Part shown: one piece after another, positions 1-64,000 of the stretch
Numbering within the stretch: the first letter of the stretch is position 1
How the letters are laid out: each line of letters opens with the position of its first letter
Assembly (NCBI RefSeq): GCF_036924745.1
Contig: NZ_JAZHSD010000001.1
Coordinates: 1,550,001 to 1,614,000, forward strand
Length of the DNA: 64,000 nt
Direction: 5' to 3'
Origin: Bradyrhizobium sp. AZCC 1693
GTDB lineage: Bacteria > Pseudomonadota > Alphaproteobacteria > Rhizobiales > Xanthobacteraceae
Notes under the pieces: generated by a model
Database searches by the model: none
Seen by the model: only the letters and a program-made list of their open reading frames with translations
What the model was told of the DNA's origin: nothing
Program-made: the position numbers and the translations under genes

Positions 1-938
1 AAGCTCTTGTAAAACTCCGGCGTGTAGGCCTTTTCCGGGGCCTGCCGCACCCGTTCGTCGAGCTTGTGGGCGTCGTCGCCGACGAGAATACGCCAACGCT
101 CGGCCTTGACGCCGTCGAGGATGATCTTTGCCGCGGCCGCCGCCGTGGTCGGCGCCTCGTCGCGGAAGGTGCGCGCGCGGTCGAGCGCGATCTGCTGAAT
201 ATCGGCGTCCGACATCGGCGCGGTGTCGATGCCCATGCCCTTCAGGCGCTGCCGCGTCGCCAGGATTTCATTCGGGCTCAGTTCTTCGGATTCCGATCCG
301 CTCTGGATCTTGCGCGAATTGGAGACGATCGACGTGCCGATATGCCCGGGCATCACGACCGAGCATTTGATGTGCGGGGCGTTGAGCCGCAGGTCGGTCA
401 TCAACGCTTCGGTAAACCCTTTCACCGCGAACTTGGCGGCGCTGTAGGCGGTGTGCGACGCGCCCAACCCGACCGACGCCCAGAAGCCGTTGACGCTCGA
501 TGTGTTGACGATGTGGGCCTCGTCCGCCTTCAGCATCAGCGGCAGGAAGGTTCGGACGCCGAGATAGACGCCGCCCCAGCAGATGTTGAAGGTGCGCTCC
601 CACTGCTCGCGCGTGTTGGTGAACAGGCTGCCGCCGCCGCCGATGCCGGCATTGTTGAACAAGAGATGGATCTTGTCGGTTGCCTGCTGCTCGATCAGCT
701 CATCGCGAAAACGCTGGAGATGAGCCTCAATCGAGACGTCAGCGACATGCGTGGTGACGCGCAACCCCTGCGGAAGTTTTTCTGCCTCGCACATGCGCTT
801 GGTCTCGGCCATCGCCTCCAGGGAAACGTCGCACATCGCGACGTTGCAGCCTTCGGCCACGAGCTGGCGCGCGAGTTCGCGGCCCATGCCCGTGCCGCCT
901 CCGGTGATCACGGCAAACTTTCCGGCAAAGTCCTTCAT
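1..938 (-). CDS. SDR family NAD(P)-dependent oxidoreductase (3' end cut by window edge)
   Basis: Reading from the ATG at 938 gives an open frame of over 312 codons that runs off the window. The N-terminus has a Rossmann nucleotide-binding motif (VITGGGTGMGRELA, about residues 9-22), then the NNAG motif (LLFNNAGIGG), a catalytic Ser in NTSSVNG and the YSAAK pair (Tyr and Lys of the classical SDR triad). The product should be a soluble NAD(P)-dependent alcohol or hydroxyacyl dehydrogenase; the substrate cannot be told. The protein is longer than the roughly 250-residue classical SDR, because a helical C-terminal extension follows the core, as in many rhizobial 300-residue SDRs. The next gene on the same strand begins at 1965, so the two could be cotranscribed. 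Confidence 0.85.
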   Translation of the reverse strand, partial: MKDFAGKFAVITGGGTGMGRELARQLVAEGCNVAMCDVSLEAMAETKRMCEAEKLPQGLRVTTHVADVSIEAHLQRFRDELIEQQATDKIHLLFNNAGIGGGGSLFTNTREQWERTFNICWGGVYLGVRTFLPLMLKADEAHIVNTSSVNGFWASVGLGASHTAYSAAKFAVKGFTEALMTDLRLNAPHIKCSVVMPGHIGTSIVSNSRKIQSGSESEELSPNEILATRQRLKGMGIDTAPMSDADIQQIALDRARTFRDEAPTTAAAAAKIILDGVKAERWRILVGDDAHKLDERVRQAPEKAYTPEFYKS

Positions 939-1059
939 TGAGATCGTTACCTCGGTTTTCGTTTTTGAATTGGAGCTCATGCCAACGGAGCCCGTGCGTA
1001 ACTGGACAGTAGCAGGTGAGAACCGCGGGTAAAGCGCAGCGACGTTTCGTCCGGCGGAA

Positions 1060-1965
1060 TTACTCCGCCGCTTCGGTTTGACGGTCCGACGCACCCAATC
1101 CCTCCAGCGCCTTGCTGATGGCGGCCTGTTGCGCGGGCGATGCTTCCGGCATCGGTGCGCGGGAGAATGTCGTGGGCAGGCCCTGCAGCGATTGCGCATA
1201 GCGCGTGCACGCGGGCAGATTGTCCGAGACGATCGCGTTCCACAACGTCAGCAGTTTTTGGTGCAGCTCCAGCGCGCGAACATGGTTGCCCGCCTTGACC
1301 CCGTTCCAGAGTTCGACGGAAGCGTGCGGCGCGGCGCTCAGGATCGCCGCGATCGAACCGTGCGCGCCGAGCGCGTAGGACGGATACATCAGCGCGTCGA
1401 CGGCGCTGTAGATCAATTTGTCCGGCGCCATCATCATGAGATCGGCAAACAGCTTCAGATCGCCCGCGCTCTGCTTGACGCCGACGACCAGCGGCACCTC
1501 GTTCATGATGCGGGTCAAAAGCGCCGGTGAGAGATAGGACCACGGCACCACGTTGTAGATGATGATGGGCATGCCGGTTTCGTCAGCCATGCGGCGGAAA
1601 TGATCGACCATCGCCTGCTCGTCCGGCTTGAACAGATAATGCACCGGTGTCACCTGAAGTGCTGCGACGTTCATGTCGCGCACCAGTTTGCCGCGGCGGA
1701 TCGCGTCGCGGGTGGAATCGACGATGATGCCGGCGATGACGGGTACGCGCCCATTGGCGGCTTCCACCGTCGCCGCCACCAGGTCGCGATACTCCTCATG
1801 GTCGAGCGTATGCCCCTCGCCGGTCGACCCGCCCGCCGCCATGCCATGGCTGCCGGCGCCGATCAACCAGTCGACCTGGGGAGCAATCAGGTTGAAATCG
1901 ATCTCGCCGTCTTTCCGGAACGGCGTCGTCATCGGCGGTATCACGCCGGTGGGACGTGTTTTCAT
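1060..1965 (-). CDS. Dihydrodipicolinate synthase family protein
   Basis: This is a 301-residue (beta/alpha)8-barrel lyase of the DapA/NanA family. The start is set at the ATG at 1965 (MKTRPTGVIPPMTTPF), because that matches the family N-terminus; a longer open frame reaching 2289 adds residues without resemblance. The sequence shows the GSTGEG motif that binds the keto-acid carboxylate, a Tyr in IIIYNVVPW and the Schiff-base Lys in VVGVKQSAGD. The family makes or breaks C-C bonds between pyruvate and an aldehyde. Housekeeping dapA is usually more conserved, so this copy is more likely a catabolic or sugar-acid aldolase or dehydratase. The neighbouring SDR could act on the same compound, but that is inference. 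Confidence 0.88.
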   Translation of the reverse strand: MKTRPTGVIPPMTTPFRKDGEIDFNLIAPQVDWLIGAGSHGMAAGGSTGEGHTLDHEEYRDLVAATVEAANGRVPVIAGIIVDSTRDAIRRGKLVRDMNVAALQVTPVHYLFKPDEQAMVDHFRRMADETGMPIIIYNVVPWSYLSPALLTRIMNEVPLVVGVKQSAGDLKLFADLMMMAPDKLIYSAVDALMYPSYALGAHGSIAAILSAAPHASVELWNGVKAGNHVRALELHQKLLTLWNAIVSDNLPACTRYAQSLQGLPTTFSRAPMPEASPAQQAAISKALEGLGASDRQTEAAE

Positions 1966-2512
1966 GGGCTGGCCCTCGCGTTTCGATTCCCTGATAACGG
2001 GTGTATCCCCGTCTTTCCCGACATGCCCGCCGGTTGCGGCAAGCCTATTGAATGCCAGGATCGCGATCCAGTTGCGGAATTGACAGGGCTGGGCATCTGA
2101 AACGCCGTGCAAGTTCCCGCGTGCGGCACAGCCAGGTCCGGCGCGACGCATATTCGCTGGATTCACCGCAGGCGAGCATGTTGGGGCGGTAATTGTAGAA
2201 GCACATTTGCGGCGGTCGGTCCCCGATGCAGCGGCGAACGGGTGCGGCAGTCTGACCTCGCAGCCAACAACCGTTAGTTGATTAACCATTTACATCCCGT
2301 GAAGTTGTATTTCAGAATCAATACTATCTTCACGTTTCATCGTTATTCGGGTCTCAGCTGAATACGGGACCCGTATGGCCAAAGACGTAGTTGAGCTTGT
2401 GAGCTCCCGGTATGGCGTTCGCAACCTTGCGCGTCGATTTGGAGCTACAGCTCGAAAGGGCCTGCGGCCCAAATCAAGTCACGATTTTCCCGAGCACGGC
2501 CGCATTCCGCCG
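1966..2512. other. Intergenic region between the divergent lyase and acyltransferase genes
   Basis: About 550 bases without a convincing gene if the acyltransferase starts at 2513. The part 2280-2380 is A+T-richer than its surroundings and probably holds the divergent promoters. A perfect odd palindrome, TACGGGACCCGTA, lies at 2363-2375 and touches an alternative ATG at 2375 of the acyltransferase frame. Confidence 0.5.
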
Positions 2513-3766
2513 ATGACTTCCCCACCGCTCGCACCGACGGACGGCGCACCGATCGTTTCCTCGTTCGACCCGCGGCTCGAAAGCCTGCGTGGCCTCGCGG
2601 CGCTGATGGTGTGCGTGCACCACGGGATGAGGGTGTTCGCCGACAATGCGAGTCTTGTTGCCATGGACGCGCTGCTGTTTGCCTTCAATTCGGCGGCGGC
2701 GGTAATCTTCTTTTTCGTGCTGAGCGGTTACCTGCTCGGCCGCGCGTTGGAGCGCGACGGCGCATTCGTGGCCTATCTGGTACGACGGCTGTTCCGGTTG
2801 CTCCCGCCCTTCGTGGTCGTGGTGCTGTTCACTTTCGCCTGCGAGCGGCTCTTCCGTATCGAGCCCGTCCCGTCCGGCTTGATGCCGGGCTTCCAGCGCA
2901 TGTTCTGGCCGCAGCCGACCTGGGATGCGCTGTGGGACAACCTGCTGCTCAGGTCGGCCACGGTGAACGGTCCGACATGGACGCTCCTTGTGGAACTGCT
3001 GGGCGCCCTGATGCTGCCATTTGTGGTTGCCGCGCACGTCAGAATCGGGCCGCGGTGGCGCTGGGCGCTGTTCATCGCGACCACGACGCTGCTCGCGATC
3101 AGCCCTTACCACACGCTGTTGTGGTTCTATTTCGGCTATTTTCTCGCCAAGGAGGTTGGAGTGTTGCTGACGGAATGGCGGCAGCTTGCCGCAGTCACGT
3201 TCGTCGTCGGCCTGATCGGCCTCGAGATGGCCGGCACCAATTCCGAATTCTATACGATCGGCATCGTCATCCCGTCAGCGATCGCAGCGGCGCTCATGAT
3301 CGGCGCGGTGGCGGCATCGCGCGAGCTGCTGCAGTGGACGATGGTTGCGCCGCTGCGGTTCCTCGGACGAATCTCGTACAGCCTCTATTTGGTGCACTGG
3401 CCGATCTTCTACGTCTGCGCCTTACTCGCTATAATTTGCCGCCCGATCGTGCCGACCCATACCTGGGGGAATCTGGTCGTGACGGTGACGTCCGCGATCG
3501 TCGCGATCGGCCTCGCCGCGCTGTCATATCGATTTGTCGAAGCGCCGTCGATCAGAGCGGGCAAGTCGGTGTCGCATGTCCTGGCGCGGACATGGACGAG
3601 GATTGGGCGACCGCAAGCCGAGGCGGCTGAAGCGGCGGCCGGGCCTGGCAGGTCAAGCGAGGCCTTTAAGGGCGACATTGCGAAGGAGATCGTCGCCAAG
3701 ATACGGAAGCCCATCGCCTCATGCGGACGAATGGGCCAGCAAACAGAAACTTTAGGGAATCAGTAG
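2513..3766 (+). CDS. Acyltransferase 3 family membrane protein
   Basis: An integral membrane O-acyltransferase of the OafA/NodX type (acyltransferase 3 domain), 417 residues from this start. The domain opens with FDPRLESLRGLAALMVCVHHGMR, where Arg and the His pair are the family's conserved N-terminal motif, and continues through about ten hydrophobic segments to a C-terminal segment with SYSLYLVHWP, also characteristic. Such proteins acetylate or otherwise acylate extracytoplasmic carbohydrates. The frame is open from an ATG at 2375; I prefer 2513 because the domain follows soon after and the first 46 codons resemble nothing. The soluble basic C-terminal tail of about 70 residues has no recognised domain. 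A tRNA gene on the other strand follows directly. Confidence 0.85.
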   Translation: MTSPPLAPTDGAPIVSSFDPRLESLRGLAALMVCVHHGMRVFADNASLVAMDALLFAFNSAAAVIFFFVLSGYLLGRALERDGAFVAYLVRRLFRLLPPFVVVVLFTFACERLFRIEPVPSGLMPGFQRMFWPQPTWDALWDNLLLRSATVNGPTWTLLVELLGALMLPFVVAAHVRIGPRWRWALFIATTTLLAISPYHTLLWFYFGYFLAKEVGVLLTEWRQLAAVTFVVGLIGLEMAGTNSEFYTIGIVIPSAIAAALMIGAVAASRELLQWTMVAPLRFLGRISYSLYLVHWPIFYVCALLAIICRPIVPTHTWGNLVVTVTSAIVAIGLAALSYRFVEAPSIRAGKSVSHVLARTWTRIGRPQAEAAEAAAGPGRSSEAFKGDIAKEIVAKIRKPIASCGRMGQQTETLGNQ

Positions 3767-3772
3767 GCTAAA

Positions 3773-3850
3773 TGGTCGGAGCGAGAGGATTTGAACCTCC
3801 GACCCCTAGTCTCCCAGACTAGTGCGCTAACCGGGCTGCGCCACGCTCCG
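3773..3850 (-). tRNA. tRNA-Pro (anticodon GGG)
   Basis: The minus strand folds as a complete tRNA cloverleaf. A seven-base acceptor stem (CGGAGCG with CGCTCCG) ends in an encoded CCA. The anticodon arm has stem CTAGT/ACTAG and loop CTGGGAG, so the anticodon is GGG (proline). The T arm carries GGTTCAAATCC. It lies between the acyltransferase gene and merR. Confidence 0.96.
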
Positions 3851-3942
3851 ATGCCGTTCCATTAGCTGCGATCAGCGCCCGGCGCAAGACGCGCGAACGG
3901 CCTCATTGAGGCGACAGCCGGACAGTTCCCCTGCCCCGCGCC

Positions 3943-4497
3943 TCAGCCGTCCTTCAGGGCGGTGTCCAGCAATTGCCGGCAGGCGACCAGGTCCTGCAGC
4001 ACCCGTTCCAATCGTTCGCGGTCTGCGTCGGAGGGTCCGGGCTTGCCCTTGGCGAACGGCAGCAAAATGCCGTCCTCGTCGGTATCGGCAAAGCGGTAGT
4101 CGATTTCTTTCTCTTCGGTCTCGTAATCCTCGTCGTCGGCATCGACGGTCCGGGTCTCGCCCTCCTCCGGCTCCTGCAGGCTGAGACCGATCGCCTCCTC
4201 GACCGCGCCGAAGGTGACGGCGGAAGTCTGGTCGGCAAGACCTTGCACCGATTTGATGCCGTGCTCTTTGAGGATCCGCTGCACGCCGCGGATGGTGTAG
4301 CCCTCGCCGTACAGTAGCCGGCGGATGCCCTTGAGCAGGTCGACATCGTCGGGGCGGTAATAGCGCCGCCCGCCGCTTCGCTTCATCGGCTTGATTTGGG
4401 CGAACCGCGTCTCCCAAAACCGCAGCACGTGCTGGGGAATGTCGAGCTCTTCAGCGACTTCGCTGATGGTACGGAACGCATCCGGCGCTTTGTCCAA
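3943..4497 (-). CDS. MerR family transcriptional regulator
   Basis: A 184-residue protein with an N-terminal winged-helix MerR domain: [25 protein letters not shown] (residues 8-32) is the DNA-recognition helix-turn-helix, followed by the wing region [17 protein letters not shown]. Unlike metal-sensing MerR proteins it has no Cys cluster in the C-terminal part; that part is acidic ([16 protein letters not shown]) and presumably disordered, ending in a short helical segment. The gene sits 91 bp downstream of ihfA on the same strand, a placement common in Rhizobiales, so cotranscription with plsX-fabH-ihfA is likely. Its target and signal are unknown. Confidence 0.88.
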
Positions 4498-4588
4498 ATG
4501 CTCGCTCCTCTCAACTCGTGTTGTTTGTGAAGACGATTACGCGGTCTTGCTACGCGGCCTGCATACGCGGTCGTGGTACCCGGTCTTA

Positions 4589-4918
4589 CTATTCAGCCTT
4601 GCTTTCGCCATTGCCAACCGCATGACCGTTGATGCGCTGCTTGAGAATGGCCGACGGCTTGAACACCATCACACGGCGCGGCGAGATTGGCACTTCGGTA
4701 CCGGTCTTCGGGTTACGTCCGATCCGCTGACCCTTCTTGCGCACCATGAAGGAGCCGAACGACGACAGCTTCACCGTCTCGCCCTTCTCCAGACAATCGG
4801 TGATCTCTTTCAAAACGAGTTCGACAAACGCCGACGACTCCGTACGCGACAAGCCTACCTTCTGGTAAACCGCCTCGCACAAATCGACACGTGTGACTGT
4901 TTTTCCGGTCCCGGTCAT
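4589..4918 (-). CDS. ihfA: Integration host factor subunit alpha
   Basis: A 109-residue HU/IHF family DNA-bending protein. The start at 4918 gives [22 protein letters not shown], the usual IHF-alpha N-terminus; an upstream in-frame start at 4978 would add 20 unlike residues. The DNA-binding beta arms are visible in [20 protein letters not shown], with the intercalating Pro. IHF, a heterodimer with IhfB, bends DNA at promoters, recombination sites and origins. The gene lies 130 bp downstream of fabH in the order plsX-fabH-ihfA-merR, which is standard in alphaproteobacteria. Confidence 0.95.
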
Positions 4919-5048
4919 CGCCTGCCCCGCACTCTCGGCGAACAATTTATTCCCTGAAATTAGGAGGTTAGCACGCAATGGTCAACAGTGAGCATCATGC
5001 AGAAGCATGGAACACGCTGCAATTTTAATCGGTATTTTTACGCAGGGC

Positions 5049-6026
5049 TTACCAGCGCACGAGCGCGGATCCCCAGGTGAAGCCGCCGCCCATGGCCTCA
5101 AACAGCACCAAATCGCCTTTCTTCACGCGCCCGTCCTTGACGGCAACCGCGAGCGCCAGCGGGATCGACGCCGCCGACGTATTGCCGTGCTGATCGACGG
5201 TCAGCACCACTTTCTGCGGCGCAATATGAAGTTTGTGCGCTGAAGCATCGATGATTCGCTTGTTGGCCTGATGCGGGATGAACCAGTCGATGTCATCGGC
5301 CGTCAGACCGGTGGCGTTGAAGGCATCGACGATCACGTCGGTGATCATGCCGACCGCGTGCTTGAACACCTCGCGGCCTTCCATCCGCAAAAGGCCAACG
5401 GTCTGGGTTGAGGACGGACCGCCATCGACATAGAGCTTCGACTTGTGGCGGCCGTCGGAACGCAAATGCGTCGTCAGCACGCCGCGGTCGCTCGATTTGC
5501 CCTGCTCCGTCTGCGCCTCCAGCACGACCGCGCCGGCGCCATCGCCGAACAGCACGCAGGTGCCGCGGTCGTTCCAGTCCAGAATCCGCGAAAAGGTCTC
5601 GGCGCCGATCACCAGCGCACGTTTGTAGGTGCCTGTGCGCAGGAAATTATCGGCGGTTGCCAGCGCGAAGACGAAGCCGGAACAGACCGCCTGCAGGTCG
5701 AAAGCAGCGCCGTGGTTGATGCCGAGGGCCTCCTGCACCGCGACCGCAGTGGCCGGAAACGTGTTGTCCGGCGTCGAAGTCGCCAGCACGATCAGGTCGA
5801 TCGCCTGGGCGTCGAGCCTCGCATGATGCAGCGCGGCGCGTGCAGCCTTGATCGCCAGATGCGAGGTGAACTCGCCCTCGGCGGCGACGTGGCGCTCGCG
5901 GATGCCCGTGCGCTGCACGATCCACTCGTCGGACGTATCAATGCGGCTCGCCAATTCGGCATTGGTCAGAATCCGCTCCGGCAAATATGAGCCGCAGCCG
6001 AGCACGACCGAACGTATTGCAGTCAC
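5049..6026 (-). CDS. fabH: 3-oxoacyl-ACP synthase III
   Basis: Beta-ketoacyl-ACP synthase III, 325 residues, which condenses acetyl-CoA with malonyl-ACP to start type II fatty acid synthesis in the cytoplasm. The catalytic triad is visible: Cys115 in LQAVCSGF, His252 in IPHQAN and Asn282 in HGNTSAAS. Length and motifs are typical throughout. Its ATG overlaps the stop of plsX by four bases (ATGA at 6023-6026), implying translational coupling with phospholipid synthesis. Confidence 0.97.
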
Positions 6027-7060
6027 GAGCCAACCTCCTGCGCGATCTGCGCCTGTACCAGCGCACTGATCTTGGTGAGGAGATCGCAGCGGACCATCTC
6101 ATAGCCAACATCAACTGCGTAGGCAAAGCCTTCGGCGTTGATTCCGCCGTGGCTCTTGACAACCACACCTTTCAGTCCAAGCAGCACACCACCATTGGAT
6201 TTGTTCGGGTCGAGCTTGTCCCGGAGCGCCTTGAAGGCGCTGCGGGCGAACAAATAGCCAATCTTGGATTGCCAGCTGCTCGCCATCGCATTGCGCAGAA
6301 AATCGGCCATCTGGCGCGCGGTACCTTCCGCGGCCTTCAATGCGATGTTGCCGCTGAAACCTTCCGAGACGATCACGTCAGCCGCGCCCGCACCGATCCC
6401 GTCACCCTCGACGAAGCCGATATAGTCGAGCTCCGGAAGATTCATCGCGCGCAACTGTTCCGACGCCTTGCGAATCTCCTCGCCGCCCTTGACCTCCTCC
6501 ACACCGATATTGAGCAATCCCACGGTCGGACGCTTCAGGCCGAACAGCACGCTCGCCATCGCGCTGCCCATGATCGCGAGCGATACCAAATGATGTGCGT
6601 CGCCGCCGATGCTGGCGCCGAGATCGAGGACGACGGAATCGCCGCGCGCCGTCGGCCATACGCCGGCGATGGCCGGCCGGTCGATGCCGGGCATGGTGTG
6701 CAGATGGAAGCGCGCCATCGCCATCAGCGCGCCGGTATTGCCGGCGGAAACCACCGCGTCGGCATCGCCCTTCTTCACCGCGTCGATCGCAAGCCACATC
6801 GACGAGTTCTTGCGGCCGCGGCGCAGCGCCTTGCTCGGCTTGTCGTGCATGCTCACGGTGACGTCGGTATGGACCACACGAGAGACCTTTTTCAGCGCCG
6901 GATAATTCGCAAGCTGCTCGTCGATCAGCTTGCTGTCGCCATAGAGCAGGAATTCGCTGTCGGGATGACGTTTCAAAGAGATGGCGGCGCCGGGAATGAC
7001 GACCGATGCGCCGACATCGCCACCCATGGCGTCAAGCGCGATTCGAACCTTTTGCGGCAT
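6023..7060 (-). CDS. plsX: Phosphate acyltransferase PlsX
   Basis: PlsX (345 residues) makes acyl-phosphate from acyl-ACP, the acyl donor for glycerol-3-phosphate acylation by PlsY. The start at 7060 gives [25 protein letters not shown], whose IALDAMGGD is the family signature; the open frame extends further upstream without resemblance. Other conserved blocks are [10 protein letters not shown] and the C-terminal [12 protein letters not shown]. The gene overlaps fabH by four bases. A 303-base gap separates it from the DUF177 gene upstream, so it probably has its own promoter there. Confidence 0.96.
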
Positions 7061-7363
7061 GAACGTCCCGGAAACCTGATCTCTTGCGGCCCTCGTAGAG
7101 CGCGGCCGCGCACTGGAAAGGCACCGCCAAAGCGGTGCTCGGCAAGACGCATCCCCGCGCCTCCGCCGGGCCGCGACAATAGCGTGTCCCCGTCCCGACA
7201 CAACCTCTTGACCACGGTCTTTTGGCGAAAAGGCAAGCGCTGTGGCCCGAAATCCAGAAGGTAAAATATCCCGATATAATTCAATATCTTACGCGAGATT
7301 CCTGGCGGGATATGACAACCACTTCGAACCGATTGCAGCTTCGCCGGCCACTTTAACCGCCGG
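7061..7363. other. Gap between the DUF177 gene and plsX
   Basis: About 300 bases without a supported gene. An A+T-rich stretch at 7262-7310 is the most likely place for the plsX promoter on the minus strand. The rpmF gene, which often lies between a YceD gene and plsX in other bacteria, is not present here. Confidence 0.4.
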
Positions 7364-7951
7364 CTACTTGCCCTTGGGCTTCCCGGTGCCGGACTTTTTC
7401 GGTTCTGCCTTCAACGCCTTGAGCGCCGCGAACGGGTGATCCTCGGGATCGGCGGCTTCAACCACCGGCTCAAATACGGCGCCGGGTTTGCGCGGATATG
7501 GATCGACCGCGAGATACAATGCGTCGGTGGCGACCCGGCCGAGATCGATCAGGCCGTTCTCGATCGGCTCGGGCGGATCGGGCGTCTCCTCGTCGCCTTG
7601 CTCGGCCTCATCGACCAGCGCGGCCATCTGCGGGATCTGCTCGGGCGGCGCGAAGATCAGATCGATCGGCTCATCGATGTCGTTCTCGATCTCCTCCAGC
7701 GTCACCACGCAGGTCTGTCCGACCCGCGCCCGCACGTGGCCGGCCACCTGGAAGCGGCCACCGCTCTTTGGCGTGACGTCGAACGAGGCCTGCACCGAAA
7801 GCACCTCACGCAGGCCTCCAACATCGGCCACCGCGTTGCGAATGGCCTGATCGGCCTCGAGGTCGCGATGCAGGCCCGTCTCCGGTATCTGCGCCACCGC
7901 GACGGGGACGCGCCACGGGTCGGGCTTCTCTGTCGTGCCAGTCTTGGTCAT
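7364..7951 (-). CDS. DUF177 (YceD family) protein
   Basis: A 195-residue protein of the DUF177/YceD family, which in other bacteria and in plastids is linked to 23S rRNA accumulation. The conserved core VAGHVRARVGQTCVVTLEEIEND carries the single Cys typical of the family. It is followed by an acidic stretch and a terminal PFAALKALK, the usual end motif before a Lys-rich tail. The start is set at the ATG at 7951, which overlaps the stop of the upstream chaperone gene by four bases (ATGA at 7948-7951). Chromosomal position upstream of plsX-fabH is conserved. Confidence 0.88.
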   Translation of the reverse strand: MTKTGTTEKPDPWRVPVAVAQIPETGLHRDLEADQAIRNAVADVGGLREVLSVQASFDVTPKSGGRFQVAGHVRARVGQTCVVTLEEIENDIDEPIDLIFAPPEQIPQMAALVDEAEQGDEETPDPPEPIENGLIDLGRVATDALYLAVDPYPRKPGAVFEPVVEAADPEDHPFAALKALKAEPKKSGTGKPKGK

Positions 7952-8511
7952 TGCTGCGCGCCATTCTCCGGCAAGGAAAACTCTGGCAAGGGAAACTTGG
8001 CCGAACCGCTCACCAGCGCCGCCTCGTCGATTCTGTCGAGAGCGGCCATCGCCGCCTTGGCATAGGCGGCAAGCAGGCGGGCCTTTTCGATGTTCTCGCC
8101 GTTCAGGATATTCTTGCACATCGCCTGCGCCAGTGCCTCGCGGCCCTCCGTCAGCGCCATGTCATAGGCCGCCGTCCGGCCATAGAAGGCCTCGCCGAAG
8201 GCCTGCATGCGCTTCGGCACCGTGAGGTCGCCAACCCCCATCTCGCGCAGATTATCGTCCATATCGTTACAAAAATGGTCGAACAGCCCCTGCGACAGGG
8301 CCGTGCCGCCCTCCGCCGATTTCAGGCACCGCAAGAACAGCCACAAATGCAGCAGAAGCAGGTCAAAACGGCCGTTAACCGTGTCCGGAACCCCAAAGTC
8401 CCGATAAAACAACGGTTCTCGCGCCTGCGTCACGATCATGCCATAGATGGCCTCGATGGTGCCGCGCAACGGCGTCCGGGGTTTCCTGAAGTGATTGAAC
8501 GGCCAAAGCAT
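7948..8511 (-). CDS. Ubiquinol-cytochrome c chaperone family protein (Cbp3-like)
   Basis: A 187-residue homologue of the mitochondrial Cbp3/UQCC1 assembly factor for cytochrome bc1. The start MLWPFNHFRKPR at 8511 is chosen because the family begins there; the longer open frame (to 8754) lies under the divergent lipoprotein gene. Conserved features include the helical stretch IEAIYGMIVTQAREPLFYRDFGVPDTVNGRFDLLLLHLWLFL and FCNDMDDNLREMGVGDLTVPKRM, which together define PF03981. Likely cytoplasmic or membrane-peripheral. It is translationally coupled to the DUF177 gene and divergent from the BamE-like gene. Confidence 0.88.
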   Translation of the reverse strand: MLWPFNHFRKPRTPLRGTIEAIYGMIVTQAREPLFYRDFGVPDTVNGRFDLLLLHLWLFLRCLKSAEGGTALSQGLFDHFCNDMDDNLREMGVGDLTVPKRMQAFGEAFYGRTAAYDMALTEGREALAQAMCKNILNGENIEKARLLAAYAKAAMAALDRIDEAALVSGSAKFPLPEFSLPENGAQQ

Positions 8512-8632
8512 CGTGGGTTCCGCAAGCGAGCCCTCCAGATTCTTTGTCCGGGGCCCGCGCATGTTGCATTCAAGCGTGCTGCCCGGTACGTCAACGCACC
8601 GCGCGATGCAAGAGGACGGGCTAATTCCTGAG

Positions 8633-9118
8633 ATGACCGAGATGAGCCACCTGAGCACCTGCGTGCCCTCGCCGCGCCGCCTGACCGTGCGCCGGCGCGG
8701 TTTTCGCGCGGCTGCAGCCGTGGCACTGATTTGCGCAGCGCTGGGCGGATGCACCGGCGAGCAGTTCCAGAAGGGCTATATCCTGCCGCCCAACGCACTG
8801 GAGCAGATTCCGATCGGGGCCAGCCAGGATCAGGTGCTGATCGTGATGGGAACGCCGTCGACGGTCGCGACCCTGAACGGCGAGGTGTTCTATTACATCT
8901 CGCAACGCTCCGAGCGCAAAGTCGCGTTCATGAATCAGCAGGTCGTCGACCAGCGCGTGATCGCGATCTATTTCGACAAGAATCGCCAGGTGCAGCGGCT
9001 TGCCAATTACGGATTGCAGGACGGCAAGATCTTCGACTTCATCAGCCGCACCACGCCGACTTCCGGCCAGGAACTCAGCTACCTGACGCCGTTGTTCAAG
9101 CTCTTGAGCTTCAACTAG
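8633..9118 (+). CDS. BamE/OmlA-like outer membrane lipoprotein
   Basis: A 161-residue lipoprotein of the SmpA/OmlA (BamE) family, an accessory part of the beta-barrel assembly machine in the outer membrane. A basic, then hydrophobic signal segment ends in the lipobox AALGGC (Cys40 from this start). The mature part has the BamE pattern IPIGASQDQVLIVMGTPS followed by a tyrosine-rich strand (EVFYYISQ). Alternative in-frame starts exist at 8606 and 8642; 8633 is a compromise, as none has a strong ribosome site. It is divergent from the bc1-chaperone gene. Confidence 0.87.
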   Translation: MTEMSHLSTCVPSPRRLTVRRRGFRAAAAVALICAALGGCTGEQFQKGYILPPNALEQIPIGASQDQVLIVMGTPSTVATLNGEVFYYISQRSERKVAFMNQQVVDQRVIAIYFDKNRQVQRLANYGLQDGKIFDFISRTTPTSGQELSYLTPLFKLLSFN

Positions 9119-9223
9119 AGCTCAGTTCCGCCACGCGGAAATCCTGCCCAAGTCGCCCGCTTGCCCTGCACGCGCGCGCTGCCTACGCTTCCCGCAAATA
9201 ATGATTCAGCAGGGAGTGAACTT

Positions 9224-10228
9224 GTGACGATTAAAGCTATTTCTCGACGCCGCGTTTTGACCGGAGCTGCGGCCGTTTCAGCGGCGGCAATCTTGCCTCG
9301 TGCGAGCTACGGCTCCGACTGGCGGCCGACCGAGACCGTGCGTCTCATCGTGCCGGCGGCGGCTGGCGGCAGCACTGATGTGATGGGACGATTGCTGGCC
9401 GCGCATCTGCAGACCGCGTGGGGCCAGTCAGCGGTGGTGGAAAACCGCTCGGGTGGCGGCGGCACCATCGGCACCGCCGAAGTCGTGCGGGGCAAGGCGG
9501 ACGGCCACGTCATCCTGGTCGGCAATCCCGGCCCGAACGCGATCGCCTACAGCATCTTCCGCAACATGCCCTACAAGGCCGACCAGTTGCAGCCGGTCAG
9601 CAACATGATCCGGATTCCGAACATCGTGTCGGCGCATCCCTCGACCGGCATCAAGTCGATCCCGGAACTCATCGCCTATATCAAGGCCAATCCCGACAAA
9701 CTGACCTACGCCTCCTCCGGCGTCGGACAGAGCCCTCACCTCACCGGCGCCTGGTTCCTGCAGCTCACCGGCCTGAAGATGGTGCATGTGCCGTTCCGCG
9801 GCGCGGGTCCGGCGCTGCAGGCGGCGCTGGCCGGCGATATCCAGATTCTGTTCGACAACCTCTATCCCTCACTGCCGCAGACCCAGGACGGCAAGCTGAA
9901 CGCGCTCTGCGTCACCACGACCGAGCGCAGCGCGCTGGCGCCGAACATTCCGACCATGCGCGAGAGCGCGCCCGAACTTTCGAAATTCGACGTCTCCTCC
10001 TGGTTCGGAATCTTCCTGCCGAAAGCGACGCCCGCTCCCGCCGTCGAATCGCTCAACAAGGAGATCAAGGCGATGCTGGCGCGCGAGGAGATCAAGAAAA
10101 CCATCGCCAACATGGGCGCCACCGCCGACTGGGGCACGCCGCAGCAATTCTCCGATTTCGTGCAGGCCGAGACGGCGAAATTCGGCGAGATCATCAAGCG
10201 CGAAGGCCTGCAGATGGACGTGAATTGA
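9224..10228 (+). CDS. Tripartite tricarboxylate transporter substrate-binding protein (TctC/Bug family)
   Basis: A 334-residue periplasmic binding protein. The start is a GTG at 9224, favoured by an AGGGAG ribosome site eight bases upstream. The N-terminus ISRRRVLTGAAAVSAAAIL is a twin-arginine-type signal followed by ASYGS. The mature protein shows the Bug-family strands (VRLIVPAAAGGSTDVMGRLLA, the carboxylate-binding loop, and VPFRGAGPALQAALAGDI). No TctA/TctB membrane genes lie nearby, so this is an orphan receptor, as is common in Bradyrhizobium; the ligand is unknown. Confidence 0.9.
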   Translation: MTIKAISRRRVLTGAAAVSAAAILPRASYGSDWRPTETVRLIVPAAAGGSTDVMGRLLAAHLQTAWGQSAVVENRSGGGGTIGTAEVVRGKADGHVILVGNPGPNAIAYSIFRNMPYKADQLQPVSNMIRIPNIVSAHPSTGIKSIPELIAYIKANPDKLTYASSGVGQSPHLTGAWFLQLTGLKMVHVPFRGAGPALQAALAGDIQILFDNLYPSLPQTQDGKLNALCVTTTERSALAPNIPTMRESAPELSKFDVSSWFGIFLPKATPAPAVESLNKEIKAMLAREEIKKTIANMGATADWGTPQQFSDFVQAETAKFGEIIKREGLQMDVN

Positions 10229-10256
10229 GGGGGCGCGCGAAGACGCGTGCCTAGCA

Positions 10257-10412
10257 CTACGATGACTTGTTGATCTTCTTGACCTTGGCATCGGTGGCTT
10301 CAATTGACAAAGCCAGTTCCAGGATGGCCTGGGACAGCAGTTCGATGGCCTCCTTCTGATCCTGCGACTTGGAGGCGCGGAGTGCATAATTCCGGGCAGA
10401 TGAGAGCGACAT
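10257..10412 (-). CDS. Small hypothetical protein (51 aa)
   Basis: A short frame beginning MSLSSARNYALRASKSQ and ending VKKINKSS, with a GGAGA ribosome site seven bases upstream of its ATG. The residues 16-45 (DQKEAIELLSQAILELALSIEATDAKVKK) read as an amphipathic helix with regular hydrophobic spacing. No function recognised. It lies between the end of the TctC gene and the terminator of hppA and is transcribed on the minus strand. Support is the ribosome site and the protein-like composition. Confidence 0.6.
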   Translation of the reverse strand: MSLSSARNYALRASKSQDQKEAIELLSQAILELALSIEATDAKVKKINKSS

Positions 10413-10462
10413 AGATTGATCTCCGTGTTGTCCGCGTACAGCGAACGAGATTCATGCCAAGC

Positions 10463-10499
10463 AAAAACCCCGCGGCTCGCACCGCGGGGTTTTTCTTTT
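10463..10499 (-). terminator. Intrinsic terminator downstream of hppA
   Basis: A GC-rich hairpin with arms ACCCCGCGG and CCGCGGGGT and a six-base loop (10467-10490) is flanked by A-runs on the left and T-runs on the right, so it can work on both strands. The hppA stop codon is at 10518, directly upstream on the minus strand. Confidence 0.85.
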
Positions 10500-10517
10500 C
10501 GTTGAGCTTATCGCCGC

Positions 10518-12638
<2,121 letters not shown>

Positions 12639-12974
12639 AGAAGTTGCCTCAGATGCTGGTTTTCCGCCCCACGCCATCCCGCGAGCGCGGCCGGCGCATA
12701 TTATGGAGGCCTTCCCTGCCCAAAAGGGTGACCTCAAATCGGCGGGACCATGCCAAAATCGCCTCCCCGGCGCAACGCCGCGGGGGCCAGAATCCGTCGA
12801 TTTTTGAAAGGATTCACCGCTAACCGGGCCTGCCAACTTGTCGCCCGCGCGGCGGCGGACGCTGGCCCTGAGGTTGGGGCTGGGCCCAAAATACAAGAAC
12901 CCGCCCAATCCAATCAGGATCGAGCGGGCTCACTAGCCATTCCAGTACATCCGTGAAACGACCGTTTCGAGGCC
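12639..12974. other. Region between cspA-like gene and hppA
   Basis: About 336 bases with no supported gene. It should contain the hppA promoter and leader (minus strand) and the 3' end of the cold-shock gene. A weak hairpin with CCCGC/GCGGG arms at about 12900-12930 could be the cold-shock terminator. Confidence 0.35.
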
Positions 12975-13184
12975 TTAGACGAGCGACAGGTTTTCCGCGC
13001 TCACCTTGCCCCGCATCTTGTCGGTCTTGAGTTCGAACTGAACCTTCTGACCTTCGGCCAGTCCGCCGAGGCCGGCGCGCTCGACGGCCGAGATGTGCAC
13101 GAACACATCCTTGCTGCCATCGCTCGGCTCAATGAAACCGAAACCCTTTTGTCCGTTAAACCACTTCACTGTTCCCGTAGCCAT
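12975..13184 (-). CDS. Cold-shock domain protein
   Basis: A 69-residue CspA-family OB-fold RNA chaperone. It begins [23 protein letters not shown] with the RNP1 motif KGFGFI and RNP2 motif VFVHISAV. The start at 13184 follows a GGAGAAGAG ribosome site; an upstream in-frame start at 13205 is less likely. Such proteins melt mRNA structure on temperature downshift and during growth transitions. Upstream lies a 14-bp perfect palindrome, GCTCCTTAAGGAGC (13271-13284), within what may be a long structured leader. Confidence 0.95.
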
Positions 13185-13270
13185 TTTCTCTTCTCCAAAG
13201 CACATAGGCTTTCATTCCGCACGGCGATCGCACGGATTCAAATCCAATATCGACGATGTCTCTGGAAGAA

Positions 13271-13284
13271 GCTCCTTAAGGAGC
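13271..13284. promoter_or_regulatory. Perfect palindrome upstream of the cold-shock gene
   Basis: GCTCCTTAAGGAGC lies 87 bases upstream of the cold-shock start codon. As RNA it would give a short hairpin carrying a ribosome-site-like AAGGAG, so it could form part of a cold-responsive leader or be a protein-binding site. Function is inferred from position only. Confidence 0.35.
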
Positions 13285-13394
13285 GCGTTCGAAAAGGCAC
13301 GACGGTAATCGAATGGCAATACACCTATAGGTTTTTCGCCGAAATAGCAATGGCCGGCGGGAAATAAAGGCCGACGGCGTTAACGACCCCACCT

Positions 13395-14390
13395 TCAAAA
13401 ATGGCTGTAAGACAGCCGTTCCAGCACGATTTCCCTGCCTTGCCCGTCGATGAACTTCGGAACCGCGTCTCCCGCGACTACCGTTCCTATGGAACTCGCG
13501 ACGACGCCGGCAAGCTTTGCAGCTTGCGCGAACGCCTCGACGCGGTCTTCCGGTAACGTGCACAGGATCTCGTAATCATCGCCACCGGCGATCAGTGTCT
13601 CCAGTCCGACAACGCCGCGCGACACCAGATCCTGCGCCGCGCCGGACAACGGGATCGACACGAGATCAATCACCGCGGATACGCCGGACACGCCGCAGAG
13701 CTTGGTGAGATCGCCGGCAAGGCCATCCGACACATCCATCGCCGCGCTGGCATAGCCGCGAACGATCTCAGCCATGGCCACGCGCGGCTGCGGCACCCGA
13801 TAGCGTCCGATCAGTGCCTCGCGCGCGGCCTTGTCGGATGCGGCCGCATGCACCTTCCCGCCGTGCAGGATGGCAAGCCCCAGCGCGGCGTCGCCGATCG
13901 TGCCCGTCACAATCACGCGCTCGCCGACCTTTGCCCCGCTGCGATGAATCATCTTGCCCGGCGGCACGCGGCCGAAGGCGGTAACCGAGACCATCAGCGG
14001 CCCGGGCGTAGAGACGGTGTCGCCCCCCAGCAGCGGACAATTGAACTGCGCGGCGTCCTCGCCAAGCGCCGCCGCGAACGGCTTTAGCCAGGCCTCGTCA
14101 GCGTTGCGCAGCGCCAGCGTCAGCACGAAGCCGGCCGGCGCGGCCCCTTTTGCCGCGAGATCGCTGAGGTTCACCCGCAGCGCCTTGCGCGCGACCGTAT
14201 CGGGGGGATCGTCGGGCAGGAAGTGCACGCCCTCGACGATGGCGTCCACCGTCACCACGACGTCGTTGCCGTCAGGCTTCAGCGCCGCGGCGTCGTCGTC
14301 GAGATGAAAGGCGCCCGGGTCAGTTGCAAGCGGCCGGAAATAGCGCGCGATCAGCGAGTCTTCGCCGGACGCGGGTTTTCCGCTAGCCAC
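13395..14390 (-). CDS. thiL: Thiamine-monophosphate kinase
   Basis: ThiL, 331 residues from a GTG start at 14390, phosphorylates thiamine monophosphate to the diphosphate. The N-terminus SGEDSLIARYF, the metal-binding DDDAAAL, the AKGAAPAGF segment and MDVSDGLAGDL are all family marks. The start overlaps the stop of nusB by eight bases; further upstream codons lie inside nusB and do not resemble ThiL. It is the last gene of the ribD-ribE-ribH-nusB-thiL series, joining riboflavin and thiamine cofactor synthesis. Confidence 0.93.
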   Translation of the reverse strand: MASGKPASGEDSLIARYFRPLATDPGAFHLDDDAAALKPDGNDVVVTVDAIVEGVHFLPDDPPDTVARKALRVNLSDLAAKGAAPAGFVLTLALRNADEAWLKPFAAALGEDAAQFNCPLLGGDTVSTPGPLMVSVTAFGRVPPGKMIHRSGAKVGERVIVTGTIGDAALGLAILHGGKVHAAASDKAAREALIGRYRVPQPRVAMAEIVRGYASAAMDVSDGLAGDLTKLCGVSGVSAVIDLVSIPLSGAAQDLVSRGVVGLETLIAGGDDYEILCTLPEDRVEAFAQAAKLAGVVASSIGTVVAGDAVPKFIDGQGREIVLERLSYSHF

Positions 14391-14877
14391 GCGCGAACTC
14401 GTCGGCGCGGAACTGGCGCGCAATCTGGTCGAGCACGGCGTTGACCATCCCGGTCTCGTCCTTCTCCACAAAGGCGTGCGCGACGTCGACATATTCGGAC
14501 ACGACCACGCGGCCTGGCACATCTTTGCGATGCTCCAGCTCGTAGGAGCCTGCCCGCAGCACCGCGCGCAAAATCGCGTCAATCCGCTTCAGCGGCCAGC
14601 CTTTCTGGAGCGCATCGTCGATCAAGGGATCGAGCCTGGCCTGGTCGCGCACCACGCCGGCCACCACATCCTTGAAGAACGCGGCTTCCGCCGGCAGATA
14701 TTTGTCGCCTTCAACCTCGTTGCCGAGCCAGTGGCTTTCGAACTCGGCGAAGATGTCGTTGATCCCGGCGCCGGCGATATCCATCTGGTAGAGCGCCTGT
14801 ACGGCGGCAAGCCGCGCCGCGCCACGGCGGTTGGCTTTCTTGTCCGGACTTTTCGCTGGCTTCTTCTGATCTGCCAT
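14383..14877 (-). CDS. nusB: Transcription antitermination factor NusB
   Basis: NusB, 164 residues, an all-helical RNA-binding protein that joins NusE on boxA RNA for rRNA antitermination. The N-terminal RRGAARLAAVQALYQMDI and the C-terminal VVSEYVDVAHAFVEKDETGMVNAVLDQIAR are typical. It follows ribH by three bases on the minus strand and overlaps thiL at its end, so one operon is nearly certain. Confidence 0.96.
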   Translation of the reverse strand: MADQKKPAKSPDKKANRRGAARLAAVQALYQMDIAGAGINDIFAEFESHWLGNEVEGDKYLPAEAAFFKDVVAGVVRDQARLDPLIDDALQKGWPLKRIDAILRAVLRAGSYELEHRKDVPGRVVVSEYVDVAHAFVEKDETGMVNAVLDQIARQFRADEFARG

Positions 14878-14880
14878 CGC

Positions 14881-15372
14881 CTAAGCCTTCGTCAGCCGGC
14901 GCTTGATCCGCAGCATCGCCAGCGCGGCGCGCGCGGCGTCGCCGCCCTTGTTCAACTCGCTGGCGCGCGCCCTCGCCCAGGCCTGTGCGTCGGTATTGAC
15001 GGTTATGATGCCGTTGCCGAGCGGGAAGCCTCTGGCGACCGCGAGATCCATCAGCGCGCGCGAGGATTCGATCGAGACGATTTCGAAATGGATGGTGTCG
15101 CCGCGCACCACGCAGCCGAGCGCGATTGCCGCATCATAAGGCTTGCCGTTCTTTTCGGCAGCATCGAGCGCGATCGCGATCGCCGCCGGAATTTCCAGCG
15201 CGCCGGGCACCGTGATGACGTCGTGCGTCACGCCGGCAGCCTTCAGCTCGGCAACCGCGCCTTCCATCAACGCATCCTGGATGTCGTCATAGAACCGCGC
15301 CTCGACGATCAGCGCGCGCGCGCCTGAAATGTCGGTCTGGTCTTTTAGAGGGGCGCGCCGCGCGTCTGCCAT
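14881..15372 (-). CDS. ribH: 6,7-dimethyl-8-ribityllumazine synthase
   Basis: Lumazine synthase, 163 residues, condenses 5-amino-6-ribitylaminouracil with dihydroxybutanone phosphate in riboflavin synthesis. It shows [15 protein letters not shown], the catalytic His in [12 protein letters not shown] and the end LRIKRRL. A hairpin-rich repeat element separates it from ribE upstream. Confidence 0.96.
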
Positions 15373-15451
15373 CTTTCAATCCGTTTCACTCAGGTACTGG
15401 CGAGCTATGTAGTCGCCGCGAGCGGCTAAGCCAAGCACGAACTCGGTACAT

Positions 15452-15577
15452 CGTCATTCCGGGATGGTCCGAAGGACCAGACCTCAGGGGTGCAATTGCA
15501 CCCCCGGGGAATCTCGAGATTCCACAATGTGCAACTGCACATTGGGGTTCGATGCTAACGCATCGCCCCGGAATGAC
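15452..15577. repeat. Composite hairpin repeat (five nested hairpins inside outer inverted repeats)
   Basis: The outer arms CGTCATTCCGGG and CCCCGGAATGACG enclose five short dyads in tandem: GGTCC/GGACC, the palindromes GGGGTGCAATTGCACCCC and GGAATCTCGAGATTCC, AATGTGCA/TGCACATT and GATGC/GCATC. The element fills the ribE-ribH gap within the operon. Elements of this layout are scattered between genes in Bradyrhizobium; here the composition is seen directly, the family relation is from general knowledge. Confidence 0.8.
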
Positions 15578-15587
15578 GGCTGTGCCG

Positions 15588-16196
15588 TCACTTCATTTCC
15601 GACAGCCGCGCCGCATAGCGGGCCATCAGATCGACCTCGATATTGACCTCGCTGCCGGCGCGCCAGCCGCTGAGCGTGGTGACGCTGAGCGTATGGGGAA
15701 TGATCAGCACCGAAAACGTGACATCCTCGACCGTATTCACGGTCAGCGACACGCCATCCAGCGTCACCGAGCCCTTGGCGGCGATGAAACGCGCCAGCTC
15801 CCGCGTGGTGCGCAGTTCGAACCGCGCCATGTCGGGCAGATCGTCACGCTTGACGATGGTCGCAATGCCATCGGCATGTCCCGCGACAATATGGCCGCCG
15901 AGTTCGTCGCCGATCTTCAGCGCGCGCTCGAGGTTGAGTTTGGTGCCTTTGACCCAACGCTTTGCGGTGGTCATGCCGAGCGTCTCGGCGGCGGCGTCAA
16001 CGTCGAACCAGGTCTTGCCGCTTTCGATACCGGAAGCGACCACGGTCAGGCAGACGCCGTTGCAGGCGATCGATGCGCCGTCAGCAATCGTCGTCTGGTC
16101 GTAACGGCAGATGATCCGCATGCGGTGCAACTGGCCCTGCGCCGTTGGCGTGAGGCTCGCGATCTCGCCGATGTCGGTGACAATTCCGGTAAACAT
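15588..16196 (-). CDS. ribE: Riboflavin synthase alpha chain
   Basis: Riboflavin synthase, 202 residues, dismutates two molecules of dimethylribityllumazine into riboflavin. The N-terminus MFTGIVTDIGEI and the two tandem lumazine-binding repeats (first with CNGVCLTV, second with KGSVTLDGVSLTVN) are visible. Both gene ends are flanked by intergenic repeats (15452-15577 and 16207-16325). Confidence 0.96.
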   Translation of the reverse strand: MFTGIVTDIGEIASLTPTAQGQLHRMRIICRYDQTTIADGASIACNGVCLTVVASGIESGKTWFDVDAAAETLGMTTAKRWVKGTKLNLERALKIGDELGGHIVAGHADGIATIVKRDDLPDMARFELRTTRELARFIAAKGSVTLDGVSLTVNTVEDVTFSVLIIPHTLSVTTLSGWRAGSEVNIEVDLMARYAARLSEMK

Positions 16197-16206
16197 TTTC
16201 CACCAC

Positions 16207-16325
16207 CGTCATGGCCGGGCTTGTGCCGGCCATCCAGGTCTTCCTTTTTCATTCCGCCGCCAAGACGTGGATGCCCGGGACATTTATCGCGAAGACGTGC
16301 TTCGCACTCTTGCCCGGGCATGACG
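16207..16325. repeat. Intergenic inverted-repeat element between ribE and ribD
   Basis: Outer arms CGTCATGGCCGGG and CCCGGGCATGACG frame about 119 bases with further inner dyads (GGCCGG/CCGGCC and GAAGACGTGC/GCACTC-type segments). It differs in sequence from the element at 15452 but has the same outer-arm plan. Confidence 0.75.
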
Positions 16326-16328
16326 AGC

Positions 16329-17483
16329 TTAGACAGCGCGCTCACAAATAGTCAGTGTGTCTCTTTGCAGCGTTTCGCTAGCACGTGTCTTGAAGGCAGG
16401 CGACCCGGTGATTGCCGACAGCGGCAATGCGTCCAGCGCGGGAATGCCGTCCGTCCCAACCTTATCAGGCCCACGCAACAGCCAGATTTCATCCACCAGG
16501 CCGCTGGCGGCAAAGGACGAGGCGACCCGCGAGCCGCCTTCCACCATCAGCCTCGTAATGCCCTTGTCGGACAGCGCGCGCAGCACTGCCGGCAGATCGA
16601 GCCCCGGCGGCTGCGCGGTAGCCGCAACGCGCATCACCTGCGCTCCGGCCGCGCCGAGCTTCATGGCCGCGGGGGCCTCGGCGAAGTCCGACGTCATGAC
16701 CCAGAGCGGCGTCTGGCGAGCGGACTGGACCAGCTTGCTGGTCCCGGGCAGCCGCAGCGCGCGATCCAGCACCACCCGCACCGGCGACCGCGCTTCCATG
16801 TCAGGCAGGCGGCAGGTCAGAACCGGATCGTCCGCCAGCACGGTGCCGATGCCGACCAGGATGGCGTCGCATTGCGCGCGCAACAGATGCACCCGCGTCC
16901 TGGCCGCCTCGCCCGTGATCGCGACCGGCTTGTGGCCGGCGGCGGCGATCTTGTCGTCGGCGGACACCGCGAGCTTGAGGATGACATGCGGTCGCCTGTC
17001 GCGGATGCGGCGGATGTGTCCGGCGTGATCGTGCGCAGCTTCCGCGGCACAAAGGCCGACATCGACTGAAATCCCGGCCGCGCGCAGCTTGGCATGCCCC
17101 TGCCCGGCCACTTCAGGGTTGGGGTCTTCAATCGCCGACACCACGCGCGCGATGCCTGACGCGATCACCGCATCGACGCAAGGCGGCGATTTGCCGAAAT
17201 GCGAACAGGGCTCGAGCGTCACATAGAGCGTGGCGCCCCGCGCGGCCTCGCCCGCCCGCCTGAGTGCCTCCGGCTCAGCATGAGGCCGGCCGCCGGGTTG
17301 GGTCCAGCCGCGGCCGATGATGATGCCGTCTTTCACCACGACTGCACCGACGGCCGGGTTCGGCCAGGTACGGCCCAGCCCGCGCCGGCCGAGCGACAGC
17401 GCAAGCTGCATGAAGCGCTGATCCGCGGCTTTGGCCTCTTTGGATTTCTGCGCGTACTGGTCTTCCAGAATGCGGAAGATCAT
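16329..17483 (-). CDS. ribD: Bifunctional riboflavin deaminase-reductase
   Basis: RibD, 384 residues, carries out the deamination and reduction steps early in riboflavin synthesis. The N-terminal deaminase domain has the zinc ligands His68 (PHAEPE, with catalytic Glu70), Cys93 (EPCSH) and Cys102 (PPCVDA). The C-terminal reductase domain shows [17 protein letters not shown] and [13 protein letters not shown]. The start ATG overlaps the stop of nrdR by four bases (17480-17483). Confidence 0.96.
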
Positions 17484-17962
17484 TTGCGTAACGTGGCGAC
17501 CCGTGCGGCGTCTTCCGCGGAGAGTTCGCCGAGCACGGCCTCAAAATCCTTGGCCTCGCGGAAATTGCGGTACACCGACGCGAAGCGCACATAGGCGACG
17601 TCGTCGAGCTGGCGCAGATGCTCCATCACGATCTCGCCGATCGCCTCCGAGGATACTTCCGCCTCGCCGCCGCTTTCGAGCTCGCGCACGATTGCAGAAA
17701 CCATCTTCTCGACCCTTTCAGGATCGACCGGCCGCTTGCGCAAACTGATCTGCAGCGAGCGGACCAGCTTGTCGCGATCGAACGGCACCCGGCGGCCGTT
17801 GCGCTTGATCACGGTCAGCTCGCGCAACTGCACCCGCTCGAAGGTCGTGAAGCGGAAGTTGCAGGCGATGCACACCCGCCGCCGCCGGATCACGGCCGAA
17901 TCCTCGGTCGGACGCGAGTCCTTCACCTGCGTATCGAGACTGTTGCAGCTGGGACAGCGCAT
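17480..17962 (-). CDS. nrdR: Transcriptional repressor NrdR
   Basis: NrdR, 160 residues, represses ribonucleotide reductase genes according to bound ATP/dATP. It has the zinc ribbon with Cys3, Cys6, Cys31 and Cys34, then the ATP-cone beginning [20 protein letters not shown]. It lies 25 bases downstream of glyA and overlaps ribD. Confidence 0.97.
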
Positions 17963-17987
17963 CCAATGAAGCCTTTACTGCAAGAAC

Positions 17988-19298
17988 TTACTGATAAATC
18001 GGGAAGCGGTCGGTGAGCGCCTTGACGCGCTCCTTGATCGCGGCTTCGACCAGCGGCGCCTTGCCGTCCTCCGACTGCGCCAGTGCGTTGAGCACTTCGG
18101 CGATCATGCCGCCGACCTGCTGGAATTCGGCAACGCCGAAGCCGCGCGTGGTCGCCGCCGGCGTGCCGAGACGCAGGCCGGAGGTCACGAACGGCTTTTC
18201 GGGATCGAAGGGGATACCGTTCTTGTTGCAGGTGATCGCGGCGCGCACCAGCGCCTTTTCCGAGACGTTGCCCTTCAGGCCTTTCGGCCGCAGGTCGACC
18301 AGCATCAGATGGTTATCTGTGCCACCCGAGACGATGTCGAAACCGTGGCCGCGCAGCGTTTCCGCCAGGGCCTTGGCGTTTTCGACGACGTTCTTCGCAT
18401 AGACCTTGAAGTCGGGGCGCAACGCTTCGGCAAACGCCACCGCCTTGGCCGCGATCACATGCATCAGCGGGCCACCCTGCAGGCCCGGGAAGATCGCCGA
18501 ATTCAGCTTCTTGGCGATCGTCTCGTCATTGCAGAGGATCAGGCCGCCACGCGGGCCGCGCAGCGACTTATGCGTGGTGGTGGTGGTGACGTGGGCATGC
18601 GGCACCGGTGAGGCATGGACGCCGCCGGCGACGAGGCCGGCGAAATGCGCCATGTCGACCAAAAGATACGCGCCGACAGAGTCGGCGATCTCGCGGAAGC
18701 GCTTGAAGTCCCAGGCGCGCGAATAGGCCGATCCACCGGCGATGATCAGCTTCGGCTTCACCTGCTCGGCCTGCTTCGCCACCTCGTCCATGTCGATGAT
18801 CTGGTCCTCACGCCGCACCGTGTAGTGCGCGGCCTTGAACCACTTGCCGGACATGTTGACGGGCGAGCCGTGGGTGAGATGGCCGCCGGCGGCGAGGTCG
18901 AGACCCATAAAAGTGTCGCCGGGCTGCAGCAGCGCCAGAAACGCCGCCTGGTTCATCTGGCTGCCGGAGTTCGGCTGCACGTTGGCAAACTGCGCGCCGA
19001 ACAGCTTTTTGGCGCGCTCGATCGCCAGCGTCTCGGCGACGTCGACCCATTCGCAGCCGCCGTAGTAGCGCGCACCCGGATACCCTTCCGCATACTTGTT
19101 CGTCATCACCGAACCCTGCGCTTCCAGCACGGCCCGGCTGACGATGTTTTCCGAGGCAATCAGCTCGATCTCGTGCCGCTGACGGCCGAGTTCGCCCTTG
19201 ATCGCGGCAGCGATTTCCGGATCGGCCTCGGCGAGCGTGGCCGTGAAGAACGAGTCGGGCGCGGAGGCGGTTTTGGAGCTGGAGGACGAGGAGGTCAT
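17988..19298 (-). CDS. glyA: Serine hydroxymethyltransferase
   Basis: SHMT, 436 residues from the ATG at 19298, interconverts serine and glycine and supplies methylene-tetrahydrofolate. The PLP-binding Lys244 lies in [24 protein letters not shown] and [17 protein letters not shown] are family signatures. An in-frame start 18 bases further up is less likely. First gene of the run glyA-nrdR-ribD-ribE-ribH-nusB-thiL, all on the minus strand. Confidence 0.97.
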
Positions 19299-19604
19299 TG
19301 GGCGAAATATCTCCACCGCCGCAGGCCCTTAGGGGCGAAACGGTCGGCTATGTGTGGCGGTCGAAAGAAGTGCTTGCGAGATACCACATCGGCCGGAATT
19401 GGCCAAGCGCTTGCGGTACAGGGCTGATATTTATGCAAGATATGGTGGGAATGAAGCCCCCTCCCTCGTCGCCCCGGCCTTGAGCCGGGGCCCATACCCC
19501 CGGGAAGGTCATTGGGAGACGAAGGCGTCGGCCAGGGCGCCCCTTCCCACGGCCGCGGCGTATGGGTTCCGGCTCGCGCTTCGCTTGGCCGGAACGACGG
19601 GAAG
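19299..19604. other. glyA upstream region with a repeat
   Basis: Gap of about 306 bases between the glutathione transferase and glyA. The half next to glyA should hold its promoter; the other half is filled by the repeat element described at 19468-19598. Confidence 0.5.
19468..19598. repeat. Intergenic inverted-repeat element
   Basis: Outer arms GTCGCCCCGGCC and GGCCGGAACGAC are inverted copies with mismatches; inside, CCGGGGCCCATACCC pairs imperfectly with the GTATGGGTTCCGG segment. The plan matches the other intergenic elements of this window. It lies downstream of the glutathione transferase stop. Confidence 0.65.
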
Positions 19605-20228
19605 CTACGCAAACCGGTACGCCCCGCCCTTTTCGATGCTCCGCTGGAACGCCGGCCGGGCGTGCATCCGTCCCAGCCAGGCCGCGAGGTTCGGGTATGG
19701 CTCCAATTTCCCGAACACTTTTGCCATCTCGCCGACAAAGCTCATCTGGATGTCGGCGCCGGTCAGGGACGCCCCGACAAAGAACTCCCGCCCCTTTAGC
19801 GCGCCGTCGACGTAGCCGAGATGGTTGGCAAGCTCGCTGTCGATACGCGGATGCAGCGGCGCGCCCGCTTCCTTCAGCCGGGACACGTAGAGGTTCAGCA
19901 TCAGCGGCAGCATCGCCGAGCCTTCCGAATAATGCAGCCACTCGTTGTAGGCCTCATGGTCCGCGCTTCCCGGCGCCGGCATCATCGCCCCCTTGCCGTA
20001 ACGGCGGATGATGTAGTCGACGATGGCGCCGGATTCGGCGATCGTCGTGTCGCCGTCGGTGATGACGGGCGATTTGCCAAGCGGATGAACCTCCTTCAAC
20101 TCCGGCGGCGCGAGCCGGGTCTCGGCGTTGCGCTGATAGCGCTTCATCTCATAGGGCGTGGCCAGTTCCTCCAGCAGCCACAAAATCCGCTGCGAGCGAG
20201 AGTCGTTGAGGTGATGAAGCGTGAGCAT
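19605..20228 (-). CDS. Glutathione S-transferase family protein
   Basis: A 207-residue cytosolic GST. The thioredoxin-like N-terminal domain has LHHLNDSRSQRILWLLEEL, where Ser residues occupy the glutathione-activating position, and the cis-Pro/ESGAIVDY glutathione-binding segment (PVITDGDTTIAESGAIVDYI). The C-terminal helical domain has the GADIQMSF N-cap box. The start at 20228 follows an AGGAAA ribosome site; upstream codons to 20351 do not resemble the family. Confidence 0.92.
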   Translation of the reverse strand: MLTLHHLNDSRSQRILWLLEELATPYEMKRYQRNAETRLAPPELKEVHPLGKSPVITDGDTTIAESGAIVDYIIRRYGKGAMMPAPGSADHEAYNEWLHYSEGSAMLPLMLNLYVSRLKEAGAPLHPRIDSELANHLGYVDGALKGREFFVGASLTGADIQMSFVGEMAKVFGKLEPYPNLAAWLGRMHARPAFQRSIEKGGAYRFA

Positions 20229-20499
20229 GGGGGGTTTCCTCTCGTTGTCCTTGGCTAGCACGATTTTCTTGAGAGTGTCACTGCGCGCGAAGCGTTCAGC
20301 GAATTGAAGGCCGACGTGAACAGACTTGCGACGGAAGACTACGACGATCAATCATTTGTTTATTCGGCGAAGCGCAATTAGCAGCGTGCGCCGGGCGTGT
20401 GGTCCGGCATCATTGAAATTTGCCGTAAGTGATCCAGTTCACAGTGCAATGCCTCGGCTGGGTCCATAAACGCCTGGGGCTGATTGATGGATTTCGCAA

Positions 20500-20748
20500 A
20501 TGCCTGAATCACGCTCACATTGCGAACAAAAGGCTAGATCGAAGCGCTGGCTGACAACGGCCTTCCTGATCTACGGAGTGATGGTCGGCCTGCTCGGTTT
20601 CTTTATCGTATTTCCAGATATGAAGAACCACGGGACGCAAGGCGAAGGCGCGCCCGTCCAAACTGCAGCGAAGGCGGTCAGATATGAGGCCGTGATCGCC
20701 AACTGGAGCCGGTTTCGCAACAAGGACGCGAGGGCGGACGCGCGATAA
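20500..20748 (+). CDS. Small single-pass membrane protein, hypothetical (82 aa)
   Basis: The frame has a basic N-terminus, one hydrophobic helix (WLTTAFLIYGVMVGLLGFFIVF, about residues 17-38) and a charged tail. This is the layout of an inner-membrane protein with its N-terminus in the cytoplasm. No ribosome site is clear and no family is recognised, so the gene is only moderately supported. Confidence 0.42.
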   Translation: MPESRSHCEQKARSKRWLTTAFLIYGVMVGLLGFFIVFPDMKNHGTQGEGAPVQTAAKAVRYEAVIANWSRFRNKDARADAR

Positions 20749-20760
20749 CGCGAGCCGGGT

Positions 20761-21348
20761 TCAATCGAGAAGCAGGCGGCCGACAGGTTCGGCGCTGCCG
20801 CTACCGCCGCGCACAACAACGATCTCGCCGCTGGCCGGCGAAATCGTCGTCAGCGCCGCGATGTTCGCGCCGTGCGTCACGACAAGCAGGTTTGATGGCC
20901 CGTTCCATTTGGCGATGAGCGCGCGGGCGCCTCCGGTGAGCCCTTCCCTCTGATCGCGCAGCACGACCACATTGCCAAAGGTCGCTTCCGTCTCGACGGG
21001 TCCGAGGTTGAGCAGTGCGGCCGTGTCCGTGCAGCGGCACCATGGCGAGCTCAGGATTTTTCCGAATGCAATTCCTTCCCGCTTGAGCCGCGCGCCGATT
21101 TTTGCCGCGTCCACCCGCCCCTTGTCGCTGAGGTTGCGTTGCGTGGCACAATCATCGACACGGAATCCCGGCGGATCGCCGGCGCCACCCGGCGCATCGG
21201 CATGGCGCATCAGGGCGACGTGGCCGCCGGCCTGCAACGCCTTCCAGGCATTGGCCGCGTCATCGGCACAGGCGACGTCCACCGTGCTGCAGAAGCCGAG
21301 AAGGACCGTGAAGATGACGAAGCGCACGCGGCGCATGGCGGCCTCCAT
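20761..21348 (-). CDS. Histidine phosphatase family protein, exported
   Basis: A 195-residue protein with a signal peptide (RRVRFVIFTVLLGFCSTVDVACA) and a phosphoglycerate-mutase-like core. The catalytic box is VALMRHADAPGG, with phospho-accepting His; SSPWCRCTDTA carries the second Arg, and VVTHGANIAAL the second catalytic His. A periplasmic phosphatase is likely, with unknown substrate. The ATG at 21348 overlaps the stop of the upstream membrane gene by one base (TGATG), suggesting coupling; an internal ATG at 21336 is the alternative. Confidence 0.86.
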   Translation of the reverse strand: MEAAMRRVRFVIFTVLLGFCSTVDVACADDAANAWKALQAGGHVALMRHADAPGGAGDPPGFRVDDCATQRNLSDKGRVDAAKIGARLKREGIAFGKILSSPWCRCTDTAALLNLGPVETEATFGNVVVLRDQREGLTGGARALIAKWNGPSNLLVVTHGANIAALTTISPASGEIVVVRGGSGSAEPVGRLLLD

Positions 21349-21836
21349 CAGAAATACGCGATCAGACGGCCGGCGCAGATCGCGCCGAGCCACAGCACGA
21401 GCGAGATCAGCGCCGTGGCCTTGGCGCCGCCGGAGGCTTCGTTGCGCCAGCTTTCAACATGACGCCATGGGCCTGCATGTGCGATCACGACGTTGACCAG
21501 CGCCGCCGCCATCAGCAGCAGCTTGCTCTGAAACGCCGGGTTTTTCACGACATGCGACGCATCAGCGCTAAACAGCAAAAATCCCATGCTGATCGCGAGC
21601 ACAAAGCCTGCGCGCGACAACGGCAACAATAATTGCGCCATCGGCGAAATCGCAATCGCGCGCCCGAACCCCAGCATTCTCAAATCGAGCGCCAGGATCG
21701 ACCCCACCAGCACGACGAAGCCGATGATGTGCAGGATCTCGACTGCGGGATAAAGCGCGGGTGATGAGCGCATCGTGTGCCCCAGCGCGCTTTCCTGCAA
21801 GGTCAGGAATATCGATGGGGCCGCCTGGTGCTCCAC
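21348..21836 (-). CDS. Four-helix integral membrane protein, uncharacterised (DUF6644-like)
   Basis: A 162-residue protein with about four hydrophobic segments, including LYPAVEILHIIGFVVLVGSILALDLRMLG with a conserved-looking His in the first helix, a second around FVLAISMGFLLFSA, and a fourth near the end (ISLVLWLGAICAGRLIAYF). The name is by overall resemblance only. It is the middle of three tightly spaced genes with the DUF6152-like protein and the phosphatase. Confidence 0.7.
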   Translation of the reverse strand: MEHQAAPSIFLTLQESALGHTMRSSPALYPAVEILHIIGFVVLVGSILALDLRMLGFGRAIAISPMAQLLLPLSRAGFVLAISMGFLLFSADASHVVKNPAFQSKLLLMAAALVNVVIAHAGPWRHVESWRNEASGGAKATALISLVLWLGAICAGRLIAYF

Positions 21837-21842
21837 GCTGCC

Positions 21843-22199
21843 CTACCGCAATTCGATGCGCTTGCCGTCGAGAACGATGTACTCGATGCGCGCCTCGTCG
21901 GGCTTGCTGGTATGGGGATAGCCGAACACCGTGCAGGTCTTGCCCGGGGCGATCAGGTCTGCGGTTGCGCCCCGCGCCTGCATGCGTGAGGGCGGCGCCA
22001 GGACGAAGTGCCAGAGCTTGCCGTCGACCTCCATCTGGATCTCGCAGTGCGGGTTCTCGAAGGTCGATTTCAGGATCTTGCCGGTGACGGTGAACGATTT
22101 CGACGTATCGTATCCGCCCCAGCCGTGATGGGCGATGGCTGTGGCCGGGGCAAGGCTGGCTGCCAGCGACAGGAACACGCGACGGGAGATTGAGGTCAT
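21843..22199 (-). CDS. DUF6152-like secreted protein with Tat-type signal
   Basis: A 118-residue protein. The N-terminus TSISRRVFLSLAASLAPATAIAHH has a twin-arginine motif followed by a hydrophobic stretch and cleavage region, so export of a folded protein is likely. The mature part begins HHGWGGYDTSKSFTVTGKI and forms a small beta-rich domain seen in many Bradyrhizobium proteins of unknown role. It lies six bases upstream of the membrane protein gene. Confidence 0.75.
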   Translation of the reverse strand: MTSISRRVFLSLAASLAPATAIAHHGWGGYDTSKSFTVTGKILKSTFENPHCEIQMEVDGKLWHFVLAPPSRMQARGATADLIAPGKTCTVFGYPHTSKPDEARIEYIVLDGKRIELR

Positions 22200-22229
22200 G
22201 GCGAGCCTCCTTGGAGCGGCAGTCGTGCC

Positions 22230-23498
22230 CTAATGAGTTTCCCATTCCTTTTTCCAGAATCCCTCATTGGGCATCGTGCCGGCCGGATCAGACGAGAATT
22301 CCGGTTTAACGCGATTGAGGAAGTACATATTCACCAGACCCTTGTGCTTCACCTCCACAGCGCCGCGGGGTTCCGTCTCGAACCGCCCCTTGATGTGGTG
22401 CCAGGTCGCTTCAGAAATCGTGATGCGGCCCGGAACGCCGGCGGCTTCGACACGCTCCGCAACGTTCACCGTGTTCCCCCAGATATCGTAGGTAAATTTG
22501 TGTTTGCCGACGACGCCGGCAATAACTGGTCCGGTATTGATACCGATCCTCGCCAGCCAGGCCGGCAGGTGCAGCTTCTCCCGTTGCCGGTTCAGCTTGG
22601 TCAAGTGATCAAGTATCTGCAGCGCACACAACGCGGCGTCGATCGGGTGCGAGCGATTGTGCTCCGGCACGCCGCCCACGGCGAGATATGCATCGCCGAT
22701 CGTCTTTAGCTTTTCCAGACGATGCTTTGCCATGATATCGTCGAATCTGGTGAAGTGCTGGTCGAGCTGATCGATGACGCTCGCGGGCTCCATTGTTTCG
22801 ACGATGCGGGTGAAGCCGCTGAAATCAATAAAGATGACGGTCGCAGAGTCAAAGAAGCGCGGCTGAACACGCTGGCTCGCCTTGAGCTCGGCCGCGATGG
22901 ATGGCGGCAGGATGTTCAGGAGCAGTCGCTCCGATTCACCTTTCTCGGCTACTGCTCGGTCGCGCGCCAGCTCCAACTGGCGCAGCATCTCGTTGCGCTC
23001 AATCAACTGCCGACGCAATTCCAAGTGCACCATAGTTTGCCGTGACAATCGCCGTAAGGCTTCCCGTTGCTCGAAACTGAGTTCGCGCGACTTGAAGTCA
23101 ACCACGCACAAAGTGCCCAAGGCATAGCCATCTTGGGTAATGAGCGGGACACCGCAATAGAAACGGAGTTTCAAACCGGTCGTCACCAGCGGGCTGGCGT
23201 TGAATCTCTGATCGCTGACGAGATCGGGAGCGTACACGATATCGTTGTTGCAGATCGTGACCTGGCAAATCGAGATTTCTCGGGGACACTCGGAAAGATC
23301 TGGAGGGAGACCGTATTTTGCCTTCATCCACTGGCGCGATGGATCGATGAAGCTGATCAGCGCGGCCGGGCAACCGCAAATCTGCGCCGCCAGTTCGGTG
23401 ATTTCGTCGAAGCCGATTTCCGGAAGCGTATCGAGAATGGCGTAGCTTTTCAGCGCGTCAAGCCGCTCAGGCTCATTGGCTGGAATAGCTACGTCCAT
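22230..23498 (-). CDS. Adenylate/guanylate cyclase with N-terminal GAF domain
   Basis: A 422-residue cytoplasmic class III cyclase. The start at 23498 follows a GAGGGG ribosome site. Residues about 15-165 form a GAF domain (CPAALISFIDPSRQWMK and GTLCVVDF), then a coiled-coil linker (RRQLIERNEMLRQLELARDRAVAEKGESERLL) leads to the cyclase domain. There the first metal Asp is in VIFIDFSGFT, Lys and the second Asp in EKLKTIGDAYLAVGG, and the Asp in YDIWGNTVNVAERVE fits ATP specificity. The GAF domain presumably senses a small ligand or redox state. Confidence 0.93.
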   Translation of the reverse strand: MDVAIPANEPERLDALKSYAILDTLPEIGFDEITELAAQICGCPAALISFIDPSRQWMKAKYGLPPDLSECPREISICQVTICNNDIVYAPDLVSDQRFNASPLVTTGLKLRFYCGVPLITQDGYALGTLCVVDFKSRELSFEQREALRRLSRQTMVHLELRRQLIERNEMLRQLELARDRAVAEKGESERLLLNILPPSIAAELKASQRVQPRFFDSATVIFIDFSGFTRIVETMEPASVIDQLDQHFTRFDDIMAKHRLEKLKTIGDAYLAVGGVPEHNRSHPIDAALCALQILDHLTKLNRQREKLHLPAWLARIGINTGPVIAGVVGKHKFTYDIWGNTVNVAERVEAAGVPGRITISEATWHHIKGRFETEPRGAVEVKHKGLVNMYFLNRVKPEFSSDPAGTMPNEGFWKKEWETH

Positions 23499-23623
23499 GA
23501 CAAGCCCCTCACGCCAGATCAGATCAAGATATGGCGGAGCGTACGTGGCAGGCAAGCCCCCTTCAGGAGGACCTGAGTGCGCGCCGGGTCAGACTCAGCG
23601 CGCAGCAGGACGGCGTGCGTTTC

Positions 23624-23845
23624 TTACAGCCCCGTATATCCCGCCTTCACCGGATCGTTGCTGCCATCGAGCTGGCGCAAATAGGTCAGCCCGCACACCG
23701 TCAGCCGGTGCGGATCCGTCTCGCCCGCTTCCACCAACGTGGTGAGATATTCCGTGACCTTGACGCGCGCTTCGTCGTTGGCCGCGGCAGTGCGGTTCAC
23801 AAGCAGATCATAGGTCTGCATGATGCGGTCGATCGCGGCTTCCAT
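23624..23845 (-). CDS. Hypothetical protein (73 aa)
   Basis: A short helical protein starting MEAAIDRIMQTYDLLVNRTA and ending NDPVKAGYTGL. The start has an AGGAGAA ribosome site close upstream. No family recognised. With the next small gene it lies downstream of the ABC transporter ATPase gene on the same strand and could be cotranscribed with it. Confidence 0.65.
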   Translation of the reverse strand: MEAAIDRIMQTYDLLVNRTAAANDEARVKVTEYLTTLVEAGETDPHRLTVCGLTYLRQLDGSNDPVKAGYTGL

Positions 23846-23881
23846 GGATTTCTCCTGAGTTGCGTGATGCGGGTGATGCGG

Positions 23882-24106
23882 TCAGGCCGGTATGCGCGCT
23901 TCGAATTCGGCGATTGCCTTGTTGGCGAGCCGGAGCCTGTTGAATTCGCCCTGCTGGAACATCTTCACGATGATTGAGAGCAACCGCTCGTCCGTGACGA
24001 GGCTGTCGGCAATGGCGCCGGTCTTGCGGAGGTAGTACGACGCGATGGCATAGGCATCGCCCACCACCTCGAAGTTCATGACCTGAATTCCGCGCTCGAC
24101 CAACAT
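23882..24106 (-). CDS. Hypothetical protein (74 aa)
   Basis: A short, mostly helical protein containing EVVGDAYAIASYYLRKTGAIADSL and a C-terminal LRLANKAIAEFEARIPA. Two starts are possible, at 24106 (GAGG just upstream) and 24079. No family recognised. It pairs with the 73-aa gene 36 bases downstream. Confidence 0.6.
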   Translation of the reverse strand: MLVERGIQVMNFEVVGDAYAIASYYLRKTGAIADSLVTDERLLSIIVKMFQQGEFNRLRLANKAIAEFEARIPA

Positions 24107-24215
24107 GCCTCACCTGTTCCGTGACAGGCCCGACAATGCGCGAGGTCCGGGATGGTTCCATCCTTTTTTGGAAACCGGGCCTTTTGGCAGCAAAAACAGG
24201 ACGTTTCGGCCCGTT

Positions 24216-25313
24216 TCACCCCAAAATCGGCAACTCGCTCTCGGGATCGAAGAAATGCAGGCGGCCAGCCTGCGCCGACAGGCGAACCTGATCGCAGCGC
24301 GCAATCGCGGTTTCCGCGGGCACGCGTGCGGCGGTGACGCTGGCGCCGCCTACCCTTGTCTCCAGCAAAATTTCCGAGCCGAGCTGTTCGATGACCTCGA
24401 CGCGGGCGTCGAAACCAAGGCCCGGGGCGCCATTGCCGAGCACGAGGTGCTCCGGCCGCACGCCCAGGATCACGCGGCGACCGCTGTGGGCTGCGAGCGC
24501 CGACGCGTCCGCAGGCCCGATCGTAAGCCGCAGGCCTTCTGCCTCGACTGACGTCACACCCGCTGCACTGCGCACGCTGACGTCGATAAAATTCATCGCA
24601 GGCGCGCCGATGAAGCCCGCGACGAACTTGTTGGCCGGCTTGCCGTAGACCTGCAGCGGCGTGCCGATCTGCTGAACCCTGCCGTCGCGCATGATCACGA
24701 CGCGGTCGCCCAAGGTCATGGCCTCGACCTGGTCATGGGTCACGAACACCGACGTGGTCGGAATTTCCGCATGCAGGCGCTTGATCTCGATGCGCATCTG
24801 CGCGCGCAGCTTGGCATCCAGGTTCGACAGCGGCTCGTCGAACAAAAACACCTGCGGATTGCGCACGATGCAGCGGCCGAGCGCGACGCGCTGCTGCTGG
24901 CCGCCCGAGAGCTGCCTGGGCTTGCGCTGAAGCAAATCATGCAGCCCGAGCATGCCGGCGGCGCGGTCGATCGCCGCCTTGATCTCGGCTTCCGCTGTCT
25001 TCTTGTTGCGCAGGCCGAACGCCAGATTGTCGTAGACGCTCATGTGCTGGTAGAGCGCGTAGTTCTGGAACACCATGGCGACGTCGCGGTCGCGCGGCGG
25101 CAGATGGTTGACCAGCTTGCCGCCGATCCGGATGTCGCCGCTGGTGATGTCTTCCAGCCCTGCGATCATGCGCAGCGTCGTCGACTTGCCGCAGCCGGAC
25201 GGGCCGACCAGCGCCACGAACTCCTTGTCGGCAATCTCGAGATCGACGTCCTTCACGGCGTGGAACAGCGAGCCATAATGCTTGTTGAGCTTGCTGAGTG
25301 ATATTGCTGCCAT
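24216..25313 (-). CDS. Carbohydrate ABC transporter ATP-binding protein (UgpC/MalK type)
   Basis: A 365-residue ATPase of a CUT1-type sugar importer. It has Walker A GPSGCGKSTT (about residues 37-46), Q-loop VFQNYAL, signature LSGGQQQR, Walker B FLFDEPLSNLDAKLR and H-loop VTHDQVE, and then the MalK-type C-terminal regulatory/OB domain ending with the SELPILG region. It should couple ATP hydrolysis to the two permeases through their EAA loops. It is the last gene of the operon, after a hairpin terminator at 25346-25376 that probably lowers its expression relative to the binding protein. Confidence 0.95.
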   Translation of the reverse strand: MAAISLSKLNKHYGSLFHAVKDVDLEIADKEFVALVGPSGCGKSTTLRMIAGLEDITSGDIRIGGKLVNHLPPRDRDVAMVFQNYALYQHMSVYDNLAFGLRNKKTAEAEIKAAIDRAAGMLGLHDLLQRKPRQLSGGQQQRVALGRCIVRNPQVFLFDEPLSNLDAKLRAQMRIEIKRLHAEIPTTSVFVTHDQVEAMTLGDRVVIMRDGRVQQIGTPLQVYGKPANKFVAGFIGAPAMNFIDVSVRSAAGVTSVEAEGLRLTIGPADASALAAHSGRRVILGVRPEHLVLGNGAPGLGFDARVEVIEQLGSEILLETRVGGASVTAARVPAETAIARCDQVRLSAQAGRLHFFDPESELPILG

Positions 25314-25345
25314 TGCCCCGCCGCACCCGAACCTGAAGCCTTTTC

Positions 25346-25376
25346 AAAAAGCCCGCCGCGCGCTGACGCGGCGGGC
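25346..25376 (-). terminator. Intra-operon terminator between binding-protein and ATPase genes
   Basis: On the minus strand a ten-base-pair hairpin (GCCCGCCGCG with CGCGGCGGGC, six-base loop) is followed by TTTTT. It lies 14 bases after the stop of the binding-protein gene, the usual position for transcription attenuation that makes binding protein more abundant than the ATPase. Confidence 0.8.
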
Positions 25377-25389
25377 TTCGCGTTCTCGA

Positions 25390-26676
25390 TTATTGTGCGG
25401 CCTTGCTCACCAGCGGCGCGCCCTCGGCCAACACTTTTGCGATGTCCTCGCGCTTGCCGGTGACGGCCTTGGTGACCGCGTCGTTGAACGCCTTGTGCAC
25501 GGCGGGCCATTGCGGGAAGTAATAGGCGCCGCGCACCTTGTCGGGAGAATCCAGCACTGACTCTTTCAAGAGCTTCATGAACTGATCCTGCTCGGCGATC
25601 TTCGGCCAGAACGAGGTGTTGGGCGGCGGCGCGCCGGTCGCCTTCCAGAGCTTCATCTGGCCTTCCTCGTCGAGCATCATCGCTTCCAGCATCTGCTTGG
25701 CGAGCTTCTTGCGCTCGGGCGCGATCGATTTCGGGATCGCCCAGCCCCAGATATCGTCCCAAGCGAACGGCCTGGTGCGGTTGGGGCCGAGCGGAAAGCG
25801 CGCGGCGGCGATCTTGCCCGCGATCTTCGACTTGGCGGGGTCGTTGAAGGTGCCCCACCACAGCGTGTCCGCCACGGTGAAGGCGGCATCGCCGGACATG
25901 AAGATCGCGTTGGCCTCGTTGCGGTCATAGGCCGGCATGCCGCGCGGCACGATCTTGTGGGTGTTGATCGCGTCCCACCAATATTCGACGGTCTGCTGCA
26001 TGCAGGGCTCGGTCAGGCCCGACTTCCAGCCGGCTTCCGCAAGCTTCTTGTTGTCGCGCTCGTAGGCCGGCATCAGCACGTCGCAATTGTTGCCCCACAT
26101 CGACCAGAGCCAGCTGAACCAGGTGTGGTTCATCGCCATGCCGGCGACAAAGCCGAACTTGACCTTGCCGTCCGCCTGCAGCTTCTTGCTCATGGTGACG
26201 AGCTGTTCCAGCGTCTTCGGCACCTCCTCCGGCTTGACGAGATCGGAGCGGTAGAAGAACACGCTGAACGTCTGGCCCATCGGCACGACGGTGTTCTTGC
26301 CTTCCGCATTGGCAAACACGACCGGGGCCATGCTCCACTTGTCGGCGTATTTATTGGCCTCGACGTCGTCCATCGGCTCCAGCAGATGCGCCCAGGTCTG
26401 TCCCCAGTCGTCATTGTGCCAGATGACATCGTACTGGTCGGCGTTCGAGGTCAGCGAGGCCGTCATTTTCTCGACATAGACGCCGTAGGAATTCGGCACC
26501 TTGACGATCTTGACGCCGTTCTTGGCGCCCCAGGCCTCGAACATCGCGATCGAAGCGTCCTGGATCGGGCTCGGCTGGTAGCCGATCCGCAGCTCTTTCA
26601 CCTGAGCGGCAGCGCTGCTGGTCGCGGCCACCAAGGCCGCGGTCGCCGCCATCAACCATCTCGCCAGTCCCTGCAT
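25390..26676 (-). CDS. Carbohydrate ABC transporter substrate-binding protein
   Basis: A 428-residue extracellular solute-binding protein of family 1. A signal peptide (MQGLARWLMAATAALVAATSSAAAQ) precedes the mature part, which has the typical hinge segments (WHNDDWGQTWAHLLEPMDD, FSVFFYRSDLVKP, and GDAAFTVADTLWWG). Many Trp residues in the presumed ligand cleft fit a sugar or polyol ligand, otherwise unidentified. The start has a strong GGAGGAG ribosome site. Operon partners are the two permeases upstream and the ATPase downstream. Confidence 0.92.
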   Translation of the reverse strand: MQGLARWLMAATAALVAATSSAAAQVKELRIGYQPSPIQDASIAMFEAWGAKNGVKIVKVPNSYGVYVEKMTASLTSNADQYDVIWHNDDWGQTWAHLLEPMDDVEANKYADKWSMAPVVFANAEGKNTVVPMGQTFSVFFYRSDLVKPEEVPKTLEQLVTMSKKLQADGKVKFGFVAGMAMNHTWFSWLWSMWGNNCDVLMPAYERDNKKLAEAGWKSGLTEPCMQQTVEYWWDAINTHKIVPRGMPAYDRNEANAIFMSGDAAFTVADTLWWGTFNDPAKSKIAGKIAAARFPLGPNRTRPFAWDDIWGWAIPKSIAPERKKLAKQMLEAMMLDEEGQMKLWKATGAPPPNTSFWPKIAEQDQFMKLLKESVLDSPDKVRGAYYFPQWPAVHKAFNDAVTKAVTGKREDIAKVLAEGAPLVSKAAQ

Positions 26677-26727
26677 CGCCTCTCCTCCTCGTTTTTGTCG
26701 TTGTGTCGTGCCTCGGTCTTTCCTCGC

Positions 26728-27565
26728 CTAAATTCTCAAACCCCGGATCACGTATTTCTGTCCGAACAGCGCGATCAAAAACGCCGGCACCAGCGCCATG
26801 ACCGCGGTCGCCGCCATCAGATTCCAGCGCAGCCCCATCTCGGTGACGAATTGCGCCATGACAACCGTGATCATCGGGACGCGGTTGCCGGTCAGGATCA
26901 GCGCAAACAAAAACTCGTTCCAGGTGAACAGCCAGCATAGCACGGCGAGCGCGGAAATCGCCGGCAGCGCCGACGGCACGGCGACGCGGATGAAGGCGCC
27001 CCACTCGTGTGCAGCCGTCGATCATGGCGGCGTATTCCATCGACGGGTCGATGCCGTCGAAAAAGCCCTTCATAAGCCACGAGAAGAAGCAGATGTGCAC
27101 GGCGACGTGCGGCAGCAGCAGCCCGGTATAGGTGTCGTAGATGCCCCAGCTCTGCGTCACGAAATACAGCGGCAAGACCCAGGAGATATAGGGCACGCAG
27201 CGGAACACATAGATCGTTCCGAACCAGATCCGCGAGGCCGGCCCGGTGAAGCGCGACAGCATGTAGCCGCTCGATACGGTGACAAGCAGCGAGAACACGG
27301 TCGCGAGTGTGGCGATCAGTGCGCTGTTGAGGAAGGCTTCGACAATTCTTTCTTCGCGCAGCACCTCGGCGAAATTGCCGAGCGTAAACTCCGTGCCGCG
27401 ATGGACATAATAGACGCCAGATTCCGGCCGCAGCGAAGTCAGGACCAGCCACAGCACCGGAAAGGCGAACGCGAAGCAGATGAAAGCGAGCGCCAGCGCG
27501 AACAGCGCCTTGCGGCCGATCGGCGGCAGCCACGGCAGGAATTCGGAGCGGCTCACCATGGGCAT
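26728..27565 (-). pseudogene. Carbohydrate ABC transporter permease, frameshifted (second permease)
   Basis: The frame from the ATG at 27565 encodes a normal MalG-type permease through five helices up to the EAA loop (MEYAAMIDGCTR, about residue 182), then goes out of frame. The rest (WGAFIRVAVPSALPAISA, then two further helices and the end KYVIRGLRI) continues in another frame up to 26728. The span is 838 bases, one more than a multiple of three, so one inserted base near 27003-27008 explains it; without it the protein would have 278 residues. Whether this is a real mutation or a sequencing error is open. Loss would disable the importer. Confidence 0.85.
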
Positions 27566-27569
27566 CGGG

Positions 27570-28478
27570 TCAGGCCTTTGCGATGCGGTCGACGAGGCGA
27601 TAGAGCACCACGCCGATCACGAGGATGATCAGCCCGCCGATGATCGCCGCCGCCGAACCACGGCCGAGATCGAGGTTGAGGAAGGCGTGGACGTAAGCAT
27701 AGAGGCTGAACAGTTCAGTCGAGCGTCCCGGCCCGCCGCCGGTCAGCGTCCACACGATATCGAAGGTGCGGAAGGCGTCGATGGCGCGGATCACCACGCA
27801 GACCACGATGACAGGGCGCAGCATCGGCAGCGTCAGGAAGCGAAACACGCGCCAGGTCGTGGTGCCGTCGATGGCGGCGGCCTCGAACGGCTCCTTCGGC
27901 AGGCTCTGCAGGCCCGCAAGCAGCAGCAGCGTGAACCACGGCGTCCACAGCCAGATGTCGGTCAGAAGGATGATGCCGAACGCGCTCCAGCGCTGCACCA
28001 GCCAGGGCTGCCCCTCCAGGCCAATAGCTTCCAGCACCACATTCACGATGCCGAATTGGTCGTTGAATATCCAGCGGATCATGATCGCGGCGATCACAGG
28101 CGCCACCATCAGCGGTACCAGCAGGATGGTCTGCACCAGCTTCTGGCCGCGGAACGGACGGTTGAGCAAGAGCGCCAGCGCAAGGCCCGCCACCAGCGCG
28201 CCGGCGACGCTGAGCACCATGAACAGGAAGGTGTTCGGCAGCACCACATAGAGGAACGCCGGATCCGAAATTACCGCGGCGTAGTGGTCGAAGCCGATCC
28301 AGGTCTTCTTGGGATTATAGAGCGCCCAGTTGCGAAAGCTGGCGTTGGCGCCGATCACGATCGGCACGACCTGAAACAGCAGCAGCAACAGCGCAGCCGG
28401 CGCGATCAGGAGCAGCACGAAGCGCTGTTGCTCGCCGAACATGGGACGCCGCGATGCCGACAAGCCCGTTTTCCCCAT
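27570..28478 (-). CDS. Carbohydrate ABC transporter permease (first permease)
   Basis: A 302-residue MalF/UgpA-type inner-membrane protein with six predicted helices and the EAA loop EPFEAAAIDGTTTWRVFRFLTLPML, which docks with the ATPase. The N-terminal segment GEQQRFVLLLIAPAALLLLLFQVVPI is the first helix. A shorter form could start at 28442. It is the first gene of the operon permease-permease-binding protein-ATPase, four bases upstream of the frameshifted permease, and has an array of direct repeats 92-153 bases upstream. Confidence 0.92.
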   Translation of the reverse strand: MGKTGLSASRRPMFGEQQRFVLLLIAPAALLLLLFQVVPIVIGANASFRNWALYNPKKTWIGFDHYAAVISDPAFLYVVLPNTFLFMVLSVAGALVAGLALALLLNRPFRGQKLVQTILLVPLMVAPVIAAIMIRWIFNDQFGIVNVVLEAIGLEGQPWLVQRWSAFGIILLTDIWLWTPWFTLLLLAGLQSLPKEPFEAAAIDGTTTWRVFRFLTLPMLRPVIVVCVVIRAIDAFRTFDIVWTLTGGGPGRSTELFSLYAYVHAFLNLDLGRGSAAAIIGGLIILVIGVVLYRLVDRIAKA

Positions 28479-28569
28479 TTGGGCATCAGGCCGTCACGAC
28501 TCTTGTGGCCGGTACGCGCGTGAAGCCTTTATATTTTCATGGATTATGGGCGGGGCGTCGGAGGCTAGT

Positions 28570-28631
28570 CAATCCGGATTGTGCAAGCGGCACAATCGGA
28601 TTGGTGCAAGAGCACAATCGGATTGTGAAAC
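28570..28631. promoter_or_regulatory. Three 22-bp direct repeats upstream of the ABC transporter operon
   Basis: The core CGGATTG occurs at 28575, 28597 and 28619, exactly 22 bases apart, each preceded by (C)AAT and followed by GTG or GGTG; CAATCCGGATTG in the first copy is itself a dyad. Spacing of about two helical turns on one face is typical of a cooperative operator array. Located 92-153 bases before the first permease start codon. The regulator is unknown. Confidence 0.6.
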
Positions 28632-28680
28632 AGGCAAGCGATCGGACAGGCGCTTATTCAAAGGCATCAACTTGAGGTTT

Positions 28681-28726
28681 GCAAAAAGCAAAACGCACCG
28701 GACCCGGAGAACCGGGGCCGATGCGT
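28681..28726 (-). terminator. Intrinsic terminator downstream of the MarR/LdtR-like gene
   Basis: On the minus strand a hairpin with 15-base arms (one mismatch and one G-U pair) and a four-base loop TTCT is followed by TTTTGCTTTTTG. It separates the MarR-type gene from the ABC operon downstream on the same strand. Confidence 0.75.
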
Positions 28727-28788
28727 CTCGAGCAGGGCTTACTGCCTTGCCAGTTCATTGTCCGCTGTTGGCTTGCCGGTCTTCTCGT

Positions 28789-28814
28789 TCATGATCCGAG
28801 AGGTCGGATCATGA
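28789..28814. promoter_or_regulatory. Perfect 11-bp inverted repeat near the end of the MarR-like gene
   Basis: TCATGATCCGA and TCGGATCATGA flank a four-base GAGG spacer. It lies 35 bases beyond the stop codon of the MarR-type gene and has no T-run, so it may be an mRNA-stabilising hairpin or a protein-binding site rather than a terminator. Confidence 0.5.
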
Positions 28815-28848
28815 TCTGGCCGGCTTGGCCGCTAGACGAACGAAATTC

Positions 28849-29364
28849 TCAGAGCCGATACAGGATCTGGTCGGTCCAGAACCGCTCGAGGCGGTGCAGC
28901 GACTTGTTCAGGGTCGCGAACTCCTCGTTCGAGATGCCGCCGACCTGCTCCACCGTCTTGACGTGCTTCTGATAGAGCGCATCGACGATCTTGCGGATTT
29001 CCTGGCCCTGCGCGGTCAGGCGAATGCGGACCGAACGGCGATCGACGCGGGAGCGCTGATGATCGAGGAAGCCGAGTTCGACGAGCTTCTTGAGGTTATA
29101 GGAGACGTTGGAGCCGAGATAGTAACCGCGCGTGCGCAGCTCGCCCGCGGTCAGCTCCTTGTCGCCGATGTTATAGAGCAGCAATGCCTGCACCGAATTG
29201 ATGTCGGCGCGGCCGCGGCGATCGAATTCGTCCTTGATGACGTCGAGCAGCCGGCGGTGAAGCCGCTCCACCAAAGTCAATGCTTCCAGATAGAGCGGCT
29301 GCACCGGAGTTTGACCGGCAGAGCGTTCAGCGGTTTCCACCGCCGTTGCAACGGCTTTGATCAT
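28849..29364 (-). CDS. ldtR: MarR family transcriptional regulator, LdtR-like
   Basis: A 171-residue winged-helix regulator. The core DINSVQALLLYNIGDKELTAGELRTRGYYLGSNVSYNLKKLVELGFLDHQRSRVDRRSVRIRLT contains the recognition helix and wing. The sequence and its place next to a DUF6163-like gene and hemB match LdtR of Liberibacter and other Rhizobiales, a regulator of an L,D-transpeptidase and of osmotic and cell-wall stress. The identification is by resemblance and context. GTCGAAA direct repeats 20-40 bases upstream could be its own operator. Confidence 0.85.
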   Translation of the reverse strand: MIKAVATAVETAERSAGQTPVQPLYLEALTLVERLHRRLLDVIKDEFDRRGRADINSVQALLLYNIGDKELTAGELRTRGYYLGSNVSYNLKKLVELGFLDHQRSRVDRRSVRIRLTAQGQEIRKIVDALYQKHVKTVEQVGGISNEEFATLNKSLHRLERFWTDQILYRL

Positions 29365-29816
29365 GACACTTCCCCTGTCGTCGTTTTTCGACTTATTTCG
29401 ACGAAACTTCTGTCCCGCCTGATAGCTTCAACTTAAGGGGGCGGTTTGAAGATCCGCTTAAATAAGAGAATAAAGAGATCATGAATTTAACAGAGTGAAT
29501 TGTCGATTAAGCCCGGTGGATCAAGGCTTTTTGCAATATTTCATTGACGGTGAGAGCGCGTTGTTCACGCTTCGTCTGCATGCCCTGTCGCATTCGGAAA
29601 CAGGTGCGTCTGAAATCGAAACGCTCGCGTAAGGTGTGTGGTGGAACCCTTTACGGCCCTTAACGGTGACTGAAGCGTTACCGGGAAAATTTCGGAAAAT
29701 TGCAGGGGATCGCGTCGCGGTTTCTGCACGGAAGGAATTATGGCGGGAAACTGACGCGTTGTACTTCTCCTTCTCTCCGCAAGAGCAGGGCGAGGGAGCC
29801 CGTCGGGGTAAGCGTC
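29365..29816. other. Intergenic region upstream of the MarR/LdtR-like gene
   Basis: About 450 bases without a supported gene. The part 29440-29520 is A+T-rich and should hold the promoter of the MarR-type gene. On the minus strand GTCGAAA occurs twice, ten bases apart (29386-29392 and 29396-29402), close to the start codon. The remainder up to the DUF6163-like stop codon shows nothing clear. Confidence 0.45.
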
Positions 29817-31551
<1,735 letters not shown>

Positions 31552-31570
31552 CCCACCGGCCCCTCCGCGG

Positions 31571-31681
31571 CATTGCCTGCGACAAACGCGAAGCGTTTGC
31601 GCAAGGGAGCGAAAGCGACGACGCAATCCAGCCATCCGTTATGCCGCGCGATGGATTGCTTCGCTTCGCTCGCAATGACGG
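31571..31681. repeat. Intergenic inverted-repeat element downstream of hemB
   Basis: GCGAAAGCGACGACGCAATCCA pairs imperfectly with TGGATTGCTTCGCTTCGCTCGC about 20 bases later, and an inner dyad AAACGCGAAGCGTTT lies to the left. The block GGATTGCTTCGCTTCGC recurs at about 40031. Probable member of a Bradyrhizobium repeat family. Confidence 0.65.
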
Positions 31682-31799
31682 GGTGAGAGCGCCCTCAAAT
31701 CACCCCGAATATTGCAGCGTGTTAATGGTCGCAGGCCCTTGGCGAGTGCGCGGCCGGTTCCCATGTTCCGTTCGGGAAATTCGGCCTGGAGGACGGACC

Positions 31800-32390
31800 A
31801 TGTCTTATAGCGGCTCTGGCAATACCGGCGGCGGCTCTTCAAGTGCTGGCGGCGCTTCGAGTGCTGGCGGCGCCTGGCGGAACGACGGTGGGGTGCCGCC
31901 GCATGCGTTCGATCCCGATCTGCAGCCGGAACTGTTTCGCGGCGTGCTGACTCGGCGCGTGTTTGCGTTCCTGATCGACCTCATCGTGCTGTCGGTTCCT
32001 GTCATCCTTGGCTACATCTTCATTGCCGTGTTTGGCGTGATCACGCTCGGGCTCGGCTGGATGCTGTTCTGGCTGGCGTGGCCGGCTACCATCGTGTGGG
32101 CGATCGTCTATTACGGCTCCTCGATCGGCGGCCCGCATTCGGCCACCATGGGCATGCGCGCAATGGATCTGGAGGTCCGCACCTGGTACGGCGCCCCGGG
32201 CTATTTCGTGCTCGGCGCCTGCCATGCCGTGTTGTACTGGGTCTCGATCTCGTTCCTGACGCCGCTGGTGCTGCTGGTCGGCCTGTTCAACGGCCGCCGC
32301 CGGCTGTTGCACGACATCGTGCTGGGAACCGTGGTCATCAACAGCTCGATTCGTACTCAGGTAGCGCCTTCGGCACGCAGCAGCTACTGA
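31800..32390 (+). CDS. RDD family membrane protein
   Basis: A 196-residue protein. A low-complexity Gly/Ser/Ala leader (SGSGNTGGGSSSAGGASSAGGAW) precedes the RDD domain: TRRVFAFLIDLIVLSVPVIL supplies the Arg and Asp of the name, followed by helices around residues 60-90 and 120-155 and the RRLLHDIVLGTVVI end motif. Start at 31800 with a GGAGGA ribosome site. RDD proteins have been linked to ion transport in a few species; here no substrate can be assigned. Confidence 0.85.
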   Translation: MSYSGSGNTGGGSSSAGGASSAGGAWRNDGGVPPHAFDPDLQPELFRGVLTRRVFAFLIDLIVLSVPVILGYIFIAVFGVITLGLGWMLFWLAWPATIVWAIVYYGSSIGGPHSATMGMRAMDLEVRTWYGAPGYFVLGACHAVLYWVSISFLTPLVLLVGLFNGRRRLLHDIVLGTVVINSSIRTQVAPSARSSY

Positions 32391-32445
32391 GCGAGCAGCA
32401 AACTGTAATTGACCGTCAGCCCGCGGGGCGCGATGTTAGAGCTGA

Positions 32446-32492
32446 TCCGGCCCCGAAATGAATCGGGGTCGGGCCGGCGCTTTGTCGTTTTG
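32446..32492 (+). terminator. Possible hairpin terminator after the RDD gene
   Basis: CCCCGA/TCGGGG with a six-base AATGAA spacer sits inside longer complementary arms (CCGGCC and GGGCCGG), followed by a loose T-rich stretch (TTTGTCGTTTT). It separates the RDD gene from bpt. Confidence 0.45.
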
Positions 32493-32552
32493 AGGCGTTT
32501 TCTTAACGCCAAAACGCTATGGTCGATTGTTTCGGAGGCCTGACGACCCGAC

Positions 32553-33329
32553 GTGACCCAGCACTCGCGTGACACCCCGCAATTCTACCTGACGGCGCCC
32601 TCGCCTTGCCCCTATCTGCCGGGCCGGCACGAGCGCAAGGTGTTCACGCATCTGGTCGGCGACAAGGCCGGCGACCTCAACGACCTCCTGACCCATGGCG
32701 GCTTCCGCCGCAGCCAGTCGATCGCCTACCGCCCGGCCTGCGACCAGTGCCGCGCCTGCGTTTCCGTGCGCGTGATCGCCAACGAATTCCGCCCCTCGCG
32801 CAACTTCAAGAAGGTCCTGGCGCGCAATGCCGACATCGTCGGCGAACAGCGCAGCGCCGTGCCGACGTCGGAGCAGTATTCGGTGTTCCGCGCCTATCTC
32901 GACAGTCGGCACCGCCACGGCGGCATGGCCGACATGACCGTGCTCGACTACGCGATGATGGTGGAAGACAGCCATGTCGAGACCCGCATCATCGAATACC
33001 GCAAGCGCGGCGTCGATACCGGCATCACCGGCCGTGGCGAGGAGCTGATCGCGGTGGCGCTGACGGACGTGCTCAGCGACGGGCTGTCGATGGTGTATTC
33101 GTTCTTCGAGCCGTCGCAGCACAGCCGCTCGCTCGGCACCTTCATGATCCTCGATCACATCACCCGCGCCCGCCGGCTGGGCCTGCCTTACGTCTATCTC
33201 GGCTACTGGATCGAAGGCTCCAAGAAGATGGACTACAAGGGCCGCTTCCTGCCGCAGCAGCGGCTGGCGCCGTCGGGCTGGCTTCGGGTCGACGCATCGG
33301 GCGAAATGCTGTCCGAACCGCAGGATTAG
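32553..33329 (+). CDS. bpt: Aspartate/glutamate leucyltransferase (arginyltransferase family)
   Basis: A 258-residue aminoacyl-tRNA-protein transferase of the bacterial Bpt type, which attaches Leu to proteins with N-terminal Asp or Glu and so marks them for ClpS/ClpAP. The N-terminal segment has [14 protein letters not shown] and the Cys pairs in [15 protein letters not shown]; the C-terminal GNAT-like part has [22 protein letters not shown] and YVYLGYWI. The start codon is GTG at 32553. Monocistronic as far as can be seen. Confidence 0.94.
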
Positions 33330-33354
33330 GCAAAGCCTGCAATCACCCACCACT

Positions 33355-33453
33355 TGTCATCACCCGCGAAGTGCAGGTGAACCAGTATTCCAGAGACGGC
33401 AATGATTGAATCGAGAGGCCGCGGCGAACGCCCGGTCAAGCCGGGCGATGACA
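33355..33453. repeat. Intergenic inverted-repeat element between bpt and mntH
   Basis: Outer segments TGTCATCACCCGCG and GCCGGGCGATGACA are inverted and similar; inside on the right is the strong dyad CGCCCGGTCAAGCCGGGCG. It lies between two convergent genes, where it could serve as a bidirectional terminator. Confidence 0.65.
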
Positions 33454-33466
33454 GTGTTTTGTGGGC

Positions 33467-34861
33467 TTATCCAAAGAACGTCTCGAACAAGAGCTTCACG
33501 TTCAGCGCGACGATGATGCCCGCGACGATCCACGCCACCGCGGCGACCGAACGGGAGATCGCGAACTTGCCCATCTTGCGCCGGTCGGAAACGAATTTCA
33601 CCAGCGGGATCACCGCGAATGGCAATTGCATGGACAGGATGACCTGGCTGAAAACCAGCAACTGGCTGGTGCCGCGCTCGCCGTAAAACGCCGTGACGAT
33701 CACGACCGGCACGATCGCAATGCCGCGCGTCAGCAGCCGCCGCGCCCAGCTTGGCAGCCGCAGATGCAGAAAGCCTTCCATCACGATCTGGCCGGCCAAG
33801 GTCGCCGTGACCGTCGAGTTCAGGCCGGAGGCCAGCAGCGCGACCGCGAACAGGGTCGAGGCAATGCCGAGGCCGAGCAGCGGCGACAGCAGCTCAAACG
33901 CTTGGCCGATCTCGGCCACTTCCGTGCGGCCGGTCGCATGGAAGGTGGCGGCGGCGACGATCAGGATCGCGCCGTTGATGAACAACGCCAGCATCAAGGC
34001 GATGGTCGAATCCGTCGTCGCCCATTTGATCGCCTCGCGGCGGCCCTTGTCGTTGCGTTCATAGGCGCGGGTCTGCACGATCGAGGAGTGCAGATAGAGG
34101 TTATGCGGCATCACGGTGGCGCCGATGATGCCGATGGCGATGTAGAGCATCTCGGGATTGGTGACGATCTCGGTCGACGGCATAAAGCCCTTCAGCACCC
34201 CGGCCACCGGCGGGGCGGCAGCCACGATCTGAATGCCAAAGCAGACCGCGATGACGATCAGGAGCGAGATGACGAAGGCTTCGAGGAAACGGAAACCCTT
34301 GTTCATCAACAGCAGCAGCAGGAAGGCATCGAGCGCGGTAATCAGCGCGCCGCCGATCAGGGGAATGCCGAACAGAAGTTTTAGCGCGATCGCGGTGCCG
34401 ATCACTTCGGCCAGATCGCAGGCGATGATGGCGGCCTCGCAGGCCACCCAGAGCAGGAAGTTGACGGGTCGGGAAAAGCTGGCACGGCAGGCCTGCGCGA
34501 GGTCGCGGTCGGTGACGATGCCGAGCCGCGCGGCGAGCGCCTGCAACAGGATCGCCATCAGGTTCGACAGCAGGATGACCGAGAGCAGCGTGTAGCCGAA
34601 CTTCGACCCGCCCGCGAGATCGGTCGCCCAGTTGCCCGGGTCCATGTAGCCGACAGAGACCAGGTAGCCGGGGCCAAGGAAGGCCAGCAACCGGCGCGAC
34701 CAATGCCCGCCAAAGGGCACCGAGATGGTCGAGTTGACTTCAGGCAGGCTGCGCTGGGCGCCAGCGGCGGCATCGGCGCGCCAACCGGCAGCAGTCGTGT
34801 CGGTCATCGGTCCACTCTCAATCGCGGTCTTCGGGCCCAATGCGGGCGTTCGGGCGTCCAT
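33467..34861 (-). CDS. mntH: Nramp family divalent metal (manganese) transporter
   Basis: A 464-residue H+-coupled Mn2+ importer with about eleven helices. TM1 carries [11 protein letters not shown] (Asp and Asn metal ligands) and TM6 the [10 protein letters not shown] motif (Met and His), both diagnostic of Nramp. The start is taken at the ATG at 34861; 34807 is a serious alternative, and an upstream TTG at 34885 is unlikely. Immediately upstream are repeated TGCAA motifs resembling a manganese-responsive Fur-family (Mur) site; the gene is known to be Mn-regulated in Bradyrhizobium. Confidence 0.94.
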
Positions 34862-34890
34862 TTCGACAAAATGGCTGATATCCAACTTTA

Positions 34891-34938
34891 TTGCAACTCA
34901 TTTGCAACTGCATCTAGCAATCAGGTGCAATTGCATCT
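34891..34938. promoter_or_regulatory. TGCAA-rich operator candidate upstream of mntH
   Basis: TTGCAACT occurs twice with 11-base spacing (34891 and 34902); a perfect palindrome TGCAATTGCA follows at 34926-34935, and GCATCT is repeated at 34910 and 34933. It lies 30 bases before the ATG of mntH and about 70 bases before the divergent PspA-fusion gene, so it may control both. Similar TGCAA dyads bind Mur in rhizobia; assignment is inferred. Confidence 0.5.
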
Positions 34939-35005
34939 GGCCAATCACGAAAATGATACCGGCACCCAGTTGTAAAGTACTGAGGAAGTGCTTTATGCTG
35001 AGAGC

Positions 35006-35488
35006 ATGATCAAAATCCCGGTCGAAACGCCCACGGCCACGCTGCGATACGCCCTCGCTCCCGACGAGGCCGGCATCGCCGCCATCGAGGCGACCTTTGT
35101 CGCCTACGACCGGATGATGGCGATCCTCGCGGAGGTTGCGCCTGTCGGTGCCAACCTCGTCTCGCTTCATGCCCAGGCCTACGAAAAGATCCGCACCGAG
35201 ACCGGCCTGCCGGCCCGCCTGGTGACGCTCGGCCTGCGCGACCGCGCCGGCTATGTGGCTGATGCGCCGGTCCGCAGGATTCCGCTCGACGACAAGTTGT
35301 TTGCGATCAAGGGCCCAACTTCACTGACCATTAGCACTGTTCAGGGACGCGTCTTGGTTCCGTTCGACGTCCCCGGCTATGTTGCCGGCTGGGAGAGTCC
35401 CTTCCCGGCTCACTTGGTCTCAGACGGCCACGCCTACGAAATCCAGATCGCCGTCAAATCGAAATCAGTACAACCGGAGGAGAAGACC
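35006..35488 (+). other. TnpB N-terminal-like segment lacking the nuclease domain
   Basis: About 160 codons with no stop and mainly G/C at third positions, in frame with the PspA part. Similarity to TnpB is judged from the order of motifs (helical dimer of short repeats, GLPA, FAIKG, GRVLVPF, then a strand pair with DGHAYEIQIAV). The catalytic Asp/Glu motifs and the zinc finger of TnpB are absent. It could be a domesticated RNA- or DNA-binding module or an insertion-sequence remnant. Confidence 0.55.
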
Positions 35489-36136
35489 ATGCTTCACGAA
35501 GGCATCCTTGCACGTATGGGCCGGCTTCTTGCCGCCATCGCCAGCCAGACCATCGACAATGCCGAGAACAGCAACAAGGTCGCGCTGGTCAAGCAGGCGA
35601 TCCGCGAGATCGATGCCGGCGCCGACGAAGCGCGTTATGCGCTCGGCAAATCGCGCGCCGAGGAATTCCGCCTCAAGCGGCGGCGCGAGGAGTTGGACGC
35701 CGAAGTTTCGGCGTTAACGGAAAAAATCCGTCTCGCAATTGCGGAAAATCGCGAGGATCTGGCGCGTGCCGGCGTCGCACGGCAAATTGATCTGGAGTCG
35801 CAGACCATTGCGCTCGAACGCGCGATGGATTTCGTCGAACTCGAAATCGATGAGCAGACCAAGGCCTTGCAGGCGATGCTTGGCGCGCGACGTGAAGCCG
35901 AAACCCGTCTCGCCGATCTCGAGGCGAGCCTCGTGCAGCAGGCGCCGCTTGAACCCGGCCGGGCAGTTCCCACGACTAAAACAATGAGTGCCGACCGGGC
36001 CATGGCGGCGATCGCACGCGTCACCGGCGTGCCCGCTTCCAGCGTGCTCGGCGACAAGGAGCTCGACGAGCTCGACCGGTTGCATCGCGAAAAGGAAATC
36101 GCGGCGCGGCTTGAAAGGATCAAATCGCAACAATGA
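35006..36136 (+). CDS. PspA/IM30-like coiled-coil protein with an N-terminal TnpB-like extension
   Basis: The open frame gives 376 residues in two unlike parts. Residues about 10-155 resemble the front part of IS605/IS1341-type TnpB: a helical segment (IEATFVAYDRMMAILAEVAP), LVSLHAQAYEKIRTETGLPARL, then KLFAIKG and VQGRVLVPFDV; no RuvC nuclease domain or zinc ribbon follows. From residue 162 (ATG at 35489) the protein is a PspA/YjfJ-type coiled coil (EGILARMGRLLAAIASQTIDNAENSNKVALVKQAIREIDAG), ending in a basic helix. A strong GGAGGAG ribosome site precedes the internal ATG, so a 215-residue PspA may also be made. The gene overlaps the next by four bases. A GTG at 34988 is an alternative start. 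Confidence 0.72.
   Translation: MIKIPVETPTATLRYALAPDEAGIAAIEATFVAYDRMMAILAEVAPVGANLVSLHAQAYEKIRTETGLPARLVTLGLRDRAGYVADAPVRRIPLDDKLFAIKGPTSLTISTVQGRVLVPFDVPGYVAGWESPFPAHLVSDGHAYEIQIAVKSKSVQPEEKTMLHEGILARMGRLLAAIASQTIDNAENSNKVALVKQAIREIDAGADEARYALGKSRAEEFRLKRRREELDAEVSALTEKIRLAIAENREDLARAGVARQIDLESQTIALERAMDFVELEIDEQTKALQAMLGARREAETRLADLEASLVQQAPLEPGRAVPTTKTMSADRAMAAIARVTGVPASSVLGDKELDELDRLHREKEIAARLERIKSQQ
35475..35491 (+). promoter_or_regulatory. Internal ribosome binding site and start of the PspA part
   Basis: CGGAGGAG lies seven bases before the ATG at 35489, the strongest ribosome site in this operon. It suggests translation can begin at the PspA domain without the TnpB-like extension. 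Confidence 0.65.
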
Positions 36137-36792
36137 GTGCCCTGACCGACCTCCTGCTGGCGCCGGACGTGCGGCCCTTCACTGTGGCTGCGGCAATCAT
36201 GATGACGCTCGGCGGAATCGAATTGCTGACGACGCTGGTCGGATTTTCGATCAGCGAACTCCTGGGCAAGGATCTCGCGGTCGAGGCCGACAGCGACAGC
36301 GGCCTCGGCGGCATGTTTTTATGGATCAACGCGGGTCGCCTGCCGCTGTTGATCCTGATCATCCTCACGCTCGGCGTGTTCTCGATCGCGGGATTCTTCC
36401 TCCAAGGCCTCGCGCACGGTGTGGGGATCTCGGTACCGGTCTCGATCGCGGCACTCGCCGCTGCGGCCTGCAGTATTCCGGCAATCCGGGTCACCAGCCG
36501 CGGCATCGCCCGCATCATCCCGCGCGACGAGACCTATGTGGTGAACGAGGCCGACTTTATCGGTCACGTCGCCGAAGTTTCGATCGGGCCGCTCGACCAG
36601 GGACTGCCCGGCCGCGTCCGTCTCAAGGATGTCTTCGGCAACTGGCACTCGCTCGTCGCACGCGCCAGTCCTAAGTCAACGCCGCTTCCGGTCGGCGCCA
36701 GCGTGCTGCTGGTCGACCGTGACGCCAAGAGCTTCATCGCCATTTCCGCACCCGCCGACCTCATTGCGCAACAACGTTCAGACAGGGCTTAA
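36133..36792 (+). CDS. OB-fold membrane protein (YqiJ/NfeD-like)
   Basis: A 219-residue protein with an N-terminal and two central hydrophobic segments (TVAAAIMMTLGGIELLTTLVGF; LPLLILIILTLGVFSIAGFFL; and VPVSIAALAAAACSIPAI) and a C-terminal soluble part of about 90 residues with the YVVNEADFIGHVAEVSIGPLDQGLPGRVRLKDVFGNWHSL pattern of a NfeD-type OB fold. Such proteins are obligate partners of flotillin-like SPFH proteins. It overlaps the PspA gene by four bases and precedes the flotillin gene by two. Confidence 0.85.
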   Translation: MSALTDLLLAPDVRPFTVAAAIMMTLGGIELLTTLVGFSISELLGKDLAVEADSDSGLGGMFLWINAGRLPLLILIILTLGVFSIAGFFLQGLAHGVGISVPVSIAALAAAACSIPAIRVTSRGIARIIPRDETYVVNEADFIGHVAEVSIGPLDQGLPGRVRLKDVFGNWHSLVARASPKSTPLPVGASVLLVDRDAKSFIAISAPADLIAQQRSDRA

Positions 36793-36794
36793 AC

Positions 36795-38564
36795 ATGTGG
36801 GAACTTGCAGTACCCGTCGCTATCGGCGTTCTCGCCATTCTCGTTATCGGCCTCTTGCTTGCAAAACTTTATCGCCGTTCGACGCGTGACGAAGCCTATG
36901 TCCGCACCGGCCTCGGCGGCCAGAAAGTCGTGCTCGACGGCGGCTCGCTCGTGCTTCCGGTTTTTCACTCCACGGCCGCGGTCAACCTGAAGACGCTGCG
37001 GCTCGAGGTCGCCCGCGGCGGCCCCGACTCGCTGATCACCAAGGACCGCATGCGCGTTGACATCGGCGCCGAATTCTATCTCCGCGTCAAACCCGATAGC
37101 TCATCGATCGCGCTCGCCGCGCAGACGCTGGGCAGCCGCACCAACAATGCCGGCGAACTGCGCGAGCTGATCGAGGCCAAATTCGTCGACGGCCTGCGCT
37201 CGGTGGCCGCCACCATGAATCTCGAGGAGCTGCAGGAGCAGCGCGCCACCTTCGTGAAATCGGTGCAGGAGGCAGTCGGCGCCGATATCCAGAACAACGG
37301 CCTCGAGCTCGAGTCAGTGTCGCTGACGCGGCTCGACCAGAGCGACATCAAGCATTTCAACCCGAGCAATTTCTTCGACGCGCACGGCCTGACGACGCTG
37401 ACCAAGATCACAAGGGAACGCGAGCAGGAGCGTAACCAGATCGTCCGCACCACCGAGGTGAATATCGCGCAGCAGGACCTCGTCGCCCGCCAGACTACGC
37501 TGACGATCGAAGCCACCAAGCGCGAGGCGGAACTGGCACAGCAGCGCGACATCGCCAACAAGACCGCCGCGATGCGCGCGCAGACCGCGCAGGTCGAGCA
37601 GACCGCGGTGCAGAACGAGGCCGAATACCGCATTCAGCAGGAGCTGGCGGTTGCCAACAAGCAGACTGAAGCGAACCAGTTGCGCGATACCCGAAAGATC
37701 GAAGCTGATTTGGCGGTGAAGCGCCGCAACACCGAAATGGAACGCGACCTGCAGATCGTCGCCCAGGAAAGCGCGATCGCGGTCGCCACCAAGAGCAAGG
37801 AGCAATCGGAGGCGCAGACGGTAGCCGAGACCGCACGTGCGCTGGCGATCGCGGCCGAGGAAAAGGTCACGACCGCACGCGCCACCGAAATCGCCGAGCG
37901 CGACAAGATCATCAACGTGATCGCGGCGCGAAAGGCGGCCGAAACCGAGGCGATGCCAATCACTGTCATGGCGGAGGCAGAAAATCAGGCAGCCAACAAC
38001 AAGGCTGAAGCCATCAATGTACTGGCACAGGCGGATGCCAATGCGGCCACCACCCGGGCCGCCGGCGTCAAGGCGCTCGGTCAGGCCGAGGCGGAGGTCG
38101 CCACGCTCAAGGCCGAGGCGCGCAACAAGCTCAGCCAGGAAATGATCGACTACGATCTCAGTCTCGCCCGCATCAACATCATTCCGAGTGCGCTGGCCGA
38201 GGCGGTCAAGCCGATCGAGAAGATTTCCGACATCCGGATCTTCGACACCGGCGGCATGCTCGGCCGCGGCGGCGGCAATGGCGCCATGAATGGACACGGC
38301 AACGGTCTTGGCCTTGGCGATGGCCTTGCGGCGCAATTGCTGTCGGTCTCGGCGTTCAAGCCGATCATCGACAAGATCCTCGCCGAGGGCGGCTTCGCCG
38401 CCGGCCCTGATGCACTGACCAGCCTGACCAACGCACTGGCCGCGCAGCAATTGGCAAGTCCCACCGAGCCGCCTGCCGCGCTTGATGTAGATGAAGATGA
38501 CGTGGTGACGCCGCCCGCGACGATCTCGGGAACGGGCAAGGCGACGCTCGGCCCCAAATCCTGA
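36795..38564 (+). CDS. Flotillin family (SPFH domain) protein, YqiK-like
   Basis: A 589-residue membrane-microdomain scaffold. One N-terminal helix (AIGVLAILVIGLLLAKLY) is followed by an SPFH domain (about 40-230, RMRVDIGAEFYLRVKP and ARFVDGLR-type segments), then a long Glu/Ala-rich coiled coil (230-440) and a Gly-rich C-terminal tail. The ribosome site AGGG lies seven bases before the ATG. PspA, YqiJ and flotillin together point to a membrane-stress or membrane-organisation system. A hairpin terminator follows at 38601. Confidence 0.92.
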   Translation: MWELAVPVAIGVLAILVIGLLLAKLYRRSTRDEAYVRTGLGGQKVVLDGGSLVLPVFHSTAAVNLKTLRLEVARGGPDSLITKDRMRVDIGAEFYLRVKPDSSSIALAAQTLGSRTNNAGELRELIEAKFVDGLRSVAATMNLEELQEQRATFVKSVQEAVGADIQNNGLELESVSLTRLDQSDIKHFNPSNFFDAHGLTTLTKITREREQERNQIVRTTEVNIAQQDLVARQTTLTIEATKREAELAQQRDIANKTAAMRAQTAQVEQTAVQNEAEYRIQQELAVANKQTEANQLRDTRKIEADLAVKRRNTEMERDLQIVAQESAIAVATKSKEQSEAQTVAETARALAIAAEEKVTTARATEIAERDKIINVIAARKAAETEAMPITVMAEAENQAANNKAEAINVLAQADANAATTRAAGVKALGQAEAEVATLKAEARNKLSQEMIDYDLSLARINIIPSALAEAVKPIEKISDIRIFDTGGMLGRGGGNGAMNGHGNGLGLGDGLAAQLLSVSAFKPIIDKILAEGGFAAGPDALTSLTNALAAQQLASPTEPPAALDVDEDDVVTPPATISGTGKATLGPKS

Positions 38565-38600
38565 TCAGACCGGCTGATCCGCCGAACTGAAATCGAAACA

Positions 38601-38632
38601 GGCCCGCCGCAGTTCACGCGGCGGGCTTTTTG
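38601..38632 (+). terminator. Intrinsic terminator after the flotillin gene
   Basis: The hairpin GCCCGCCGC/GCGGCGGGC with a seven-base loop is followed by TTTTTG, 37 bases after the flotillin stop codon. Confidence 0.85.
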
Positions 38633-38743
38633 TTGCGCAGTTTCCTCCCGCCCCTTGTCGGGAAACGGGTGGGTTCGATCGTCCTGCAGTCAGACAATGA
38701 GGCGAGAATCGAATCTCAGGGAATTTTGCCAAGGAATCCTGCC

Positions 38744-39988
38744 ATGTCCGCCGCCGACACGCCTCTTCTGCCCGCAACGTTCAATCGCCTGGCCTGGTCC
38801 AATCTCGCCGCGCAATCGGCCGAGCAGATTGCGCTTGCCGCAGCGCCGATCGTCGCGGTGCTGCTGCTCGGCGTCGGCGAAGGCCAGACCGGCCTGTTGC
38901 AGACCGCGCTGACGCTGCCCTTCATCCTGTTCGCGATCCCCGCCGGCCTGCTCGCCGACCGCATCTCACGGCGCTGGGTGATGGCGGGCTCCGAGGCGCT
39001 GCGGGCGGCGGCGCTGGCCGGCATTCTGCTGCTGCTCTGGCTGGGCCAAATGACGCTGCCGCTGCTTTCCCTGCTCGGCTTCATCGCGGTCTGCGGAACG
39101 GTCGCTTACAGCGTCGCGGCACCCGCTTTGGTGCCGTCGCTGGTGACCTCGCAACAACTGCCCGCAGCGAATGCACGGATCGAACTCGCACGAACGGTGG
39201 CCTTTGCAAGCGGACCGGCGCTTGGCGGCGTGCTGGTCGGATGGGTTGGCGCGGCTCCCGCGTTCGGATTCGCCGCTGCGCTATCCGTCGTCGCGGTTGT
39301 GCTGCTGTCCGGCATCTATGAGCCGGCGCGCGCGCCTGCAGCGCGCCGCCATCCGCTGCAGGAGATCAAGGAAGGCGCCGCGTTCGTGCTGCATCACCCG
39401 TTGCTGCGGCCGGTGTTCATCACGCAGTTCATCTTCAACACCGCGTCGTTCCTGCTGCTTGCGGTGTTCGTGCCCTACGCGGTGCGCCATCTCGGCCTGT
39501 CAGCCACCGGCGTCGGCGCGACGCTTGCGATGTATGGCGTCGGCATGGTGGTTGGCGCACTCGCGGCCACGCGGGTGATGAAACGGCTGGCCTTCGGCAC
39601 CGTGATCGGGCTCGGACCCGTCACCGGCTTCGTCGCCGCGGCCGTGATGGCGCTGACCACGATCGTGCCAACGCCGCTACTGGCGGGCCTAAGCTTCTTC
39701 CTGCTCGGCGTCGGCCCGATCCTGTGGGTGATTTCGACCACGACGCTGCGGCAATCGGTAACGCCGCCATCGCTCTTGGGTCGTGTCTCCGCCATCAACA
39801 TCATGAGCTACGGCGCCCGCCCGCTCGGCTCCGCGCTCGGCGCCATCGTCGGCGGCCTCTACAGCGCCGAAGCCTGCCTCTATCTCGCGGCCATCATCTT
39901 CGCCGCGCAGGCGCTGGTAATCCTGCTGTCGCCGGCAGTCTCGCTGGCGCGGCAGCCGGACATGGTCGGCGAGCCGGCCCGCTGTTAG
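38744..39988 (+). CDS. MFS transporter (enterobactin-exporter/macrolide-efflux-like)
   Basis: A 414-residue, 12-helix major facilitator protein. The start at 38744 has an AAGGA ribosome site. The loop motif LLADRISRRWVMAGSE between helices 2 and 3 is the MFS signature A. The domain FNRLAWSNLAAQSAEQIALAAAPIVAV is typical of the MFS_3 exporters. The substrate cannot be predicted. Confidence 0.9.
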   Translation: MSAADTPLLPATFNRLAWSNLAAQSAEQIALAAAPIVAVLLLGVGEGQTGLLQTALTLPFILFAIPAGLLADRISRRWVMAGSEALRAAALAGILLLLWLGQMTLPLLSLLGFIAVCGTVAYSVAAPALVPSLVTSQQLPAANARIELARTVAFASGPALGGVLVGWVGAAPAFGFAAALSVVAVVLLSGIYEPARAPAARRHPLQEIKEGAAFVLHHPLLRPVFITQFIFNTASFLLLAVFVPYAVRHLGLSATGVGATLAMYGVGMVVGALAATRVMKRLAFGTVIGLGPVTGFVAAAVMALTTIVPTPLLAGLSFFLLGVGPILWVISTTTLRQSVTPPSLLGRVSAINIMSYGARPLGSALGAIVGGLYSAEACLYLAAIIFAAQALVILLSPAVSLARQPDMVGEPARC

Positions 39989-40020
39989 CCATCATAGTGG
40001 GACGGAAGCAATCTATTCTC

Positions 40021-40061
40021 TCTGTGGCGGGATGGATTGCTTCGCTTCGCCCGCAATCACG
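40021..40061. repeat. Short fragment of an intergenic repeat
   Basis: The block GGATTGCTTCGCTTCGC, also found downstream of hemB at about 31652, recurs at about 40031 with flanking GATGGATT and CGCAAT. Only one arm of the element is obvious here. Confidence 0.5.
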
Positions 40062-41193
40062 GTAAAAACGAACAATTTATTCCAAAGCCGCTCCGGCCCA
40101 CTGGCGCTTTTTCAATCCGCTTTATATGATGACCATCATCTTCTTGAAAGCGGAACCTGCCATGACCGACCAGACCGCCGCGATCGATGCCAGCCCCCGT
40201 ACCGAGGCCTCCTCGACCGTCCTGCAGATCGCCGTGCTGGCAGGCCTTGCCGCGACCGGTACGCTCGCCACCAACATCCTGCTGCCGTCGCTGCCGCAGA
40301 TGGCTGTGTCGCTGAACGTCACAAGCGCGGCGGTGACCTCGGCAATCACGATTTTCCTGGCCGTGTTCGCCGTCGGTCAGCTTGCGGTCGGGCCGATCTC
40401 TGACCGTTACGGCCGCCGTTGGCCGGTGCTGATCGGATTCACCGTCTTCTTTGCCGGCAGCGTCTGGTGTGCGCTGGCGGCCGACCTGACCAGCCTCCTG
40501 ATCGGGCCGCGTCATCCAGGCGGCGGGCGCCTGCGCCACGTCGGTGCTGTCCCGCGCGATCGCCCGCGACATGTTTTCGGGCGCCGCATTGGCGCGCGCG
40601 ATGGCGCTGATCATGATCGCGATGGCGGCCGCACCCGGCTTCTCGCCGCTGCTCGGCGGCGCGCTCGACCACGCTTTCGGCTGGCGCTCCGAGTTTGTCC
40701 TGGTCGCCGCCTTTGCCGCGCTCGGCGCGTTGGCCTATGGGACGGTGTTAGGCGAGACCCATCACGCCACGCGCACCCCGCTCGATCCGCTCGCCATCGC
40801 CAGAAACTATTTTGGCCTGATCGCCGACCGCCGCTTCCTGGTGCCGGCTGCAACCGTCAGCCTGATCATGGGCGGGCTGTTCTCGATGTTCTCGGCTGCA
40901 CCGCGCATCCTGATCGAGGCGATGCACCTCACGCCGATCCAGTTGGGCCTGTTCTTCGCAGGCACTGTCTTGATCGTGTTCGCCGCCGGCATGCTCGCGA
41001 CCAGGCTGGCCCCGCGCTACGGGCTCGCCCGCTCGATCCGGGGCGGGCTGTTGGCGGCCTTAACCGGCAGCATCGCGATGCTGCTGGTCGCATTGTACAG
41101 CCCCACTCTCCTTTCGTATCTGGGTGCGCTGAGCGTGTTCCTGCTCGGCATGGGCATCGTCAATCCATTGGGGACCGCGCAGGCACTCTTGTG

Positions 41194-41376
41194 TCCGCAA
41201 AATCTGCCAGAATATGCGAACGGGCGGCTCAGACCAACCGCCCGTCGCTGGATCTGAGCCCGTTCGCGCTCAAAGGCCTTGAGAGCCTGTCGGGGAGCGA
41301 GGGACAGATCCGGTGTCTTCCTCAACCCGAACAGTTGCATGGGCTGCGAGCCCGAACCGAGCAAGGAAGGGAGTGG
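41194..41376 (+). ncRNA. Candidate bridge-RNA region of the IS110 element
   Basis: In the IS110 subgroup a structured RNA made from the left non-coding end pairs with target and donor DNA. Here that end is 183 bases. It contains the dyad CGGGCGG...CCGCCCG (41222-41243) and a GAGCCTGTCGGGG / CCCGAAC segment that could form further stems. No attempt at a full fold was possible; the call rests on position and family knowledge. Confidence 0.45.
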
Positions 41377-42375
41377 ATGATGGCACAAAATGAGGTCGTT
41401 GTCGTCGGTGTTGATGTGGCCAAGGACAAGGTGGATGCATGCATTCGCTCGCTGTCTCAACGGCAGACGTTCCCGAGCACCGCAGAGGGGCGGCACGCAT
41501 TGATCCGCTGGCTTCGCAAACACAAGGTCGGCAAGGCAGCCATGGAGGCTTCCGGCGGTTATGAGCAGGACTGGGCCAAGGCGCTGCGCGAGGCCCGCAT
41601 CGAAGTCCGGATCGTTGACCCGAAGCGGGTGCGCAGCTTCGCCCGCTCGGCCGGACGCCTCGCCAAGAACGATCCGATCGATGCGGAGATGATCGCCTGG
41701 TTCGCCGAGACCTTCACCGACGCGCCGGGCCAGGCCTTCGACGCGGCACGCGAGAGGCTGGTCAAGATCGTCAATGCGCGCCAGGGACTGCTCGATCTGC
41801 AGACCAGCTTGAAAAACAGTGGCGAGCATTCTGTGCCGGACGTCGTGCAGAAAATGCAGGCGCGGCTCTTGAAGAAGATTGCCGTCGAAGTCGCCAAGCT
41901 CGAGACCGCGATCTCCGCCATGGTCAAAGCGACGGCGCATTTTGCCGAGCTCGCCGAGATCATCGAGAGCGTGCCGGGACTTGGTAAGATCACGTCCGCC
42001 GGACTGATCGCGACGATGCCGGAACTGGGCCAGGTGAACGACAATATCGCCGCGGCCTTGCTGGGGGTAGCACCTTACGATGACGATAGCGGCCAACGGC
42101 GGGGCAACCGCCACATCAAGGGCGGGCGCCGCAAGGCCCGCAACCTCTTCTACATGCCTTGCATGGGAGCTGCGACCCAGCACAACCCCGTGCTCAAGGC
42201 GTTCTATGATCGCCTGATCGCCAAGGGAAAGGAGCCGAAGGTTGCGCTCACCGCCTGTATGCGCAAGCTCATCGTCATCCTCAACACCATGATCGCGCGA
42301 CGCCAAAAATGGGACGCCAACCGTTACAAACCGAGCGACCCCGCTCGGCTTCCGCCGAGCGCATGCCCAGCCTAA
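41377..42375 (+). CDS. IS110-family transposase
   Basis: A 332-residue DEDD-type recombinase. The N-terminal RuvC-like domain shows VVVGVDVAKDKVDA (first Asp), AMEASGGYEQ (Glu) and LAKNDPIDAEMIAWFAE (the last two Asp). The C-terminal domain has SVPGLGKITSAGLIATM, APYDDDSGQRRG with the catalytic Ser, and the KARNLFYMPCMGA helix. The start ATG (or the next codon, also ATG) follows GGAAGGGAG. The gene appears intact, so the element could be active. Confidence 0.93.
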   Translation: MMAQNEVVVVGVDVAKDKVDACIRSLSQRQTFPSTAEGRHALIRWLRKHKVGKAAMEASGGYEQDWAKALREARIEVRIVDPKRVRSFARSAGRLAKNDPIDAEMIAWFAETFTDAPGQAFDAARERLVKIVNARQGLLDLQTSLKNSGEHSVPDVVQKMQARLLKKIAVEVAKLETAISAMVKATAHFAELAEIIESVPGLGKITSAGLIATMPELGQVNDNIAAALLGVAPYDDDSGQRRGNRHIKGGRRKARNLFYMPCMGAATQHNPVLKAFYDRLIAKGKEPKVALTACMRKLIVILNTMIARRQKWDANRYKPSDPARLPPSACPA

Positions 42376-42677
42376 CGACCGGTGAGCGGACGGGGTCAAG
42401 GCCGTCAGCCGCCGGAGGCGGTGGCGCGTAGCGCCAGCCTTGAGCCCGGCCGATCACAGGTCTACGTGTAAAAACACAGTTGCTCCCCGTTCGGCGACAA
42501 AGCGGGCGCGGCATCCGCGCTGGTCGGCTTCTGGCAGATGATGACGGCCGCTATCGGCGTCTGGCTCGCGGCGACGATCTCGCACGAGGCGCTGTTCGCG
42601 CTCGGCGTGGTGCTGACGGTGTTCTCGCTGCTGGCCGTGGGCCTGTACACGCTGCGGGCGAAGGCCGGCAACGCCGC

Positions 42678-43937
42678 CTAACCCGCCAGATAACGCTCGT
42701 ACTTCCCCGCGACGACTTCATCCGCGGCAATGTCCGGATCAAGCGTATACAGATCCTGCGCGCGGCCGATGCCGCGCAGCGCATAGCGGCCGGTGGACAC
42801 CAGATAGTTTCGTCCGGCGGCATCGAGGCCCGCGCGGAAGGCCGAGGACATCAGCAATTCGCGATCGACCGAGCGGCACATCGAGGCGATGCGGCTGACC
42901 TCGTTGACGGCCGGGCCCACCACGGTGAAGTCGAGCCGGTCATCGCTGCCGATATTGCCGTAGAAGACCTCGCCGACATGCAGGCCGACATGGGCTGACG
43001 TCACCGGCCGGCCTTCGGCGGTGCGGCGGGCGGTGAGCGCCTTCATGTTGCGGCGGAAGCGATGTTCGGCGCGTAGCGCGGCGCGCTTTGCCTTCGCCAT
43101 GTTGTCATGGGTGAACATCGCCAGCACGCCGTCGCCGATCAGCTTCATCACCTCGCCGCCGGCATCATGGATGGCGTCGATCGAGGCCTGCGCATAGTCG
43201 TTGAGGAACGGGATGATCTCGCCGGGTTCGATGCTCTCGCTGATCGCGGTCGAGCCGCGCAGGTCGGAGAACCACAGCACCGCGTTGATACGCTCGGTAA
43301 CGCCGCGCGCAATCCGCCCGCGCAAGACCTGTTCGGCGGTATCGCGTCCGAGATAGACCCGGCCCAGCGTCTTGGTGATATCGGCCTGCGCGGCGGATTT
43401 GATCGCCAGTCCCAGCACCGGCACGAGATCGCGTAGCGCCGCCAGCCCCTGCGCGCCAAATCCCTCGTCGCGCCGGGTCACCCAATAGGAGTAGACGCAA
43501 TCCATCTGGCCCATGGTGCCCGCCTCGCCGAACTGATGCACATAGGCCACTAGATGCTTGTGGCCCTTTTCGGCGAGTTCGTTCACGAACTTGAACCTGT
43601 GAGTCCCGCCATCGGCGAGGTCGATCGGCAGTTCCTCATGACCGTTTTCGAGCATGTGGTAGAAGATCGAGCTGCGCCAGGCCTGCGCGGCTTCGCCCTC
43701 ATTGGTCGAGCCATACTCGAAGACGTCGCTTTCGTTGGTCTCGGCGTCGTTCCAGCGAAAGCCGCGGCCCTCGAAAATCGGGTGCAGCGTATCGATGAAG
43801 ACCATCCCGCGCGATACCGGGAGGCCTTCGGCGCAGCAGCGTTCGCAGAAACCGCGGATCAGGTCATTTTCGGGCAGGCCTGTGAGGCCCTGGCTGACCA
43901 GCCAGTTCATCAGGCGTAGACGGGGCGTGAGTTCCAT
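42678..43937 (-). CDS. Adenylate/guanylate cyclase domain protein
   Basis: A 419-residue cytoplasmic protein. The N-terminal 210 residues have no transmembrane segment and resemble the domain found before cyclases in many rhizobia (LRLMNWLVSQGL... IFYHMLENGHEELPIDL). The C-terminal class III catalytic domain has NAVLWFSDLRGSTAISES (first metal Asp), GEVMKLIGDGVLAMF (Lys and second Asp) and DFTVVGPAVNEVSRI. The Asp of an adenylyl cyclase is replaced by FTVVG, a common variation. The start at 43937 follows the family; the frame extends upstream. Distinct in architecture from the GAF cyclase at 22230. Confidence 0.9.
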   Translation of the reverse strand: MELTPRLRLMNWLVSQGLTGLPENDLIRGFCERCCAEGLPVSRGMVFIDTLHPIFEGRGFRWNDAETNESDVFEYGSTNEGEAAQAWRSSIFYHMLENGHEELPIDLADGGTHRFKFVNELAEKGHKHLVAYVHQFGEAGTMGQMDCVYSYWVTRRDEGFGAQGLAALRDLVPVLGLAIKSAAQADITKTLGRVYLGRDTAEQVLRGRIARGVTERINAVLWFSDLRGSTAISESIEPGEIIPFLNDYAQASIDAIHDAGGEVMKLIGDGVLAMFTHDNMAKAKRAALRAEHRFRRNMKALTARRTAEGRPVTSAHVGLHVGEVFYGNIGSDDRLDFTVVGPAVNEVSRIASMCRSVDRELLMSSAFRAGLDAAGRNYLVSTGRYALRGIGRAQDLYTLDPDIAADEVVAGKYERYLAG

Positions 43938-43984
43938 TGGATGATTATGCCGCGCAATGATGACGGGCGAAAGCCTCGCGCCCT

Positions 43985-44392
43985 TCAACGTTTTGCGCGC
44001 GTAATGGCCTCGCCGTCCTCCTTGACGAAGGATTGGACGGGGTTGTCGAGCAGATCAAGCACCAGCTCCGACGGCCGGCACAGCCGCACGCCCTTCGCCG
44101 TCACCACGATCGGCCGGTTGATGAGGATCGGGTGTGCCATCATGAAGTCGATCAGCTCGTCGTCGCTCCATTTGGGATCGGCGAGGCCTAGCTCGGTGTA
44201 CGGCGTGCCCTTTTCGCGCAGCAGCTCGCGCGGGGAAATGCCGAGCGCCTTGATCAATTCGACCAGCCGGGCGCGGCTTGGCGGCGTCTTCAGGTACTCA
44301 ATCACCTCGGGCTCCTCGCCGCTCTGCCGGATCATCGCCAGCGTGTTGCGCGACGTGCCGCAGGCGGGGTTGTGATAGATGGTCACGGTCAT
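43985..44392 (-). CDS. arsC: Arsenate reductase (glutaredoxin-coupled)
   Basis: ArsC, 135 residues, reduces arsenate to arsenite with glutathione and glutaredoxin. The active-site Cys11 lies in TIYHNPACGTSRNT, and the Arg-containing RPIVVTAKGVRLCRP segment supplies the anion-binding residues. The start ATG at 44392 overlaps the stop of the aquaporin gene by four bases. Last gene of the order arsR-arsH-aqpS-arsC. Confidence 0.95.
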   Translation of the reverse strand: MTVTIYHNPACGTSRNTLAMIRQSGEEPEVIEYLKTPPSRARLVELIKALGISPRELLREKGTPYTELGLADPKWSDDELIDFMMAHPILINRPIVVTAKGVRLCRPSELVLDLLDNPVQSFVKEDGEAITRAKR

Positions 44393-45084
44393 AGCCGGGC
44401 TTCCCTGGTCTTTGCCACCTCGCCTGCCCCACGCAGCAACCAGTTCATGAAGATCAGCGCCACGACCGCACCGCAGAGTTCGGCCGCGATAAAGCCGGGA
44501 AGATCGGCGGGGCGAATGCCCGAAAACGTATTGGTCATCGAGCGCGCGATGGCAACAGCGGGATTGGCAAACGAGGTCGAGGCCGTGAACCAGTACGCTG
44601 CCGTGATATAGAGGCCGACCAGCCAGGGCACCGCGGCGCGGTTGAACCTGATGCCGGCGAGGATGGTCGCCACCAGGCCGAAGGCGGCGATGCCCTCGGC
44701 GAACCATTGTGCGCCGCCAGTTCGCATTTTCAGCGAGGCGTCGATCAACGGCAGCGCGAACATCGCATGCGCGATCATGGTTCCGGCGATTCCGCCGGCC
44801 ACTTGCACGGCAACGTAACCCAGCGCATCGCGCGGCGTCAGTTCGCCTCTCAAGGCAAAGACCAGCGATACCGCGGGATTGAAATGCGCGCCCGAGATGG
44901 GCCCGAGAATGGTGATGAGGACCACGAGGATCGCACCCGTCGGCAGCGTATTGCCGAGCAGCGCCAGCGCGACGTCTTTGGTCAAAGTCTCGGCCATGAT
45001 GCCGGAGCCGACCACGGTCGCAACCAATAGCGCGGTGCCGAGGGCTTCGGCAGCGAGCCGGCGTGTGAGGTCAAAATTCTGCAT
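44389..45084 (-). CDS. aqpS: Aquaglyceroporin of the arsenite-exporting AqpS type
   Basis: A 231-residue MIP-family channel with six helices and two half-helix motifs, HFNPAVSLVF and SFANPAVAIARS, so both NPA boxes are intact. Placement between arsR/arsH and arsC matches the Sinorhizobium meliloti arrangement, where AqpS lets arsenite out by facilitated diffusion in place of ArsB/Acr3. No ArsB or Acr3 gene lies in this window, which supports that role. Assignment of arsenite as substrate rests on context. Confidence 0.88.
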   Translation of the reverse strand: MQNFDLTRRLAAEALGTALLVATVVGSGIMAETLTKDVALALLGNTLPTGAILVVLITILGPISGAHFNPAVSLVFALRGELTPRDALGYVAVQVAGGIAGTMIAHAMFALPLIDASLKMRTGGAQWFAEGIAAFGLVATILAGIRFNRAAVPWLVGLYITAAYWFTASTSFANPAVAIARSMTNTFSGIRPADLPGFIAAELCGAVVALIFMNWLLRGAGEVAKTREARL

Positions 45085-45326
45085 GATGTTTCTGGCAGGC
45101 GTTATGGACCATATCCCTTATGCCGATTCCTTTGGCGACCATCACGAACTCAACCCCGACGTTGACGCCCAGCCATCGCCTTGGTGGTCGGATTGGCGCT
45201 GTTCGGGGCAACCTTCTGGCATTCCTCTTTCCGGCGTGCTGTATCAGGTCGCCGTATCACGGGCTGCCTCGGTCCGATCCAGAGCTGCTCTTTCATCGGC
45301 TTCTCCCGGACGTCTTGTGGTTTTCT
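45085..45326. other. Gap between arsH and aqpS
   Basis: About 240 bases with no supported gene. Short plus-strand open frames exist but have no ribosome site and no resemblance. The gap could be the scar of a lost gene, since ars operons are usually tightly packed, but nothing recognisable remains. Confidence 0.35.
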
Positions 45327-46094
45327 TCACACCTTGGAACACATCCGCTGATGGGCCGTCGCAATCGCCGAAAGGTCCGACGCAGCATCGCGTTGCAGAC
45401 CTGCGGCCGCCTTGCGCTCGGAGTAGCGGTCCGTCAAGGTCGTAACGTGGGGCCGGAGCAGGACCGTGAAGCGAACGAGCTCTTCGACGACGTCGACGAT
45501 CCGTTCGTAGTAGCTCGATGACTTCATCCGGCCGGTCTCGTCGAACTCCTGGAATGCCTTTGGGACGCTCGACTGGTTCGGAACGGTGAACATCCGGAGC
45601 CAGCGCCCCAGCAGCCGCAGCGTGTTCACGGCATTGAAAGACTGCGAGCCGCCGCAAACCTGCATGACCGCCAGCGTTCGGCCCTGGGTCGGCCGCATCC
45701 CGCCCATGTTGAGCGGCAGGTGATCGATCTGCGCCTTCATGACACCTGTGATTTGGCCGTGCCGCTCCGGACTGCACCAGATTTGCCCCTCCGACCATAT
45801 CGACAGCTCACGCAGCTCCTGCACCGCCGGATGATCGTCGCCCTTGAACTGATCCGGCAACGGGAGGTCTGATGGGTCAAAGATGCGCGGTTCGGCTCCA
45901 AAGAAGCGGACGAGACGGGCCGCCTCTTCGATAACCAGACGCGAATAGGAGCGCTCTCGCAGCGACCCGTAGAGAAGCAGGATGCGCGGCGAATGCCGGC
46001 GGTCGGCAGCGAGGCCGCTCGCCTGGCTTTGCGGCACGTGGCGCCTGTCCAGGGCGGGCAGGAAGTCGGGATCGAATAGTGTACGAACTCTCAT
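45327..46094 (-). CDS. arsH: ArsH, NADPH-dependent FMN reductase family
   Basis: A 255-residue flavoprotein of the flavodoxin-like ArsH family, which oxidises trivalent organoarsenicals and reduces quinones. Features are the phosphate-binding loop [14 protein letters not shown], the [21 protein letters not shown] segment with the conserved catalytic region, and a basic N-terminal extension typical of rhizobial ArsH. Lies 73 bases downstream of arsR. A 242-base gap without a gene separates it from aqpS. Confidence 0.93.
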
Positions 46095-46167
46095 ACGCGT
46101 TCAGCCGTTGATATGGGAGCCAAAGGAACGAGCGCTGTTTCCGCTCCACGGACCGTTGCGGGTACGC

Positions 46168-46533
46168 TCAGACATCGGCCCTCCCCCTCGGCCTAGTAGG
46201 CTGGCAACACGGCGTGAGGTCTTCGATGACCGGCGCACAAATTTCCGGCCGCCCGTCGCAACAATCCCGGAGCATGAACAGCACGACATCCTGCAGACGG
46301 CTCAGATCGGCGCGATAGACGATCGAGCGGCTGAACCGCTGCGCCGAGACCAGCCCCGCGCGCGACAGCACCGACAAATGCGAGGACATGGTGTTTTGCG
46401 GGACCGCGAGCGCCTTGGCGATGTCGCCAGCCGAAAGCCCGTCCGGCTCGTGTCTGACCAGCAAGCGGAACACATCGAGGCGGGTCGATTGGGCGAGTGC
46501 CGCAAGCGCAGCAATGGCGTCCGTTGTTTCCAT
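46168..46533 (-). CDS. arsR: ArsR family arsenite-responsive repressor
   Basis: A 121-residue winged-helix repressor of the SmtB/ArsR family. The start METTDAIAALAALAQSTRLDVFRLL is typical; the recognition region is GLSAGDIAKALAVPQNTMSSHLSVLSRAGL. Near the C-terminus LRDCCDGRPEIC and TPCCQ give several cysteines, the likely trivalent-arsenic site, similar in plan to C-terminal-site ArsR proteins such as that of Acidithiobacillus. It is divergent from the second ArsR-type gene, with dyad operators between. Confidence 0.92.
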   Translation of the reverse strand: METTDAIAALAALAQSTRLDVFRLLVRHEPDGLSAGDIAKALAVPQNTMSSHLSVLSRAGLVSAQRFSRSIVYRADLSRLQDVVLFMLRDCCDGRPEICAPVIEDLTPCCQPTRPRGRADV

Positions 46534-46641
46534 ATATCTAGAATTAGCGATATATAGGCGCCTGTCAAGTCGACGCGGTGATATTTCCGTAATTCTAGAA
46601 ATATAGTTGACATCGTAGGCGAAGCCTGAAATGTTGCTTCC
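46534..46641. promoter_or_regulatory. Divergent ars promoter region with paired dyads
   Basis: TCTAGAATTA at 46537-46546 is repeated inverted as TAATTCTAGA at 46590-46599, one beside each divergent gene. The right copy lies in a perfect dyad ATATTTC-N10-GAAATAT (46581-46604); the left copy lies in A/T-rich ATATAT arms. This fits two operators for ArsR-type repressors. Confidence 0.65.
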
Positions 46642-46974
46642 ATGAAACTCGACGACGCCGCCGCCCATCTCGAAGCGCTGGGCAATCCGACCCGGCTCAA
46701 GATCTACCGCGCGCTGATCCGCGCGGGAGGCGCGGGGCTTGCGGTTGGGCGTCTGCAGGAGAAACTGAAGATCGCGCCCTCCACCCTCTCCCACCACATC
46801 AAGGCGCTGGTGGTGGTCGGCCTTGTGACCCAGGTGCGCGACGCGACCACGCTGATCTGCCACGCCAACTACCAAGTGATGCGGGAGCTGGTGGGTTTTC
46901 TGGTCGCGGAATGCTGCACTGAAAGCGCCGAGACCGCCCATGCCAAGACCATCAATGCCAAAACTGCTGCATAG
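46642..46974 (+). CDS. Second ArsR family transcriptional regulator
   Basis: A 110-residue winged-helix protein with KLDDAAAHLEALGNPTRLKIYRALI at the start and the recognition segment LKIAPSTLSHHIKALVVVGLV. A Cys pair in VAECCTESAE near the C-terminus suggests a thiol-binding effector such as arsenite. It differs clearly from the divergent ArsR, so the two probably control different sets of genes; this one is followed by the flavoprotein gene on the same strand. Confidence 0.9.
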   Translation: MKLDDAAAHLEALGNPTRLKIYRALIRAGGAGLAVGRLQEKLKIAPSTLSHHIKALVVVGLVTQVRDATTLICHANYQVMRELVGFLVAECCTESAETAHAKTINAKTAA

Positions 46975-46998
46975 CGCGCCGCGTTTTTTTGGACCGTT

Positions 46999-47015
46999 AT
47001 TTCGATATTTCTAGT
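46999..47015 (+). promoter_or_regulatory. ArsR-operator-like half site before the flavoprotein gene
   Basis: TTTCGATATTTCTAG resembles the right operator of the divergent ars promoter (GATATTTC and TTCTAG both occur). It lies 17-33 bases before the ATG at 47032. Confidence 0.4.
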
Positions 47016-47031
47016 TTTATGGGAGAACGCC

Positions 47032-48396
47032 ATGAGCAAAGTCAAGACCGTCGCAATCATCGGAGGCGGGCCGGTCGGCCTCGCCGCCGCCGCCCATGTT
47101 CTGGAACGCGGCCTGCAGCCGATCGTGCTGGAAGCCGGCGGCACTGTCGGCCACACCATGCGGCAATGGGGCCATGTTCAATTGTTCTCGCCCTGGGAGT
47201 ACAACATCGACAAGGCCGCAGCGCGGCTGCTGGCGACGACGGGCTGGAATTCTCCCGAGCCCGACCAGTACCCGACCGGCGCGGAGATGGTTGAGCGCTA
47301 CCTCGAACCGCTTGCGGTCCACGCCGCGCTCAAGCCGCACATCCACACCTCGAGCCGCGTCACCGGCATCAGCCGTATCGGCTTCGACAAGCTGAAAACA
47401 AAAGGCCGCGAGGCTGCGCCGTTCGAAATCCGGTACCAGAACGGGCAAGGTCCGAAACTCGTCAAGGCCGATGCGATCATCGATGCCTCCGGCACCTGGC
47501 ATTCACCGAATCCGGCAGGCGCCAATGGCCTTGCCGCCATCGGCGAGCAAGAGGTCGCGGACCGGATCGCTTACGGCATGCCTGATGTGCTCGGCAGAGA
47601 CCGCGCTCGCTATGCCGGCATGACGGTCGCGGTGCTGGGATCAGGACATTCCGCGATCGGTACCCTGACCGATCTGGCGCAGCTCGCGGAACAGGTGCCG
47701 GGGACCCGGCCGGTTTGGCTGTTGCGCGGCAGCGATCCCGCCAAGGCCTTTGGTGGCGGCGCCAATGACAAGCTGGTCGCCCGCGGCGAACTCGGCGCCG
47801 CCTTCGCCGCATTGGTAACGGCAGGCCGGATCAAGCTGGAAAGCGGCTTTCGCGTTTCGCATCTCATCGCCGACGGCCCCCGCCTCGTCGTGGGCGCCCT
47901 CTCCGCCTGCCCGACCCGGCGGGTCATCGTCGACGAACTAATCGTCGCGACAGGCTTCCGGCCGGACCTCGACTTTGCGCGCGAGTTGCGCATCCGGCTC
48001 GATCCGGCGATCGAATGCCCGGTCGCGCTGGCACCGCTGATCGATCCCAACGAGCATAGCTGCGGCACAGTGCGGCCGCACGGCGCGCGCGAACTGGCGC
48101 AGGATGAACCCCGCTTCTACTTCGCGGGCATGAAATCCTACGGTCGCGCGCCGACCTTCCTGATGCTCACGGGATACGAGCAGGTGCGCTCGATTGCCGC
48201 CGACATCGCCGGCGACCGCGAGGCCGCGGAGCGCGTCGAACTGGTGCTGCCCGAGACCGGCGTCTGCAGCCGGTCACTCGCGCCAGATGCCAGCAATTGT
48301 TGCGGCGGCCCTGCGTTATCGGATGTTGACGCGTGTTGCGTCGCGGATGAGAAAGCAAAGCAGGACGGCAAGACGGGGTGCGGCTGCGCCTCCTGA
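47032..48396 (+). CDS. FAD-dependent monooxygenase, ArsO-like, with Cys-rich tail
   Basis: A 454-residue flavoprotein. The FAD-binding motif IIGGGPVGLAAA is at the N-terminus and an NADP-binding VLGSGHSAIG near residue 200, with the ATGFRPDLDF motif later, so it fits flavin monooxygenases of the thioredoxin-reductase/ArsO type found in arsenic loci. The last 45 residues hold single and paired cysteines (VCSRS, NCCGGP, DACCVAD, GCGCAS), seven in all, which could bind arsenite. GGAGAA lies six bases before the ATG. The two MFS genes downstream are within 11 bases and overlap, so an operon is likely. Confidence 0.86.
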   Translation: MSKVKTVAIIGGGPVGLAAAAHVLERGLQPIVLEAGGTVGHTMRQWGHVQLFSPWEYNIDKAAARLLATTGWNSPEPDQYPTGAEMVERYLEPLAVHAALKPHIHTSSRVTGISRIGFDKLKTKGREAAPFEIRYQNGQGPKLVKADAIIDASGTWHSPNPAGANGLAAIGEQEVADRIAYGMPDVLGRDRARYAGMTVAVLGSGHSAIGTLTDLAQLAEQVPGTRPVWLLRGSDPAKAFGGGANDKLVARGELGAAFAALVTAGRIKLESGFRVSHLIADGPRLVVGALSACPTRRVIVDELIVATGFRPDLDFARELRIRLDPAIECPVALAPLIDPNEHSCGTVRPHGARELAQDEPRFYFAGMKSYGRAPTFLMLTGYEQVRSIAADIAGDREAAERVELVLPETGVCSRSLAPDASNCCGGPALSDVDACCVADEKAKQDGKTGCGCAS

Positions 48397-48406
48397 TCAA
48401 TAGGGA

Positions 48407-49618
48407 GTGAACGGAATTTTTTTGGAAGGCCGATCCGTCATTGTCGCGATGTGCCTGGGGCAGCTCGGCAGCCTGCTCCCGCACGTCGTCGTGCCTTCGA
48501 TTCTTGCCGCGTTCCTGATTCCGGAATGGCATCTAAGCGGCGCGCAAGCCGGCCTGCTGGCGGGCTCGGGTGCGGCAGGTTACATGCTGACTGTGCCGTT
48601 TTTGGCGACGCTCACCGACCGTATCGACGCGTGCAAGATCCTGATTGCAGGCTCCGCGCTCAGCGCGCTCGGCACGCTGCTGTTCGGCATGTTCGCCACC
48701 GGCCTCTGGTCGGGCGCGCTCTTCAATGCGATCGCCGGCGTGGGCTTTGCGGGCGCCTATATGCCGGGCCTCAAGGCGCTGACGGATCGTCTCGCGCCGG
48801 GCGATTCATCCCGCGCGATCACCCTTTACACGTCGAGCTTCTCGTTCGGGGTCGGCCTGTCGTTTCTGGTTTCGCAACTTGTCGCGGAAGCCTGGGGTTG
48901 GCGCAGCGCATTTTTCGTCACCGCCGCCGGGCCGCTCATCATGCTCACCGTCTGCTTCCTGTTGCGGCCTGTTGAACCGAAACCAGCGTCGGGGCGCCTG
49001 CTGGATTTCGCGCCGGTGTTCCGAAATCGACAAGCGATGGGGTTCGTCCTCGGCTACGGCGCGCATTGTTTCGAGCTCTACGGCATCAGAACCTGGATCG
49101 TAGCGTTCTGGACCTTTGTCTCGCTAAGAAATTCAGACGCCTCGATCCTGACGCCGATCGTGGTCAGCGTCGTGTTTTCGCTGCTCGCGATGCCCGCGAG
49201 CATTCTCGGCAATGAATTCGCACTCCGGTTCGGCCGCCACCGCGCCGTCACAGCGGTGATGTTCTCCTCCGCCGCCGGAGCGCTTCTGATCGGCGTATGC
49301 GCCGACAGGTCACCCTGGCTGCTGCTGCCTTTGATGCTGATCTATGCCATCACGGTTCCTGCCGATTCCGGCGCCTTGACCTCGGGCATGTCGATGGCTG
49401 CGGACCCGCAATATCGCGGCGCCACCATGGCGATGCATTCGACGGTCGGCTTCAGCCTGTCTGCGCTTGGCGCGTGGGCGGTCGGCGTAGCGCTGGACGC
49501 CACAGGCGGGCCGCAGAATTCATCGGCCTGGATGGCCGCATTTTTGGTGCTGGCGGCGGGGATCCTGCTTGGACCGCTGGCGCTATTCTGGTCGAGAAAA
49601 GAGACGCCACAGCCGTGA
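48407..49618 (+). CDS. MFS transporter in the arsenic locus
   Basis: A 403-residue 12-helix facilitator. The frame begins with GTG at 48407 close to a GGGAG; an internal ATG at about 48449 is also possible. Motif FLATLTDRIDACKIL between helices 2 and 3 matches MFS signature A. Its place between the flavoprotein and a second MFS suggests export of an arsenical, which is inference. The last codons overlap the next gene by four bases. Confidence 0.85.
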   Translation: MNGIFLEGRSVIVAMCLGQLGSLLPHVVVPSILAAFLIPEWHLSGAQAGLLAGSGAAGYMLTVPFLATLTDRIDACKILIAGSALSALGTLLFGMFATGLWSGALFNAIAGVGFAGAYMPGLKALTDRLAPGDSSRAITLYTSSFSFGVGLSFLVSQLVAEAWGWRSAFFVTAAGPLIMLTVCFLLRPVEPKPASGRLLDFAPVFRNRQAMGFVLGYGAHCFELYGIRTWIVAFWTFVSLRNSDASILTPIVVSVVFSLLAMPASILGNEFALRFGRHRAVTAVMFSSAAGALLIGVCADRSPWLLLPLMLIYAITVPADSGALTSGMSMAADPQYRGATMAMHSTVGFSLSALGAWAVGVALDATGGPQNSSAWMAAFLVLAAGILLGPLALFWSRKETPQP

Positions 49619-50793
49619 ACCGAACTCAGCTTTCCATTATTGTCGCGCTCGGCACCACGCAGACCCTGGCCTGGGCTTCGAGCTACTATCTGCCTGCGAT
49701 CCTCGCCGATCCCATCGCGCGCGATCTCGGCGTATCGTCGAACTGGGTCTTCGCCGCTTTTTCCGCTTCGCTTGTCATCTCGGCTATGCTCGGGCCGCGC
49801 ATCGGCCGGCAGATCGATCTGGTCGGCGGCCGGTCCGTGTTGTCGCTTTCCAACCTCGTGCTGGCCGCGGGGCTGGCGTTGCTCGGCCTCACCTATTCGA
49901 TACCGGTCCTGCTCGTGGCCTGGCTCCTGCTCGGAATCGGCATGGGCGCGGGCCTTTACGACGCTGCCTTCGGCGCCCTCGGCCGCATCTACGGCGACGC
50001 GGCGCGGCGCTCGATCACCGGCATCACCCTGATCGCCGGCTTCGCCTCGACCGTCGGATGGCCGCTGACCGCGTGGGGGCTGGAGACGATCGGCTGGCGC
50101 AACACCTGCTTTGCGTGGGCGGCTGCGCACATCCTGATCGGTCTGCCGATCAACTGGCTGATGCTGCCGCCGGTCGCGGGCGCAAAGGCCGCGGTTGCCG
50201 CCGCGGTCAAGCCACACATCCCGCTCGACCGCACCATGATCCTGTTGGCGTTTGCCTTTGCCGCGGCGTGGTGCGTCACCGGCGCAATGGCCGCGCATTT
50301 GCCGCGGATTCTGGAAGCCGCCGGCGCGACATCGCTGCAGGCTGTCGCGGCCGGTGCGCTGATCGGTCCGTCGCAGGTGGCGGCGCGCATCTTCGAGGCA
50401 AGTTTTCTCTCACGATATCACCCGCTGGTGTCGGGACGGCTGGCCTGCCTCACCCATCCGATCGGCGCGGCCATCATTGGACTATTGGGTGGCGGCGCGG
50501 CGAGCGTGTTCGCCGTCTTTCACGGCACGGGCAACGGCATTTTGACCATTGCGCGCGGCACCATGCCGCTTGCGATCTTCGGCCCGCAGAACTACGCCTA
50601 TCGCCTCGGGATCATCGGCGCCCCGGCACGGATCGCGCAGGCCGGCGCCCCGCTGGCGTTCAGCCTGCTGATCGACGTCATGGGTAGCCGCATCCTGATC
50701 GTGTCCTCTGCGCTCAGCATCTCCGCGCTGCTGGCGCTGTTGCTGCTGCGCACACCGCCACCTCGAAGCGTGACGAAAGAAGGGGACGTCTGA
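49615..50793 (+). CDS. MFS transporter in the arsenic locus (second copy)
   Basis: A 392-residue facilitator starting with GTG at 49615 inside the stop of the previous gene (GTGA), so translation should be coupled. It has WASSYYLPAILADPIARDLG at helix 1, GPRIGRQIDLVGGRSVL at the 2-3 loop and TLIAGFASTVGWPLTAW near helix 5. Sequence is unlike its upstream neighbour, so they are not tandem duplicates. The substrate is not known. Confidence 0.87.
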   Translation: MNRTQLSIIVALGTTQTLAWASSYYLPAILADPIARDLGVSSNWVFAAFSASLVISAMLGPRIGRQIDLVGGRSVLSLSNLVLAAGLALLGLTYSIPVLLVAWLLLGIGMGAGLYDAAFGALGRIYGDAARRSITGITLIAGFASTVGWPLTAWGLETIGWRNTCFAWAAAHILIGLPINWLMLPPVAGAKAAVAAAVKPHIPLDRTMILLAFAFAAAWCVTGAMAAHLPRILEAAGATSLQAVAAGALIGPSQVAARIFEASFLSRYHPLVSGRLACLTHPIGAAIIGLLGGGAASVFAVFHGTGNGILTIARGTMPLAIFGPQNYAYRLGIIGAPARIAQAGAPLAFSLLIDVMGSRILIVSSALSISALLALLLLRTPPPRSVTKEGDV

Positions 50794-50898
50794 ATGATCA
50801 CCCGCATCAATCCGCCTGAACTCGGCTCGCCGCCGGGCTATTCGCAGCTCTACGGTCCGGATTTCCTGATCGAGATCGAGCCCATCGCCGCTGCGTGA
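50794..50898 (+). pseudogene. Remnant of a RidA family gene with an internal deletion
   Basis: The frame starts one base after the upstream stop and gives 34 residues. MITRINPPELGSPPGYSQ is a RidA (YjgF/Rid) N-terminus and LYGPDFLIEIEPIAAA is the RidA C-terminal strand, joined directly. A complete RidA is about 130 residues, so roughly 95 codons are missing in frame, without any stop being introduced. The Arg that deaminates enamines in RidA is lost. The product would not fold as RidA. Confidence 0.8.
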
Positions 50899-50909
50899 GC
50901 ATCACGCTT

Positions 50910-51803
50910 TCAAAGGTTCCTGACCTCCGACGTTGCGATCCAGATCCCGGCGAACACCGCGACAAGCCCGAGCACGAGATTCGGCGTGATCGGCTCTCCG
51001 ACCAACTGCGTGGCAAGCAGCCCCGCCGCGAGCGGATTGACGGTCATGGTGCTGGCGACGCGCGTCGGCGACGCCCGTTCCAGCGCCAGCACCCACAGGA
51101 TGAACGCTAGCGCACCGCCGGCAACGCCAAGATAAATCCCGGCGATCCATTGCGGCGTGCTGAACTGGCTCAATGCCACCACGCTCCCCGTCAGTGACCC
51201 GACCAGGATCAGCGCCGCGGCGCCCGTTCCCATGCCGACCGTGAGGAAGCCAAGCGCGCTCGATCGCTGGATGAAGGGACGAGACCAGACGTTGTAGAAC
51301 GCCATGCACAGGACTGCCGCGGTCATGATCAGTTCGCCGCGCCAGGCTCCCGGCGGCGCGGCCGACAATCCCGTCGCAAGCGCGGCGGCGACACCGAGTA
51401 CCGCGACGCAGACCCCGATCGACTTCCGTTTCGTCAGCGGCTCGATGCCGAGCAACGCGCCGACCACCATCGTGTGCAGCGGCAGCGTCGCCAGCGCGAG
51501 GCTGGCGCGCGCCGCGGTCGTGTAGGACATCGCGATGTTGTAGAGAACGAAGAACACGCCGAAGAAGCAAAAGCCCAGCGCGGCGACGGCCGGCAAATCC
51601 CGCTGTTGCGGCCATCGCGCCTTCAGCGACAGCGCCGCCGGCAGCACGCAGCAAAAGCCGATTGCCCAGCGCAGGATCGCAAGCGTGATCGGATCGGTGT
51701 TGCCGGCAAGATAGCGCGTGATCGCCGCTGCGGTCCCGCCGAGACAACTCGAGACCAGCGCGATCGTGACCCCAACCCATTCGCCCACGCCGTCTCTCCG
51801 CAT
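50910..51803 (-). CDS. EamA/DMT family transporter
   Basis: A 297-residue drug/metabolite transporter with ten predicted helices in two EamA repeats: the first opens VGVTIALVSSCLGGTAAAITRYLAG, the second around GELIMTAAVLCMAFYNVWSRPFIQRS. The end LVGEPITPNLVLGLVAVFAGIWIA is the usual last helices. Substrates of this family include amino acids and metabolites; none can be named here. Convergent with the RidA remnant. Confidence 0.9.
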   Translation of the reverse strand: MRRDGVGEWVGVTIALVSSCLGGTAAAITRYLAGNTDPITLAILRWAIGFCCVLPAALSLKARWPQQRDLPAVAALGFCFFGVFFVLYNIAMSYTTAARASLALATLPLHTMVVGALLGIEPLTKRKSIGVCVAVLGVAAALATGLSAAPPGAWRGELIMTAAVLCMAFYNVWSRPFIQRSSALGFLTVGMGTGAAALILVGSLTGSVVALSQFSTPQWIAGIYLGVAGGALAFILWVLALERASPTRVASTMTVNPLAAGLLATQLVGEPITPNLVLGLVAVFAGIWIATSEVRNL

Positions 51804-52057
51804 TCAACGCGCCATCGGCTGCAGCGCTTGGCTGAACATATGGTCGCGACCGCGCAGCGCGCGAGTAAAAAGCGTTTGTCGCGCGAATCTTTCTGCTTGA
51901 TGGCGACAACTGTCAGCATGGCGGCAACAAGCAGGCCAGGCGATGCATCTTGCGCCCGAGGCCATGCCAGGCATAACCTGAACGCGGGGATATCGCAGCC
52001 TCCCCGTCAAATGGCGATCCCATTCAAGCGCTGCTCGCTTTTCTGTGGAGCGGGCAC

Positions 52058-52789
52058 ATGGATGGAACGACACTCGAACTGCCGCTGTTTCTTCTCGCGA
52101 CCTTTGCCGGCGCGCTGGTCGCTGGCCTCTCCGGCTTCGCCTTCGGCCTCGTCGTCTCTGCGATCTGGCTCTACTTCCTTACTCCCCTGCAAACGGCGAC
52201 GCTGATCATCGCATTCGGGCTGATCGTGCAGGGCTATTCGGTCTGGAAGCTGCGCGGCGCGCTGGACTGGCGGCGACTCTGGCCGTTCATGGCCGGCGCC
52301 GCGCTCGGCGTTCCCGTCGGCGTCGGTATCCTGACCTGGGCGAACCCCGCCCATGTGCGCATGGGCGTTGGCGCTTTCCTGGTGCTCTACAGCCTCTATG
52401 CGCTGCTGCGGCCGGCCATCCCAGCGGTGAAAGCGGACGGCGCCGCGGCCGACGCGGGTGTCGGCTTCCTCAACGGCGTGCTCGGCGGCATCACCGGGCT
52501 TGCCGGAATTCTCGTGATCATCTGGTGCGGCTTGCGCGGCTGGTCCAAGGACGTGCAGCGCGCGGTGTTTCAGCCGGTGGCGGTTGCGATCTTCGTCATG
52601 AGCGCGTTGTGGATCGGCGCCAGGGGCGCGATCACGCCTGAGGTGATCAAGCTGTTCCTGGTCGGATTGCCGGCCCTGTTCGCCGGCACCTGGCTTGGGC
52701 TGAAACTGTTCGGGCGGCTCGACGAGGCCGCATTCCGGAAAATCGTGCTGGTGCTGCTTCTGACGTCGGGCGCCCTGCTGGTCGTCTAG
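52058..52789 (+). CDS. TauE/SafE family sulfite/sulfonate exporter
   Basis: A 243-residue membrane protein with about seven helices and the two TauE repeats: FLLATFAGALVAGLSGFAFGLV near the N-terminus and VGFLNGVLGGITGLAGILVIIWCGLRGW in the second half. Family members export sulfite, sulfoacetate or related anions. It is alone between intergenic regions and divergent from the EamA gene. Confidence 0.9.
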   Translation: MDGTTLELPLFLLATFAGALVAGLSGFAFGLVVSAIWLYFLTPLQTATLIIAFGLIVQGYSVWKLRGALDWRRLWPFMAGAALGVPVGVGILTWANPAHVRMGVGAFLVLYSLYALLRPAIPAVKADGAAADAGVGFLNGVLGGITGLAGILVIIWCGLRGWSKDVQRAVFQPVAVAIFVMSALWIGARGAITPEVIKLFLVGLPALFAGTWLGLKLFGRLDEAAFRKIVLVLLLTSGALLVV

Positions 52790-53000
52790 GCAAGGCATTC
52801 GCGAGCAATATCGCACGGATCGACGCGGCACCGGTCACATCAGCGCATTATCGCGTCAATCCATTCCTAAATTTCAATCAATTGCGTCGTTCCTGCATAG
52901 CAGGCCGTCAAGAAATTTTTGCCATAAGATGGTACCGGAACCCGGGTTTCGGTGGTTTTGGGCTCCGGTAGATTGGTGCTTCCAGGCTCTGGAATTGGTA

Positions 53001-53255
53001 ATGCAAGAAGCGATCCGCTTACGTGAATTGGAAGCCGAGTGCCGTCAGCGCGCGCTGAACGAGCCGGGCAAGAAATGGTACTGGCTCGCGCAGGCCGCCA
53101 AATACCAGGTGCAGGCAAACCAGAAACTCGCCTTTCACTCGGAAGAGGCCAACGCGCCCGATTCTCCGGAGATCAAGCTGGCGCAATGGTCGCACGTTCG
53201 GGATGAGCGACGCGTGATGGAGCCCCTCCCCGACGGACGGCGATCGCCGTGGTAG
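53001..53255 (+). CDS. Hypothetical protein (84 aa)
   Basis: The frame MQEAIRLRELEAECRQRALNEPGKKWYWLAQAAKYQVQANQKLAF gives an amphipathic helical protein of the type common in Bradyrhizobium, with conserved-looking WYWLAQAA. No clear ribosome site is seen. The frame is open from 52929 but upstream residues are unlike protein. Function unknown. Confidence 0.55.
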   Translation: MQEAIRLRELEAECRQRALNEPGKKWYWLAQAAKYQVQANQKLAFHSEEANAPDSPEIKLAQWSHVRDERRVMEPLPDGRRSPW

Positions 53256-53672
53256 TCGCGCGACCCGCGTTGGTCATGATCTGACAACCCCCTCAACGCT
53301 GAAACCGAAGAACACGTATCCAACCTGCATTGATCAATTGAAGGTGAACGCAAGGTTCGTTTCTACGGATGTCCCGCGGGATTGCGCTTGAAATAAAGGC
53401 TTTCGCGCCATCTCGTGACACAGTTGCAGTTGGCGGCGCCTGAACACGTTGACAGTCCACACCAGTGTGGCTGAATACGTCTATGGGGGTTTGCGATCCC
53501 CCCACGAGGCGACATGCCCAAGTATCGCGTCCCGGTTTCCCGGAGGCGCATACGCATGCCCGAATACCTGCCGTTACTCAAAAAAATCCGTCAACGCTCG
53601 GCCGCGCTGCGCCATGGCTCGCGGGAACATTTCCGTGTGCGACCGAACGTCGGGCGCAAGAAGGAGAACGCC
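53256..53672. other. Leader region of the DUF1259 gene
   Basis: About 417 bases before the DUF1259 ATG. It contains a sigma-70-type promoter, a hairpin and a leader ORF start, described separately at 53449-53534. The part before 53440 shows nothing clear. Confidence 0.5.
53449..53534 (+). promoter_or_regulatory. Leader copy A: promoter, hairpin and MPKYRVP start, before the DUF1259 gene
   Basis: TTGACA (53449-53454), a 17-base spacer holding the dyad CCACAC-CA-GTGTGG, and TGAATA make a good promoter. It is followed by a GGGGG/CCCCC hairpin (53485-53503) with loop TTGCGAT, a GAGG ribosome site and ATG at 53514 opening MPKYRVP. The stretch 53491-53534 is the same as 58911-58954 except for one base. 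The leader frame stays open into the DUF1259 gene. Confidence 0.75.
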
Positions 53673-54563
53673 ATGAAACAATCCCTTACGCTACTCGCGC
53701 TCGGCACAGCGCTGCTGCTGTCACACGCCGCCCGCGCCGATGCTATCGACTGGAAGAAGGTAGACGCCGCCCTCGGGAAGACCGCCACGGTAAGCGGCGA
53801 AGTGCATCGTTACGGGCTGCCGCGATCCGATCTGCACGTCACGCTGGACGGCGTCGCAATCAAGCCGGCGCTGGCGCTCGGAGGATGGATCGCCTTCGCG
53901 CCCATGCAGGGAGAGGCTATGTTGATGGGCGACCTGGTGCTGCTGGATACAGAAATCACGCCCGTCATGACCAAATTGCTGGACAGCGGGCTGGACATCA
54001 CTGCGATCCACAATCACGTGCTGCGTGGCTCTCCTGCGACCTTCTACATGCACGTGGCCGGACACGGCGACCCCGAGAAGATGGCAAGCGCCATCCGCGC
54101 GGCGCTTTCGTCGGCAAGCAAGACGCCCTTTGATCCGCCGGCCACCACCGCCACCGCAGCGCCGGCCATCGACCTCGACACCGCAAAAATCGACGAGGCG
54201 ATGGGCGCCAAGGGTACCGTCAATGGCGGCGTCTACCAGTACGGCATCCCCCGCCGCGATCCGGCCAGGGAAGGCGGTATGGCCGTCAACGGCGCGTTGG
54301 GCGGCGCTAACGCCATCAACTTCCAACCCACGGGCAACGGCAAGGCGGCCATCACCGGCGACTTCCTGGTGACGCCCAATGAGGTCAATCCGCTGATCCG
54401 GGCCTTGCGTGCCGGCAGCATCGAGGTGACGGCCATCCATAGCCACATGCTCGACGAGGAGCCGCGTATGTTCTTCATCCACTTCTGGGCCAACGACGAT
54501 GCCTTGAGGCTGGCACACGGCGTTCGCGCAGCCCTCGACAAGACGGCGGTTGCGCAGCACTGA
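53673..54563 (+). CDS. DUF1259 (LppY/LpqO) domain protein, exported
   Basis: A 296-residue protein with signal peptide MKQSLTLLALGTALLLSHAARA and two DUF1259 repeats: the first from DWKKVDAALGKTATVSGEVHRYGLPRSD to AALSSASK, the second from DTAKIDEAMGAKGTVNGGVYQYGIPRRD to the end. Each repeat has an ITAIHNH or VTAIHSH motif with paired His residues, a possible metal site. Start at 53673 follows AAGAAGGAG. Leader copy A upstream is almost identical to the one before the chromate operon, so it may share its control. Function unknown. Confidence 0.88.
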   Translation: MKQSLTLLALGTALLLSHAARADAIDWKKVDAALGKTATVSGEVHRYGLPRSDLHVTLDGVAIKPALALGGWIAFAPMQGEAMLMGDLVLLDTEITPVMTKLLDSGLDITAIHNHVLRGSPATFYMHVAGHGDPEKMASAIRAALSSASKTPFDPPATTATAAPAIDLDTAKIDEAMGAKGTVNGGVYQYGIPRRDPAREGGMAVNGALGGANAINFQPTGNGKAAITGDFLVTPNEVNPLIRALRAGSIEVTAIHSHMLDEEPRMFFIHFWANDDALRLAHGVRAALDKTAVAQH

Positions 54564-54601
54564 ACATTCGCGCCGCGCTAGCCCTGCTCCTCCGGCTGGT
54601 G

Positions 54602-55173
54602 CTAGCCGTGCTCGTGCGGGCAGGTCTCCACCTCAATGGTCACGTGGCTCAACCCGTGCAAGCCGCCGAGCCGACGCTTGTAGGTCGCCGGCGGCAGCGG
54701 GTGATCGGAGATGACCGAAATCACTGCGGCGCGATGCCCGGGGCCGACCTGCCACAGATGCAGATCGGTGACACGATCACCCCTGGTCTCGAGCCGGTCG
54801 CGGATCACCATTTCGAGATTCTTGTCCGCGTTGACGTCGAGCAGAACGGCGCCGGAGGCGCGCAGCAACCCGTAGGCCCAGTTCGCGATCACGAGGCTGC
54901 CGATGATTCCCACCGCCGGATCAGCCCACACCCATTGCGCGTACATCGCCACCAGCAACGCCGCGATGGCCAGGATCGAGGTCGCGGCGTCGGCCATCAC
55001 ATGGACATAGGCAGCCCGCAGATTGTTCCGGAAAGCCACCCGACGACGATCTCGCCGACCATCATGACAGTGGTCAGCGCCACCACGAACCAGATCCGAC
55101 GCTCGTGACGGTCATGGCGGGAACCCAGGAACACGTGATCGTGAGTCCACTGATCGATGGAATGTGAGTGCAT
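54602..55173 (-). pseudogene. Cation diffusion facilitator (DmeF-like), internally deleted and frameshifted
   Basis: The N-terminal part starts MHSHSIDQWTHDHVFLGSRHDRHERRIWFVVALTTVMMVGEIVVGWLSG, characteristic of rhizobial DmeF cobalt/nickel exporters. Directly after GWLSG the sequence jumps to NNLRAAYVHVMADAATSILAIAALLVAMYAQWVW, the fourth to fifth helices of the same family, in another frame, and then continues to the C-terminal cytoplasmic domain and PHEHG. The HxxxD metal motifs of helix 2 are lost. Roughly half the protein is missing, so this is a pseudogene. An intact CDF gene lies at 61302. Confidence 0.83.
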
Positions 55174-55246
55174 GGTCCTTCCTCGGCAAACATCGGACGA
55201 TACCGCTCGCCCGAGTATAAACCCTGCCCGCGCGCGCATTAAGCCG

Positions 55247-56476
55247 TCAGGGGGATGATTCCTCCGGCGGCTTGATATGGCGGAACGAGAACAAGAGCGC
55301 GAGGTCGTAGGCGATCTTGAGCGTGCCGCAGACCACCAGCGGTAGCCCGGTAAACGACGTCATCAGCAGTGCGCCCGAGATCGCCGGGCTGATCGCGGAT
55401 GCAAGGCTGCGCGGCACGGCGGTGACGCTGGCAGCCGCCGGCCGTTCGGCCGGCGTCACCACGGCCATGACGTAGGAGGTGCGGGTCGGCACGTCCATCT
55501 GCGAGAGCGCCGAGCGCAACAGCAGCAACCCGAGCGCCAGATAGAGGTTCGGCGAGAACGCCGCCAGGATCAGGAAGATGCTGGAGGGAATATGCGTGAA
55601 CACCATGGTGTTGACGAGGCCCGCGCGTTTGGCGATCCAGGCCGCGACCGGATAGGAGAAGGCGCTCAGGGTGCTCGACCAGAAGAAAAACAATCCGGCC
55701 GCTGATAGCGACAGGTCGAAGCGCTCGAACAGCCAGAGCACCAGCAGCGACTGCGCGACGAAACCGCCCGCGAAGGCATCGATGCTGAACAGCGCCGCCA
55801 GCTTGTAGACGGTGCCGCGCGACGGGCCGAGCGGCGTCTGCGGCGCCCTCTCCTCGCCGCGGGTGTGCGGCACGTAGCGATAGAGCGCGGCGCAGGCGAT
55901 GCCGAGCGCGGCATAGGCATAGAACATCAGGCGGAACGCGGCGAGGTTGGTGCTACCGCCCGCGACAAGGAGATCGGGCAATGTAGCCGCCAGCGAACCC
56001 GTCGCGGTGCAGAGCGCGCCAATCAGGCTATAGCGCGCGAACACCTGCGTGCGGCGCTCATCGGCAGCACTATGCGCCAGCACCGCATGCTCGAGCGGCA
56101 CCAGCACGCCGAGATCGCCGCCGGATGGATTGATGGTGCCGATGAACGCGACCAGCGCGATCAGCACAAAATGCTCGACGCCGGGAAAGGCTATGCCGGT
56201 GGCTGCCATCAGGCCCGCGCCCGCGATCAGCAGCGGCCGCAGATCGTGGCGCGGCGCGATCCAGCCTGTGATCAGGGTCAGCAGCGCGGTTCCCAATAGC
56301 GACGCCGTCGCGACAATGCCGACCGCGACGGCGTCGTAACCGAGCGCGGTCATGTAGGCTGGCAAGATGATGACTGCAAAACCGTCGCCAAAGCCGCGCA
56401 GGCCACGGGCGACATAGAGCAGCGAGATCAGGGCGGACCCGGTCGACGCCTTCGGTTCGGTCACGACATCAGTCAT
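55247..56476 (-). CDS. MFS transporter
   Basis: A 409-residue 12-helix facilitator. The start at 56476 has a GAGG nine bases upstream; 56485 is an alternative. Helix 1 region is SLLYVARGLRGFGDGFAVIILPAYM. The C-terminal half has SALSQMDVPTRTSYVMAVVTPAERPAAASVTAVPRSLASA, a pattern common in the MFS_1 exporters. It follows the upstream secreted protein gene by about 12 bases, so both are likely cotranscribed. Confidence 0.88.
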   Translation of the reverse strand: MTDVVTEPKASTGSALISLLYVARGLRGFGDGFAVIILPAYMTALGYDAVAVGIVATASLLGTALLTLITGWIAPRHDLRPLLIAGAGLMAATGIAFPGVEHFVLIALVAFIGTINPSGGDLGVLVPLEHAVLAHSAADERRTQVFARYSLIGALCTATGSLAATLPDLLVAGGSTNLAAFRLMFYAYAALGIACAALYRYVPHTRGEERAPQTPLGPSRGTVYKLAALFSIDAFAGGFVAQSLLVLWLFERFDLSLSAAGLFFFWSSTLSAFSYPVAAWIAKRAGLVNTMVFTHIPSSIFLILAAFSPNLYLALGLLLLRSALSQMDVPTRTSYVMAVVTPAERPAAASVTAVPRSLASAISPAISGALLMTSFTGLPLVVCGTLKIAYDLALLFSFRHIKPPEESSP

Positions 56477-56487
56477 CCCCGGCATCC

Positions 56488-57177
56488 TCACGGCAAAGTG
56501 GTGATCGTTACTTGATCGAAGCGCGTCACGCTGTCCGCCTTGGTCCATAGCGCAATACCGCCTGCATCCCTGAACGTATCGTCCTTGACCTCGAACAGGA
56601 CCGCTCCGTCATAGCTCACCGTGAAGCGGTCGCCTTCGGCCCGCAGGGCGAGAACGTGCCATTCATTCGAGGTCACGCGAATGTTTGACGTGCCGAGCTG
56701 CTGCCGCCGGCCGGCGACGACGCGATAGAAGCGAACATTATTCTCAAGCGCGTTGGCCCGGGCGACGTAGTAATTGTCAGGGTCCGCAAGCCGCACGACA
56801 ATGCCGCCGGCCTGGTCGATCCTGCCTGCAACGGGCTTGAAGCGCACCTGCATGATGAGATTCTTCGCCGAAAAGCTTTCGTGGAGAGCGAGCGGAAAGC
56901 GGTAATCGGTGCGGTCGGTACTCTGCTGCTCGATGGCGCGGCCCGCCTTGGCGGTCGGGTCGGCGACAACACTCCATTTGCCCTCCGCGCCGAGGCCGGT
57001 CCGCGCAAACGAGAATCCGGCCGGCGGGGAACCTATAGTCATGCGGTCGATGGCAATCATGAGGGCTTCTCCCGCCGTGGACGCCGGGAATCCAGCGCAT
57101 GCCAAGGCGGCCGCGGCGAGCGCGACGCGCAGTGTTGACCTGATGGAACAAAAAAATATCGGCCCTGAACCATCCAT
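56488..57177 (-). CDS. Secreted DUF1080-like (concanavalin-like fold) protein
   Basis: A 229-residue protein with a signal peptide (STLRVALAAAALACAGFPASTAG). The mature part resembles the 3-keto-disaccharide hydrolase/DUF1080 lectin-like fold: GKWSVVADPTAKAGRAIEQ, GGIVVRLADPDNYYVARAN and WHVLALRAEGDRFTVSYDGAVLFE. Such proteins bind or cleave glycans. The start has a GGAGGAG ribosome site. Upstream, the region toward the chromate operon is split by an IS1202-type element. Confidence 0.8.
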   Translation of the reverse strand: MDGSGPIFFCSIRSTLRVALAAAALACAGFPASTAGEALMIAIDRMTIGSPPAGFSFARTGLGAEGKWSVVADPTAKAGRAIEQQSTDRTDYRFPLALHESFSAKNLIMQVRFKPVAGRIDQAGGIVVRLADPDNYYVARANALENNVRFYRVVAGRRQQLGTSNIRVTSNEWHVLALRAEGDRFTVSYDGAVLFEVKDDTFRDAGGIALWTKADSVTRFDQVTITTLP

Positions 57178-57291
57178 GTGCGCTCCTCCCGACAGGTCGG
57201 GTGTGCGCAGAGCTTGGACGGTGGGCCGTCTGACGGGGAGCCTGCTTTGTCCCCGGTGAATAGACTAGGCCCGATTGTGGACACGCGCAAG

Positions 57292-57306
57292 CACAAGGCG
57301 CGAGAC
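57292..57306. repeat. Target-site duplication, left copy
   Basis: CACAAGGCGCGAGAC, identical to 58848-58862, directly abuts the left end of the IS1202-type element. Confidence 0.9.
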
Positions 57307-58847
57307 CTGTCAGTAGCGCGTGATCTGTCGTGTGTTTGTAGCTCGTGAAGTGTCGTGTTTTTGGTGCCCTGGAACAAAGGGGGCACGATGGGCACGGCAT
57401 CCATTCACGAGGGTGTACGACGGATGCGGTTTTCGGATTTGCTGGATCGGACGGAGGCGAAGGAACTGACGCAGGCGGCCGCGGCTGAGCTTCTCGGGAT
57501 CAACGTGCGGACGTTTCAACGTTGGGCGGAACGCTATGAGGCGGAGGGCGATGACGGGCTTGTCGACCTCCGTATGGGGCGGCGATCGCCGCGGCGCGCG
57601 CCGGAGGAAGAGCTTGAGCGGATGCTGGGGCTGTTCCGGGACAGGTACGCGGACTTCACGGTGAAGCACTTCCACGAGCAGCTGCAAAAGCGGCATGGCT
57701 ATGTGCTTGGCTACACGGTGACGAAGCTGGCCTTGCACGCGGCGGGCTTGGTGCGGAAGGCGCCGAAGCGTTCGGCGCACCGCAAGAAGCGTCCGCGCCG
57801 GCCGCTTCCGGGCATGCTGCTGCATCAGGACGGGTCGCGCCACGCCTGGATCGAAGGTCTGCCGGCGATGGACCTGATCGTCACGCTGGACGATGCGACG
57901 AGCGAGATCTACTCGATGTTTCTGGTCGAGGAAGAAGGCACGGCGTCGACGTTCCAGGCCTTGGGCGAAGTGATTGGCGGGCGCGGCCTGTTCTGCGCGC
58001 TCTACACCGATCGCGGCAGCCATTATTTCTACACCCCGAAGGCTGGCGAGAAGGTCTCGAAGACGCAACAAACCCAGGTGGGACGGGCTTTATCGCATCT
58101 TGGGATCGAGCATATCGCAGCCTATTCGCCGGAGGCGCGCGGGCGCTCCGAGCGGATGTTCGGCACGCTGCAGGGCCGGCTGCCGAAGGACCTGCGGCTC
58201 GCCGGGATCAGGACGGTCGAAGCCGCCAATGCGTGGCTGAGGGCGCATTACATGGCCGAGCATAACGCGGCGTTTGCGATCAAGGCCGAACAGCCGGGCA
58301 CGGCGTTCGTCGCCGATCGCCACGAGGCTTGGCGCGAAGCGCTGTGCGTGATCGAAGACCGAACCGTCGCCAACGACAATACGATCGCATGGAACGGTCG
58401 GCGGCTGCAGCTGCCGGAGAGCCGGCTCAGGCCCCACTTCGTCAAAGCCCTGGTGCGGGTCCATGAGTATCCCGATGGCACCGCGAGCGTGTTCCTTGGC
58501 CCGCACCGATTGGCGACGTTTGCCGCCGACGGACACCAGATCAGCCCCGACGCGCCTCAGCCTGGCAGCGTGCTCGGAGCCGTCAAGGACAAGCCCTTGC
58601 GGGCGCGCAAGCGCGCGTCCTTGACCGCCCCTGCGCGCGCCGCCGTCGAGATAGCGCGGGTCGGGGCGGAGAAACGGGCTTCAAGTCGAACAAAGAAACC
58701 GACCAGGAGGGCTAACCCGGCAGCAATATCCGTGGCATGACCAACCCGGAGGAAACCGTCCACGCCTTCCGGCTCCTCCGAAACTCAACAACGAAGGCGA
58801 CAGATCACGAGCTACAAAAATACGACAACTTCACCCGCTACGGACAG
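57307..58847 (+). mobile_element. ISNCY/IS1202-type insertion sequence
   Basis: About 1541 bases between two identical 15-bp direct repeats. Both ends begin with CTGTC and have long imperfect inverted repeats that share GTAGCG, GTGA, TGTCGT and TTTGTAGCTCGTGA (left end 57307-57350, right end 58804-58847 inverted). A 15-base target duplication fits the ISTde1-like subgroup of IS1202. The transposase gene is intact, so the element could be active. It was inserted just upstream of the chromate promoter. Confidence 0.9.
57388..58740 (+). CDS. ISNCY/IS1202-type transposase
   Basis: A 450-residue DDE enzyme. The N-terminal helix-turn-helix is LTQAAAAELLGINVRTFQRWAERYEAEGDDGLVD. The catalytic triad is in LLHQDGSRHAWI (Asp), ALYTDRGSHYF (Asp) and GRSERMFGTLQGRLPKDL (Glu). 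The C-terminal tail is basic. Start at 57388 after AAAGGGGG; a GTG upstream at 57355 is in frame but less likely. Confidence 0.92.
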   Translation: MGTASIHEGVRRMRFSDLLDRTEAKELTQAAAAELLGINVRTFQRWAERYEAEGDDGLVDLRMGRRSPRRAPEEELERMLGLFRDRYADFTVKHFHEQLQKRHGYVLGYTVTKLALHAAGLVRKAPKRSAHRKKRPRRPLPGMLLHQDGSRHAWIEGLPAMDLIVTLDDATSEIYSMFLVEEEGTASTFQALGEVIGGRGLFCALYTDRGSHYFYTPKAGEKVSKTQQTQVGRALSHLGIEHIAAYSPEARGRSERMFGTLQGRLPKDLRLAGIRTVEAANAWLRAHYMAEHNAAFAIKAEQPGTAFVADRHEAWREALCVIEDRTVANDNTIAWNGRRLQLPESRLRPHFVKALVRVHEYPDGTASVFLGPHRLATFAADGHQISPDAPQPGSVLGAVKDKPLRARKRASLTAPARAAVEIARVGAEKRASSRTKKPTRRANPAAISVA

Positions 58848-58862
58848 CACAAGGCGCGAGAC
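58848..58862. repeat. Target-site duplication, right copy
   Basis: CACAAGGCGCGAGAC, identical to 57292-57306. It ends four bases before the TTGACA of the chromate leader promoter, so the insertion left that promoter intact. Confidence 0.9.
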
Positions 58863-58866
58863 CCCG

Positions 58867-58957
58867 TTGACAGTGAAAGCGGCAAGCAGTTAATTCGGCC
58901 CATGGGGATGTTGCGATCTCCCCACGAGGCGACATGCCCAAGTATCGCGTCCCGTTT
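58867..58957 (+). promoter_or_regulatory. Leader copy B: promoter, hairpin and MPKYRVP upstream ORF, before the chromate operon
   Basis: TTGACA (58867-58872), a spacer of 17 and TTAATT form the promoter. Then come a GGGG/CCCC hairpin (58904-58923) with the same TTGCGAT loop as copy A, GAGG and the ATG at 58934 of the upstream ORF. The two leaders are nearly identical over 58911-58954. It resembles the chrB RNA leaders described computationally upstream of chromate genes in alphaproteobacteria; that comparison is from memory. Confidence 0.75.
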
Positions 58958-59023
58958 CTTTTGACGAGGGCGCAGCCATGTCATCCTACACCACGATATC
59001 TCCCGACAAGCTTATCCGATTGA
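58934..59023 (+). CDS. Upstream ORF of the chromate operon (29 aa, MPKYRVP leader)
   Basis: The frame MPKYRVPFLLTRAQPCHPTPR ends in TGA at 59021-59023 and overlaps the first 46 bases of the rhodanese-ChrB gene (start 58978). GAGG lies five bases upstream of its ATG. Its first seven codons are the same as those of leader copy A at 53514, and synonymous changes are absent, so RNA-level constraint is also possible. Translation of it would interfere with or couple to chrB start. Confidence 0.5.
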   Translation: MPKYRVPFLLTRAQPCHPTPRYLPTSLSD

Positions 59024-59796
59024 TCGGCACGGCGAACACGCCTGCGCTGATCGACGTTCGGACCGACGAGGATTTCGCTGCCGACCAGCGGCTGATCCCC
59101 GGCGCGGTCAGGCGCAACCATGAGCAAGCCGCCGAATGGGGCGAGGAGTTTTCAGGCCGCTCGGCCATCGTCGTCTGCCTGCGCGGCCAGAAACTCGCGC
59201 AAGGCACCGCGGCCTGGCTGCGGCATCTGCACGTTTCGGCCGAAGCACTCGAAGGCGGCTTCGAAGGCTGGAAGGCGGCCAAACTGCCGCTGGTGCCGGC
59301 CGCAAAACTCCCGGCGCGCGACGCGCAGGGCCGCACCGTCTGGGTGACCCGCGCGCGGCCGAAGATCGATCGCATTGCCTGCCCGTGGCTGATCCGCAGG
59401 TTCGTCGACCCGAACGCGGTGTTCCTGTTCGTCACGCCGCCGGAAGTGCTAGGGGTCAGCGAGCGATTCAACGCCGCGCCCTTCGATGTCGAGAACGTAT
59501 TCTGGAGCCACCGCGGCGAACTCTGCACCTTCGACGTGATGATCGAGGAATTCGGCCTGGCCACGCCGCCTTTGCTGCGGCTGGCGACGATGGTCCGGGG
59601 CGCCGACACCGCGCGGCTCGATCTGTCGCCGGAAGCGCCCGGCCTGCTCGCCGCTTCGCTCGGCCTGTCGCGCATGTTCGACGACGATCTCGAGCAGCTC
59701 GAGGCCGGCATGACGCTGTACGACGCGTTCTATCGCTGGTGCCGCGACGCGACTGGCGAGACGCACAATTGGCCGACCAACAAGGCGAAATCGTAA
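58978..59796 (+). CDS. chrB: Chromate resistance protein with rhodanese and ChrB domains
   Basis: A 272-residue protein. Residues about 5-115 are a rhodanese domain (ALIDVRTDEDFAADQRLIPGAVRRNH; active-site loop VVCLRGQKLAQG with the Cys). Residues about 120-260 are the ChrB C-terminal domain (VWVTRARPKIDRIACPWLIRRFVDPNAVFLFV; EFGLATPPLLRLATMVRGADT). In chromate loci such fusions act upstream of the ChrA pump. The stop TAA shares a base with the ATG of chrA (TAATG). Confidence 0.9.
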   Translation: MSSYTTISPDKLIRLIGTANTPALIDVRTDEDFAADQRLIPGAVRRNHEQAAEWGEEFSGRSAIVVCLRGQKLAQGTAAWLRHLHVSAEALEGGFEGWKAAKLPLVPAAKLPARDAQGRTVWVTRARPKIDRIACPWLIRRFVDPNAVFLFVTPPEVLGVSERFNAAPFDVENVFWSHRGELCTFDVMIEEFGLATPPLLRLATMVRGADTARLDLSPEAPGLLAASLGLSRMFDDDLEQLEAGMTLYDAFYRWCRDATGETHNWPTNKAKS

Positions 59797-61199
59797 TGGA
59801 TGCGACGATCGACAAGGCGGCCGGGGCCGGCGCCGCCCGCGACCTCGGTCACGGCATCAGCTTCGGTGAAGCGTTCCGGGTCTGGCTGCGGGTCGCCGTA
59901 TTGAGTTTCGGCGGCCCGGCCGGGCAGATCGCGGTGATGCACCGCATCCTGGTCGAGGAGAAGAACTGGATCTCCGAGAGCCGGTTTTTGCATGCGCTGA
60001 ACTATTGCATGCTGCTGCCGGGGCCGGAGGCGCAGCAGCTTGCGACCTATATCGGCTGGCTGCTGCACCGGACCGCCGGTGGCATCATGGCCGGCGGCCT
60101 GTTCATCCTGCCCGGCATCATCGCCATCATGGGACTGAGCTACATCTACGCGGCCTACGGCAACGTCGGCTTTGTCGAAGCGGTGTTCTTCGGGCTGAAG
60201 GCCGCGGTGCTCGCCATCGTGGTCCATGCGGTCGTTCGCGTCGGCAAGCGCGCGCTGCGCAATCGCGTCATGATTGCGCTCGCGGCAATTGCCTTTGTCG
60301 CGATCTTCTTTTTCGACGTCCCGTTCCCGATCATCATCATCGCGGCTGGCGTGATCGGCTATCTCGGTGCGCGCAGCGGACGGCCGGAATTTGCGGCGAT
60401 CGAACACGGTGGCGGCGGCGAGAAGTCGGCCGCGGCCGACAGCCTGCTCGGCGAGGAATTGCCCGACCACGTCCGCCCGAGCGTCGGCCGCGCGCTGCGC
60501 GTAAGCTCGGTGTGGCTGTTGCTGTGGGTGGTCCCGGTGGCGGCGCTGCTGATCGGGCTCGGCCAGGCCAATGTGTTCAGCCAGATCGCGCTGTTCTTTT
60601 CAAAGATGGCGATGGTGACGTTCGGCGGCGCCTATGCGGTGCTGGCCTATGTCGCGCAGCAGGCGGTGGAACATTATCACTGGCTGCAGCCGCGCGAGAT
60701 GCTCGACGGCCTCGGCATGGCCGAGACCACGCCGGGTCCGCTGATCATGGTGCTGCAGTTCGTGGGCTTCATGGCCGCCTACCGCGATCCCGGCACGCTG
60801 TCGCCGATGCTGGCTGCCACGCTTGGCGGCTTGCTCGCGACCTGGGTCACCTTCATCCCCTGCTTCCTCTGGATCTTCTTAGGCGCGCCCTATATCGAGA
60901 CGCTGCGCGGCAACAAGGGGCTCGCCGGCGCGCTCTCGGCGATCACCGCCGCCGTGGTCGGCGTGATCCTGAACCTTTCGATCTGGTTCGGATTGCACAC
61001 GCTGTTCCGGCAGACCACGCCGGTTCGCTCGTTCGGGCTATCGTTCGACATGCCGGTGTGGGGAAGCCTCGATATTGCAGCCTTCGCGCTGGCGGCGGCC
61101 GCGGCGACGGCGATCTTCCGCTTCAATATCGGGATGTTGTGGGTGCTGGCGGGGTCGTGCGCGGCGGGGGTGATGATGCGGTTTGCGGGGTGGGCTTGA
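59796..61199 (+). CDS. chrA: Chromate transporter ChrA (two-domain)
   Basis: A 467-residue inner-membrane pump with two homologous CHR domains. The N-terminal domain carries VLSFGGPAGQIAVMHRILVEEKNWISESRFLHALNYCMLLPGPEAQQLATYIGW; the C-terminal one carries MVTFGGAYAVLAYVAQQAVEHYHWLQPREMLDGLGMAETTPGPLIMVLQFVGFMAAYR. ChrA extrudes chromate using the proton-motive force. The start at 59796 is translationally coupled to chrB. A long perfect inverted repeat (61221-61291) follows. Confidence 0.95.
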   Translation: MDATIDKAAGAGAARDLGHGISFGEAFRVWLRVAVLSFGGPAGQIAVMHRILVEEKNWISESRFLHALNYCMLLPGPEAQQLATYIGWLLHRTAGGIMAGGLFILPGIIAIMGLSYIYAAYGNVGFVEAVFFGLKAAVLAIVVHAVVRVGKRALRNRVMIALAAIAFVAIFFFDVPFPIIIIAAGVIGYLGARSGRPEFAAIEHGGGGEKSAAADSLLGEELPDHVRPSVGRALRVSSVWLLLWVVPVAALLIGLGQANVFSQIALFFSKMAMVTFGGAYAVLAYVAQQAVEHYHWLQPREMLDGLGMAETTPGPLIMVLQFVGFMAAYRDPGTLSPMLAATLGGLLATWVTFIPCFLWIFLGAPYIETLRGNKGLAGALSAITAAVVGVILNLSIWFGLHTLFRQTTPVRSFGLSFDMPVWGSLDIAAFALAAAAATAIFRFNIGMLWVLAGSCAAGVMMRFAGWA

Positions 61200-61220
61200 G
61201 CGTAGCCGCGATCTCGTAGA

Positions 61221-61291
61221 ATGGGTGGAGCGCAGCGATACCCATCAATACCGGTTTGTGACGGTGATGGGTATCGCTTCGCTCCACCCAT
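61221..61291. repeat. Long inverted repeat after chrA
   Basis: The 27-base arms (61221-61247 and 61265-61291) pair with few mismatches, the right beginning TGATGGGTATCGCTTCGCTC. The 17-base loop gives a strong hairpin. It lies between convergent genes and may act as a bidirectional terminator; a Bradyrhizobium-type repeat. Confidence 0.8.
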
Positions 61292-61301
61292 CCTACATTC
61301 C

Positions 61302-62249
61302 CTACACCCGTTCCGCCGGCGCCAGCTTGCACACCTCCGCGGCGGCTTCGATCTGCAGCGTGGAATGGTGGATGTTGAAGCGGTGCGAGAGCTCCTCGCA
61401 GACGCCGTGCAGAAAGGCGTCGTCGGTGCCGCCGGGCCGCACCAGATGCGCGGTCAGCGCGGTCTCGTTGGTGCTCATCGCCCAGATGTGGAGGTCATGC
61501 ACTTCCGTGATACCCTCCAGCCCGGCGAGATAATCCCTCACCTTCGCAAGCTCGATGCCGCGCGGCACGCCGTCGAGCGCGAGGCTGACGCTGTCGCGCG
61601 CCAGCTCCCATCCGCTCCAGATCACCACGGCGGCGATCACGAGGCTGATCGCGGGATCGAGCCACAGCCATCCCGTCATCATGATGATGAGAGCCGCAAC
61701 CACCACGCCGAGCGAGACGCCCGCATCCGCCGCCATGTGCAGATAGGCACCGCGAATATTGAGGTCGCCGTGGCGGCCGCGCATGAACAATAGCGCGGTG
61801 AAGCCGTTGATCGCGACGCCGAGCGCCGCAACCACCACGACCGTCCAGCCCGCGACCGGCGCAGGGCTGTAGAGCCGGTTGACCGCCTCGACGACGATGC
61901 CGCCGACCGCGACCAACAGCAGACCGGCGTTGAACAGGGCCGCCAGGATCGAAGCGCGACGATAGCCGTAGGTGTGCCGCTGCGTCGGTTGCTTCTGCGC
62001 CAGCCATGCCGCGCCCCATGCCAGCAGCAGCGCGATCACGTCGGAGAGATTGTGAACGGCGTCCGAAATCAGCGCCAATGAATTGGCGGCGTAGCCGAAG
62101 ATCAGTTCCGCAATAACGAAGGCGGTATTGAGGGCGGCGCCGATGGCAAAGGCCCAGCCGAAGCTATCGGGCGCATGGCTGTGGCCGACGTGACCATGGG
62201 AATGATCATGCGCGTGGGAATGGGAGTGATGAGAGTGATCGTGCGCCAT
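61302..62249 (-). CDS. Cation diffusion facilitator family zinc/cobalt exporter
   Basis: A 315-residue CDF with six helices. The His-rich N-terminus (HDHSHHSHSHAHDHSHGHVGHSHAPD) is typical of ZitB/CzcD types. Metal-site motifs are ISDAVHNLSDV (HxxxD of helix 2) and MAADAGVSLGVV (HxxxD equivalent of helix 5, LHMAADAG). The cytoplasmic domain has EVHDLHIWAMS. Start at 62249 with GAGGCGG. It probably exports Zn2+ or related divalent metal. Confidence 0.93.
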   Translation of the reverse strand: MAHDHSHHSHSHAHDHSHGHVGHSHAPDSFGWAFAIGAALNTAFVIAELIFGYAANSLALISDAVHNLSDVIALLLAWGAAWLAQKQPTQRHTYGYRRASILAALFNAGLLLVAVGGIVVEAVNRLYSPAPVAGWTVVVVAALGVAINGFTALLFMRGRHGDLNIRGAYLHMAADAGVSLGVVVAALIIMMTGWLWLDPAISLVIAAVVIWSGWELARDSVSLALDGVPRGIELAKVRDYLAGLEGITEVHDLHIWAMSTNETALTAHLVRPGGTDDAFLHGVCEELSHRFNIHHSTLQIEAAAEVCKLAPAERV

Positions 62250-62319
62250 TCCGCCTCGATACTTTCGATGGCGACTTATATAGCGCGTGGAATTTCGAAT
62301 ACTATTACAGGCGGGAATC

Positions 62320-62411
62320 GTAGGCTGGGCAAAGCGAAGCGTGCCCACCATTCTCGATGAACATGCCGATAGATGGTGGGCACGGCGTTAGCGCGCCTTT
62401 GCCCACCCTAC
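62320..62411. repeat. Inverted repeat between the CDF gene and parC
   Basis: Arms begin GTAGGCTGGGCAAAGCGAAG and end CGCCTTTGCCCACCCTAC, both with GTGCCCACCAT/ATGGTGGGCAC inside, forming a long imperfect hairpin. It lies upstream of the CDF start and downstream of the parC stop (both minus-strand genes). Confidence 0.75.
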
Positions 62412-62420
62412 CATCTGTCC

Positions 62421-64000
62421 CTACTCCACCCCGCGCAAAAACTTGTTCGACTTCGGCAGGCCGTGCGCGAGGCGGCCGGCGTCGGCGCGGTTGCCGCGCC
62501 AGTCGGACAATTCCTTGGCGCTCATGCTCTGCTCGCGGCCGGCGGAATCCTTCCAGGTCAACCCCGCCTTGAGCTCGAAAACGGCGACATCAGACAGCTT
62601 GGCGCTGGAATACTTTTGCAGCCGAACGCCGCGGCCGCGGGCCATCTCGGGCACCTGGTCGAGCGGGAACAGCACCATCTTGTGGTTGGTGCCGATCGCA
62701 GCAACGGTGTCACCGTGCACGGTCGCGATCGCGCAGGCCTCGTTCGGCATGGTGACATTGAGCACCTGCTTGCCCTTGCGGGTGTTGCCGACGCAATCTT
62801 CTTCCTTGACGACAAAGCCCTGCCCTTCGCTGCTCGCGATCAGGAACTTGCGTTCGCCCTTGTTGACGAACAGCGAGACGATCGCGGCGTCCTGCTCCAT
62901 GTCGATGAACATGCGGATCGGTTCGCCATGACCGCGGCCGCCCGGCAGTTTTGCGACATCGAGCGAATAGAATTTGCCGTTGGTGGCAAACAGCAGCAGC
63001 TTTGAGGTGGTCTCGGCGAAAAACGCATGGTCGAGCTTGTCGTCGGTTTTGAAGGCAAGCCCCGAGATATCCTCGACGTGGCCCTTGAGCGTACGCACCC
63101 AGCCCTTTTCGGAGATCACGACCGTGCACGGCTCGCGCTCGACGAAAGCTTCCTCGATCGCGGCGAGATCGTGCTCGGGGGCGTCGGCGAATTGCGTGCG
63201 GCGCTTGCCGAGCGGCGTCTTCGGTCCAAAAAGGTCGCGGACTTTTCGGACCTGCTCGCCGACCTTGGACCATTGTTCGGTCTCGGAACCGAGCAGCGAC
63301 TTGATGCCCTTCAATTCGTTGCGGAGGTTCTTGTCCTCGGTGCGGATTTCGAATTCCTCGAGCTTGCGCAAGGAGCGCAGGCGCATGTTGAGGATGGCAT
63401 CGGCCTGGATTTCCGTGAGCTTGAACGCCTTGATCAGCGCCGGCTTCGGCTCGTCCTCGGTGCGGATGATCTTGATCACCTTGTCGATGTTCAGATAGGC
63501 GATCAGGTAACCGCCGAGCACTTCGAGTCGGTTCTCGATCTGCGTCTTGCGGTAGTTCGAGCGACGCACCAGCACGTCGCGCAGATGGTCGAGCCATTCG
63601 CGCAAACATTCCGCAAGCCCCACCACTTTGGGGATCTTGCCCTTGATCAGCACGTTGAGGTTCAGCGAAATCTTGCTCTCGAGCTCAGTGAGCCGGAACA
63701 GCGATTCCATCATCAGCGCGGGATCGACCGCGCGGGATTTCGGTTCGATCACGAGGCGAACGTCTTCGGCCGATTCGTCCCTGACGTCGCCGACCAGCGG
63801 CAGCTTCTTCTCGTTCAGGAGCTCGGCGATCTTCTCGACCAGCCGCGACTTCTGCACCAGCCACGGAATCTCGGTGATCACGACGATCCAGGTGCCGCGC
63901 GCGCCCTCTTCCTGGGTCCACTTGGCGCGGGTGCGGAACGAGCCGCGTCCGGTCATGTAGGCTTCGGCGATGCTTTCCTTGGAGTCGACGATGATGCCGC
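62421..64000 (-). CDS. parC: DNA topoisomerase IV subunit A, C-terminal part (5' end outside window)
   Basis: About 527 codons of the ParC C-terminal half. The frame is open to the window edge. Seen are part of the breakage-reunion domain (GIIVDSKESIAEAYMTGRGSFRTRAKW and VVITEIPWLVQKSRLVEKIAELL) and the C-terminal beta-pinwheel repeats with FKTDDKLDHAFFAETTSKLLLFATNGKFYSLDVAKLPGGRGHGEP and GKQVLNVTMPNEACAIATVHGD. The GyrA-box form typical of gyrase is absent, so it is ParC rather than GyrA. The active-site Tyr lies outside the window. Confidence 0.95.
   Translation of the reverse strand, partial: GIIVDSKESIAEAYMTGRGSFRTRAKWTQEEGARGTWIVVITEIPWLVQKSRLVEKIAELLNEKKLPLVGDVRDESAEDVRLVIEPKSRAVDPALMMESLFRLTELESKISLNLNVLIKGKIPKVVGLAECLREWLDHLRDVLVRRSNYRKTQIENRLEVLGGYLIAYLNIDKVIKIIRTEDEPKPALIKAFKLTEIQADAILNMRLRSLRKLEEFEIRTEDKNLRNELKGIKSLLGSETEQWSKVGEQVRKVRDLFGPKTPLGKRRTQFADAPEHDLAAIEEAFVEREPCTVVISEKGWVRTLKGHVEDISGLAFKTDDKLDHAFFAETTSKLLLFATNGKFYSLDVAKLPGGRGHGEPIRMFIDMEQDAAIVSLFVNKGERKFLIASSEGQGFVVKEEDCVGNTRKGKQVLNVTMPNEACAIATVHGDTVAAIGTNHKMVLFPLDQVPEMARGRGVRLQKYSSAKLSDVAVFELKAGLTWKDSAGREQSMSAKELSDWRGNRADAGRLAHGLPKSNKFLRGVE

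Follow-up and report, generated by a model that had tools for sequence, protein, structure and literature searches.

Four leaders in the 64,000-nt stretch of the Bradyrhizobium sp. AZCC 1693 genome analysed here (the window) belong to the chrB RNA families, and we consider it somewhat probable that they act as translational switches of a single chromate-stress regulon. Their family membership, a covarying pseudoknot, a hairpin over the ribosome site, the proximity of promoters and the set of genes behind them were all obtained by computation (Table 1). Both chrB-a copies match the whole model (positions 1-80) above the Rfam gathering score and far beyond chance, and both chrB-b leaders match the whole of theirs (1-49) above the gathering score. 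The surrounding neighbourhood is a chromate cluster.

Table 1. Leader elements and neighbouring genes, in window coordinates.
Feature	Position	Strand	Basis or remark
chrB-b RNA (RF03086), upstream of TauE gene	51985..52034	+	60.2 bits, cut-off 36.5
P1, TauE leader (chrB-b)	51985-51990/52001-52006	+	letters checked
Pseudoknot, TauE leader (chrB-b)	51995-51999/52030-52034	+	covariation, letters
P2, TauE leader (chrB-b)	52010-52014/52020-52024	+	letters checked
TauE/SafE family transporter	52058..52789	+	domain match; starts MDG
-35-like TTGACA, DUF1259 leader	53449..53454	+	36 nt before P1 (first G)
chrB-a RNA (RF03078), head of DUF1259 transcript	53480..53558	+	63.1 bits, cut-off 43.9
P1 hairpin, DUF1259 leader	53484-53489/53499-53504	+	letters checked
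Pseudoknot, DUF1259 leader	GCGAU 53493-53497/AUCGC 53524-53528	+	covariation, letters
P2 mini-hairpin GGC/GCC, DUF1259 leader	53508..53518	+	nearly invariant, covariation uninformative
P3, DUF1259 leader	53527..53549	+	buries GGAGG (53542-53546); shares 53527-53528 with pseudoknot
Leader ORF in frame with DUF1259 gene	53556..54563	+	starts just 3' of P3; 39 leader codons
MFS transporter	55247..56548	-	domain match; overlaps preceding gene
Lectin-like protein	56488..57177	-	PF21708, 27.9 bits, cut-off 27; starts MDG
chrB-b RNA (RF03086), upstream of lectin-like gene	57207..57255	-	66.8 bits, cut-off 36.5
Pseudoknot, lectin-like leader (chrB-b)	57245-57241/57211-57207	-	covariation, letters
-35-like TTGACA, ChrB leader	58867..58872	+	37 nt before P1 (first G)
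chrB-a RNA (RF03078), upstream of Rhodanese-ChrB_C gene	58899..58980	+	75.7 bits, cut-off 43.9
P1, ChrB leader	58903-58908/58919-58924	+	letters checked
Pseudoknot, ChrB leader	58913-58917/58944-58948	+	covariation, letters
P2, ChrB leader	58928-58930/58936-58938	+	letters checked
P3, ChrB leader	58947-58952/58968-58973	+	
Rhodanese-ChrB_C protein	58978..59796	+	domain match
ChrA chromate efflux transporter	59796..61199	+	TIGR00937, 219.2 bits, cut-off 171.7

chrB RNAs in the window and in relatives

The first-pass annotation had reported a block repeated at 53491-53534 and 58911-58954 and, pointing to a predicted chrB motif, had suggested a check with Rfam; both copies score above the chrB-a cut-off. 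Its description of the block also holds: 43 of the 44 positions agree between the copies, the exception being 53499 C versus 58919 T, TTGACA precedes each at a similar distance, and the downstream genes encode a DUF1259 protein in one case and a rhodanese-ChrB protein in the other, as confirmed by PF07485 and Rhodanese-ChrB_C domain matches. The two chrB-b RNAs nearby, before the TauE and the lectin-like/MFS genes, had been overlooked. A search of the genome yielded at least four chrB RNA matches, all inside 7 kb and corresponding to the window's four leaders; the scans scored 150 of 1349 and 150 of 1730 first-look candidates, such that weak copies may be missed. Scored on the reported blocks, the chrB-b model gives 26.3 bits at 58903-58948, below its cut-off, and does not list 53480-53558; it also matches some chrB-a sites, every one below the cut-off, and Rfam lists no clan for the two families.

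The chrB motifs reportedly originate with Weinberg et al. 2017. Searching the open literature for chrB RNA names and accessions returned only a structure-prediction study, subscription journals lying mostly outside the search, and broader searches of the open literature found no experiments on these RNAs. Our chrB-a set of 98 joins 71 of 76 order-level matches (the second matches of G112 and G216 were left out, as were G026, G209 and G229) with 27 of 32 class-level matches (four were already in the set and one had no locus), and our chrB-b set of 55 joins 28 of 31 and 28 of 47 matches, minus one duplicate; both contain the window's own copies. A separate locus survey (L-numbers) is biased, consisting mostly of exact-pattern loci, and provides minimum counts in which one window site is counted twice; eight plasmid regions were selected manually out of 108 records. 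The targets of chrB RNAs include ChrB, ChrA, SOD, DUF1259, YncE-like, lectin-like and TauE proteins. By description only, the lectin-like protein resembles 'cep' of the Cupriavidus chr operon, which has a ConA-like lectin domain according to the available text of that study (PMC7060636).

Pseudoknot and ribosome-site hairpin

The two families share a common plan, in which the loop of a 5' hairpin (P1) pairs in a pseudoknot with a downstream strand, and a hairpin hiding the ribosome site lies next to the pseudoknot. The order of elements in chrB-b is that of chrB-a: five pseudoknot letters, one nucleotide, the 3' arm of P1, P2, a CAAG-like stretch and the pseudoknot strand. Whereas the Rfam structure line of chrB-a holds only P1 and P3, we add the covarying pseudoknot and the GGC/GCC P2, with DUF1259/ChrL as one target; the Rfam model of chrB-b ends at the pseudoknot strand, and we extend it by the hairpin over the ribosome site. 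The pseudoknot as such is not new, since 'chrB RNA' is among the examples that the CaCoFold paper gives of new covarying pseudoknots; the available text of that paper does not specify family a or b and contains neither the regulon nor the start-site pairing (PMC7657543).

The pseudoknot covaries in both chrB-a and chrB-b. None of 2000 shuffles, which ignore kinship, matched the observed pairing in chrB-a (95 of 98, three being omitted by the parse) or in chrB-b (55 of 55). In alignments of 30 sequences picked for diversity (29 distinct in chrB-b), 96.7% of chrB-a cells and 96.5% of chrB-b cells were paired, with 8 and 25 double-change cells, respectively, and in neither case did any of 500 shuffles reach the covariation score. 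On stricter measures, for which the small number of pairs leaves little room, shuffles equalled the observed pair types in 55 of 500 cases for chrB-a and 191 of 500 for chrB-b, where double-change pairs were equalled in 59 of 500; the fifth pair is broken in 20 of the 64 parsed chrB-a sequences. The fold is conserved, covarying and aptamer-like in the manner of a riboswitch, with the stricter measures not exceeded throughout. P3 of chrB-a was paired in 97.8% of cells, 8 of them double-change cells; its few pairs were equalled by shuffles in 106 of 500 cases for double-change pairs and 406 of 500 for pair types.

Both chrB-b leaders of the window are predicted to fold with the start region paired, and in the TauE leader, whose fold stability is not unusual (z -1.24), 52020-52026 is predicted to pair with the start codon region instead of with P2. 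The ribosome site has a predicted unpaired probability of ~0.1 in both chrB-a leaders and ~0.3 in both of the chrB-b type; the best predicted fold of the ChrB leader is without P1, in a calculation whose energies omit pseudoknots. Across chrB-b, a stretch that begins at P2 and ends 12 nt beyond the pseudoknot arm prefers its own start region to the starts of others (-21.5 versus -17.9 kcal/mol), a preference reached in 0 of 5000 permutations among 47 of 55 testable leaders (the start finder gave no start in eight), with swaps that ignore kinship. A control attributes most of this pairing to the 12 nt that follow the pseudoknot arm (0 of 5000 permutations) and shows it to be weak for the strand from P2 to the pseudoknot alone, whether against the start site (107 of 5000) or the start codon (140 of 5000), as well as for the pseudoknot arm alone against the start (95 of 5000); competition between folds is therefore less sure than the hairpin itself. 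The motif AUGGA(C/U), which is the complement of the P2 sequence GUCCA, lies within 80 nt in 22 of the 55 chrB-b leaders, spanning eight gene groups, versus 2% of shuffles. In chrB-a only two letters are common to both folds. The extent to which the folds may exclude one another is weakly supported.

The DUF1259 gene and its leader

The window's DUF1259 protein matches PF07485 with 287.9 bits (cut-off 25) and is 44.4% identical, over 90%, to the DUF1259 neighbour of chrA in NC_008539 (Arthrobacter FB24 plasmid 3), a gene that its place and the published description suggest to be Arth_4247/chrL. Domain and homology together identify it, at the level of sequence, as ChrL (LppY/LpqO). In the available text of the original study, chrL of FB24 is a chromate-induced member of the LppY/LpqO family whose deletion lowers resistance (PMC2751784, 2009), and that of a second study places chrL in Cupriavidus chr operons as well (PMC7060636); the FB24 gene lies beside chrA, in a host that is an actinobacterium. 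The idea that one leader joins DUF1259 with chromate resistance is partly supported, by the shared chrB RNA and the chromate cluster, but the attached claim of an unrecognised role fails, because ChrL had been linked to chromate resistance in 2009 (PMC2751784, in its available text). The block was also expected before DUF1259 genes elsewhere, and a chrB RNA does lie directly 5' of DUF1259 in 5 of the 22 DUF1259-bearing genomes among the 149 searched in the family, one of the five being that of the window, and in at least five Bradyrhizobium loci of the survey (L036, L050, L084, L088 and L098).

Transcription towards DUF1259 probably begins at P1 or immediately upstream of it, and the gene's own start is probably the ATG at 53673, judging from its site GAAGGAG and a signal peptide-like beginning recognised by eye. 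Against control by the leader, a separate ribosome site serves the DUF1259 start in DUF1259 transcripts, 114-230 nt farther downstream, and 2 of 11 leader ORFs end well short of that start. There is a hint that leader ORFs derive from ChrB, with one weak match (L005, E 8e-5) and none in a second set of eight. The structure model of DUF1259 is confident (pLDDT 85.6); no solved fold among the matches listed was clearly alike (query TM ~0.2), and no solved sequence relative emerged beyond one chance-level match (E 0.83).

A proposed translational switch and its alternatives

Translational riboswitches operate by choosing between alternative folds, with the ribosome site hidden in one of them, and a competition of this kind is proposed here for a candidate switch. 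In the switch whose signal, polarity, true fold exclusion, translational level and coupling we infer, fold A (the P1 hairpin, P2 and the pseudoknot of the P1 loop with the downstream strand) would compete with fold B, the hairpin hiding the ribosome-binding site, which would borrow two letters of the pseudoknot strand in chrB-a and probably more in chrB-b, where the P2 strand would extend to the start codon. Fold A would be stabilised by a signal that increases during chromate stress, and the start, once freed, would allow ChrB-ChrA, DUF1259 (ChrL), TauE and lectin-MFS to be switched on jointly; in the DUF1259 transcript, the switch would govern the leader ORF fused or coupled to DUF1259.

As the start pairing of chrB-b is mainly a local hairpin, this reading and that of a chromium riboswitch (below) are slightly weakened, and the two that follow are slightly raised. 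It may be ChrB itself that senses chromate, binds the leader RNA and regulates its own and sister transcripts, which we regard as unlikely: the gene that follows the RNA is most often ChrB (87 of 98 chrB-a, 20 of 55 chrB-b), but of 80 genomes examined, out of 116 with a chrB RNA match, 24 have no ChrB_C, as do 15 of the 64 of good quality, which argues against an obligate sensor. Among the 24, 13 have an RNA match above the family cut-off, and in three the gene behind the RNA matches residues 1-110 (the rhodanese part) of the window's ChrB. This absence weakens the case for ChrB as an obligate partner, as far as gene content can tell, and counts against that one protein only.

The blocks could also serve as DNA operators for a protein, or stabilise the mRNA from its 5' end, with no switching involved, a reading suggested by their G/C inverted arms and by a position right behind the promoter, with TTGAC 30-46 nt before P1 in 82 of 98 chrB-a relatives versus a shuffled mean of 1.3. 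We judge it quite unlikely, since the interleaved covarying pairing and the ribosome-site hairpin suit RNA rather than an operator. The leader promoters were all missing from the list of a consensus sigma-70 scan, so these rest on the position of TTGACA/CTTG; an intrinsic terminator as leader output was rejected, the scan for such terminators listing none at the four leaders.

Very improbable is control by a ribosome-read leader peptide (MPKYRVP), as in attenuators. An ATG preceded by GAGG is present in both window copies, but the proposed site and uORF prove to be the P2 mini-hairpin GAGGC...GCC, with the ATG (53514-53516) in its loop and 3' arm. This ATG is carried by 17 of the 71 relatives at order level and by none of the 27 at class level, or 17 of 98, and does not mark a conserved upstream ORF; the same-genus relative G035 has ACG in its place, and relatives without it retain the codon letters. 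The peptide was rejected on the rarity of the ATG and its place in P2. A merely recent local duplication, functionless at DUF1259, is scarcely credible and was rejected: against 43/44 identity inside one genome stand unrelated flanks (10 of 40 matching positions in the 40 nt on each side), the recurrence of the chrB-a/DUF1259 unit with chrB-b/TauE upstream in L036, L084, L088, L098 and G194, the presence of DUF1259 downstream of chrB-b in G216 and G680, two genomes of the family, and a sole mismatch that is half of a base pair, because its P1 partner just beyond the block changes too (53489 G versus 58908 A; G-C to A-U).

Beyond translational switches of one regulon, chrB-a and chrB-b may be two forms of a single riboswitch class that would respond to chromium itself, or to a closely linked metabolic signal, and would have been dispersed as a portable 5' cassette; we regard this as possible rather than probable. 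Chromate, or Cr(III) after reduction, would be the candidate ligand, and at least eight kinds of alphaproteobacterial chromate-response genes the candidates headed by the cassette. If such a chromium-responsive RNA exists, it would represent a new type of sensor and be of use as a component of biosensors. The one-class view, the ribosome-site hairpin and the gene set permit a direct test of the switching signal, and ChrL, the lectin-like protein and TauE are placed in one candidate response in rhizobia.

Four chrB leaders in one cluster

The two near-identical blocks, one before a DUF1259 gene and one before a Rhodanese-ChrB_C gene, differ in one of 44 bases (C53499 versus T58919), as the first-pass annotation had noted; the block comparison revealed that the partner of this base in P1, the 5′ hairpin carrying the pseudoknot loop, is also changed (G53489 versus A58908), so that the pair is kept. 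The 40-nt stretches flanking the blocks match at 10 of 40 positions. Both blocks exceed the Rfam cut-off as chrB-a RNAs (RF03078, 43.9 bits), and the finding is a genuine RNA leader that looks functional and belongs to a known kind. Two chrB-b RNAs (RF03086, cut-off 36.5 bits) were absent from the earlier account. Across the 7,609,345-base genome, with 150 of 1349 and 150 of 1730 first-look candidates scored, the matches at E up to 0.001 were two chrB-a and two chrB-b, all in the window. The four leaders head genes for TauE, DUF1259, a lectin-like protein with MFS, and Rhodanese-ChrB_C with ChrA.

Features of the cluster in the window
Feature	Position	Strand	Remark
chrB-b RNA	51985-52034	+	Rfam
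chrB-a RNA	53480-53558 (block 53491-53534)		before DUF1259 gene
CDF metal transporter remnant	54602-55239	-	two short overlapping ORFs, different frames
chrB-b RNA	57207-57255	-	Rfam
ISNCY-family transposase	57355-58737	+	between chrB-b/lectin-like and chrB-a/ChrB units
chrB-a RNA	58899-58980 (block 58911-58954)		before Rhodanese-ChrB_C gene
Probable interspersed palindromic repeat	61208-61302		between chrA and CDF gene

The Pfam match of the CDF remnant covers just the last third of the profile, and the gene looks broken. The sequence between chrA and the CDF gene matches several microRNA models weakly, always below cut-off, and is probably a repeat, not a microRNA.

Target genes and the role of ChrB

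Among 297 genomes surveyed at the order level, 71 gave chrB-a and 22 gave chrB-b; among 385 at the class level the counts were 30 and 34. From these surveys 98 chrB-a sequences, the window's included, and 55 chrB-b sequences were drawn, and next genes were assigned by blastp. ChrB follows chrB-a in 87 of the 98, ChrA in 6, DUF1259 in 2 (the window and genome G194) and other genes in 3, while the genes after chrB-b are ChrB (20), MFS (8), ChrA (6), TauE (4), lectin-like (3), DUF1259 (1) and other (13). Among the other genes are those for a superoxide dismutase (PF02777), for a protein resembling ornithine cyclodeaminase (PF02423) and for DUF6815 proteins. The latter number seven, two of them assigned by Pfam, and all share 44-82% identity with a plasmid protein that carries the annotation "Cj0069 family"; at locus L175 the next gene is YncE-like by eye, without a Pfam family. 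Among the pattern-scan matches listed, chrB-a also precedes a superoxide dismutase gene at L047 and, at L101, one for a YNCE-type beta-propeller.

Several individual loci may be recorded here. At L091, L097, L101 and L107, chrB-a is followed by an ORF of 59-70 codons and then another gene, the layout seen before DUF1259; that gene is a YNCE-type propeller by Pfam at L101 and was named by eye at the other three. A chrB-b RNA precedes an ornithine cyclodeaminase-like protein at L222 (Pfam) and L223 (by eye); at L231 and L242 it precedes small basic proteins that have no Pfam match.

Of 116 genomes in which a chrB RNA matched (E up to 0.001), 80 were examined for ChrB_C; 24 of these lack the domain, which speaks against ChrB as a general partner of the RNA. 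In 13 of the 24 the RNA match exceeds the cut-off, and in 3 the next gene is a relative of the rhodanese part of ChrB.

A shared pseudoknot and the ribosome site

In chrB-a, GCGAU in the P1 loop faces AUCGC further 3′. Of 71 sequences tried, 64 could be parsed, with GCGAU/AUCGC in 30, GCGAA/UUCGC in 6, GCGAG/UUCGC in 6 and, in one, ACAAG/CUUGU, which amounts to three compensated pairs; in 20, of which 16 have GCGAC, the fifth pair does not form. The chrB-b types are more varied (GCAGA/UCUGC, GCAGG/CCUGC, GCGGU/ACCGC, GCCGU/ACGGC, GCAAC/GUUGC). At fixed spacing, 400 of 475 cells are paired in 95 chrB-a and 226 of 275 in 55 chrB-b, levels attained by 0 of 2000 shuffles in either family. Slid registers gave at most 220/475 and 144/275, the lowest shuffle count being 21 of 2000 (chrB-a, slide -2). 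All five pairs form in 61/95 and 35/55 sequences, although fixed spacing misreads some rows.

Covariation was counted in 30 chosen sequences per family (29 distinct rows for the chrB-b pseudoknot). The pseudoknots of chrB-a (96.7% paired, 8 double-change cells) and chrB-b (96.5%, 25 cells) and P3, the chrB-a hairpin over the ribosome site (97.8%, 8 cells), each had a covariation score attained by 0 of 500 shuffles; P2 of chrB-b, the hairpin after P1, is 88.4% paired with double changes in all five pairs. Two stricter measures, the number of pairs with a double change and the number of pair types, were attained by 0 and 55 of 500 shuffles for the chrB-a pseudoknot, 106 and 406 for P3, 59 and 191 for the chrB-b pseudoknot, and 30 and 246 for its P2; they have little room, as there are just five or six pairs. 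P2 of chrB-a is near-constant, hence uninformative here. P3 and the chrB-a pseudoknot have two nucleotides in common.

Start-region pairing could be evaluated in 47 of 55 chrB-b. The stretch that begins at P2 and ends 12 nt beyond the pseudoknot arm prefers its own start region over others (-21.5 versus -17.9 kcal/mol; 0 of 5000 permutations), and the bulk of this signal comes from the 12 nt after the arm (-10.1 versus -8.6; 0/5000). The P2-to-arm strand alone (-13.1 versus -12.4; 107/5000), the same strand against the start codon alone (140/5000) and the arm alone (95/5000) are weak. There is thus good support for a predicted chrB-b hairpin over the ribosome site and only moderate support for extending it into the pseudoknot and P2 strands, and it is on this extension that a competition between folds would rest. 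Separately from the permutations, 22 of 55 chrB-b have AUGGAC/U, complementary to GUCCA of P2, no more than 80 nt away (2% in shuffles), in ChrB, ChrA, TauE, MFS, lectin-like, DUF6815, DUF1259-leader and small-protein contexts; the window's TauE and lectin-like proteins, which are unrelated, both begin MDG. In predicted folds the TauE and lectin-like leaders pair the start region and keep P1, and the ChrB leader lacks P1.

Of the 98 chrB-a, 82 have TTGAC 30-46 nt 5′ of P1 (mean in shuffles 1.3), and 34 of the 53 chrB-b with enough upstream sequence have CTTG at the corresponding place (3.6), suggesting that the transcript starts near P1.

DUF1259 and its leader

Of 149 genomes of the family, 22 encode PF07485. 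A chrB RNA above cut-off directly precedes DUF1259 in 5 of these 22, the window's own included (G000, G194, G216, G680 and G777); in G752 and G759 it stands before a ChrB gene or fragment on the same strand, upstream of DUF1259. Counting the window, the flanking sequence covered around DUF1259 encodes a relative of ChrB or ChrA in 12 of the 22 genomes, in one of them as a weak 30% match, and 17 of the 22 have at least one gene of the window's cluster there. From 108 matching records, 8 plasmid regions were hand-picked; ChrB or ChrA is annotated nearby in 6, and the remaining 2 carry superoxide dismutase together with a Cj0069 gene. One chrB-a/DUF1259 unit resembling those of Bradyrhizobium relatives (L005) lies on a contig deposited under a Mucilaginibacter MAG, a bin that may be mixed.

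Before DUF1259, 11 leaders (one, L098, below the family cut-off at 34.3 bits) govern a start 114-230 nt 5′ of the DUF1259 start; the ORF is fused to DUF1259 in 4 and has an ATGA overlap with it in 5; in the other 2 it ends before reaching DUF1259. In the Bradyrhizobium-group leaders the other frames, too, are largely open, so an open leader frame alone is little proof. The first-pass annotation had taken the seven codons shared by the two blocks for a uORF, which is wrong.

It had also called the role of DUF1259 unrecognised; a link to chromate is already on record. In Arthrobacter FB24, chrL, described as belonging to the LppY/LpqO family, lies near chrA and is induced about 37- to 95-fold at 5 to 100 uM chromate, and the authors' discussion describes lower resistance upon deletion of chrJ, chrK and chrL (PMC2751784). 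What the present analysis adds is the four-member cluster, an architecture common to both Rfam families, and a proposed switching mechanism that can be tested.
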